39,791 bases of DNA from a virus, in the IMG/VR virus record IMGVR_UViG_3300044516_001232, positions 1 through 39,791 of that record. One strand, 5' to 3'. Under the pieces are notes generated by a model. It made no database searches, had not been told where the DNA came from, and saw only the letters and a list, made by a program, of their open reading frames with translations. The translations under genes and the position numbers were made by a program. Positions within the stretch are counted from its first letter, which is position 1, and the number at the start of each line of letters is the position of its first letter. Positions 1 to 39,791 of the stretch are shown piece after piece.

Positions 1-4
1 TGAT

Positions 5-373
5 ATGAACTTTAGATATGAATTTGATAATCGTGCTAGAAAAATGCCTCTTAAGAAAGAAGACTTTAAAACAACCAGATCTCTTGAGGAGAGATTTAAT
101 CTAGAGGACATGGAGAGATTCTATGTTATTGTAGAATCTGTTATGTGTACAAAGACAAAGGTCGATTTAGAACAACTGTTTGAAAAGGTTCAATTTTATA
201 TCATTTCAAAGAACCTTAAAGAAATAAGGGAAAATGCAGTTAGACCTTTTCTTAAAGGATCATTTTCTCTGGATAGTACTCAGGAATTTGATAATAGGTT
301 TAAGAAAGGCTGGGCCGATAAATTTGAAAGGTCCAAAATAGATATTAACAAGTATCTAGCCAGCCTCAATTAA
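5..373 (+). CDS. Hypothetical protein, possibly 5'-incomplete
   Basis: Encodes 122 residues, mostly charged and helical in character, with many Lys, Glu, Arg and Phe. I see no signal peptide, membrane segment or recognisable motif. The ATG lies four bases from the window edge and no in-frame stop is visible upstream, so the true start may lie outside. The bases TGA at 1-3 in another frame could instead be the stop of an upstream gene overlapping this start, the usual coupling in this window. The stop is followed by a 27-base A/T-rich gap and then a large virion protein gene. I do not recognise the family; the position at the head of the baseplate genes makes a late or morphogenetic role possible, but that is only inference. 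Confidence 0.7.
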   Translation: MNFRYEFDNRARKMPLKKEDFKTTRSLEERFNLEDMERFYVIVESVMCTKTKVDLEQLFEKVQFYIISKNLKEIRENAVRPFLKGSFSLDSTQEFDNRFKKGWADKFERSKIDINKYLASLN

Positions 374-400
374 ATATATAGAAAAAATAGATAACCTAAC

Positions 401-2230
401 GTGGGTAGAACAAACATTTTGGGGCTCAACGGCGCCTCACCTCCTAATCCTAATTCAAATCAAGCAACTCCACTCGGGGTCTTTGGTGGTGATTCCAGAG
501 GTTTTGCTAGTGATGTATTAACTGAGGCTACAAAAAACTTTTATGTTGAACGTGCTGTTGGCGATGCATATACGGTGCCAAAAGGAATGGGCGAAACTAT
601 GATTCCTAGATCCCTTTTTAATGAATATGCACTATTTAATTACAGGGGCTTATACGGGGGATTAACGGGTGATATTTTTGCTGATTTTATGGATCGACCT
701 AATGATCCTACTTCTTCCAATACATCCCCTAATAGATTGATGGGTGGGTATGATGCTAGACACATTTCGGTTTCTAAGATAATTTCATTCTTTGATCAAC
801 ATTATCCTAAAATTGGGTATAAGGCTGCTGACTTTCTTTATCTTAAATATTATAAACAAATACCGGTAAATCATCTTATTACTTTAAGAAGATTTCCAAT
901 GCCAGTAAATGATAACATATTTGATTTAACTGTTAGACCTGGAACAGAGGAAGGGGAAACACTTATAATAGAATCTGTTGATGCTACTCAGGTTGCGGGT
1001 GTTACTGCGGTAACTTATTTAGGTGAAACTGCAGGTAATAAACTAGATGACATTCTTAAGTTTTCTTATGGGCTATCATGGAAGGATATAACAACAGATA
1101 TGGAGAGTGTACAGAGTAGCGATGGTGGCTATACACAACAGCCATTCTATGATAAGTTACCTAATGTTGGAAAGGCTGCAGCTGATGCATTTAAAGGAAT
1201 CAGTGCTGGTCAAAAATTTAGAAGACAGCAGTATGCAGATGGTACTGATCGCTTTGGTACTACTTATGCAAATTTTGTCATAGGGCCAGTTAATGTTGTT
1301 AATCAAACTAATGTTAGAGATAGAGGAATTAAATTTAGTAATGATATTAAGCTTAATTTTGAATATGAGCTCAAATCACTAAACTATGTTAATCCTAAAA
1401 TTGCAATGATTGACATTATAAGTAATATGTTAACCATGTCAACAAATAACGGACAATGGTTTGGTGGTGGCCATAGATATTATGGAGCATCAGGATATGT
1501 TGCTAGTCAATTCGGTGATATTGCTAAATTAAGAAACGGCGATTTTGCTGGGTATATAGGAAGTGTCGTAAAAGATGTTGATAACGGCTTTAAGAAGGTG
1601 TTTGGTGGAGGAAATGGAAATTTTAATTTAGAAAATGGAATTGAAGGAATCATAAAGGTTGGTAAAACTTTATTAGGAAATATGCTAGGTGGATTTCTTA
1701 GTGAGAATGTTGGGGCGGTAAGCGGTGTTCAGGCAACAAAGGCCATGGTCAGTGGAGAGCCTACAGGCGATTGGCATCTTACCGTAGGTAACCCTCTTAA
1801 TCCTATAGTTATGATGGGTAACATGTACTGTGATAATGCTACTATGACATTAGGGCAAGGATTAGGAATTGATGATTTTCCAATGGAAGTTAAATTTGAA
1901 GTAGATCTTAAACATGGTAAGCCTAGAGATAAAGGTGATATAGAAAATATGTTTAACGGTGGGCGTGGCAGAATATATGCATCCGCTGCAAATACCAAAG
2001 ACATTTTAAACCTAAGAGGTGTTGATGTTGCAACAATGGGTGCAATTAAGACCGGAACGGTTAAATTGGAAAAAACGCAATCAGGTGCACAGGCTGGTGA
2101 TGTAAAGAATAAAGACATTGGAAACCTTTCAAAAGATAAAAAAGGTACACCAAAAACAAATCCGGCGCAACCTAATGTTGATCCAGGAAGTTATGTAGAA
2201 AATGTAATATCAATGATAATTGATTCATAA
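401..2230 (+). CDS. Large virion protein, probably tail tube/baseplate associated
   Basis: Encodes 609 residues starting at GTG. The next in-frame Met is about 60 residues in, and GTG leaves a short gap after the previous stop, so I keep it. There is no signal peptide or membrane segment. The N-terminal 30 residues are Asn/Pro/Gly-rich. Around residues 140-170 is a Lys/Tyr-rich stretch followed by LITLRRFPMP. Near residues 453-490 a segment reads GDWHLTVGNPLNP then GNMYCDN, a pattern I associate with structural proteins near the tube/baseplate junction of large myoviruses. The C-terminal 60 residues are low-complexity Lys/Gly/Asn/Pro. It sits directly before gp53-, gp27- and gp5-type genes, so a baseplate or tube-cap role is inferred. 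Neither the fold nor a T4 counterpart can be fixed by eye. Confidence 0.72.
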   Translation: MGRTNILGLNGASPPNPNSNQATPLGVFGGDSRGFASDVLTEATKNFYVERAVGDAYTVPKGMGETMIPRSLFNEYALFNYRGLYGGLTGDIFADFMDRPNDPTSSNTSPNRLMGGYDARHISVSKIISFFDQHYPKIGYKAADFLYLKYYKQIPVNHLITLRRFPMPVNDNIFDLTVRPGTEEGETLIIESVDATQVAGVTAVTYLGETAGNKLDDILKFSYGLSWKDITTDMESVQSSDGGYTQQPFYDKLPNVGKAAADAFKGISAGQKFRRQQYADGTDRFGTTYANFVIGPVNVVNQTNVRDRGIKFSNDIKLNFEYELKSLNYVNPKIAMIDIISNMLTMSTNNGQWFGGGHRYYGASGYVASQFGDIAKLRNGDFAGYIGSVVKDVDNGFKKVFGGGNGNFNLENGIEGIIKVGKTLLGNMLGGFLSENVGAVSGVQATKAMVSGEPTGDWHLTVGNPLNPIVMMGNMYCDNATMTLGQGLGIDDFPMEVKFEVDLKHGKPRDKGDIENMFNGGRGRIYASAANTKDILNLRGVDVATMGAIKTGTVKLEKTQSGAQAGDVKNKDIGNLSKDKKGTPKTNPAQPNVDPGSYVENVISMIIDS

Positions 2231-2242
2231 AAAGATAATTAG

Positions 2243-2809
2243 ATGAACATAAAATCATTAACACTTAAAAATAGTTTAGTAGATGAAAGGACTGGCGAAT
2301 TCTATTATGATTTGACAGCTCCTTCATTTATCTATGATTCAGACTTAGGTATCAGATCATTACATTATGTGATGCCAGATCAAGTTGGGAGAATTGATAA
2401 AATATCTGTTCTTTATTTTGGTACCGGTGAATACATAGATGCAATATGTGTAGTTAATGGTATCTTTAATCCATTTTCAGTACAAGAAGGGGATATATTA
2501 GTTATACCTAATTTGACAAGGGAAGATTTAGTTTATCAAAGACCAAATCCTGCTTCACGCCCCACTACACCACAATTACCATACATAGATACTGGAAGAC
2601 AAAGCGAAAAAGATCAATCAAGAATACAAAGATTGGCTAAAAAAGCACAAGGAAGATCTGCTGGTGTAACAACACCATTGCCTCCTAATATGTTACAGCC
2701 TGGAGAGGTGGCAAAGGTTTATGAAGCAGGTCAGATTAAGCTAGGTGCAAATTTACCTTCAAGAAACACCTTTATTAATTCAAACGATCAAACCATATCT
2801 AATAAGTAA
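2243..2809 (+). CDS. Baseplate protein with LysM-like domain, gp53-type wedge candidate
   Basis: Encodes 188 residues. Residues about 40-92 form a LysM-like module: a start-of-domain segment (RIDKISVLYFGTGEYIDAI), then VNGIFNPFSVQEGDILVIPN, the typical 'asparagine, then up-front-of Gly-Asp, then a hydrophobic strand and Pro' ending. T4 gp53, a wedge protein that helps join wedges around the hub, has a LysM-type fold and similar length (about 196 residues). P2 gpX is a smaller LysM-like tail protein and is the main alternative. The C-terminal half is Pro/Gln/Arg-rich and probably extended. The gene overlaps the downstream hub gene by one base in a TAATG junction, suggesting translational coupling. 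Assignment to the LysM-like baseplate group is fairly secure; the exact T4 name is an inference. Confidence 0.72.
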   Translation: MNIKSLTLKNSLVDERTGEFYYDLTAPSFIYDSDLGIRSLHYVMPDQVGRIDKISVLYFGTGEYIDAICVVNGIFNPFSVQEGDILVIPNLTREDLVYQRPNPASRPTTPQLPYIDTGRQSEKDQSRIQRLAKKAQGRSAGVTTPLPPNMLQPGEVAKVYEAGQIKLGANLPSRNTFINSNDQTISNK

Positions 2810-4293
2810 TGTCAGCAGTTGAAAGAAACATATTATCAATTGTCAAGCCTACTATTGTATTGGATGAATTAGCTATTATTGATGTAGAAAGTGGTACTGA
2901 CAACTCAGATGGATCTGCTATTAAAGAACCGCTATCTAAGTTTAGTACGATATTACCTATCATCAGAGTAAACCAATATGACATCGGTGATGGCAGGCTA
3001 AATATGTTTGAACTAGATTGTACCGGATTTTATCCAACCTGTAGATTTTCTTTTTTTGATATAGATGGTTTATTTACCGCTAGGCATTATCCAAAGGACG
3101 GTGATATTATTCAGGTCTATATAAGATCTGCCGGCGATGAAACCACTTTTAAACCTATTAGAATTGATTTTACAGTTGAAAATATTAAACCTCTTGGGGG
3201 TGGCGGTTCAACAAATAGTTCAAGCCAATTAATGATAGAAGGCAGAATGAATGTTCCTAATCTTTTTACTGAAAAGGTTGAATATAAAAATGCTACAAGT
3301 TGGAATGCTTTATTGGAAATAGCAGAAGGATTAAAGTTAGGATATGCATCAAACATCGAAGACACTGTAGATCAACAAGTTTGGACTAATCCTTATGATA
3401 CATCAGAAAAATTTATTCGTGACATTACTTCTAATGCATATCTTGATGATGACTCGTTTTTAACAACATATATAGACCCTTATTATAATCTAACACTAGT
3501 TGAAGTTAATAGAATGTTCAATATGACTGATACTGATCTTGAGGCTTCTCTTATGTATTCACGAAACGCAGGCGACACTATGGGTTCATCTCCTGAAAAA
3601 TCAGAATATCCATTTCCTAACTTGCTAAGTAATATGATGCAAATGCAAGGTACTGCAGGATACATTTCGATGTATCAGCAAATTAATAAGAGCGGTCAGG
3701 TAAGTAAAGATAATGGGTATAGAAGATATACACAATACTGGGATTTAAACACCAGAGAATTCATAAATGAATTTGTAGATCCTTTGACTGATAATACACC
3801 TGGAATGGTTCCAGCAACAAGAGGACGGATATTACCAAACGGAGAACCCGAAGGACCTGTAAAAGATCAGATTAAATATAAATACTTAGGAACTCAAGGT
3901 GATAATGTTCACCCACAATACTCTTACAGTGCAATTCTTAATTTTCAAAATCTTGCCGAAATAGAAAAATTTGGAATGGTTTTAGAACTTGATACGGTTA
4001 ATCCTGCAATATCTAGGTACACTAGGATATATTGTCAAATTTTTGAATTTGCTTCAAATGTTAAAAGTGTCTTAATGGCATCTACCGATGATGAAAATGC
4101 TCCAAATGGAGCTCAAAAGAGACAAGAAAGAAAAGATAATGCAGGAAATGACGCATCATCAGAAAATGGTGTTCTTAACGAGTATTTAACAGGTTTTTAT
4201 GTTATTACCGGGATTGAATACTTTTTAGTTAAGCCGGGTGGTTTAAGACAACGTTTACATTTAAGAAGAAGAGAAGTGGTACCAAGTACCTAA
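2809..4293 (+). CDS. Baseplate hub protein, gp27/gpD-like
   Basis: Encodes 494 residues with a start overlapping the upstream stop (TAATG). Residues 48-130 contain a beta-rich domain ending in RIDFTVENIKPLGGGGS. Residues about 160-240 hold the pattern seen in gp27, P2 gpD and VgrG hub proteins: a helical stretch (SWNALLEIAEGLKLGYASN), a hydrophilic Trp-Thr-Asn segment, an aromatic/acidic helix (SEKFIRDITSNAYLDDDSFL) and a beta strand (YYNLTLVEVNRMF). The C-terminus ends with GFYVITGIEYF and RQRLHLRRREVV. The hub trimer would bridge the tail tube and the spike encoded two genes downstream. The neighbours (LysM-like wedge protein before, OB-fold spike after) match the standard hub gene cluster. 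Confidence is good for a hub role, moderate for direct gp27 orthology. Confidence 0.75.
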   Translation: MSAVERNILSIVKPTIVLDELAIIDVESGTDNSDGSAIKEPLSKFSTILPIIRVNQYDIGDGRLNMFELDCTGFYPTCRFSFFDIDGLFTARHYPKDGDIIQVYIRSAGDETTFKPIRIDFTVENIKPLGGGGSTNSSSQLMIEGRMNVPNLFTEKVEYKNATSWNALLEIAEGLKLGYASNIEDTVDQQVWTNPYDTSEKFIRDITSNAYLDDDSFLTTYIDPYYNLTLVEVNRMFNMTDTDLEASLMYSRNAGDTMGSSPEKSEYPFPNLLSNMMQMQGTAGYISMYQQINKSGQVSKDNGYRRYTQYWDLNTREFINEFVDPLTDNTPGMVPATRGRILPNGEPEGPVKDQIKYKYLGTQGDNVHPQYSYSAILNFQNLAEIEKFGMVLELDTVNPAISRYTRIYCQIFEFASNVKSVLMASTDDENAPNGAQKRQERKDNAGNDASSENGVLNEYLTGFYVITGIEYFLVKPGGLRQRLHLRRREVVPST

Positions 4294-4316
4294 AATAAAT
4301 AAAATAAAGGTGCCTA

Positions 4317-5717
4317 ATGCCAATTTCAGAATCGTATAATATTAAGAATGATCCTGCTATTAACCCTTTTAGAAGAAGGACTACTAGTAACACGGATATC
4401 ATTAAGAGATTTGTTACCCCGCAGACTTCGGTTAGTGGTAGTGGAAATGGTGTGACCTCATTAGATGATCCAACCTTTCTTGGGTTTTCATTAAGATTTG
4501 ATATATCAAGTCCTCTATTTAACGGAGCAACTAACGGCGAGCCACAGGCACCACCTGTTGAAGATACACTATTAGGACAGGTTGGTGGGGCTTTAGGATT
4601 AACTACACCTGCACCAGAACCTGCCGGTAACGGTGGCTTAACAGCTTCTGGGCAATCCGCGGTTGGATATCTTAATGCAATAAGTGAGGCGACTAGAGCA
4701 TCTTATCTTAAATCATTTATACAAGGATTACGTGAAGTTAATCAATTTAGACCTTATTATTGGCAGACAATAGAAGGCTTAACCGATGCTTGGTCTAATT
4801 CAAATAATATGCTTGATCCTTTTAATGGTACCAAAGATGAAGAAGGCATAGCCATAGGATGTCTTGAAGCAATAGATCTTAAGATAAGTGCATTATTCAA
4901 TTTATATAGAGCAGCTGTTTTAGATAATCAATACAATAGATTTGTACTTCCCAGAAACTTAATGTACTTTGATGTTTATGTTGATGTTTATGAAATACGA
5001 AACTTTAAATCTTCTATTTCATTTTTAGAAAAAATTAATTCTGCTAAGAATAACTTTGGTTTAGCACAAACAGATGTAGATCGTTTCTTAAATGAAAATA
5101 CATCTAGAATAACTTTTAAGTTTTCTGATTGTACCTGGTTAATTAATGAAAGTGGAAAAATATTTGAAAAGGTAACCAATGCTGGTGGCAATGAGATGGC
5201 TGCAACTTCAATGAAATGGAATTATAAGAGAATTGAACTCCAGTCCGAATTTTCAGGTTATGACCAAAGCCTAGCTGATAGCCAAACAAACCAACCAAAA
5301 GGTAATCTTAGAGATTTTGTTAAAAATGCTGCAACCCAAGCCGCACAAAATGCAGTAAATTCTGCATTAGAAAGAGCAAGGCAAGCAGCCGCTGCGCAAG
5401 TTCAAGGACTGCTTCTTGGTAATGTATTTGGTTTAAGAAACCAAGTTTTCTCTGCATTACAAAATCCAGGTGCATTACAGGCTGCACTGGCCGGTGCTGG
5501 TCAAATCATTGGAAATATTCTTGATAGAAGAAATGCTTCTGGTCCAAGACTAGGTGATAACCCATTAGGTAATCCACCTGCTATTCCTTCGTCATTACCT
5601 TCTGAAAATCTTTTTCCTAATGATGGAAGTAATTATAGTGAATTGGCTTCATCTAATATTTTTGGACCTGGTCCTTCAGGACCACCTCCATTAGAACCTA
5701 CAAATGTATTTGGATAA
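4317..5717 (+). CDS. Tail tube/baseplate-associated structural protein
   Basis: Encodes 466 residues. This start has one of the few SD-like stretches in the window (AAAGGTG, seven bases before ATG). Residues about 115-300 are the conserved-looking core: SYLKSFIQGLREVN followed by PYYWQTIEGL, then LPRNLMYFDVYVDVYEIRNF, and later TFKFSDCTWLINESG and SMKWNYKRIEL, an alternating beta pattern that could be a tail-tube-like barrel. The remaining third is Ala/Gln/Gly/Pro-rich, with a helical QAAQNAVNSALERARQAAAA stretch and a Pro-rich end. It lies between the hub and spike genes and shares a TAATG overlap with the spike gene. A tube-cap or tube-initiator role (T4 gp48/gp54 position) is possible, but I cannot confirm the fold, so the specific function is left open. 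Confidence 0.68.
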   Translation: MPISESYNIKNDPAINPFRRRTTSNTDIIKRFVTPQTSVSGSGNGVTSLDDPTFLGFSLRFDISSPLFNGATNGEPQAPPVEDTLLGQVGGALGLTTPAPEPAGNGGLTASGQSAVGYLNAISEATRASYLKSFIQGLREVNQFRPYYWQTIEGLTDAWSNSNNMLDPFNGTKDEEGIAIGCLEAIDLKISALFNLYRAAVLDNQYNRFVLPRNLMYFDVYVDVYEIRNFKSSISFLEKINSAKNNFGLAQTDVDRFLNENTSRITFKFSDCTWLINESGKIFEKVTNAGGNEMAATSMKWNYKRIELQSEFSGYDQSLADSQTNQPKGNLRDFVKNAATQAAQNAVNSALERARQAAAAQVQGLLLGNVFGLRNQVFSALQNPGALQAALAGAGQIIGNILDRRNASGPRLGDNPLGNPPAIPSSLPSENLFPNDGSNYSELASSNIFGPGPSGPPPLEPTNVFG

Positions 5718-6607
5718 TGGGAAGATTAACTACAAAGGATTTAAGAGCTGACAATTTAACAGGTACACAATGGGTCGGAATAGTTGAAGATAATGAAGAT
5801 GAACTATTTGAAGGCCGTTGTCGTATTCGTATTTATGCGAAGATGGATCAACGAGTTGATCCAGCAGATCCTACTAGCGATTTTGTTTTACCTACCGATG
5901 CCTTACCATGGGCAAGACCGTCTGTAAGTTCATCAGGTGGAAGTAATAGCGGAAGTGGTACTTTTTCTGTTCCTAAGATAGGTACGGTGCTAAGAGTAAC
6001 CTTTGATAACGGAAATTACTATTCTCCAGTTTATCATGAAAGTTTATACCCATCAGATGAGGTAAAGGCCGAAATACAAAATTCATATCAAAATTCTCAT
6101 GTATTAATTTATGATACTGCATTTGGTTTGACCGGTGGCGGTAATGAAGAAATTACAAATGAGAGAGAAGGTGAAAGTATAAAGGTATTCTTTACTGAGG
6201 AAAAAGGATTAATGATGGATTATACGACTGCAGCTGGTCCAACTACGGTTAATATTAAACCAGATAATTCGGTTGAAATCATTAATGCAAATGGTGATAA
6301 GATTGTTATGTTAAATGATGGAAACATTACATTTACTCATTCTGCGAAATTCATAATCAATAGTACCGATAATACAGAAATCAATTGTAAAGATGCAATC
6401 ATTAACTGTGAAAATATGGTTGTTAATCATTCATCATCAATTGAGTTAGGCCAAGGTGCTAGTGAAAAGCTTGTATTAGGTGATTCATTTTTGAAATTAT
6501 TCAATCAGCATACACATATTGGTAACTTAGGTGCTCCTACAAGTCCGCCTATTGTACCAATGACACCTGCACAACATTTAAGTAAAAAACAAGTTAAAAC
6601 AAAATAA
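5717..6607 (+). CDS. Baseplate central spike, gp5/gpV-like, without lysozyme domain
   Basis: Encodes 296 residues. Residues about 17-110 look like the N-terminal OB fold of VgrG/gp5 proteins: WVGIVEDNEDELFEGRCRIRI, DALPWARP, and FSVPKIGTVLRVTFDNG followed by YYSPVYHE. Residues 175-260 are a strand-rich region with regularly spaced hydrophobics and Asn/Asp turns (SVEIINANGDKIVML, NITFTHSAKFIIN), consistent with the trimeric beta-helix spike. Near the end is an H-T-H motif at 265-267; HxH in P2 gpV-type spikes binds a metal ion at the tip. T4 gp5 has a lysozyme domain between OB fold and helix; here the spacing leaves no room for it, so this is a membrane-piercing spike only. TAATG overlap couples it to the previous gene. 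Confidence 0.85.
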   Translation: MGRLTTKDLRADNLTGTQWVGIVEDNEDELFEGRCRIRIYAKMDQRVDPADPTSDFVLPTDALPWARPSVSSSGGSNSGSGTFSVPKIGTVLRVTFDNGNYYSPVYHESLYPSDEVKAEIQNSYQNSHVLIYDTAFGLTGGGNEEITNEREGESIKVFFTEEKGLMMDYTTAAGPTTVNIKPDNSVEIINANGDKIVMLNDGNITFTHSAKFIINSTDNTEINCKDAIINCENMVVNHSSSIELGQGASEKLVLGDSFLKLFNQHTHIGNLGAPTSPPIVPMTPAQHLSKKQVKTK

Positions 6608-6610
6608 GAC

Positions 6611-6901
6611 ATGCCTTTAGTACAACCTACATTAAATCTTGCATTAGAACAGGCATTTGATAAAGCGATGTTTGTCTTTGCTGAAACTATTGCAAATAGT
6701 CCGCAAGGAACTGATGTTGCTGATAAAGCAAGAAAGGCTGCAGCCAAAACCTTTGCTACCATAGCAACTCCTGCTATTGATCTTTATATTAAATCTGCAA
6801 CTATTACAATACCGCCAGGGCAAGTGGTTTCATCTGTTGGTCCAACTGGTCCGGTATTAGGTGCGACAACAGTACCATCGCCTCCAGCAATTATTATTTA
6901 A
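6611..6901 (+). CDS. Small spike-linked structural protein, function unknown
   Basis: Encodes 96 residues. It begins three bases after the spike gene's stop, so the two are almost certainly co-translated. Residues 1-55 are helical and Ala-rich; residues 58-96 are a beta/Pro-Gly tail (DLYIKSATITIPPGQVV, then GPTGPVLG and SPPAIII). The Pro/Gly/Thr ending resembles the last residues of the spike itself (GAPTSPPIVP). Small proteins of this shape are often encoded beside spikes in large myoviruses. A role as spike-tip partner or spike assembly factor is inference; I do not recognise a defined family and see no PAAR-type zinc motif. Confidence 0.65.
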   Translation: MPLVQPTLNLALEQAFDKAMFVFAETIANSPQGTDVADKARKAAAKTFATIATPAIDLYIKSATITIPPGQVVSSVGPTGPVLGATTVPSPPAIII

Positions 6902-6921
6902 ACAAATCTATATATGCTAGG

Positions 6922-6929
6922 TATAAATA
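6922..6929 (+). promoter_or_regulatory. T4-type late-promoter-like box (TATAAATA) before the S1-like gene
   Basis: An exact match to the T4 late promoter core TATAAATA lies in the 85-base non-coding gap before the S1-like gene, 57 bases ahead of its ATG. A second A/T-rich box (ATATATAATC) follows at about 6951-6960. The same octamer also occurs by chance inside a coding region at 3877-3884, so sequence alone is weak support. The intergenic position is what makes it plausible. Confidence 0.4.
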
Positions 6930-6986
6930 TTGTAAATTTAGCAATAGGGATATATAATCTATAGTTAACCTTTTAACAAAAAGTAA

Positions 6987-8141
6987 ATGATCGAACAAGA
7001 AATTACAATTAGGGTCAGTGATGATCCATTTGACACAAAAACATTCAAAGTTAGAGTACCTAAAGGAACAAAAATTTTATGTACAGAACCTTATGCAATT
7101 GAAGCGTTAGCTCAATATGGCTTAATGGAATCTGTTGAGGATCAAATCAAATTATGTGAAACTCGACAGTCATATAGTACAGAAGGTTCAATTATTTCCA
7201 TAACAAAAGATAAAGATGGAAATAAGATAAGTGCATTAATTGATATTGGTACAAAGTATACTGCTTCATGTTCTTTAATTAAAGAGCCTAAATCAATTCT
7301 TGACCAACTTGAAGTTGGTATGATTGTTAATGTTAAGATTAAGTCAGGCGCTCATGGTATAATTACTGCTTCAATATCTGATGCTATAGATGAAGTTAAG
7401 ACCAATGAAATCATGAAATCTATTGGTGATAAGACCGTTGGATTTACCGGTAAGATCACTGAACTTATTCATGGTGGCTACTGGGTTGAGGTAGGTGGTA
7501 TAAAATGCTTTATGCCAGGATCATTGGCCGGCCTTAATAAATTACATAATTTTGAATCTTTAGTTGGCCAGGAACTTATTGTTATGCCAATATCATTCTC
7601 TGATGAAAAGAATACTATTATTGTATCTCACCGAGCATATCTTAAGACATTAATTCCTTCAGCACTCGATGATTTACGAGAAAATGTTAAACAACCTATA
7701 ACTGGTTTTGTGACCGGTACAACTAAGTTTGGTGTATTTGCCGAATTTAATAAATGCTTAACTGGATTAATTCCTGATACTGTATTGGATGATACAACTC
7801 GTCAACTGTTTGAAAGGGACGGCATTAAGCCAGGTGATAGTATATCTTTCTGGGTACAGGAAATAGTTTCCGATAAGAAAATAATTTTAACGCAACAAGG
7901 ACCTCGTGAAGATATTTGGGATGATGCCGCTGAAAAATATAAGCCAATGATGGTAACATCAGGCACCGTTACCAAGGTTACTAAGTATGGTGCATTTGTT
8001 GAATTAGAAAAAGGTATTAGCGGGTTAATTCATAAAACCAAGTTAAAGGATACTCCGATTAATAGAGGTGATAAAGTTAATATCAAAATCTTAAGTATTA
8101 GTCCAAGCGATAGAAAGATTGCAATGTCATTAATTGACTAA
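6987..8141 (+). CDS. Multi-S1-domain RNA-binding protein resembling ribosomal protein bS1
   Basis: Encodes 384 residues. After a 60-residue N-terminal segment unlike S1, I see four S1-type OB repeats at about 66-130, 150-215, 236-305 and 318-384. Repeat 2 has the bS1-like signature (VGFTGKITELIHGGYWVEVG, then CFMPGSLAG and a strand ending IIVSHR). Repeats 3 and 4 show the classic GFVTGTTKFGVFAEF...GLIPDT and SGTVTKVTKYGAFVELEKG...GLIHKT patterns. bS1 binds mRNA and helps the 30S subunit start translation; a phage copy could favour phage mRNAs or act as an RNA chaperone. It might replace or compete with host bS1, which has more repeats. No nuclease or PNPase domain is present. The gene stands alone behind an 85-base gap with promoter-like boxes, unlike the coupled baseplate genes around it. 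Confidence 0.88.
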   Translation: MIEQEITIRVSDDPFDTKTFKVRVPKGTKILCTEPYAIEALAQYGLMESVEDQIKLCETRQSYSTEGSIISITKDKDGNKISALIDIGTKYTASCSLIKEPKSILDQLEVGMIVNVKIKSGAHGIITASISDAIDEVKTNEIMKSIGDKTVGFTGKITELIHGGYWVEVGGIKCFMPGSLAGLNKLHNFESLVGQELIVMPISFSDEKNTIIVSHRAYLKTLIPSALDDLRENVKQPITGFVTGTTKFGVFAEFNKCLTGLIPDTVLDDTTRQLFERDGIKPGDSISFWVQEIVSDKKIILTQQGPREDIWDDAAEKYKPMMVTSGTVTKVTKYGAFVELEKGISGLIHKTKLKDTPINRGDKVNIKILSISPSDRKIAMSLID

Positions 8142-8160
8142 CCGTTTTGTGGTTGGAATA

Positions 8161-8168
8161 TATAAACA
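8161..8168 (+). promoter_or_regulatory. Late-promoter-like box (TATAAACA) before the amidoligase gene
   Basis: In the 40-base gap before the amidoligase gene, GAATATATAAACAA contains a one-mismatch version of the T4 late core TATAAATA, 13 bases before the ATG. Its context GAATATATAAA is shared with the box upstream of the gp32-type gene (35299-35310), which supports a common promoter element. Such a short spacing would give a very short leader. Confidence 0.38.
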
Positions 8169-8181
8169 AATTAGATAGTGA

Positions 8182-9480
8182 ATGTATTCCAACGAACAAC
8201 TTAATGCAATTTACTCTTCAAAAATAGGGTTTGAATTTGAATTCTTTGCTAATGAAGATATTCAAAAAGCAAAGGAAAGTGTTGCAAATGCTCTTAATAA
8301 GAAGGTTAGGATAGAGGAAAAAGCTCATAGCGATTTTGCTCCAACTGCTGATGTTTTTAAGATGGAACCTGATAATTCAGGTGGAACCGGCATGATAGAA
8401 CTCGTGACCGGTTCTTTACCTTTTGTTGAGTCTAAACTTATCTTAGCAAAAATGCTAAAGTGGATAAGAGAAAATGGCTCAACTAATGATAGATGTTCAA
8501 TTCACGTTAACATTTCATTTGATGGTAAAAAGTTAGGACCTACTGCAAATATGACAAAACTTGATATTGGCAAGTTTGTTCTTAACTTTGATGAAGATAA
8601 AGTATATGAAGCTTTTCCTAATAGAAAGGATTCTGTTTATGCTAAGTCTATTAAGTTTATAGTACCTCTTAGTGGTATGACACAGCCTTCGCCTGAAAGA
8701 GCTCTTTGGAAAAACTATATGTTTGTAAATGAAAAATATTATGGCATAAATTTTACAAAGATTCCTAAAGGCTATATTGAATTTCGTTACCTTGGAGGAG
8801 CAGACTATGAAAAGAAGTATTCTACCATTTTATCAATGATGGAACATTTTATTACTTCACTATATGAAACTCTTGATAACCCGGGGTACAGCCCAGAAGA
8901 TATTAAAAGACTAAACCTGGTTTTAGAAAAGCATAGAGGTGTTGTTCAATCATATAAGACCTATGAAAAGTTTAAGGAAGTATATCCTAACATAACATTA
9001 TTGGTTGATCTTCAGTCTTCTAAGCAAATAGTTCAAATGTACTATCCAAAGATAAGAGATAAGGTTTTTGAATTGTTGACTAAAGCTGATATGGATAGCG
9101 GTCTAATTAATTATGATTCTGATACAGGAAAGATGCAAATTAAAGATGCCGATCTTAAAAGATGTTTTGAGATCACCGGTGTTGATATTGTAGAATGTAA
9201 AGTAAAAGGAAACATAAAAGGCTGCGATATCTTTGATTCTGAAATACATGATGCTTCTCTATTTGAATCAAATGTATTTGGTGGAAGTACCGTTACTGGT
9301 TGTAAAGTTGAGGATTCATATGTTAGTAGAAATGTAATTGTTGATAACTGCTATGTGTTTGGACATAGAGGAGTATTTAGCGGTGAAATGGTTGGTGGTA
9401 TCTTTAGACAAGGTAGAGCCACAAAGTTTGCTTCCTTTTCTGAATCAACTGAGGTAATTGAAGTTGAAAAAATTGATTAA
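8182..9480 (+). CDS. Amidoligase-family enzyme fused to a beta-helix-like C-terminal domain
   Basis: Encodes 432 residues in two parts. Residues 1-230 carry the conserved points of the amidoligase (COOH-NH2 ligase, glutamine-synthetase-like) family: GFEFEF at 16-21, EPDNS followed by IELVTG at 62-77, CSIHVNIS at 105-112 and YIEFRYLGG at 198-206. These correspond to the family's GxExE, DxS...ELV, HVH/N and ExR positions that hold ATP, metal and substrate. Such enzymes join a carboxyl and an amine, as in peptide tagging or cell-wall modification. Residues about 333-410 form repeated short beta units (VDIVECKVKGNIKGCDIF, SLFESNVFGGSTVTGCKVED) like a left- or right-handed beta-helix. Linkage to baseplate genes raises the option of a virion-associated or host-surface/protein-modifying enzyme. 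The substrate is unknown. Confidence 0.82.
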   Translation: MYSNEQLNAIYSSKIGFEFEFFANEDIQKAKESVANALNKKVRIEEKAHSDFAPTADVFKMEPDNSGGTGMIELVTGSLPFVESKLILAKMLKWIRENGSTNDRCSIHVNISFDGKKLGPTANMTKLDIGKFVLNFDEDKVYEAFPNRKDSVYAKSIKFIVPLSGMTQPSPERALWKNYMFVNEKYYGINFTKIPKGYIEFRYLGGADYEKKYSTILSMMEHFITSLYETLDNPGYSPEDIKRLNLVLEKHRGVVQSYKTYEKFKEVYPNITLLVDLQSSKQIVQMYYPKIRDKVFELLTKADMDSGLINYDSDTGKMQIKDADLKRCFEITGVDIVECKVKGNIKGCDIFDSEIHDASLFESNVFGGSTVTGCKVEDSYVSRNVIVDNCYVFGHRGVFSGEMVGGIFRQGRATKFASFSESTEVIEVEKID

Positions 9481-9485
9481 AGAAT

Positions 9486-10328
9486 ATGTCTTACGTAAAT
9501 TGTTCTGACCCGCATACACAGGCCTGTTTAGATGCATTAATTAAAGAAATTAATGATGATCTAACTATAGGCTGTCAAATACCCTTTACAGTTCCTAAGA
9601 ATGAACTGGCCAGAATTATCAATCGTGCAAAGGATTACTTTTATAAAATATATGAAGACAGTGTAGAGGAAATGTATATTGCTTTACCTGCTACTGCATG
9701 GCAAAAAAGAGATTTTAATAAAGGCATTGATGACTCAAGCGATACTTTATCAAGTGCTAATGTAAATAGTACAAGAGGTATTGTACAAATGCCATCGACG
9801 GTATATTCAGTGAATAATGTTTTTGAATGGAACGGGTTTGGTGGAGAAGATGGTGGATTTGGAAATAACTCTTTTTCTGCAGGTGATATAGATTTTTCAA
9901 TTGATAAGTTTATCTATTCTGATACTTATGGTGCTGGAATAGGCTCAGAGAATCTCATGTATTATGTTATTAATTCAAGCTTTATTGATACTGCACGCCA
10001 GGTATTACTTCCACAAATTTCATATTCATATAATAGGTTAACTCATAAGTTTAGATTCCAAGGAGAATTGCCAACCCATGCATGTATATTCCAGGTATAT
10101 AACACAATTCCTGATTGTGCTTTATATCAAGATGAAATGTTTATTAGATATTGTATAGCCAAGGCAAAAATGCAATTAGCTAGAATATTAGGAACATTCT
10201 CATTTAATTTACCCGGTAACATTACTATAAACTATGATATGATAGCATCAGAAGGTAAAGACGAAATAGATGCAATCATCGAAGAGATTAAAGGCGATGA
10301 AGGGGTTGACTACTTTTATACTGGCTAA
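9486..10328 (+). CDS. Conserved-looking virion protein, function unknown
   Basis: Encodes 280 residues, starting five bases after the amidoligase stop. The N-terminal helix reads ELARIINRAKDYFYKIYEDS. The middle is Gly/Asn/Ser-rich (about 108-140). The C-terminal part is the most characteristic: YQDEMFIRYCIAKAKMQLAR, then GTFSFNLPGNITINYDMIAS and EGKDEIDAIIEEIKG. I associate this 'Asp-Glu-helix, Leu-Pro-Gly-x-Ile, Glu-Gly-rich helix' ending with structural proteins of T4-like and jumbo myoviruses, in connector or tail positions, but cannot name the family. It precedes the gp25-type wedge gene after a 57-base gap holding an inverted repeat. A structural role is likely from context; an enzymatic role is not suggested by any motif. 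Confidence 0.68.
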   Translation: MSYVNCSDPHTQACLDALIKEINDDLTIGCQIPFTVPKNELARIINRAKDYFYKIYEDSVEEMYIALPATAWQKRDFNKGIDDSSDTLSSANVNSTRGIVQMPSTVYSVNNVFEWNGFGGEDGGFGNNSFSAGDIDFSIDKFIYSDTYGAGIGSENLMYYVINSSFIDTARQVLLPQISYSYNRLTHKFRFQGELPTHACIFQVYNTIPDCALYQDEMFIRYCIAKAKMQLARILGTFSFNLPGNITINYDMIASEGKDEIDAIIEEIKGDEGVDYFYTG

Positions 10329-10356
10329 TTTATATTATAAGACCGGTAAATTTTTA

Positions 10357-10385
10357 AGAGAATATATATTAAAAGAATATTCTCT
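10357..10385 (+). promoter_or_regulatory. Perfect 9-bp inverted repeat abutting the gp25-type start codon
   Basis: AGAGAATAT at 10357-10365 is the exact reverse complement of ATATTCTCT at 10377-10385, with an 11-base A/T-rich loop between. The right arm ends on the base before the ATG at 10386. In RNA this hairpin would bury the region in front of the start codon. In T4, late genes such as e and soc use hairpins of this kind to block translation from early read-through transcripts, while transcripts started inside the hairpin lack the left arm and are translated. The same logic here is inference. Confidence 0.5.
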
Positions 10386-10748
10386 ATGATCAACGATATT
10401 TATAGTAGAGGCCCAGCCGAGAATAAGTATACGCCAAATATTATTGACGTAACTGATGGCTTGTCTCAACTAATATTGAAAATAGAAAATGTTCTTTTTA
10501 CAAGAAAGGGTGACGTTTTAGGTGTACCTGATTTTGGATGTAATCTTGAAGATTTACTGTTTTCAATAGTTCTAAATGAAGCAGTAATTGAACAGAGAAT
10601 TGCTTCTCAAATTCAGGCATACTGTTTACCCGATGATAATTTATTTGGGATTAATGTCAGAGTATCTTTTTTTAACACTGAAGGTAGAAACGGTGCTCTT
10701 GTTGATATCTATATAAATGAACAAAGAGTAATTGGAGCACTTTTCTAA
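10386..10748 (+). CDS. Baseplate wedge protein, gp25-like
   Basis: Encodes 120 residues, close to T4 gp25 (132). Family pattern: an N-terminal helix DGLSQLILKIENVLFTRKGD, then the loop VLGVPDFGCNLEDLLF (family form: ry-gxx-p-x-yG-t-x-L-xx-llF), a helix EAVIEQRIASQIQAYCLPD, and beta strands FGINVRVSFFNTEGRNGALVDIYI. gp25/gpW-type proteins sit at the inner ring of the baseplate beside gp6 and are conserved in contractile tails and type VI secretion (TssE). It directly precedes the gp6-type gene, the usual order in contractile systems. Translation may be controlled by the inverted repeat ending at the base before its ATG. Assignment is confident. Confidence 0.87.
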   Translation: MINDIYSRGPAENKYTPNIIDVTDGLSQLILKIENVLFTRKGDVLGVPDFGCNLEDLLFSIVLNEAVIEQRIASQIQAYCLPDDNLFGINVRVSFFNTEGRNGALVDIYINEQRVIGALF

Positions 10749-10762
10749 AAATAGTATAATAA

Positions 10763-12619
10763 ATGTCATTCTTTAGTAAAACGAGATTAAAGGCAAGCCA
10801 ACTGTTCTATGATGCATTTGAATTTTTGCAAAGAACATATGACCAGGCCGCTGAAGTTTTTACACCAGCTTCTCCATTTGGACAGCTATTAACGGTTGTT
10901 GCCAATTTAGGTGAAATGATTTTTTATTACATTGAAGCAGTTGCAACCGAGCTTAATATTACTAGGGCTAGAAACATTGAATCAATTTATGGTCTTTCTA
11001 GATTAACTGGTCATGATCCTACTAGAGGAATATCTGCGCAAGGCGTTATTGGTTTAAGACTTAATACTAAAGCAGGAAACTTATTCAGTGGAGATTATGT
11101 ACAAATCTTAAATGGTGCTAAATTGGAAGTCGGTCAAAATGGCTTAACTTACTTTATTAAATTTGATAGTGACTACATAAGACTCGAAAAAACTAATAAG
11201 CAATTCATTAATGTTGAATTAATCCAAGGCCAAATTGAAACACAAACCTTTACAGGTTCTGGTCTTCCTTTGCAAAGTTACAATTTAACTACAAAGGAAC
11301 CAACTGACCAATACATGGTAACTGTAACTGTTGATGGCGAGATGTGGAAGAAGGTTGATTCATTATATGATATGGGTCCTGGTCATAAAGACTTTATGTG
11401 TAAGACTAGTGTTAATGGCGGTTTAAGTATCTTTTTTGGAAATAATCAATTTGGCTATTTACCTCCACTAGGTTCTATTATCACAGTAACATATGTTAAG
11501 ACTAGGGGATCTACTGGAAACATTGGTGGTAAAAATCTCGATATTAAATTTGTTGATCCTGGTACTGATTATTTAGGGCAAGAGGTTGATCTAAATGAAG
11601 TCTTATCTCTTAATATTGTAAGAAACCCTAATTTTGGTTCAGACAGTGAAGACCCTGCGTTTACCCGTCTTATTGCGCCGTATCAGAGTAATTCATTTGT
11701 TTTGGCAAATCCTAATAACTACATTTACTATTTAAGTAAGTATGATTCATTTTCATTTGTAGATGCATATAATACTAAAGATGATCAATATGTAAGTGAT
11801 GATAATATCATTTACCTATTCTTAATTCCTGACATTAATAAGAAGATCACAAGTGATAAGGATTACTTTAATGTTCCTCTTGAAGAGTTTACATTAACTG
11901 AGGATGAAAAGAATCAGGTATATGAAATCTTAAATAAGAGTGGCCGTCAGGTTGTTACCGCTGAGGTTAGAATAAATGATCCTATTGTTAAAAAGTATGC
12001 AATTAATATTGTAACCCGTTGGATAGAAGGATATGATAAAGATCAATTGGTCACAGCAATTAGAAGTACATTAAATGATTACTTCTTAAAAGTAAACAGA
12101 AGAGATAGAATACCTAGATCTGATTTAATTTCATTAATAGAAGATATTCCAGGAATTGATTCTGTTAATGTATTCTTTATCTCTGAAGAGAATGAAAATG
12201 CAATTAGAAACGGTTTCTATTTTGTTCCGGTTTATGGTGTTGATCCAGCAACCGATCAAAGAGTTCTGATTGAGAATAAGAAAATAGTTTTAATTGAAGG
12301 TGAAGATCCTCAATTAGGATTGGATGAATTTGGAGATATCATTATAGGATCTGATGATATAGCTGTTATAAGAGGTGGATGGCAAGATCGTAATGGAACA
12401 TATTTTGAAGAAACACCAGTTAAGAACGGAATTGGTTCTCTTAATGTATTCTTTAAGAATGTTACTGCTGCTAATCTTTATAATAAAACTCAGCAAGAAA
12501 GGTTTAATGAACTTAAGAGAAATAAGGGAACCACTATTGCTACAAGTAATAATGCAAGAGCAACTAATACCGGTAGACTTTTAGATAACAGTACACAGAA
12601 AGTAATTAAGAATTTATAA
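10763..12619 (+). CDS. Baseplate wedge protein, gp6/baseplate J-like
   Basis: Encodes 618 residues, near T4 gp6 (660). The N-terminal helical region (about 1-85) ends with NITRARNIESIYGLSRLTGH, a common opening of baseplate J proteins. The central region is beta-rich with SGDYVQILNGAKLEVG and later FGNNQFGYLPPLGSIITVTY and YVKTRGSTGNIGG. The C-terminal domain has VTRWIEGYDKDQLVTAIRST, then LNDYFLKVNRRDRIPRSDLI and IEDIPGIDSVNVFF, the J-family arrangement in which an a/b domain pairs wedges. It forms the inner iris of the baseplate with gp25. The stop overlaps the next start in a TAATG junction. A second small frame inside its 3' end is a shadow and is not annotated. Confidence 0.85.
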   Translation: MSFFSKTRLKASQLFYDAFEFLQRTYDQAAEVFTPASPFGQLLTVVANLGEMIFYYIEAVATELNITRARNIESIYGLSRLTGHDPTRGISAQGVIGLRLNTKAGNLFSGDYVQILNGAKLEVGQNGLTYFIKFDSDYIRLEKTNKQFINVELIQGQIETQTFTGSGLPLQSYNLTTKEPTDQYMVTVTVDGEMWKKVDSLYDMGPGHKDFMCKTSVNGGLSIFFGNNQFGYLPPLGSIITVTYVKTRGSTGNIGGKNLDIKFVDPGTDYLGQEVDLNEVLSLNIVRNPNFGSDSEDPAFTRLIAPYQSNSFVLANPNNYIYYLSKYDSFSFVDAYNTKDDQYVSDDNIIYLFLIPDINKKITSDKDYFNVPLEEFTLTEDEKNQVYEILNKSGRQVVTAEVRINDPIVKKYAINIVTRWIEGYDKDQLVTAIRSTLNDYFLKVNRRDRIPRSDLISLIEDIPGIDSVNVFFISEENENAIRNGFYFVPVYGVDPATDQRVLIENKKIVLIEGEDPQLGLDEFGDIIIGSDDIAVIRGGWQDRNGTYFEETPVKNGIGSLNVFFKNVTAANLYNKTQQERFNELKRNKGTTIATSNNARATNTGRLLDNSTQKVIKNL

Positions 12620-12888
12620 TGAACGAGTTAACAGAAAAAAGAAGAGGTTTTGAAAGTCCGTATAAAACGGCATATGAGGAAGGCTGGGAATTAAAGAACA
12701 CCGGCTTTGACTATAGCGAATCTTTGTTGGAGAAAACCTTATCACCTTATATGTTTGGTAATGAAAGACTTGCAAACTTTATCATAGGACACTTAAACGG
12801 TATTATGGTTTTCTTTATTAATAAGGTTAAGTTTCTAAGAATCTATTACAATTTTGCAGTACCTAAAGACTATCAAAAAATAAATTAA
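12619..12888 (+). CDS. Small hypothetical protein between gp6- and gp7-type genes
   Basis: Encodes 89 residues. It overlaps the gp6-type stop by one base (TAATG) and is followed after one base by the gp7-type gene, so it is a true member of the baseplate operon. The N-terminal half is charged and aromatic (KRRGFESPYKTAYEEGWELK). The C-terminal half is more hydrophobic (ERLANFIIGHLNGIMVFFIN), which could be an amphipathic helix or a short membrane segment. No family is recognised. A wedge accessory or assembly factor is plausible from position only. Confidence 0.65.
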   Translation: MNELTEKRRGFESPYKTAYEEGWELKNTGFDYSESLLEKTLSPYMFGNERLANFIIGHLNGIMVFFINKVKFLRIYYNFAVPKDYQKIN

Positions 12889-12889
12889 G

Positions 12890-15800
12890 ATGAATCGCTG
12901 GAGTCATATATACTTTTTTGATAAGAACGGCAAGTATTATAATTTTGATTATGATCAAACTAATGATATTTGGACCGGCAATATTTACTTACCTGAAGTT
13001 TCTACTGGACTTTTTGAGGTAGGCCAATTGTTTATCTTACAGGAATTTATTAATGCTACTACCGGTCTTAAGAAATTTGGATATCCACATTCATATGAGC
13101 CTCATCCTATAACAGGGCAAACAGGTTTTACTGGACAAGGAAACACTGGAACTTGTGATTGGTTAGCTGAATGGGAAACAACAGACCCTGAGGCAATCTT
13201 CTTATTTCAGTTTGATGAAAATTTTGTAACTGGTACAAATTCTGCATTAAGTATAGAAGTTGCAGGACCGCCATTGGTTAAGTATGATCAAATTGCTATT
13301 CCTTTAGATTATGATCCTCTGCAGACTGTTGATTCTGAAGACTATGTTGTAACAAATGACATTAGACCGCAGGTTCTTCAGATTAACTTTACTATAAACT
13401 CGGAGGAAGAAGATACTTTTAAAAGAACTCTAATCATTAGAGATGAATGCACAGGTACTGACGTTGCAAAGATAACGGTATTTGGCGAGACAATCGGTGA
13501 AGATGAACGTCTTAGAACTATGACCGAAAACTTTGGTTATAACATTGCTCTTAATGATACACATATCTTTAGGGATACAAATATCTATGAACAAAAACCT
13601 GACTTTATTGAATTAAACCGAAAGAGAAAAGAGCTTATGATGGAAGGTCATAACATTTATCCTTTTATTGGTTCTTACAAAGGTCTTATTAATGCAATTA
13701 ACTTTTTTGGTTATAATAATCTACAGGTTAAAGAGTTCTGGAAAAACATTAATAAGTCTTCTCCTAGATATGGCAAGTATATTCAATCTAATGCTATAAA
13801 CCTATTTGATCCTGAGGTTAATTATAATGATATGACAATAACTCTTCCTAATAAAAACTTTAGGAAGACCAATATGTTTAGCTTAATCTATAAGATTAAT
13901 CAGGTTAAGAATGGCTTTTATGATGAGGATGATCTTCCACAAACAGAGGAGGTATTTGACTATACCTTAGAGGAAGTACTTATTAAGCTATTTGGGCTTA
14001 AGAGAAAATTAGAAAAAGAATTCTTACCTCTTAATGCTCATATTAAGGATATCACTGGTGAAGCTGACTTTTTTGGATTGGCTGAACTTACCAATACTAT
14101 AAGCAGAAATGATAAAAGAAATATTGATGTAGGTATTGCTGCTAACTTTAAGGTTAGTCCTGAAGGATGTTCATATCTAGAGGATCTTAGAAGCTTTGCG
14201 GATTTTTGCTATCAGCAGGAAGGCATTGTTGGTCAAGCAATAGTTAACTTCTGTAATGCTTATGTAGCCCCACTCTTAGCATATAGTACCTCTGGTGGTG
14301 GATCTGGTAGTGGAGGAAGTAATATACAGACATATAGAAACCTTGTAGTAGGACCATATAATCCTGGTGATCAATTACCTAGTCCTCCGATTGGACCTGA
14401 TCCTAATAGTATTTTAGGTTCACCTTTTGGTGCTCAGATTTTTTCTATTGCTGATATTGCTAATGTATATGCTTCATATTTTACTAGATATTCACCGAGT
14501 GCCAATGGTGTATTACCTGATAAACCTGATGTACCAGTAGGATCTTTAGTTATATTAGAAAATACTTCATTTGGAAACTTAACATGGAATAACATTGATA
14601 TGACATGGAACCAGGTTTCAAATGCAAATACATTTCATACATTTGATTTTGATCCACAGGGTGCAAATGTTGGAGATGAATTTAGAATATATGATCCTGT
14701 AACCGGATCACAAGCTTCATATGTAGTCCAACCTGGTGACACCGATAACACAGTAACAACTGCACTCTATAACCAATTAGTTGCATTAAAGAATAGTTTT
14801 GTATCTCCTTGGTTATTTTTTGATATTAGCCAAGTTACATTAACCAGTGGAACTGCCATAAGACTTTATGGAAGTAATACGCAAAACATTCAAGTTGAAG
14901 TTATTCGTACCCCAGTTAGCGGAGCAGTATTCTTTAAGTTTGATAATCCTGGAGAAATCTTATATACTTGGAATAGCATACAGAGATCAAACTTTAGTGA
15001 AATTGAATGGACGGTTTATAAAGAAGAGACTGAGTCATCTCCTGAATACTTCTTTACAATTAGAGGTCCTATCAATGTTTATAACAGCCTTCCTATAACA
15101 TTACCTTATGTTGGTAGTTATAATGTTGAAATGAAACTGTTTGATCTTTACAATAACATTTCTTCAATAATAAAAACTGATGTTATTGATATTTGTAGTA
15201 AGGAGGTTGAATATTCAGGTTGGTATCAGGCTAGAAAATATGAATACACTTGGTTAACAGATGGTAAGTGGAAATGGAACGAATATGGTTCTACATGGAA
15301 CCTTCCAATTGAGCCTAGCGTAACATGGGATGAAGAAACTCCTAGTTTATACGATTCTCTTGATAGAGTTAATGCAATACTTAATAATTTTGGATTAGGT
15401 GTATCTCCTAACTTTAGACTATTAAATTACCAAGATAATGGTAACACTAGTTTTGTAGGACCTTATTATTGGGATAACTTAACAAAAGGAAACTGGAATG
15501 ATACCTATCATCTATGGTGGGATCTAACTTCAATTACCGGTGATACTCCTGCATTCTTTCAATTTAAAGAAATATCAACTTTCTCATATCTTAGAATAGT
15601 TGATCGTAAAGGTGATATAGGTACTTTCTATTTTGATCCAACTATTACAACATTATCTCAAGCAGCTTCTAAACTTAATTTAAGTAATGATCCTATAATT
15701 AATAAGTACATTTACAATGTTGTACTTGATGCAACAAATAATGAGAAGTTTATACAGGCAGTTTCACGTTACTTTGGTAAGTATGGTGATTGGCAAGATG

Positions 15801-16246
15801 TTGATATCGTTGATGTAAATGGAAACAGGATATGTGCATCAACCGGAAGTACACCTACTGGTGTTACTGGAAATACTGGTGTTACTGGAATAACCGGAAA
15901 TACTGGTTCAACTGGAACTGGATGTGAAAGCTTAATCTATAGAAAAGGTTTACATAGATCAAGTAATCCTACATGGGATACTGCTAGATTTATTAATGAA
16001 GGGAAAACACTTCCTAAAATGACATGGCTCATGTTTGTATATGATAAATGTAAAATAAATGGAAAAGGTAAACCTAAATGGACAATACGAAATACTTCTA
16101 ATCCTAACACACCTGATATATATTTTGAAAGCAAGTACTTAACATACCTGTTTCAAGATCCCGGTAGATACGAGATAGGCTTAGAACTAACAGATTCTAA
16201 TGGGAATAAATATAAAAAGGAAAGAAATATTCTAATCATAAAATAA
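12890..16246 (+). CDS. Large baseplate wedge protein, gp7-like candidate with Trp-rich and collagen-like segments
   Basis: Encodes 1118 residues, near T4 gp7 (about 1030), and occupies the gp7 place just after gp6. Residues about 206-285 read ERLRTMTENFGYNIALND, then EGHNIYPFIGSYKGLINAIN and FFGYNNLQVKEFW, like the tail-protein I/gp7-type region that binds gp6. G-x-T collagen-like triplets occur at about 74-88 and 985-1011. Residues about 560-880 form a Trp-rich array with recurring TWN/KWN/TWD units. Immunoglobulin- or PKD-like strands appear near 700-760 (FFTIRGPINVYN, LPYVGSYNVEMKLFD) and at the end (DPGRYEIGLELTDSNG). The protein probably forms the wedge backbone plus peripheral adhesive modules. 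gp7 orthology is inferred from position and the N-terminal region. Confidence 0.72.
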   Translation: MNRWSHIYFFDKNGKYYNFDYDQTNDIWTGNIYLPEVSTGLFEVGQLFILQEFINATTGLKKFGYPHSYEPHPITGQTGFTGQGNTGTCDWLAEWETTDPEAIFLFQFDENFVTGTNSALSIEVAGPPLVKYDQIAIPLDYDPLQTVDSEDYVVTNDIRPQVLQINFTINSEEEDTFKRTLIIRDECTGTDVAKITVFGETIGEDERLRTMTENFGYNIALNDTHIFRDTNIYEQKPDFIELNRKRKELMMEGHNIYPFIGSYKGLINAINFFGYNNLQVKEFWKNINKSSPRYGKYIQSNAINLFDPEVNYNDMTITLPNKNFRKTNMFSLIYKINQVKNGFYDEDDLPQTEEVFDYTLEEVLIKLFGLKRKLEKEFLPLNAHIKDITGEADFFGLAELTNTISRNDKRNIDVGIAANFKVSPEGCSYLEDLRSFADFCYQQEGIVGQAIVNFCNAYVAPLLAYSTSGGGSGSGGSNIQTYRNLVVGPYNPGDQLPSPPIGPDPNSILGSPFGAQIFSIADIANVYASYFTRYSPSANGVLPDKPDVPVGSLVILENTSFGNLTWNNIDMTWNQVSNANTFHTFDFDPQGANVGDEFRIYDPVTGSQASYVVQPGDTDNTVTTALYNQLVALKNSFVSPWLFFDISQVTLTSGTAIRLYGSNTQNIQVEVIRTPVSGAVFFKFDNPGEILYTWNSIQRSNFSEIEWTVYKEETESSPEYFFTIRGPINVYNSLPITLPYVGSYNVEMKLFDLYNNISSIIKTDVIDICSKEVEYSGWYQARKYEYTWLTDGKWKWNEYGSTWNLPIEPSVTWDEETPSLYDSLDRVNAILNNFGLGVSPNFRLLNYQDNGNTSFVGPYYWDNLTKGNWNDTYHLWWDLTSITGDTPAFFQFKEISTFSYLRIVDRKGDIGTFYFDPTITTLSQAASKLNLSNDPIINKYIYNVVLDATNNEKFIQAVSRYFGKYGDWQDVDIVDVNGNRICASTGSTPTGVTGNTGVTGITGNTGSTGTGCESLIYRKGLHRSSNPTWDTARFINEGKTLPKMTWLMFVYDKCKINGKGKPKWTIRNTSNPNTPDIYFESKYLTYLFQDPGRYEIGLELTDSNGNKYKKERNILIIK
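13112..13152 (+). repeat. Collagen-like G-x-T codon run (gp7-like, N-terminal)
   Basis: Short in-frame run coding for TGQTGFTGQGNTGT, a Gly-x-Thr triplet pattern. It is interrupted once and is the shortest of the collagen-like segments in this window. Confidence 0.5.
14583..15535 (+). repeat. Trp-rich tandem motif array inside the gp7-like gene
   Basis: The encoded protein shows recurring units with W-N or W-D at short intervals: LTWNNIDMTWN, YTWNSIQ, YTWLTDGKWKWNEYGSTWN, VTWDEETP, YYWDNLTKGNWNDTYHLWWD. A related TWD/TWL pair follows at about 15970-16027. This looks like degenerate tandem repeats of a beta-strand unit rather than nucleotide repeats. Confidence 0.45.
15844..15923 (+). repeat. 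Collagen-like G-x-T codon run (gp7-like, C-terminal)
   Basis: About eight Gly-x-Thr triplets in frame (TGVTGNTGVTGITGNTGSTG). At DNA level GGTGTTACTGGAAATACT is repeated imperfectly. Gly-x-y runs of this kind trimerise in phage fibres. Confidence 0.7.
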
Positions 16247-16255
16247 GAAAAAAAA

Positions 16256-16912
16256 ATGGCTATAAGCGTAACAGAAATTCTTGGAACCGATTCATTATCA
16301 GGATCAAGACTAGTTATTAATGATAACTTTAACATTCTTGCTAGCGAGATTAATGCGATGGAGGTTTACTTTAATCCAACCGCAGGAACATTAAATAACC
16401 TGGCTGATGTTAAGACAGAATCATTAAGAGTAGGTTTAAGTACAGTATTACTTGATATTAATGCTAGTACATTTAACATATTGACTAGAGTTAATATGAG
16501 CGGTAACCTTAACCTTAATGGTGCTGGGTTATTCAGAAATGATGTTGATCCACAAACACTTAATGATACTTTTTCTGGACCATCTCTAACAATTCAGGTT
16601 GGTACTAGTACAGCGATTCCACCTTACACTATTGAAAGAGTTGGTAATTCAAATACTGGATCTCCTCTTAACATTTTACTAAACGATGGTTCAATTGGTC
16701 AAGAAGTAATCTTTACTTATTCTGACTCTACAACCGGTTTAGTTTATATTAAGGGCGCAGTAAACCCACTTATTTTACCAGGTGCTACTACCCCAGCCCC
16801 AACTATTGAGTTAAGCGAGAAAGGTGAATCAGTACATTTACTTTGTATTGATGATGGAACCGGTAACGGCGAATGGTATGTAATCGGTGGAACTGGATAT
16901 ACAATCCTTTAA
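16256..16912 (+). CDS. Fibre-type structural protein with shared baseplate-attachment N-terminus
   Basis: Encodes 218 residues. Residues 1-33 (ISVTEILGTDSLSGSRLVINDNFN and on) match the N-terminus of the collagen-like fibre protein encoded at 27660 in pattern: I-[ST]-[VI]-x-E-[IL]...D-[ST]-[LI]-S...I-N-x-N-F. The rest is beta-rich (LLDINASTFNILTRVNMSGNLNLNG) and ends with ESVHLLCIDDGTGNGEWYVIGG, a strand pattern common at fibre C-termini. It begins nine bases after the gp7-like stop. Probably a short trimeric fibre or fibre-docking protein; T4 gp9-gp12 lie in the same relative position, but I cannot match it to one of them. Confidence 0.65.
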   Translation: MAISVTEILGTDSLSGSRLVINDNFNILASEINAMEVYFNPTAGTLNNLADVKTESLRVGLSTVLLDINASTFNILTRVNMSGNLNLNGAGLFRNDVDPQTLNDTFSGPSLTIQVGTSTAIPPYTIERVGNSNTGSPLNILLNDGSIGQEVIFTYSDSTTGLVYIKGAVNPLILPGATTPAPTIELSEKGESVHLLCIDDGTGNGEWYVIGGTGYTIL

Positions 16913-16932
16913 TAAAAACTAATAAGCTATAG

Positions 16933-19047
16933 ATGGCCACAACGCCTTTAATTAAAACGCCACAGGCAGACGGAGGAACTTTTTATACTTTCTCTTCAGC
17001 AGCAAGAGACCTCTCTAAGACTCTAAATAATGAGAACCTTAGACTGGTCTTTTCTAAGTTTGCTCTACTTAATATTCCAGATTTTGATAGATTGGATCCT
17101 TCTACTTTTAGTAGTTATCAAAACTATATGCAGTTTGATACTATTGATGGTATGATCCAAAATGGCGGACTAAAAGGCGATCCTAATGTTAACTGGGCAG
17201 AGAGTTTCCAAAACTATGCACTTAACCTAGAGGAATTAATTTTAAGTAATTCAGGTTATGATAATACAGTTAGAAGAACCGTTACTGAGCGCGTGTTCTT
17301 TAAATGGCTTAAAGAAACTGGAGCAATTCGTTTTAGAACTGCAACCACACTTGAAAAAAGTGGTTCAGTTGCAGGAAACCTATTTGTTGAGGAAGACGAA
17401 ATAACAACAGGTAATGTTCAATACAGAAGAGTTGTTAAATATCTTGGAGAGATTGATATCGTAAATAATGTTGATAAAGCAGGTGAAGCTTATACAGAAC
17501 TTTACATAAATGTTCCAACTGAGGTTGGTAATACTCCTACTATTTTATTTGATTCTGTATCTGATGCTAATTATCAACCAAGTCTAAAGATTCAAGGTTC
17601 TAGTGAATATATCTTAGGAAGAAATGTAAATACTATTCATCCTCAAGGTTTAGATATCTTTGCTTTTTATGATTATGATCAGGCCTTATTAGGCGGAGGA
17701 CCTGCAGGTTATACCGATCCTAATGCAAACTGGATGAATGAAACAACTCCACCAAGTACAACTGATGCGTACTTTACTGAGCCTACAACATTTACCAATC
17801 CAGGAAACATTGATATTAGAAAATATCCAGCCGACTACGGAAGTCCTGCTGGGTTTAGTGGTTCTGCATATCGTAGAAGTAGACTTGATGGTATAAGTTT
17901 AGATTTTAATCCAACACATTACCAACAAATTGTAGAAGACCCTACAATTTCTTCCATTCCACAATTTAATGGCATTGATTTATCAAGCACATTTGAATTT
18001 AATGCAGTTCTTGTTTATTATGATTTAGTAGACTTAAGTAATTCTGCTAACACGGTTACTAACCTATATGGTATTTTGTTATTAGATAACATTACTCCAA
18101 CAGTTGACGGCGGTTACATTCAAAGATATCCTAAATACAAACCTAACAGGGTTACTGGTCAAAACGGTAACAGTTATGGCTTTAAGATTAATCTTAGATT
18201 TGATGCATCACCTGGTACTGCCGGGATTGATACTATAATTAATGACTATAACACTTTCTCTATGGGTCTGTTTGTTGATGCTACTGCTCAACTTCAAGAA
18301 TCTGCTAGAATATTCCAAAGACAGCAAATAGAATTAAGTTCATTAGAGCAAAGAGTACAAGGATTAGAAAATAGTATTGATGCAATATCAACTTCTAATT
18401 CATTACAAGCTCAAATTAATAGTTTACAACAGCAATTTAATAATGCTTCTATTTCTATGGCAAATGGAAGTACATTATTGGATTTAATTGCAAAAAATGC
18501 AGATGAAATCCAATCATTAGCTAATGGTAATGTTTCATCTACTTTACAATACAATACCGATGTATTAAGGGCTGGTCCTGGTATATCATTAAATAAGAAC
18601 ACACCTAATCAGGTTAGGGTTGATCAAGTTACTCAGCAATACATATTTATGATTCCGTTTGATGAAAACGGTAATGAGATTACTTCAACTAATCCTCTTG
18701 ATCTAAATGTAATTTCGCCTAAAGTTTATACATCCTTAAACACGTTTACAAACATGTTAAGAGTAAGTACAGTAAATGCTGCTGGTGGAGATCTATTAAT
18801 TTACATTGATGATTCTGACATTCAGTGGAAGACTGGGCAGGTTGTAAAACTTACATTTAACAATACATTAGATATCTCTTCAAAGAATATTAGAATTTAC
18901 ACAGATTCATTGAATAGGTTGAATCAAGGTGTTTATGGTGTAACTATTGGTGTAATTCCTAACAATGAAATTTCATCTAAACCTATCATTGAATTAATAT
19001 GTACTGAACAGGGTGTACTTAATTTTGTGTATGACATTATCAAATAA
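16933..19047 (+). CDS. Large baseplate/tail structural protein with central coiled coil
   Basis: Encodes 704 residues. The N-terminal 450 residues are a mixed a/b region containing TVRRTVTERVFFKWLKETGA and long Asn/Asp/Pro-rich beta stretches (LDIFAFYDYDQALLGGG). Residues about 450-530 are a strong coiled coil: ARIFQRQQIELSSLEQRVQG, LENSIDAISTSNSLQAQINS and SLQQQFNNASISM. The last 160 residues are beta-rich (FMIPFDENGNEITSTNP through IIELICTEQGVLNFVYDII). This suggests a trimer with globular base, stalk and distal domain. It is in the wedge-to-fibre part of the cluster where T4 has gp8-gp12. No enzymatic motif or signal peptide. Structural role confident; exact identity unknown. Confidence 0.68.
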   Translation: MATTPLIKTPQADGGTFYTFSSAARDLSKTLNNENLRLVFSKFALLNIPDFDRLDPSTFSSYQNYMQFDTIDGMIQNGGLKGDPNVNWAESFQNYALNLEELILSNSGYDNTVRRTVTERVFFKWLKETGAIRFRTATTLEKSGSVAGNLFVEEDEITTGNVQYRRVVKYLGEIDIVNNVDKAGEAYTELYINVPTEVGNTPTILFDSVSDANYQPSLKIQGSSEYILGRNVNTIHPQGLDIFAFYDYDQALLGGGPAGYTDPNANWMNETTPPSTTDAYFTEPTTFTNPGNIDIRKYPADYGSPAGFSGSAYRRSRLDGISLDFNPTHYQQIVEDPTISSIPQFNGIDLSSTFEFNAVLVYYDLVDLSNSANTVTNLYGILLLDNITPTVDGGYIQRYPKYKPNRVTGQNGNSYGFKINLRFDASPGTAGIDTIINDYNTFSMGLFVDATAQLQESARIFQRQQIELSSLEQRVQGLENSIDAISTSNSLQAQINSLQQQFNNASISMANGSTLLDLIAKNADEIQSLANGNVSSTLQYNTDVLRAGPGISLNKNTPNQVRVDQVTQQYIFMIPFDENGNEITSTNPLDLNVISPKVYTSLNTFTNMLRVSTVNAAGGDLLIYIDDSDIQWKTGQVVKLTFNNTLDISSKNIRIYTDSLNRLNQGVYGVTIGVIPNNEISSKPIIELICTEQGVLNFVYDIIK

Positions 19048-19068
19048 ATAATAAAAGTATCTAATTAA

Positions 19069-22000
19069 ATGGCTGAACAAAATTCAATATCAACTTTATT
19101 ACCTGAACTTTTAAGACTCTTTAACAATTCGTTAGAGAGCTTTGAGAGAGTGAATCAGGCAATCACATCAAGCCAAGAGTCAGTTACTATAAATATTCAA
19201 AACGAGGACGGTACATTATCTCGTTTAACAATACCGTCTTTTGGATTCTTAAAGAACTCAATTACCAGACTAGATAATAACATTAACACTATAACCAATG
19301 TAGGCGGTGGATCTAGTTCGGTTAGACTTGCAGATGGTACTTTTAGAAAATTGGTATTGGCAAAATTGCCATCCGAGGCCCCTAACCTAACATCTATAAA
19401 TTCAGTAAATCAATTTAACATAAAGCCTAACTGGTTTTTTGAAGAGTTAATTAATCCTCTTCTATATATTTCATTTGATTTAACCGGTCAGGTTCCTATT
19501 GATACAGAGAAGGCAATTATTCAAAGATACATTTTAGATACTAATACTCAGGCTAAAATACAGTTCTTTGAAAATAATTACAATGGAAGATCTGATGTAA
19601 ACTACTTTACATTTCTTCAGCAAATTGTTGAAAGAAACATTGCTTATGTATTAGATGAAGCCGTAGTTGATCTTCCTCCAAGGAATAAAAGATATAGCGG
19701 AAACTTTAGTGTTACTAGGATATCGGATATTAATTTTACAGAGGAGATTAATGGTGTTTCTGTCACATCTCAGAAGAAATCATATAAGTTAAATAAGTTA
19801 CTATATACAGATACTTTGGCTGACTTTGATGACACGATACAGCTAAAAGTAGGTGATAGTTTAGAGGTTGTTTCTAACCCGGTTGATACTCGATATATTG
19901 TTAAGAGTGTTGATTCTAGCACCAATTCAGTTATCCTTGATTTAGTAGAAGGTACTAAACCTATTCAAATTGGAGCTGATGTTCTTAAGATAGGTTCTGG
20001 CATTAACGATAATGTTCAAGTGGATGTTACAGTAGGCTTTAATGAGCGTTGTGTAGTATTCATTAAGCCGATTGATCCAGATTCTAAGATTCCTTCAATT
20101 AATTGGTCGCCTGGTGCAGGTTTTTATACAAATACATTGACTACTATTGCTTCTGATGGTACACAGCAAACATTAGCTGACTATTATCAAAAGTATGCTG
20201 TTGATTTTGGTAAGTTTCTATTATCATTCGCCCAGGATAAATTGCCAACAACAAGAGAAGGTTTAATTCCTAATGCACCTGCATTAGCTGCATCTGACTT
20301 TAAGGTTAAATTGGTAAATGGTCAAGTTACAAATGCTGATGCGGTTGTACAATTACAAGATCTTAATAATCAAAAGAATACATTAACATCAAGTCTAAAA
20401 GAATTAGATACTGCAATTTCACAGTATAGAACAAAGATTCAGACCACAAATTATAGTACTGATGTTGAAAGAGATGCTGATAAGAATGCTTTACAAGGTC
20501 TTATCACAGATAGAAGTACTCAGGCTGAATTATATGCTTCTATTGTAAAAGAGATAGATGCAAATAGTAAAGATAATTCTGTTGCAAGTATAACTCCTAA
20601 ATATAGAGTAAGAGGATTCTGGGCAATGCCTGCAGAAAAATCTACACCAGCAACTGGCCCACAGGCAATTGTTAAGTTTAAGATTAGATATAGATATCTT
20701 TCTCAAGATGGCGCGGCCAACCCAGTTGATCAATTTACATTTGTTGATGGAAACGGTACCAGTCAAGGTGCATTTTCAAACTATGAAATAATTGACAGTG
20801 TATTACGTCCTAGATCAAAGAATCCAATTACTGGTCTTTATCAATGGGATACTATTAATAATGATAATGCTGACGCTGTAAATATTAATCAACTTGATAT
20901 CCCTATTAGAAAAGGAGAAATTGTTGAAGTTCAGGTTAAGTCAATATCTGAAGCAGGTTGGCCATCTAATCCTTTGGAGAGTGATTGGTCAGATGCAGTT
21001 AGAATTGAATTTCCAGCAGACTTAAGTTCTGATAGTGCGGTAGAATCAATTCTTAATCAAAATAAACAAGACATTGCAAAAGTAAGTCTTGAAGAAAGTC
21101 TTAGAGCAAAAGGTATTGATCAACACTTAAGTAGTTCATTTACCGCAAACGAAAGATACTATGCTCACTCTGCTAGTGTAATTGCTTCCGGATTCTTATC
21201 TGAAAGCCAAACACCAGTTGACTTATTCTCTAAGTTGGTAGAAATGCAGGCAAGACTTGATGAGTTTTCTGAAATACTTAGAAATGCTGCAGGTGAATTG
21301 GTTGTTACTCTGATTGATGATCAAGGTAATACAATTAACATTAAGCGTAATTCATCAACCAAGGTTTTTGCTGGATTCTACTTTAATGAAGTTAAGGACT
21401 TGGATGATCCACGCGGCGCTATCGTTACAAAAACTTTCTTTATTAATTTATCTAATGCCGAACAAACAGGATTAAGATTAATTGCAAGGATTACTGGTTC
21501 TAGAACTCGAATGGTTAAGGAATCTGAAAATCCTGGTTATACTAATTCTGAGGCTGCAAATGGATCTGTTATTTTACCTGCAACATATTCTTGGTTAGAT
21601 AACAGTTCAATAAACCAAAGTACAAATAGAGCTACATTTGAAACTACTGATAGTGATTATAACACAATTCGTAAATATGATCTTGTTCCGATTGTATTAA
21701 GTAATCCATCTGTAACTTCTACTAATAAGTACGGTCAGGATGTATCTTTATCGCCATTTCAGTCTGCACAGAATAAGAACCAATTTATTTACTCAAGATT
21801 TAAAGATGTTTCATCTGAGGAAACTTTTTACAGTTACATAAATCCTAATGATGGTTATACATTTAACCTAGATACTTGTGAAAACTTTTTCCTTAAAGAT
21901 AACTTTTCATCAACAGTAACGGCTGGGCAATTTATCTGGGGTGGTGGCTTTGATGCATCGGGTAATCCTACTACAGCTGGATCATATGATTTACCACAGG

Positions 22001-22926
22001 GTGATAATAGTATAGAGGTACATATTAATCATCCTTGGATTGCTTCTTATGCTGCATATAGAGCTGCATACATTTATGCAACTGGTGATACTGCTACTTT
22101 ACCTGCTACATTAACCAGTGCAATAGATTGTACTGCACCTACAGGTAACGGTACTGCTAGAGTTTTATTTAGACATTCTAAATTTATTCCTCTTGCATCA
22201 GATCAATTAAACGGTAAGCAACAGTCAATATATCTTAACGAAAATGTATCTGACCTGGTTACTCTATCTTCTACATTGATTAGTTTTAATACAGGACAAA
22301 CTCTTCAAGCTAGTCCAACGTTAACATTTATACCTGCATTAAGTAACCCAGCAAACCCTAACTTTATTGATTATTCAAGAAATGTAAAAACTTCATTTGA
22401 TACATTTGATCAATACTTATTAGGAAAGCAATCGTGTGGATCTTATTTATTCATATCAGCAGATGATCATGAAATGATTCAGGTAGATGGAGATTCTGTA
22501 TTATCTAGTAAGGTTATACAATTTGGAAGTCAAAATTCCATAAACATTCCGATGGTATTCCAATATAGAATGACTGATTACTTTGGAACAGGTTCTGGTT
22601 CTACTGGAGGTTTAGGAAACATTGCTGGCGATTCTACTGGTGCAATTACTAATTTAACATATGCAAAGAAGATTGGATTTGATATTTGGCCAAATGCTGA
22701 TAATGTTTATCAATATGACATTGAAGTATTTGCGAAATATAAATCTGACAATCTTAACGTAGACGTATTCCCATCTGTATCCGTTACAAAAGGACTTGGT
22801 GATTTGGAAAAAGTTATATCTCAACTTAGACCAAGTGTAGTAGAAACTAAGGTTAATAAAACCGTTAAGTCCGGTGGAGTTATTCAAGATGGTTTAACTA
22901 GAGGATCTGGACTACAAGATTTCTAA
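19069..22926 (+). CDS. Very large peripheral baseplate/tail protein with coiled coil and Fn3-like domain
   Basis: Encodes 1285 residues. Residues 1-90 are helical (LLPELLRLFNNSLESFERVN). A long mixed region follows. Residues about 427-502 form a coiled coil (VVQLQDLNNQKNTLTSSLKE). Residues about 505-655 look like a fibronectin-III/immunoglobulin-type domain (YRVRGFWAMPAEKS, IVKFKIRYRYLSQDG, VEVQVKSISEAGWPSNP then SDWSDAVRIEFP), typical of phage tail proteins that decorate host contact sites. A second helical stretch lies near 660-760. The C-terminal 500 residues are beta-rich and end with FDIWPNADNVYQYDIEVFAK and a Gly-rich tail. No catalytic motif is visible. Likely a baseplate periphery or fibre-network component. 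Confidence 0.66.
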   Translation: MAEQNSISTLLPELLRLFNNSLESFERVNQAITSSQESVTINIQNEDGTLSRLTIPSFGFLKNSITRLDNNINTITNVGGGSSSVRLADGTFRKLVLAKLPSEAPNLTSINSVNQFNIKPNWFFEELINPLLYISFDLTGQVPIDTEKAIIQRYILDTNTQAKIQFFENNYNGRSDVNYFTFLQQIVERNIAYVLDEAVVDLPPRNKRYSGNFSVTRISDINFTEEINGVSVTSQKKSYKLNKLLYTDTLADFDDTIQLKVGDSLEVVSNPVDTRYIVKSVDSSTNSVILDLVEGTKPIQIGADVLKIGSGINDNVQVDVTVGFNERCVVFIKPIDPDSKIPSINWSPGAGFYTNTLTTIASDGTQQTLADYYQKYAVDFGKFLLSFAQDKLPTTREGLIPNAPALAASDFKVKLVNGQVTNADAVVQLQDLNNQKNTLTSSLKELDTAISQYRTKIQTTNYSTDVERDADKNALQGLITDRSTQAELYASIVKEIDANSKDNSVASITPKYRVRGFWAMPAEKSTPATGPQAIVKFKIRYRYLSQDGAANPVDQFTFVDGNGTSQGAFSNYEIIDSVLRPRSKNPITGLYQWDTINNDNADAVNINQLDIPIRKGEIVEVQVKSISEAGWPSNPLESDWSDAVRIEFPADLSSDSAVESILNQNKQDIAKVSLEESLRAKGIDQHLSSSFTANERYYAHSASVIASGFLSESQTPVDLFSKLVEMQARLDEFSEILRNAAGELVVTLIDDQGNTINIKRNSSTKVFAGFYFNEVKDLDDPRGAIVTKTFFINLSNAEQTGLRLIARITGSRTRMVKESENPGYTNSEAANGSVILPATYSWLDNSSINQSTNRATFETTDSDYNTIRKYDLVPIVLSNPSVTSTNKYGQDVSLSPFQSAQNKNQFIYSRFKDVSSEETFYSYINPNDGYTFNLDTCENFFLKDNFSSTVTAGQFIWGGGFDASGNPTTAGSYDLPQGDNSIEVHINHPWIASYAAYRAAYIYATGDTATLPATLTSAIDCTAPTGNGTARVLFRHSKFIPLASDQLNGKQQSIYLNENVSDLVTLSSTLISFNTGQTLQASPTLTFIPALSNPANPNFIDYSRNVKTSFDTFDQYLLGKQSCGSYLFISADDHEMIQVDGDSVLSSKVIQFGSQNSINIPMVFQYRMTDYFGTGSGSTGGLGNIAGDSTGAITNLTYAKKIGFDIWPNADNVYQYDIEVFAKYKSDNLNVDVFPSVSVTKGLGDLEKVISQLRPSVVETKVNKTVKSGGVIQDGLTRGSGLQDF

Positions 22927-22989
22927 TTAAGTTTGTTATCTGGTTTTTCGCTAATAGTTTAGTGAATAAATAAAAAAAGTGAAAATTAG

Positions 22990-25900
22990 ATGGCAGAGCC
23001 TTTATTTGATAAAGCTTCGTATAGTTTAGTACGTACCAATCCAAAATTAACAGGAAATGTAAAACTCGTCTCAAATGGCGCAGATTTATATCTTGAGTCT
23101 TTTAGTGCAAATGATCAACTGTCATCTTCTAAATTTAAGGCATTTAAGATAGATGGCACTAGTACTTACGATCATGATGTTTTTAGATTTTTTAAGAATG
23201 GGACATTTCCTGCCGAGCTTGCATATCAAGTATTTCAAGAATTTCGTGACACTTCAGTTTTAGCTGAATATGGTGGGCAGTATGAAATGTTTTATTCATA
23301 CGGTGCAAGATCAGTTTCATCCGAATCATACACAGAAGATTTAGGATTACTTGCACCTATTTGGCTTAATGAACAAATACCAAATTACTTTGTAGTATTT
23401 AGGTTAGATAATCCATCTGCTGTAAATAATTATGGAGCAGCTAATCAAAACGATGGCGAAACATTAGCACAAACCTCAGAAAAGTTTACACAATTTGTTT
23501 TAGAAAATTGTACGGCTATTAAGACGTTTGATTTAACCGAAACATCAACATTAGGATCGTATCTTAGAAGATATAGATCACAAGATGCATTTCCAAAGGC
23601 GCCCTTAACAGTAAGTTGGAGACAAGATGAGCCTATTACCTGGAATGGAATATCATATTTTAATGGTGGGTTTACCTCATCTGGTAGTTTTTCGTATACT
23701 GACCTTATTACAAAGGATGCATCAATAGTTCAAAATGAATATTACATAACACAAGGGTTTCAGAGAAACGGCGTATTATTAGCAAACCTAATTAATTTGG
23801 AGTTTTTATTTAGTGATACCGATGCTGATGATTATTCTATCAATAGATATTTTGGTTTATATGTAAACGAAATAGAAGAAGGGACATTTAAGATATCCGG
23901 TACAGGGTTTTACGAAAGTACAGAGAAAACACAGTTACCTAAAATAACCACTATTGAACAGATATCTCAATATCTTAATACTCCATTTAACATTACAAAT
24001 GATAGAGGAGTTATGCTATATTTGGATCCTCAGTCGGTTAATACTGTTACAGGTTTACCTACCCCGTCAAGAGTTAAAGAAGTTGAATCTATTTTTTATG
24101 TTAAAGATAAAAATGATCAATTTCATACCGTCAAGAAAGGTTCTACATGGGGAGCAAATCAAATAAGATTGTTTGATAAGAAAATTGATATATCACGTTT
24201 AACTGGGTATGATGATCCTGATACTTTTGCAAATGCAGAAATAATTAGTAGATTGGGAAAAGCAACATCATACTTAAAAGTGATAGGTGAATTTCCTAAT
24301 GGCTCTTCAATAACATTTTATGATGGCAATAATCAAATTGGGCAGGTATCGGCTAACGTTTCTTTAACGGCTGGGCCTGGTACATCTTTTGAAAGTTTCT
24401 TTAATCCAACAGGTACTCCTGCTGAAATTGCATCTGCAATCAATAAAGCAATAACATTTGGTATTAACCCAGAGTTTAGATATTTTGATTCTTCTATTAA
24501 TGATTCAACCGTTTATCTGCAGTCAAGATTTGGTGGTAGCAGATTTAATAGACTAAAATTTGAAGTTTCATGGATTGAATATCCAGAACTTATAGATTCA
24601 TTAATTACCTATCCTCAAACATCAGAGACTAATACTAATGCATTCTTTGTTGGTGGAAATGATACAAAAAATTCATTACTTAAAGTTACTGCTGGGGATC
24701 AAGACCGATTTATAAAAGGGGACTATGTTAAGACTAAAGCCGGCTTTACACTTATATCTGATTGGGTTCCTTACCTAGATGAACCTATATTTAGTGGATC
24801 TGGCCTACAAACCGGTTACACTGGAGTTAATGACTATGTTATTATTACTTTGGATAGTGATCAAATAGAGGTTAGTAGATCAGGACAGGTAGCATTATAT
24901 TCGGACTTTTCACCATCTTTTGGTAGATTCTCTTTCTTTCCAATACGTGATTTTGATTTTGATTTTTATGATGATACTTATAGTCAGTTAGGGGAGTTGA
25001 ATTATGAGATCTCTAGATATAATCAAGGAACTGAACCTATCACTGGTGTTACTGGACTTACTGGTGTTACTGGGTCTTCTTTTGATTATTATGGTGTAAG
25101 TGATTGGCCAGACATAAGAGGCTTTTATTCTGATGGTGGTTTTTCCAACTTAATTGGTCTTCTTAGGGGGTCAGATCCTGATATTAATACTGATGTTGAT
25201 ATAACATCTGAATATCAAAGGCTTGAAGAAAACTATCTTAAAGAACAAGCGGTTGCATCAAGAATAATACCTTACATTAATAAGTGGTGTTGGTACACGG
25301 ATGGTACTGATGTTAGAAATAATCCTTATCGCTTAGATGTTAATCTTGCATTTGGTGCTAACAATTTTGCGCCATCACAATGGGAAACCGGAAGATCTCC
25401 GGTAGGTTTTAGCCATGAGTGGTATTACTTATGTGAATTCCCCTCTTATTTCACTAATGATGCAATTAAGTCTTCATGGAGTTACTTTGATCAAGCACCA
25501 ACCGATAGTACAGATACTACAGTAGGTACATTCCAAAGAGTTGATAGAAATTTCTTTAATGAATATTTTATAGCAGATAGATTTGTGAATGGCAATAACA
25601 TTAATTTAATAGATAGGCAGTTACGATATGGTAGATTTTCAGGTGGTGATAAATTAAACTTTGCCGAGACGTTCTTAAGAGGTGTTAGAATTATAGCAAA
25701 AACAAAATCATCAGGAGATGAGAAGGCTAACTTTAATTCTACTAAGTTATCTTATATTAAAGATGGTTCATTTAACGATTATAGATTTTCTGTCATGGTG
25801 GTTCCTAATGAACCCGGAAAGCCTAAAAAGCAAATTAAGTTTATTAAAAATACAAAGTGGAAGACTATAGTAATGTTGATCTTTGTATCTTTTGAAAACC

Positions 25901-27651
25901 AATGTTTAAATCCTGGTGGTAAATCAATTGACAGAACTTCATTATATTCATTAAACAGTTCGATTCAAACATTAACCGATTGTACACCTATCGGAAATAA
26001 TACATTTGAAAATTCAATAATGCAAGGTGCTTTAAACTTCAATGCATCTTCATTTACACCGGCAGTTGGTCAATTCTTGGTACAGGGTGCTTCTGATATT
26101 TTAGGTAATGCTCCAAGATTTATTAGAGATATAACGATAGGCTCAAGTGGTCAATATAATCCAATTGAATTTACTATTGATGGTGACCTTTATAGAATAG
26201 AAGGTATTTCACGAGTACTGTCTGACAGTCAATTTTATGCATCAACTATACTTAAAAATGGATTATCAATTTCATTACCATCACCAGTGCCTTCATCTGC
26301 TAAACTTAAATCTGCTTCATATACAGTTGTAGGTGGCGGCTTTAATGGGTATTTAAGTACCTTTGATAGTCTTAGTTTTGCAAATATTATTAATGATGTT
26401 AATCTAGGTAATCCAGATATTATTTATGAAACTATAGATAAAGATGGAAACACGGTATTAGCAAGTGATGGTAGTCTTGCTCAAACATTTTCTATACAGT
26501 TAAGACCACAAGATGATATCTTAAAATCTGTTTATGTAGGTATATTACCTGATGGAAATAAACCAACAACATTTAACCTTGTTGATATTATTGGTTATGA
26601 TTTATCACTATTAGAAAAACCTAATGTTACTCCAATTGCAAGACATTCTGGGTGGTTTAAACCTTTGGCTAAAGATATAGTATTTTTTAGAGACCCTTAT
26701 GCAAACATAGATTTTTCAAATGGGTATTACACAGGTACGACAGGAAATACTGGTTTAACAGGAACCACTGCAACAACATCAACAGGCAATCCTATTCCTG
26801 ATGAAGTTTATAAGTGGAAAGTTTTTAATCTATGTAGATATTCAAATTCTCAATTTTATAGCGCGCATGAATCATTTGGTATTCTTAAGAACTACTTTTA
26901 TCATAAAGTAAATCAAGAAGACCCATCAACTGTTCTTGAATTATCCACGAGTAGTGCATTCCTAAGTCTATATCCACTTATTAATGAAGTTGGTATTGAC
27001 TATAGAGATTATTACATCTTTTCTTCTAACTGGGAGCCTGGATATTTCATAAAGAGTATTGATAAGACAAAGATACAAAGTGTAATTGGTACTGCATCAA
27101 TGTTAGAGAAAAAGTCTTTCTTTGGATCGAAGTATTTGAAGGTTCCACAGCAAATAACTCTTGAAACTTTTATGCCTTCTGAGTATTTTCCAGATGCTGT
27201 AAAGGATCCTAGCTTAGTAGATGGTACATTTATGTATAATGAAACTACACCTTATGTTCAGTTTTATCTATTCATACAAAAAAGATTGACAGAATACTTA
27301 TTTAATTACATAAAGCCTCAGTTTGAAAAGTATGTAAATCTTAACTTTGGTTTTGGCGATACCGCTACTCTTGATGATGATGTTAATACTTATATTCAAT
27401 TAAACATATTAAGTTTATATAAAGTTGGTAATATAGATTTTTACGTAGGATCTTCTAGAGAAAAGAAAGGATCAACATATGTAACAGCCGAGTTAACGAA
27501 TACGGAAAAAGCATCTGCTGGTTTAAGTATTAATCAAAATGTATCATCAAAGATACTTAATACAAACCCATTTGATTTAAGCCTAATATATAACAAAAGG
27601 ACTGGTTTCTCTGAGTCTTTTGGGTTCAGTGTTACAATAGTTAAAAAATAA
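22990..27651 (+). CDS. Giant tail/baseplate protein (1553 residues) with two collagen-like segments
   Basis: Encodes the longest protein of the window. The N-terminal 130 residues read RTNPKLTGNVKLVSNGADLY, ESFSANDQLSSSKFKAFKI and LLAPIWLNEQIPNYFVVFRL, a compact a/b start. G-x-T collagen-like segments lie at about 682-696 (TGVTGLTGVTG) and 1247-1267 (TGTTGNTGLTGTT), dividing the protein into three blocks. Blocks are rich in aromatic and Asn/Asp residues, and no protease, glycosidase or nuclease motif is visible. It follows a 63-base gap, longer than most here, and is followed nine bases later by a collagen-like fibre gene. Likely a distal baseplate or host-range structure. Family unknown to me. 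Confidence 0.65.
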   Translation: MAEPLFDKASYSLVRTNPKLTGNVKLVSNGADLYLESFSANDQLSSSKFKAFKIDGTSTYDHDVFRFFKNGTFPAELAYQVFQEFRDTSVLAEYGGQYEMFYSYGARSVSSESYTEDLGLLAPIWLNEQIPNYFVVFRLDNPSAVNNYGAANQNDGETLAQTSEKFTQFVLENCTAIKTFDLTETSTLGSYLRRYRSQDAFPKAPLTVSWRQDEPITWNGISYFNGGFTSSGSFSYTDLITKDASIVQNEYYITQGFQRNGVLLANLINLEFLFSDTDADDYSINRYFGLYVNEIEEGTFKISGTGFYESTEKTQLPKITTIEQISQYLNTPFNITNDRGVMLYLDPQSVNTVTGLPTPSRVKEVESIFYVKDKNDQFHTVKKGSTWGANQIRLFDKKIDISRLTGYDDPDTFANAEIISRLGKATSYLKVIGEFPNGSSITFYDGNNQIGQVSANVSLTAGPGTSFESFFNPTGTPAEIASAINKAITFGINPEFRYFDSSINDSTVYLQSRFGGSRFNRLKFEVSWIEYPELIDSLITYPQTSETNTNAFFVGGNDTKNSLLKVTAGDQDRFIKGDYVKTKAGFTLISDWVPYLDEPIFSGSGLQTGYTGVNDYVIITLDSDQIEVSRSGQVALYSDFSPSFGRFSFFPIRDFDFDFYDDTYSQLGELNYEISRYNQGTEPITGVTGLTGVTGSSFDYYGVSDWPDIRGFYSDGGFSNLIGLLRGSDPDINTDVDITSEYQRLEENYLKEQAVASRIIPYINKWCWYTDGTDVRNNPYRLDVNLAFGANNFAPSQWETGRSPVGFSHEWYYLCEFPSYFTNDAIKSSWSYFDQAPTDSTDTTVGTFQRVDRNFFNEYFIADRFVNGNNINLIDRQLRYGRFSGGDKLNFAETFLRGVRIIAKTKSSGDEKANFNSTKLSYIKDGSFNDYRFSVMVVPNEPGKPKKQIKFIKNTKWKTIVMLIFVSFENQCLNPGGKSIDRTSLYSLNSSIQTLTDCTPIGNNTFENSIMQGALNFNASSFTPAVGQFLVQGASDILGNAPRFIRDITIGSSGQYNPIEFTIDGDLYRIEGISRVLSDSQFYASTILKNGLSISLPSPVPSSAKLKSASYTVVGGGFNGYLSTFDSLSFANIINDVNLGNPDIIYETIDKDGNTVLASDGSLAQTFSIQLRPQDDILKSVYVGILPDGNKPTTFNLVDIIGYDLSLLEKPNVTPIARHSGWFKPLAKDIVFFRDPYANIDFSNGYYTGTTGNTGLTGTTATTSTGNPIPDEVYKWKVFNLCRYSNSQFYSAHESFGILKNYFYHKVNQEDPSTVLELSTSSAFLSLYPLINEVGIDYRDYYIFSSNWEPGYFIKSIDKTKIQSVIGTASMLEKKSFFGSKYLKVPQQITLETFMPSEYFPDAVKDPSLVDGTFMYNETTPYVQFYLFIQKRLTEYLFNYIKPQFEKYVNLNFGFGDTATLDDDVNTYIQLNILSLYKVGNIDFYVGSSREKKGSTYVTAELTNTEKASAGLSINQNVSSKILNTNPFDLSLIYNKRTGFSESFGFSVTIVKK
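25036..25077 (+). repeat. Collagen-like G-x-T codon run (giant protein, first)
   Basis: In-frame ACTGGTGTTACTGGA-type units coding for TGVTGLTGVTG. The DNA unit is nearly identical to the run at 15844-15923 in the gp7-like gene. Confidence 0.6.
26731..26790 (+). repeat. Collagen-like G-x-T codon run (giant protein, second)
   Basis: In-frame run coding for TGTTGNTGLTGTT followed by a Thr-rich stretch. It separates the last 300 residues of the giant protein from the preceding block. Confidence 0.55.
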
Positions 27652-27659
27652 AAAGAATA

Positions 27660-29996
27660 ATGCCTATCACTATACAAGAATTAATTCCATCGGATACTAT
27701 TTCCCAGGCAGTAAATAAGATCAATTTTAACTTTGATCAATTGCTGTTGAACGGAGGTGGTCCTGTTGGTCCAGCCGGTCCGATTGGGCCTACGGGTCCG
27801 GTAGGAGGCAGAGGATTGCGTGGTGCTACCTGGTATCATGATCCGGCTATTGCACCAGGAACTGATCCAAACACAATTATTATTGCAACAGTTGAAGAGA
27901 ATGACTATTACTTACAGGCCAACGGTGATGTTTGGGAATATAACGGTACGGTTTGGATATTAACATCAGTTAACCTAACAGGTCCACAGGGTTCTGCTGG
28001 ATCTAGTTTTGGTTTTAACTATGCAGGTGGATATCCTGGATCCGGATCTATTAATAATCAAAACGTTGCATATATCGCACCAATGCCAGGCGGAACTAGT
28101 TCAGGTGCAGTACAAGGAACTAATGAGGCTGTATCTGTTGCTGTATTTGGTGGAGTTGCAACAACTGCAGTTGCTCCTAGTGGTATATCATTTACTAATG
28201 CATTCTTAATACCTGATGTAATGGTTAAGTCATTAGATACAAGCGTATTATCTGTATTGGTTCATCAAAAAGATTCTTCTGCCGCTGCTATTAAATTTAT
28301 GGGCGGAGGCGCTATTGCTGGAGAGAATTACGAACAGACTGTATTTGGCAATCTATCAGACATTAGTTTAGGACTTGATGATGCCCTAAATATAAATGTA
28401 CCTAAAGCCGCTACATCTCCGCTATCAGTATCTGACCTAATTGGATTCAATGTAAATACCTTGAAGAGAGGGCAGCAATACTATGCAGGTAAGCACATTA
28501 ATTTTATCTCAGGTGTTGATACTACACCTACTGGATTAGGATCCGAAATATCAGATATTACTTTTACGGTTGGAACTTCAAACACATCTACTCCGGCCAA
28601 GTTTGCCGTATCTACTACATTTGGTAGTGCATCGGCTTTATTTGAAATTGGAGGAAACATTACAGTTCCAACATCCGTTACTACCAAAACAGGTACATCT
28701 TTAATTGAAGCAAATAATATTGTCAATTGGGGTAATACTATTTTAATGGCATCTGCATCTAATAATAGAATACGAGTTGATGCTACTGGCATTTTATTAA
28801 ATAGTTCAATTGCTCCTATTACAATTTCAACTACAGGCCAAACAATTGATGTTTCAGCTGGCACTGTACTTAATTTATTAGGTGCTACTATAAATATTAC
28901 ATCTGCTGTAACTGGTACTGTTAATATAGGTACAGGTGGCTCTAATCTAATTGAACTTGAACAAAGTACAGCAACGCATTCTATTAGATTAGATAACACA
29001 AATGTATTATCAGGTGGTACTAAGATTAAGGGTAACTTAACTTGGGGCGTATCATCATATGCTACTCCATATACAACAACTCGACATATTGCGATAATTG
29101 CAGATGGCCTTGCTAAGAATAAGCCACCTATTTATGTTATTAGAAATGATGCATCTGTATCACCAACCGGTGATTCTATGGCTTCTTTTTCTAAAAATAG
29201 TGCAGGATCTGCAATTGAACAAGTAATTATAAGCACCGCAGGTGTCACAGCTGCCAATTATTCAGGTAATGCAGGTTTTGCTGGATTCCACGCAATTAAC
29301 AATCATGTGGCAGGATTAGCAAATTTTGGTGTTAAAGTTTCAGCATATGACACTGTATCTGGTGTATATGGTGACAAATTCCATGCATCAGAAAATACAA
29401 CAGCTGTAAGTAACAGATTCCAATATGTAAGAAAGTACTTAAAGATTGATCCTATGACACAGGGTCTTACTTCAGGTACAGGTTACACAATACCAAGTAC
29501 CTATATGGATGCATCATTCCTAGATATACATGTTGGAAGTTTTAGTGGAACAGGTGGCGTAGCTGGTACATATCATAACTACTTTCCTCTAACAATACCA
29601 GATGGCCTTTATCCAGGACAAAGACTTCAGCTTCATGTTGTTGTACAACCCGGAAGACACTATGATGGTGGTGTACAATATGACTGGCCAAGTAGTGGTG
29701 GCGGTCCATCAGGTACAGTTGGAATTAATGTTCTTAGTTTTGCTAATACTACATCCGAGGTTATAGCAAGCCCTTCATGCAGTGAGTGGAATGCTAGTCC
29801 TTCTGTATATGGCGGTGAATTATTTGCAGAGCTTTTATGGATTGGTCAGACATATATTACCCAATGGGAAACTTTAAGTGGAATCACTAATAAAACATCG
29901 GATAGAGGCTGGATTATAACCAACGTGGCACAAGTAAATTATCCAGGGCCTTATGCATTTGAAGATACCGCTACAACAACATTAGATGTCACATAA
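27660..29996 (+). CDS. Collagen-like tail fibre protein
   Basis: Encodes 778 residues. Residues 1-30 (ITIQELIPSDTISQAVNKIN then FNFDQL) share the docking-like pattern of the protein encoded at 16256. Residues about 31-56 are a Gly-Pro collagen-like segment (GPVGPAGPIGPTGPVGGRG), with a second short one near 106-116 (TGPQGSAGSS). Residues about 230-450 are repetitive beta strands with regular Ile/Val/Thr spacing (ATGILLNSSIAPITISTTGQ, VLNLLGATINITS), like a triple beta-helix shaft. The C-terminal 150 residues hold YHNYFPLTIPDGLYPGQRLQ and LHVVVQPGRHYDGG, probably the receptor-binding tip. Overall it fits a trimeric host-recognition fibre. No chaperone-type cleaved C-terminal domain is evident. 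Confidence 0.78.
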   Translation: MPITIQELIPSDTISQAVNKINFNFDQLLLNGGGPVGPAGPIGPTGPVGGRGLRGATWYHDPAIAPGTDPNTIIIATVEENDYYLQANGDVWEYNGTVWILTSVNLTGPQGSAGSSFGFNYAGGYPGSGSINNQNVAYIAPMPGGTSSGAVQGTNEAVSVAVFGGVATTAVAPSGISFTNAFLIPDVMVKSLDTSVLSVLVHQKDSSAAAIKFMGGGAIAGENYEQTVFGNLSDISLGLDDALNINVPKAATSPLSVSDLIGFNVNTLKRGQQYYAGKHINFISGVDTTPTGLGSEISDITFTVGTSNTSTPAKFAVSTTFGSASALFEIGGNITVPTSVTTKTGTSLIEANNIVNWGNTILMASASNNRIRVDATGILLNSSIAPITISTTGQTIDVSAGTVLNLLGATINITSAVTGTVNIGTGGSNLIELEQSTATHSIRLDNTNVLSGGTKIKGNLTWGVSSYATPYTTTRHIAIIADGLAKNKPPIYVIRNDASVSPTGDSMASFSKNSAGSAIEQVIISTAGVTAANYSGNAGFAGFHAINNHVAGLANFGVKVSAYDTVSGVYGDKFHASENTTAVSNRFQYVRKYLKIDPMTQGLTSGTGYTIPSTYMDASFLDIHVGSFSGTGGVAGTYHNYFPLTIPDGLYPGQRLQLHVVVQPGRHYDGGVQYDWPSSGGGPSGTVGINVLSFANTTSEVIASPSCSEWNASPSVYGGELFAELLWIGQTYITQWETLSGITNKTSDRGWIITNVAQVNYPGPYAFEDTATTTLDVT
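27754..27829 (+). repeat. Collagen-like Gly-Pro segment in tail fibre
   Basis: In-frame codons for GGPVGPAGPIGPTGPVGG, true Gly-x-y triplets with Pro in the x position. It differs from the Thr-rich triplets of the other proteins in this window. Confidence 0.7.
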
Positions 29997-30005
29997 ACTT
30001 AAAAT

Positions 30006-30248
30006 ATGAATAAAGAAGAAAGAATAGAACTTAAAAAATTTGTAGATCGTTATAAAGAAATTGAACTCTCTATAGATTTAATGCAAAAAAGTATTCAAAG
30101 CTTAGCTGAAAAAAGAGATGTACTGTTTGATGAATTAGACTATCTTAAAAAGAAAGAAGAAGTTTTTATGAACTCTCTTATAGAAAAATACGGAGCATCG
30201 GAGGTTACTCCTTATAAGCTTTTACAAATTTACGAAGAAGGTATATGA
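30006..30248 (+). CDS. Small coiled-coil protein
   Basis: Encodes 80 residues, almost entirely helical and charged (ERIELKKFVDRYKEIELSID, KSIQSLAEKRDVLFDELDYL), with heptad-like spacing of Leu/Ile/Met. The stop overlaps the next start as ATGA (30245-30248), so it is coupled to the membrane-anchored spanin-like gene. Such pairs suggest a shared role, for example in lysis or tail-fibre assembly, but nothing specific is recognised. No membrane segment or signal peptide. Confidence 0.6.
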   Translation: MNKEERIELKKFVDRYKEIELSIDLMQKSIQSLAEKRDVLFDELDYLKKKEEVFMNSLIEKYGASEVTPYKLLQIYEEGI

Positions 30249-31027
30249 TAAATGTTATAACTATATTAAAAAAGGTATGGGATTTTATAACGGATCCTAA
30301 AAACACACGTCTCTTGTTATTTGCAGGAATTGCAATTCTTATTATTTTATTATTAAGACAATGCGAAGCAACTAAAGAAGCAAAGAATGAAATCACCAGA
30401 ATTGAAAATAATTACCTAGCAGAAAAAGATACTATTAGAAATTATAAAGATAAGTGGGGTAATTCTGTTGCTGATGTTAGAGCATTAACATTAACTCTTG
30501 ATGAGGCTAGGAAGGAATTAGAGTTTGAAAAAAGTAAACCACCAGTAACTGTTATTAAGTGGAAGACTAAGATAGAAGAGAGAATCGTTAATGTACCGGT
30601 TGTAGTTAAAGATACTGTGCTAGGTGAATTTAATTCTATAGCCACAGTTTCATCAACTGCAAATTGGGGAAAGAGCTCACGATCAATTAATGTTGGTCTT
30701 CCTTATAAAGCAGAAGGTGATTCTCTAAAGTTTGGAAATGCAACAATAGATCTTAAACAAAATATTTGGTTAACTGCTTCAATTGTAAGAGATAAGAAAA
30801 CTAAAGAAGTTTTTGTAAATCTTGCAACGGATTATCCTGGAACTACTTTTAATGAAGCAAAAGGAATCGTAATAGATCCTAAGTCACCAGGAATGCTAGA
30901 TATTAAATATAGCAGTAGAAAAACGGTAGGCATCGGTTTACATTTAGGTTACGGAATCGGTGTATCTGGGTTTTCACCATACGTTGGGATAGGGCTAAAC
31001 TATACTCCTAAATTCCTTCAGTGGTAA
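30245..31027 (+). CDS. Membrane-anchored protein with coiled coil and outer-membrane-like C-terminal hairpin; spanin candidate
   Basis: Encodes 260 residues. One strong membrane helix at 22-37 (RLLLFAGIAILIILLLR) with a charged flank on each side, followed by Cys40. Residues 41-97 are a charged helix suited to a periplasmic coiled coil. Residues 100-225 are mixed beta. The last 34 residues (KTVGIGLHLGYGIGVSGFSP then YVGIGLNYTPKFLQW) alternate Gly/hydrophobic residues in two strands and end in an aromatic residue, like the last strands of outer-membrane beta-barrels. A protein linking inner membrane and outer membrane would suit a spanin, the last lysis step in Gram-negative hosts. Similar 'one TM plus beta-hairpin' proteins are, to my recollection, common in Bacteroidota phages. 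An alternative is a host-envelope or superinfection-exclusion protein. No holin or endolysin gene is visible next to it. Confidence 0.6.
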   Translation: MINVITILKKVWDFITDPKNTRLLLFAGIAILIILLLRQCEATKEAKNEITRIENNYLAEKDTIRNYKDKWGNSVADVRALTLTLDEARKELEFEKSKPPVTVIKWKTKIEERIVNVPVVVKDTVLGEFNSIATVSSTANWGKSSRSINVGLPYKAEGDSLKFGNATIDLKQNIWLTASIVRDKKTKEVFVNLATDYPGTTFNEAKGIVIDPKSPGMLDIKYSSRKTVGIGLHLGYGIGVSGFSPYVGIGLNYTPKFLQW

Positions 31028-31040
31028 ATAAATAGAACAA

Positions 31041-32396
31041 ATGGAATCATCTAAGTTTATACAATTATCTGATAGTATCCTTGTTGAGTATGTATATACC
31101 GACCAGGCAAATCCTACTACTTTTAATACGGCTACTTATCCTATTGAGATAATGAGGGATGGGTATACAGGTGGTTCATACTTTTTTAATACTGACACGG
31201 TTGCCGCTACTATGGGTAACTATAGAGACATATCTGCCGTTCCTATTAATGCTGCAAAGAACCAGTATGTTTATCTTGATACAAGTATAGGAGTTCCCTA
31301 TAATGATTATGATCCGGAATTAACTCCTACATCTCAGCTTTTACAAACTTTTTCTCCTAACTTAAATATTCAGTATGATAGAGTAAAAGTTCATTTTGTA
31401 GCAGGTTTTTCATTTGAAGGATTTGACGGTATCATATTTGATGTAGCTACCCAGAACAGAAATGGTAAGGATATTGTATTATCATCAATAAATTTTCTCA
31501 AGACGGATACTCCGGTATTTAATCCAGATCCTCTTTTAATTGCAGATAAGCTGTATTCAACTTATATTGAATGGAGAGTACCTTCTCTTTATTATATGAG
31601 TGATACTTTTAATCCTAATGTACCTAATGGGTTAGGATATAAATTAACCGAAGGTGTTGGTTTTGTAACTAGTCCAACTATTACAATAAGGGCTCTAGGT
31701 ATTCTTACCACACAAACGGTTAATGCATATAGCTTTTATGAAATAAAAGAGATCAATGCATACACTATACTTAATAGAGACATATATGACTATCTTTATG
31801 CAAGTGTAGTTGAATCCGCAGTTGGTGATTACTTTGAATTAACCGGCTTAGTAACAGGATCTAGTCTTTCTAATCTTATTGCTGAACTTAATTCAGCCGG
31901 TGGAAACTATGTAGTATTTCATGAGATTACATTAAGCGAGCAAATCGGAAATACTTATATACAGACAGGAAATCAAATCGTTTCTCAAACCACAGATTTT
32001 GATGATCCTATTCTTTATAGACCAATTGTTCTTAATAGTGGTATAGCAGTATCATTTGCTATAAACTATGTATTAAGACTTTATAATAGAGCAGACAATT
32101 CGCAGATCATTAAAAATGCAAGGCTCACTTCATTTGATGTTAAAAAGTACGGAAGAAGATTAATGAAAATAAATCTAGGTACTGTTCCTACTGTTGCAAA
32201 TGTAGTTAATCAAATTGCACCAGATGACGGAAGAAACATAATCGTTTCTACCGGTACATCAGGTAATCGAGCAAATACCACAGAGCAGATAACAGAGAAA
32301 CTTGTAGTAAAAACAAAATACGTTACTACTTTTAGAGATAGAGTAAATATTAAGGCTGCTATATCACCTGCAAAAATACAAAACATTACTGAATAA
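31041..32396 (+). CDS. Structural protein, probably tail/baseplate
   Basis: Encodes 451 residues, beta-rich and aromatic, with no membrane segment. The N-terminus reads MESSKFIQLSDSILVEYVYT. The middle holds NIQYDRVKVHFVAGFSFEGF and YSTYIEWRVPSLYYMSD, and the C-terminus RDRVNIKAAISPAKIQ. It is tightly followed by the next structural gene (one base between). No catalytic motifs. Its placement among tail genes and overall composition, like the other large proteins here, support a virion role. The family is not recognised. Confidence 0.62.
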   Translation: MESSKFIQLSDSILVEYVYTDQANPTTFNTATYPIEIMRDGYTGGSYFFNTDTVAATMGNYRDISAVPINAAKNQYVYLDTSIGVPYNDYDPELTPTSQLLQTFSPNLNIQYDRVKVHFVAGFSFEGFDGIIFDVATQNRNGKDIVLSSINFLKTDTPVFNPDPLLIADKLYSTYIEWRVPSLYYMSDTFNPNVPNGLGYKLTEGVGFVTSPTITIRALGILTTQTVNAYSFYEIKEINAYTILNRDIYDYLYASVVESAVGDYFELTGLVTGSSLSNLIAELNSAGGNYVVFHEITLSEQIGNTYIQTGNQIVSQTTDFDDPILYRPIVLNSGIAVSFAINYVLRLYNRADNSQIIKNARLTSFDVKKYGRRLMKINLGTVPTVANVVNQIAPDDGRNIIVSTGTSGNRANTTEQITEKLVVKTKYVTTFRDRVNIKAAISPAKIQNITE

Positions 32397-32397
32397 G

Positions 32398-33324
32398 ATG
32401 GCAATTGATACCGAAATACCATTATCAGAAAAGGAAACTAAAGTTTATAAAAGATTCTTAATTCTTTCGGTAAACGAGGAACCTAAACCACAAGGTGAAG
32501 GTACTATTAGGGTGTCCCCTTTCGATGACTACTTTATCTTTACTATATATGATGAAGTGGACGGAACCAATACACCTATTGATTTGAGTAATGTTGGAAC
32601 CATATACATGGTATTCATTGGAGAAAACGATGAGATAAGAATTCCTAATTATACCAATGTTGAAAATGTTGATATGTCAACAGGACAGGTTCTTTTTAAA
32701 GTTGATAGCGATGCTGCAAAAAAGATACTTGCATTAGATAACAGAAACTTTTACATATCTACAATGATGACTGACCCTAGTGGTCAATCTGATGAATCTG
32801 TTTTATACACAGGTACCTTTCTTTCGTTTAGTGAAGAACCTAAAGTATCACTAAGTGCTCAATTAGAAGAAGCAAGACTTCAATACTCTAGGGAGATTGC
32901 AGCTCTACAAGAACAGGTTGAAAAACAGAATGCTGATTTAAGAGCAAAAGAACAATTAATAAATGAGCAAACGGTTGTGATTAATTCTTTAAAAGAAAGT
33001 AATCAAAATCTATCAAATGAAGTTGCAATACTAAGTGAGCAATTATCTTCATCAAGGGCTGAAGAATTATTAGCTGAAGCTAAAGCTGCACAGGCTGCAG
33101 AAGAATTGGCTAAACTAAATAGACAACAGCAAAATGCAAAAACATCAGGTATTTCAGGTATTGCTCCGGCATCGGGTACTGATGGTATTAGAAAAACATT
33201 CTTTACTCAGGCTGCTGAACAACTAAGAAAAAATATACCAGGTGTTAATCAGGTAACTTTTTTTAGCGGTACTAGTGGATTACGTGGTGTAAGTGGTGAA
33301 AACGGAATAACTAATGCATTATAA
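32398..33324 (+). CDS. Structural protein with beta-type head and long coiled coil
   Basis: Encodes 308 residues. Residues about 25-145 look like a compact beta domain (IRVSPFDDYFIFTIYDEVDG, VGTIYMVFIGENDEIRIPNY). Residues about 151-248 are an uninterrupted coiled coil (LEEARLQYSREIAALQEQVE, VINSLKESNQNLSNEVAIL). The final 60 residues are Gly/Ser/Thr-rich (SGISGIAPASGTDGI, FFSGTSGLRGVSGENG). A trimeric head-plus-stalk organisation is likely. The next gene starts three bases downstream. Possibly a tape-like, fibre or whisker component; it is too short for a tape measure protein of a myovirus tail. Confidence 0.62.
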   Translation: MAIDTEIPLSEKETKVYKRFLILSVNEEPKPQGEGTIRVSPFDDYFIFTIYDEVDGTNTPIDLSNVGTIYMVFIGENDEIRIPNYTNVENVDMSTGQVLFKVDSDAAKKILALDNRNFYISTMMTDPSGQSDESVLYTGTFLSFSEEPKVSLSAQLEEARLQYSREIAALQEQVEKQNADLRAKEQLINEQTVVINSLKESNQNLSNEVAILSEQLSSSRAEELLAEAKAAQAAEELAKLNRQQQNAKTSGISGIAPASGTDGIRKTFFTQAAEQLRKNIPGVNQVTFFSGTSGLRGVSGENGITNAL

Positions 33325-33327
33325 GAT

Positions 33328-33882
33328 ATGATACTTAGCGCAAGAAATAATCAATTTAGATTTTCATTTCCTAGAAATTTTATTCCACCTGAGGTTGCAG
33401 ATAAGTACAGACCTTATTTTAATCGCATGCCTGGTGGTATCATTAAGGAACCTATTGACTATTGGAATTATGGTATTCAATCAATAAATTTACCAGGGCC
33501 TTCATATAGCCCAACGGAACAACAAAACTATCCAGGTTATACCAGAGGTTATAGATCAAGTTTACCTGAGGAAGAATTATATGACAGCGAGTTTAAAGTA
33601 ACTATGCAGGCATTTGATGGTTGGATTAATTATTGGATGGCTATTGATACATTTAATTATTACTATCGACTTCCTGGTAAATATTCACATGTACCTGAAG
33701 GGAACGGTATACAGATTCTAGACGGTGAAGGAAACATTCTTGTTACAGTGTCTCTCAGACAAATGGTATGGATAAGTATCAGTGATTTGGATCTTAACTT
33801 TTCAAGTAATACAATTGAGTTTCAAACATTTGACTTAGTATTCCACCACAACTTTATAGACTTTAAAGTAAATCTGGTCTAA
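33328..33882 (+). CDS. Tail-tube-fold protein, gp19/gp54-like candidate
   Basis: Encodes 184 residues, close to T4 gp19 (163). The C-terminal two thirds match the tube-fold pattern: EFKVTMQAFDGWINYWMAID, a helix-like aromatic stretch, then IQILDGEGNILVTVSLRQMV, WISISDLDLNFSS and TIEFQTFDLVFHHNFIDFKV. T4 gp19 has the same 'Gly-x-Ile-x-h..W/P..I..L.h.......h..h.h.h.Y' ending. The N-terminus (MILSARNNQFRFSFPRNFIP) may dock to hub proteins. It could be the main tail tube or a tube initiator of the same fold (gp48/gp54). No tail sheath gene is in the window, which leans slightly towards initiator, but this is uncertain. Confidence 0.6.
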   Translation: MILSARNNQFRFSFPRNFIPPEVADKYRPYFNRMPGGIIKEPIDYWNYGIQSINLPGPSYSPTEQQNYPGYTRGYRSSLPEEELYDSEFKVTMQAFDGWINYWMAIDTFNYYYRLPGKYSHVPEGNGIQILDGEGNILVTVSLRQMVWISISDLDLNFSSNTIEFQTFDLVFHHNFIDFKVNLV

Positions 33883-33906
33883 AATATATAATAAAATAAA
33901 GAACGC

Positions 33907-34260
33907 ATGAAAACCTTTAAAGACTTTCTTACCGAGAATCAAAATGATTCTATTGATATAAATACTCTTCTTAATGAATCTGAGTTAACAGAAGAACAAC
34001 AGATGGCTGTTGATAATGCAGTTCAGAGAATTTTAGATGCTCATGCAGGTGGAAAAAATCTTGATGTTATAGTTGAAGAAATTGTCAATGAAGGGATACT
34101 AGGATCAATATTTGGAGGCTTAACCGGTTTTGCTTTAGGAAAAAGTATTGGTGAAGCCATTGCGAAAGTATTAGGAATTGAAAAGGGTGCTCTTTATGAT
34201 TTATTAACCAGTCGATTAGTCGGTGCTGCTCTTGGTGCAGTATTAGGTAAGAGGCTCTAA
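33907..34260 (+). CDS. Candidate internal head protein with capsid-targeting N-terminus and glycine zipper
   Basis: Encodes 117 residues. Residues 1-10, MKTFKDFLTE, match the T4 internal-protein capsid-targeting sequence MKTYQEFIAE at five positions, with conservative changes at most others. T4 gp21 protease cuts after such L/I-x-E sites. Residues 11-60 are acidic and helical. Residues 63-90 and 103-117 are Gly/Ala/Leu-rich with small-xxx-small spacing (GILGSIFGGLTGFALGKSIG, LVGAALGAVLGKRL), a glycine-zipper pattern found in membrane-inserting proteins. After packaging and ejection such a protein could act in or on the host membrane. It stands in a small gap-bounded unit between tail and replication genes. 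Targeting is inferred from one motif; the membrane role is more speculative. Confidence 0.62.
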   Translation: MKTFKDFLTENQNDSIDINTLLNESELTEEQQMAVDNAVQRILDAHAGGKNLDVIVEEIVNEGILGSIFGGLTGFALGKSIGEAIAKVLGIEKGALYDLLTSRLVGAALGAVLGKRL

Positions 34261-34270
34261 TTTTACTTTT

Positions 34271-34927
34271 GTGATAAGAATAGGAATTGACTTTTCGTTA
34301 AACAGTCCAGCTGTTTGCGTAAAAAATATCAAAGGTGAGTATACCTTTATTTCATTTTTTAATTTTGGTAATAGAATATGGGATGATGTAAAGAAAATGC
34401 CAAAGGCATTTGAAGTTCATCAAGATCTAATTGAATCTAAAACAATTTTAGGATTCCCTTACTTTCGTAATTTAGAAGCAGATACTTTTTTGGTTAGGGA
34501 AAGAGAAAAGCTAGAAGACTGTCGTTCAATATCTAACTTAATTACAAATTCTTTGGTAACATTTTTTGGCGCGACTAATGTACATGTATCGCTAGAAGGA
34601 TTCTCTTATGGATCTACTGGAAATTCATTTATTGACATTGTGCAGTACAATTCATTTTTAAGATCTGCTTTACTTGAAATATATGGCTCAGAAAAGATCT
34701 CAATCTTTCAACCATCACATGTTAAGAAGTTGGCAGGAAAAGGAAATGCAAACAAACACTTTATGATTAAAGCATTTCAGGACGATGTTCTAAACGATGA
34801 AGATCTAAGGAAAACAAAATTGTGGAAATATGTACAAGGTAAAGACTTTAGTGAAAAGATCCCAAAACCATTAGATGACCTTGTAGATTCATACTTTATA
34901 CTTAAATCTCAAACCACTAACCATTAA
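34271..34927 (+). CDS. RuvC-like Holliday junction resolvase (RNase H fold)
   Basis: Encodes 218 residues from GTG, chosen because it places the first strand (IRIGIDFSL) right at the N-terminus as in RuvC. Catalytic acids visible: Asp7 in IGIDFS, Glu109 in HVSLEGFSYG, and Asp202/203 and Asp206 in PLDDLVDSYFIL. The GKGNANKHFM segment at 156-165 matches the Gly-Lys-Gly-x-x-x-K region of RuvC-type resolvases. The enzyme would cut branched DNA formed during replication and recombination and clear junctions before packaging. T4 uses the unrelated endonuclease VII for this job. It precedes a GroES-like gene and the gp32/primase/UvsY/UvsW block, so the context fits. Confidence 0.8.
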   Translation: MIRIGIDFSLNSPAVCVKNIKGEYTFISFFNFGNRIWDDVKKMPKAFEVHQDLIESKTILGFPYFRNLEADTFLVREREKLEDCRSISNLITNSLVTFFGATNVHVSLEGFSYGSTGNSFIDIVQYNSFLRSALLEIYGSEKISIFQPSHVKKLAGKGNANKHFMIKAFQDDVLNDEDLRKTKLWKYVQGKDFSEKIPKPLDDLVDSYFILKSQTTNH

Positions 34928-34993
34928 ATACTATTCTTTCAATCAATCAGTTAAATTTTATATATAGAGTTTTAAACTTGGTTTCAGATTTTT

Positions 34994-35281
34994 ATGATAA
35001 ACGCGATAAAAAATAGAATTTTTGTTAAAAAAGATGAGTATCCTGAAAAAATTGGACTTATCTATGTACCTAAATTGGAAGGGCAGTATGCTCCACCTTA
35101 TTCAGGAACAGTCATATCGGTAGGATCTGATATTCTTGATGAAGATATCAAAGTAGGCTGCCGTATTCTTTTTCATGATTTGGCAGGTACTGAATTTATG
35201 TTTAATGACGATAAGATATTTAGTATTAGAGATATTGATGTCATTGGTATAATTACTGATGAAAATTACAATATAGTCTGA
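34994..35281 (+). CDS. GroES-like co-chaperonin (gp31-type)
   Basis: Encodes 95 residues, the size of GroES (97). The order of elements matches GroES: NRIFVKKDEYPEKIGLIYVP (GroES: DRVIVKR...GGIVL, with the mobile loop that binds GroEL), YSGTVISVGSDILDEDIKVG (GroES: RGEVLAVGNG...VKVGD), CRILFHDLAGTEFMFNDDKI (GroES: IVIFNDGYGVKSEKI) and IRDIDVIGII (GroES: ESDILAIV). T4 gp31 replaces host GroES to fold the major capsid protein; a similar role with host GroEL is likely. No GroEL gene is visible here. The gene is preceded by a 66-base A/T-rich gap and followed by a 171-base gap. Confidence is high for the fold. Confidence 0.83.
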   Translation: MINAIKNRIFVKKDEYPEKIGLIYVPKLEGQYAPPYSGTVISVGSDILDEDIKVGCRILFHDLAGTEFMFNDDKIFSIRDIDVIGIITDENYNIV

Positions 35282-35302
35282 AACTAAGTACCATTGTGAA
35301 TA

Positions 35303-35310
35303 TATAAATA
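35303..35310 (+). promoter_or_regulatory. T4-type late-promoter-like box (TATAAATA) before the gp32-type gene
   Basis: An exact TATAAATA within GAATATATAAATAAC lies in the 171-base non-coding stretch before the ssDNA-binding protein gene, about 142 bases ahead of its ATG. It shares the context GAATATATAAA with the box before the amidoligase gene. If used, it would give a leader of about 130 bases. This is the best promoter candidate in the window. Confidence 0.5.
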
Positions 35311-35343
35311 ACAAAGGAACTAATTTATTAGGACCTTTTAACT

Positions 35344-35459
35344 GGCAATAACAAGGCAAAGTTTTTATTGGCAATCCCGGGCACGTAAATAGGCAATGCT
35401 AAGTTATGCTTTTAACTAAATTAAAAACAAAACTTAAAAAAAGGCAACTAAAATGGCAA
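35344..35459 (+). promoter_or_regulatory. GGCAA-repeat leader of the gp32-type gene (possible autogenous operator)
   Basis: Six copies of GGCAA begin at 35344, 35355, 35370, 35392, 35443 and 35455, the last overlapping the ATG. The surrounding RNA is A/U-rich and little structured apart from a CCCGGG palindrome at about 35377-35382. T4 gp32 represses its own mRNA by binding an unstructured leader nucleated by an upstream pseudoknot. A comparable operator is inferred from position and repeats only. Confidence 0.4.
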
Positions 35460-36373
35460 ATGAATTCGACATTTTCAGTGTGAGTGTTAATGACCTCGAC
35501 ACAGGAGATCGCCCTTCAGGCGGAGGCAGCGATCTTTACTCTCCAAAGCCCGATCAAGGGCAAGACGGTACATACCGTTCTCTACTTAGGTTCTTACCTA
35601 ATATTAAAAATCCCCGCAAACCTTTCGTCCGTAAATTCGTTTATTGGTTAGAAGATCGTGATGGTAATGGCTTTTATGCTGACTCACCTTCTACCGTTGG
35701 CGAGAAATGTCCGGTACAAGACCTGTTCTTTAAACTCCGTAATTCAGAATCGGCAGTAGACAAGAAAATGTCTGAGAGCTTAAAGCGTAGGGAAGTATTC
35801 TATGCATTGGTTCAAATCGTTAAAGATCCACAAAATCGTGATCTTGAAGGTCAAATCAAAGTATTCAAATTTGGATATAAGATTAAGGCTAAAATTGATG
35901 AGGAATTGAATCCTCAGTTTGATGAACCAACTCAAGTATTCGATCCTTTTGAAGGCAAGAACTTTGAATTAGTTCTTTCTAAGAAAGGTGGTTATCCTAA
36001 CTATGATTCATGTAAATTCCAAGGATCTAGATCTGCAATGACTATCAATGGTGAAAATGTAACTGACACCAATGAAGGTCGTAAAATGATTTTGGATTAT
36101 CTTAAGGATGCTCCTGATCTTGCTAACTTTGATTACAAACCTTGGAATGATGAACAGAGAAACAAGGTAATGAATATCATTTCCCAATATTCTTCTCCAG
36201 GTAGTTCAATTGAAACCTTAACTAGACCTGCTCCTAAAGCTGCTGCAAAACCTGCGCCGGCTCCAAAGGCACCTGTTATGGAAGATGAAGATAATGAAGT
36301 ATTTGAATCCGAAGAAACTCCAAAACAATCAGGAGATGACTTCGATGATTTCATTAACGGATTAGATCTTTAA
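35453..36373 (+). CDS. 32: Single-stranded DNA-binding protein, gp32-type
   Basis: Encodes 306 residues (T4 gp32: 301). Core similarities: RSLLRFLPN at 42-50, LVQIVKDPQNRDLEGQIKVF and FGYKIKAKI at 119-148, and DPFEGKNFEL with GGYPNYDSCKF at 164-189; all have direct counterparts in gp32. The acidic tail ends DDFDDFINGLDL, as in gp32, where the tail controls contacts with replication partners. A Pro/Ala/Lys linker (about 258-274) precedes the tail. T4 gp32 holds zinc with CPVC plus another Cys and His; here the motif is CPVQ at 86-89 and the other ligands are not visible, so zinc is probably absent. It coats ssDNA for replication and recombination and heads the primase-UvsY-UvsW block. Confidence 0.9.
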   Translation: MANEFDIFSVSVNDLDTGDRPSGGGSDLYSPKPDQGQDGTYRSLLRFLPNIKNPRKPFVRKFVYWLEDRDGNGFYADSPSTVGEKCPVQDLFFKLRNSESAVDKKMSESLKRREVFYALVQIVKDPQNRDLEGQIKVFKFGYKIKAKIDEELNPQFDEPTQVFDPFEGKNFELVLSKKGGYPNYDSCKFQGSRSAMTINGENVTDTNEGRKMILDYLKDAPDLANFDYKPWNDEQRNKVMNIISQYSSPGSSIETLTRPAPKAAAKPAPAPKAPVMEDEDNEVFESEETPKQSGDDFDDFINGLDL

Positions 36374-36377
36374 TCTA

Positions 36378-37448
36378 ATGGCAACAGAAGTTATGATATC
36401 TTCTGAGATGAAGACTCGGATTATCGATAAGGTAGTCCGAGTCCTTCATCATAGCCATTCTCATCCTGAAAAAAGAAGAATACTTGAAGGAAGAGATCGC
36501 TTAAACTTTGCATGTCCTTACTGTGGCGATTCTTCAACCAGTACAAATAAGAAACGAGGTAACCTTTATTGGAATGATCTTTATGTACATTGTTATAATT
36601 GTTCCGCTCACGTTTCTTTAGATACTTTTCTTAAAGACTTTAATTCAAATTTTGAAGGAGAGGATCGAGTAGAAGTATTAAATTACATTAAAGAAAATAA
36701 GAGATCCTTTTCATTAGGTGAATCTCTTGATTTTTATCTTTTTGATAAGATAAAAGAATTGGCATTAACATTTGACGAATTAGCGGTTGGATTTAACATC
36801 TATCCGATTAATTCATTAACATACCGAGCATATCCATATCTTAAGAGTAGGTTATTACAACATAAGACTAACCAATTTGGATATGATCCTCGTAAGAAAG
36901 AACTATTTGTTTTTAATCTTACCCCCGATGGTAAAATAGTAGGATTTCAAACAAGGGACCTTGAAGGTAAAGGTCCTAAATATAAAACATGGAACATTCA
37001 AAGAATTTATGATAGGTTAAAGAAACCTTTGAATGTATCAGAAGAAGACATGGATAATCTTAATAAGATATCAATGTTATTCGGCATACTTACTGCTGAT
37101 TTAAGTAGAGACTTTACAATTTTTGAAGGTCCTATTGATGCTATGTTTATGACCAACTCCATAGGTCTAACTGGCGTTAAAAAACAAATACTAGAGTTTA
37201 ATGAAATACCAACCGCAAGGTATTTCTTTGATAATGATATTGAAGGAAAAACCAGAATGATTGAAAAACTTAAGTCTGGGCAAACCGTATTTATGTGGGA
37301 TAAATTTTTGAAAGATTATTCAATTCCTGCAAAAAAGGTTAAAGACTTAAACGATCTTGTAAAATATGAATATGAAAATCGAACTGGGTGCTTAAAGAGC
37401 ATTGATAGATATTTTACAAACAATCATTTAGATATTATTTTTATATGA
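36378..37448 (+). CDS. 61: DNA primase, gp61-type
   Basis: Encodes 356 residues (T4 gp61: 342). The N-terminal zinc-ribbon has Cys46-x2-Cys49 (FACPYCGDSS) and Cys72-x2-Cys75 (VHCYNCSAH). The TOPRIM-type catalytic core shows FTIFEGPIDAMFM with Glu250 and Asp254, and RYFFDNDIEGK with Asp285 and Asp287; VKDLNDLVKY follows. A GFQTRDLEGKGPKYKTWN stretch near 189-206 is typical of primases of this class. It makes RNA primers for lagging-strand synthesis together with a gp41-type helicase, which is not in the window. It starts four bases after the gp32-type stop and overlaps the next gene as ATGA. Assignment is confident. Confidence 0.88.
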   Translation: MATEVMISSEMKTRIIDKVVRVLHHSHSHPEKRRILEGRDRLNFACPYCGDSSTSTNKKRGNLYWNDLYVHCYNCSAHVSLDTFLKDFNSNFEGEDRVEVLNYIKENKRSFSLGESLDFYLFDKIKELALTFDELAVGFNIYPINSLTYRAYPYLKSRLLQHKTNQFGYDPRKKELFVFNLTPDGKIVGFQTRDLEGKGPKYKTWNIQRIYDRLKKPLNVSEEDMDNLNKISMLFGILTADLSRDFTIFEGPIDAMFMTNSIGLTGVKKQILEFNEIPTARYFFDNDIEGKTRMIEKLKSGQTVFMWDKFLKDYSIPAKKVKDLNDLVKYEYENRTGCLKSIDRYFTNNHLDIIFI

Positions 37449-37666
37449 TTGAGCTAAAAAAATATGAATCATTTGTGAACGAACAGATAGAAGACTTTTA
37501 CGAAGATTATGAAGATAGCCAAAAGAGAATTAAGCTATTTACATCGTTTACTAAAAGTAAACTATCTCATGATCAAAAAGAGATTAAAGTAGAACAACCT
37601 AAGAAAAGATTTCAACCTAAAATAAAGGTAGTAAAACATACTAATAACGATAAAGGAATATTCTAA
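37445..37666 (+). CDS. Small hypothetical protein, possible capsid-targeting N-terminus
   Basis: Encodes 73 residues, overlapping both neighbours (ATGA with the primase, TAATG with the UvsY-like gene), so it is probably translated with them. Residues 5-13, KKYESFVNE, resemble the T4 capsid-targeting sequence KTYQEFIAE at four of nine positions with similar residues elsewhere, though four extra residues precede it. The middle is acidic (DFYEDYEDSQ) and the C-terminal half basic (KPKKRFQPKIKVVK-like composition). The charge split could suit a DNA-associated or replication accessory factor. No family is recognised; the targeting idea is weak. Confidence 0.6.
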   Translation: MIELKKYESFVNEQIEDFYEDYEDSQKRIKLFTSFTKSKLSHDQKEIKVEQPKKRFQPKIKVVKHTNNDKGIF

Positions 37667-38112
37667 TGGCATTTGATGATACTCAAATAAAACAAGCAAA
37701 CGAAGAACTTGAACTCAGGTTAACTACCGATAGGGTTGATTGGAAAAATAAAATAAATGAACTAGTTCTTAAAATCAAAAATATGAATGAATTGGCAGAA
37801 TGCCAAGTTAATATGCTTTCATATAGACAGATCCTATTGGATAAGGTTACTGATTTTAAGACAATGATATTTAAGAGAAATGCAACCTGGGAAAGATATT
37901 ATAGATCCCAGTATCGTGAGTATACTTTAAATTATGATGTTAAATTAACGAGCGGCGAAAAGCATCAGTTTATTAAAGCAGAATTAAGCTCACTAAAAAT
38001 ACAAATAGAAATGCTACAGTCTCATGTTGATTATTACCAAGAGTGTATTAAGACATTAGATAACCTAGCATTTGCAATTCGTAATCGCATAAGACTCGAT
38101 GATGAACAATAA
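37666..38112 (+). CDS. uvsY: UvsY-like recombination mediator
   Basis: Encodes 148 residues (T4 UvsY: 137), nearly all helical. Residues 35-65 form one helix (LKIKNMNELAECQVNMLSYR). A central motif ATWERYYRSQYREYTLNYDV and then SGEKHQFIKAELSSL and QSHVDYYQECIKTLDNLAFA-IRNRI follow; this arrangement is what I associate with UvsY proteins of T4-like phages. UvsY helps load UvsX recombinase onto gp32-covered ssDNA. It sits directly before uvsW, its neighbour in T4 as well, with TAATG overlaps on both sides. Identity rests on motif impression and strong context rather than an unmistakable signature. UvsX is not in the window. Confidence 0.75.
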   Translation: MAFDDTQIKQANEELELRLTTDRVDWKNKINELVLKIKNMNELAECQVNMLSYRQILLDKVTDFKTMIFKRNATWERYYRSQYREYTLNYDVKLTSGEKHQFIKAELSSLKIQIEMLQSHVDYYQECIKTLDNLAFAIRNRIRLDDEQ

Positions 38113-39614
38113 TGGAACTATCACTATCAGATAATAAAAAGTTTTTAGTAATTGATTCATGTACCGAATTGGAATATGAACAACTAAAAAGTAGTCTTAC
38201 TAAAAAGATTGATGGGTGGCGTTTCCATCCACTTGTAAAGAAAAAGGTTTGGGACGGAAATATATCCTTCATTAAAAAGAATAAGATTCCTGGCGGCCTT
38301 TGGAAAGAGGTCATTGATATTTGTAAAGAATACAATTTGCCTCTTACACTAAATGGAGTTACAAACATTTTTGATCAGGAAATTACCATTGAGTCATTTA
38401 CTAATTGGGCAAATGATTTCTTTAAAGATTCTGATATTAAACCTAGAGACTATCAAATAGATGCAGCCTTTAAGATCTTAAGATATAGAAGGTGCTTAGC
38501 TGAATTGGCTACATCTGCCGGTAAGACCTTAATATCATTTATGGTTGTTGCCTATATGATGGAACAACTTGGTAAGAAAAAGATACTTATGATTGTTCCT
38601 AACGTCAGCTTGGTTGTACAGGCAACTGGCGATTTTGATCAATATAATAAAAGTAGAGTTCCTATTAGAATCCAACAAATTTATGCAGGGGTTAAACTTA
38701 GAAAAAGTTCAAACATTGTTATAGGAACATATCAATCTCTTGTTAAATATGAGGAAGAATACTTTTCTCAATTTGATGCAGTATTTGTAGATGAAACACA
38801 TAAGGCTAAAGCTACATCAATTCAAAAGATTATGGATATGTGTTGGCATTGTGACTACCGATTTGGATTAAGTGGAACAATTCCTAAAAGAGGAACCGTT
38901 GATCGTTTAAGTTTAATGTCAGCAATGGGACCACTTGTAACTCAGGTTAAAGCTAATTACTTACAAGACGAAGGTCATATTGCAAAATGTAAAGTATTGC
39001 AGATCCTTATGGATTATGCAACAGATTCACAAAAAGAAGCATTCTCTGAACTATCAAAGAATCCGTATGATAGGCAAAAACTATTTTCTTTAGAACAGAA
39101 CTTTATTAACGAAAACGATAAAAGACTAGATTTTATTTGTAATGTAATTAAAAAGTCAACGTCTAACTCGCTAGTACTGTTTCATAAGATTGCATACGGC
39201 GAAAAGATATATCGTAAGTTAAGAGAAATTACAGATAAGAAGATCTATTATGTAGATGGTTCTGTTAATGCAGATATCAGAGAGGAGTTCAAATCAAGAA
39301 TGGAGAAGAATGACGATGTTATAATTGTTGCTTCATACGGTACATTTTCAACTGGTATATCAATTAAAAACATTCATAATATCTTTTTTACCGAATCTTT
39401 TAAGTCAGAAGTAATTATTAGACAATCAATTGGACGTGGTCTCCGTAAACATGCATCAAAGGATGTCGTTAAGATCTATGATTTTATTGATGACATTAGG
39501 TATAAAACAAACGATCACGATTGGATGAATTACATATACAGGCACGGTATGGAACGTAGAAAAATCTATAAAGAAGAAAAGTTCCCGTTTGATGTACAGA
39601 CCATTAAATTCTGA
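38112..39614 (+). CDS. uvsW: UvsW-type SF2 DNA/RNA helicase
   Basis: Encodes 500 residues (T4 UvsW: 503). An N-terminal small domain (1-95) includes DGWRFHPLVKKKVWDGNISF, the UvsW DNA-binding region. Helicase motifs in order: PRDYQIDA at 111-118, Walker A ATSAGKT at 133-139, Ia IVPNVSLVVQ, motif II DETH at 227-230, motif III SGT at 254-256, VIVASYGTFSTGISIKNI-type motifs IV/V near 403-421, and motif VI RQSIGRGLRK at 437-446. UvsW unwinds branched DNA and R-loops and shifts T4 from origin- to recombination-dependent replication. Its ATG overlaps the UvsY-like stop. It closes the recombination block before a 61-base gap. Confidence 0.92.
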   Translation: MELSLSDNKKFLVIDSCTELEYEQLKSSLTKKIDGWRFHPLVKKKVWDGNISFIKKNKIPGGLWKEVIDICKEYNLPLTLNGVTNIFDQEITIESFTNWANDFFKDSDIKPRDYQIDAAFKILRYRRCLAELATSAGKTLISFMVVAYMMEQLGKKKILMIVPNVSLVVQATGDFDQYNKSRVPIRIQQIYAGVKLRKSSNIVIGTYQSLVKYEEEYFSQFDAVFVDETHKAKATSIQKIMDMCWHCDYRFGLSGTIPKRGTVDRLSLMSAMGPLVTQVKANYLQDEGHIAKCKVLQILMDYATDSQKEAFSELSKNPYDRQKLFSLEQNFINENDKRLDFICNVIKKSTSNSLVLFHKIAYGEKIYRKLREITDKKIYYVDGSVNADIREEFKSRMEKNDDVIIVASYGTFSTGISIKNIHNIFFTESFKSEVIIRQSIGRGLRKHASKDVVKIYDFIDDIRYKTNDHDWMNYIYRHGMERRKIYKEEKFPFDVQTIKF

Positions 39615-39644
39615 TTGTAATATCTTTTCCTAAAGACATGGATA

Positions 39645-39652
39645 TATAAAAA
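39645..39652 (+). promoter_or_regulatory. Late-promoter-like box (TATAAAAA) before the last gene
   Basis: GATATATAAAAAAAG lies in the gap after the uvsW gene, 23 bases before the next ATG. It is a one-mismatch form of TATAAATA with a similar preceding ATA context to those at 8161 and 35303. The A-rich composition of the area limits confidence. Confidence 0.33.
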
Positions 39653-39675
39653 AAGAATAAAAAAATCAAATACAA

Positions 39676-39791
39676 ATGAAGCCAATTAAAAAGTTTTCAG
39701 CTACTTCTACGGATAGTTCATCTATCTTAGAATCAGCAAATCTTAGCCCAGAAGCTTTAGCAGAATTAGTTCAAAAGTTGGGTTACAATAA
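39676..39791 (+). CDS. Hypothetical protein, 3' end beyond window
   Basis: An ATG at 39676 opens a frame that stays open for 38 codons to the window edge: it starts MKPIKKFSATSTDSSS and continues SILESANLSPEALAELVQKL. The N-terminus is basic and Ser/Thr-rich, followed by a helix. It follows a gap with a promoter-like box. The protein is too incomplete to classify; the sequence is not an obvious capsid-targeting peptide. Confidence 0.5.
   Translation, partial: MKPIKKFSATSTDSSSILESANLSPEALAELVQKLGYN

Follow-up and report, generated by a model that had tools for sequence, protein, structure and literature searches.

A predicted glutamine-synthetase-like amidoligase joined to a pentapeptide-repeat-type solenoid and encoded among phage virion genes

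The amidoligase gene and its neighbourhood

The window, the whole stretch of DNA that we analysed computationally, is a 39,791-base virus fragment with T4-like genes, including those for a gp5-like spike, a head-tail adaptor, gp25, gp6, tail tube, gp32, a primase and a UvsW-like helicase. In an annotated collection, the helicase and gp6 of this fragment are nearest to those of the huge phages LR756500-504; Lak phages likewise rank among the top hits. At 8182..9480 on the + strand, exactly the open reading frame given in an earlier note on this DNA, lies a gene of 432 codons with an ATG start and full-length relatives in more than 480 IMG/VR contigs. Its product comprises a predicted glutamine-synthetase-like amidoligase domain (residues 13-232; 8218..8877), a middle region that is mostly helical in the AlphaFold2 model (residues 233-320; 8878..9141) and a pentapeptide-repeat-type solenoid with a conserved GGIFRxGR cap (residues 321-432; 9142..9477).

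On the same strand, the immediate neighbours are an S1 RNA-binding-domain protein upstream (6987..8141; Pfam S1, E 6.6e-19), inside the virion cluster, and a head-tail adaptor (Ad2-like) protein downstream (9486..10328; PHROG 211, E 5e-13); synteny marks both as conserved, the former in the near group. A gp25-like baseplate wedge subunit (10386..10748, by profile matches) and a gp6-like one (10763..12619; PHROG 219, E 2.4e-27) come next, also on the + strand, so the baseplate genes that the earlier note placed next door stand one gene further on. The near-group order is S1, amidoligase, adaptor, gp25, gp6. In the huge-phage group the amidoligase has moved away from S1 and is mostly still near a 609-aa tail-cluster protein, a gp53-like protein, the hub, or the adaptor (neck) and gp25; it is still found with virion genes where the order has been scrambled. 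Elsewhere in the window, a 96-aa protein between the spike and S1 genes (6611-6901) has a conserved TITIPPGQ...SPPAII C-terminus and no family match, and a GroES-like co-chaperonin gene lies at 34994-35281 (Cpn10, E 1.4e-10).

Almost every near-group locus has S1 adjoining the amidoligase, and a 462-kb phage has the same pair with small ORFs in between. This pairing would suit an enzyme that modifies the translation apparatus, for instance the phage S1-domain protein encoded next door or a ribosomal protein of the host, as RimK does S6, and the GAMT-like methyltransferase found between S1 and amidoligase in two loci points the same way. In the huge-phage group the two genes are far apart. The link is thus not a general one, and we consider a translation target improbable. 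The inserted methyltransferase (L009:7384-7962, L010:7387-7962) is related to guanidinoacetate methyltransferase (PDB 1xcj, E 3.6e-10).

Relatives are encoded on 486 stretches in IMG/VR, and a second profile extends the family into the huge-phage group. There the gene is present in each of four records, of 634,780, 636,363, 642,428 and 735,411 bases, matched to the four largest complete genomes in PMC7162821. The Pfam amidoligase model misses the huge-phage members searched; such genes would therefore be annotated as hypothetical. Lak phage yielded no amidoligase homologue at E<=1. Among 84,980 bacterial and archaeal genomes, matches occur on just two short contigs, on which ground a cellular origin was rejected; the family is essentially phage-only. 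Two huge phages also carry second, weak amidoligase-like matches, at LR756502.1 208723-209247 and LR756501.1 380810-381379 (E ~1e-6 to 1e-7); an internal stop interrupts one of them.

Fold and two-domain architecture

Pfam Amidoligase_2 (PF12224) scores 23.5 bits against the window protein, above its curated cut-off of 22, and matches only 25 of the 82 family members at E<=0.1. The AlphaFold2 model, built from 82 family sequences, has a mean pLDDT of 91.2 and a pTM of 0.86. Foldseek against the PDB returns glutamine synthetases as top matches (E 5.8e-6, probability 1.00), and all 26 matches with E<=0.001 are glutamine synthetases or their homologues; the TM-scores, measured across the whole two-domain chain, are low at ~0.3. 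A viral structure library gave a full-length match, A0A6J5PQ40 (TM 0.90, 25% identity), together with dozens of phage amidoligases. Assignment as glutamine synthetase proper by sequence was rejected, as profile comparison with E. coli GlnA gave no match, and the relation to that enzyme is therefore visible only in the fold comparison. Judged by the model, the window protein very probably has a glutamine-synthetase-like amidoligase fold, the point on which the earlier note had staked its reading.

The motifs picked out in that note are all present: GFEFEF holds the ExE pair E18 and E20 (8233..8241), EPDNS...ELV spans D64 to E73 (DNSGG...E, 8371..8400), HVN supplies H108 and N110 (8503..8511) and IEFR supplies E200 and R202 (EFR, 8779..8787). 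The Pfam score, the confidence of the model and the Foldseek matches to glutamine synthetase argue that they are not there by chance.

The note had also described a beta-helix of repeated short beta units at residues 333-410. The repeats are real, but they are better described as pentapeptide-repeat-type, with solenoid and cap covering ~321-432. Hydrophobic residues are spaced at lag 5 over residues 334-398 (shuffle p = 0.0003), a stronger result than a motif-only pentapeptide test on the C-terminal region (p 0.04, weak alone), and the model places strands about every five residues from 340 to 404. Pfam gives no pentapeptide match for the window protein by itself; Pentapeptide_4 (PF13599) matches 34 of 82 family members, and the family profile matches MfpA and McbG-like pentapeptide proteins in the PDB. 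Lag-5 spacing, strand spacing and the PF13599 matches in relatives together agree with the five-residue repeat of a square right-handed helix. The quadrilateral-helix type is common to MfpA, McbG-like proteins, Qnr and Rfr23, but here the solenoid is only ~100 residues long and joined to an enzyme. It may tether the enzyme or bind its substrate.

Aligned full-length members keep this two-domain architecture, the outlier being the homologue in Agrobacterium phage Atu_ph07 (AUZ94978; PHROG 2443 amidoligase). It has the same domain, the pocket residues and a virion-gene cluster in common with the window gene, but is only 21% identical, carries an extra N-terminal insertion, lacks the solenoid and lies on the strand opposite to its neighbours. 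By accession offset (portal AUZ94980; capsid AUZ94997 = gp215) it is gp196, within the CDS 170-215 cluster, which as a cluster, rather than for gp196 itself, is described as rich in virion proteins identified by mass spectrometry (PMC6102473).

Glutamine-synthetase-like amidoligases of phages were described by Iyer et al. 2009, as cited in PMC10580990. With PF12224 proteins the window family has in common the fold, the ExE, His-Asn and ExR residues and occurrence in phages; it differs in its C-terminal solenoid, its virion-gene context and the lack of a GATase or adjacent cyclotransferase. The word undescribed, used in the earlier note, is thus too strong for the enzyme class, known in phages and returned by the dozen in the viral fold search, yet apparently apt for the two-domain, stand-alone, virion-cluster subfamily and for the lineage with an eroded active site described below. 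What appears new here is the eroded clade, the two-domain architecture and the virion context.

Pocket conservation and an eroded clade

Across 135 distinct homologues, with identity down to 21-31%, the acidic, histidine and arginine positions that the earlier note relied on are kept. The ExE, Glu, His and ExR residues of a metal/ATP site are each present in 132-134 of the 135 (E18, E73 and E200 in 132; H108, N110 and R202 in 133; E20 and D64 in 134), and the distant Atu_ph07 protein retains them too. The window protein is likely to be enzymatically active, and that an ATP-dependent amide-forming enzyme is encoded among virion proteins is well supported.

The exceptions cluster in three relatives, L017 (gene at L017:1598-2899; E18A, E73N, H108L, E200K), L022 (L022:8001-9302; E18G, D64N, E73S, N110Q, E200D, R202K) and L138 (L138:6001-7302; E18S, E20N, E73D, H108G, E200T, R202K). 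They have lost most catalytic residues, keep a 433-codon frame and the solenoid, and form a single clade (support 100/98), sister to the window protein. In columns that do not vary among 66 live near relatives, the clade differs at 15 of 21 catalytic cells versus 46 of 357 others (Fisher p 7e-9, from three sequences on genome fragments, with cells that are not independent). The non-catalytic changes fall in the N-domain (38/225), the middle region (1/42) and the solenoid (7/90), and live relatives that have diverged to a comparable extent carry 0-1 changes at catalytic positions. At dS ~1 the frames remain intact. Nei-Gojobori estimates near saturation put omega at 0.21-0.27 within the clade, compared with 0.05-0.12 for live pairs and 0.04-0.19 for neighbouring genes.

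Because erosion is concentrated at the pocket while frame and solenoid are kept at a dN/dS of ~0.2, constraint appears to have been lost mainly at the pocket, with a non-catalytic role under selection. Altered instead of absent chemistry is possible in this clade. An AlphaFold model from its three sequences alone reaches a pLDDT of 40, too low to be informative, and the fragments that carry the eroded genes, which are not whole genomes, showed no second amidoligase copy. In L022, the S1 gene and the eroded amidoligase gene are separated by an inserted gene for a 332-aa PKD and leucine-rich-repeat protein (L022:6982-7980).

The three eroded genes, with their intact frames and conserved C-terminal region, and the persistent proximity of the gene to virion genes would fit a protein whose main role is in neck or tail structure or assembly, with the amidoligase fold as its framework and catalysis secondary. 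Outside this clade, however, all eight pocket residues are almost invariant and live pairs are under strong constraint, which argues that catalysis matters, and for the family as a whole we regard a chiefly structural role as rather unlikely. A screen of neighbouring proteins for a substrate site that disappeared along with catalysis in the eroded clade gave scattered changes and no obvious site. S1 has one single column altered in all three eroded relatives, which again speaks against it as the target.

Expression and probable role

A AATATATA box, a probable promoter element, lies at 8157..8164 on the + strand, 25 nt upstream of the start codon. It precedes the amidoligase in 35 of 48 near loci, at 23-28 nt, and in 23 of 37 huge-phage loci, mostly at 12-15 nt, against a background of 1.9% of random 70-mers. 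The same box stands upstream of S1 (30/47), of gp25 (40/49; at 10361 in the window) and, in huge phages, of the 609-aa gene (20/23); operon-internal genes lack it, as seen in the near group for gp6, adaptor, spike and hub. By sequence, AATATATA looks like the promoter of operon-heading virion genes, which makes late expression of the amidoligase likely. A separate candidate, TATAAATA at 6922, was rejected as a T4 late promoter, since it is conserved in 1 of 47 loci against 3.5 expected.

In many relatives the AATATATA box sits in the loop of a hairpin adjoining the start codon, and both partners of some pairs have changed. Pairing holds in 81.8% of cells versus 29-53% when slid, and 20 cells are double changes (0/500 shuffles). 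Folding is strong in the leaders of L138, L019 and L011 (z -5.5 to -7.2); the window's own amidoligase leader has no such hairpin (z -0.7). In T4 genes e, soc, 49 and I-TevI, hairpins of this kind block translation of read-through transcripts (PMC3014915, PMC2988022), and the leaders of L011, L019, L020, L136 and L138, with AATATATA, start-codon hairpin and compensatory changes, resemble the control of e, soc and I-TevI. The leader of the window's gp25-like gene (10350-10388) also has its AATATATA box within a predicted hairpin (z -2.4).

A late enzyme directed at the host wall or at translation could equally have its promoter class and neighbourhood in common with virion genes. Late alteration of the host's wall or surface peptides, which might serve to shut out other phages, draws on the same enzyme fold family and on a role proposed for phage amidoligases in the phiEco32, LUZ24 and RIO-1 cassettes (PMC5498523, PMC10580990). 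Those phages likewise use an amidoligase, but within a multi-gene peptidoglycan-modification cassette of the replication region, surrounded by genes for transcription and replication (PMC5498523), whereas the window gene lies among neck, baseplate and tail genes. The adjacent GATase and cyclotransferase of the phiEco32/RIO-1 cassette are missing as well. GATase (PF13522) was found in none of nine relative records searched, cyclotransferase (GGACT, PF06094) in three huge phages of the nine, tens to hundreds of kb off or unlinked, and neither among the window proteins scanned. The locus is therefore not the known multi-gene cassette, and a wall target seems to us unlikely, if slightly less so than a chiefly structural role.

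Many glutamine-synthetase-fold ligases make small gamma-glutamyl or peptide metabolites. For this family such a product is the least probable of the roles considered here, given the attached solenoid, the site among virion genes and the lack of recognised pathway genes nearby.

Gene context, promoter class, missing pathway partners and the attached solenoid favour a late phage protein as substrate. Our preferred explanation, held tentatively, is an assembly-time amidoligase that modifies such a protein, with the solenoid as a docking or structural module. We propose a model where a stand-alone amidoligase with a C-terminal solenoid, probably under its own promoter, is made together with neck and baseplate proteins. 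Using ATP, it would activate a carboxylate, either a glutamate side chain or a C-terminus, as an acyl phosphate in a metal-binding pocket formed by E18, E20, E73, H108 and E200 with R202, and attack by an amine would yield an amide. The substrate, most likely a late phage protein, would be modified or cross-linked at assembly, and the solenoid would dock the enzyme onto it or onto the particle. In one lineage the chemistry would have been lost and the protein retained for a binding or structural role. That loss counts against the preferred explanation, as it implies that some of these phages can do without the modification, and so does the want of an obvious co-lost site in the neighbouring proteins. 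It is tempting to speculate further, although we think it unlikely in full, that a particle-associated, pentapeptide-guided amidoligase places isopeptide or glutamyl marks on a neck or tail protein as T4-like and huge phages assemble, and turned purely structural in one lineage.

In a broader context, this enzyme belongs to the particle-building genes of hundreds of environmental phages, those with the largest complete genomes of a 2020 survey among them. Covalent modification of a phage or host protein is therefore probably common in such phages. The eroded clade provides a natural control that separates the chemistry of the enzyme from its role as a scaffold.
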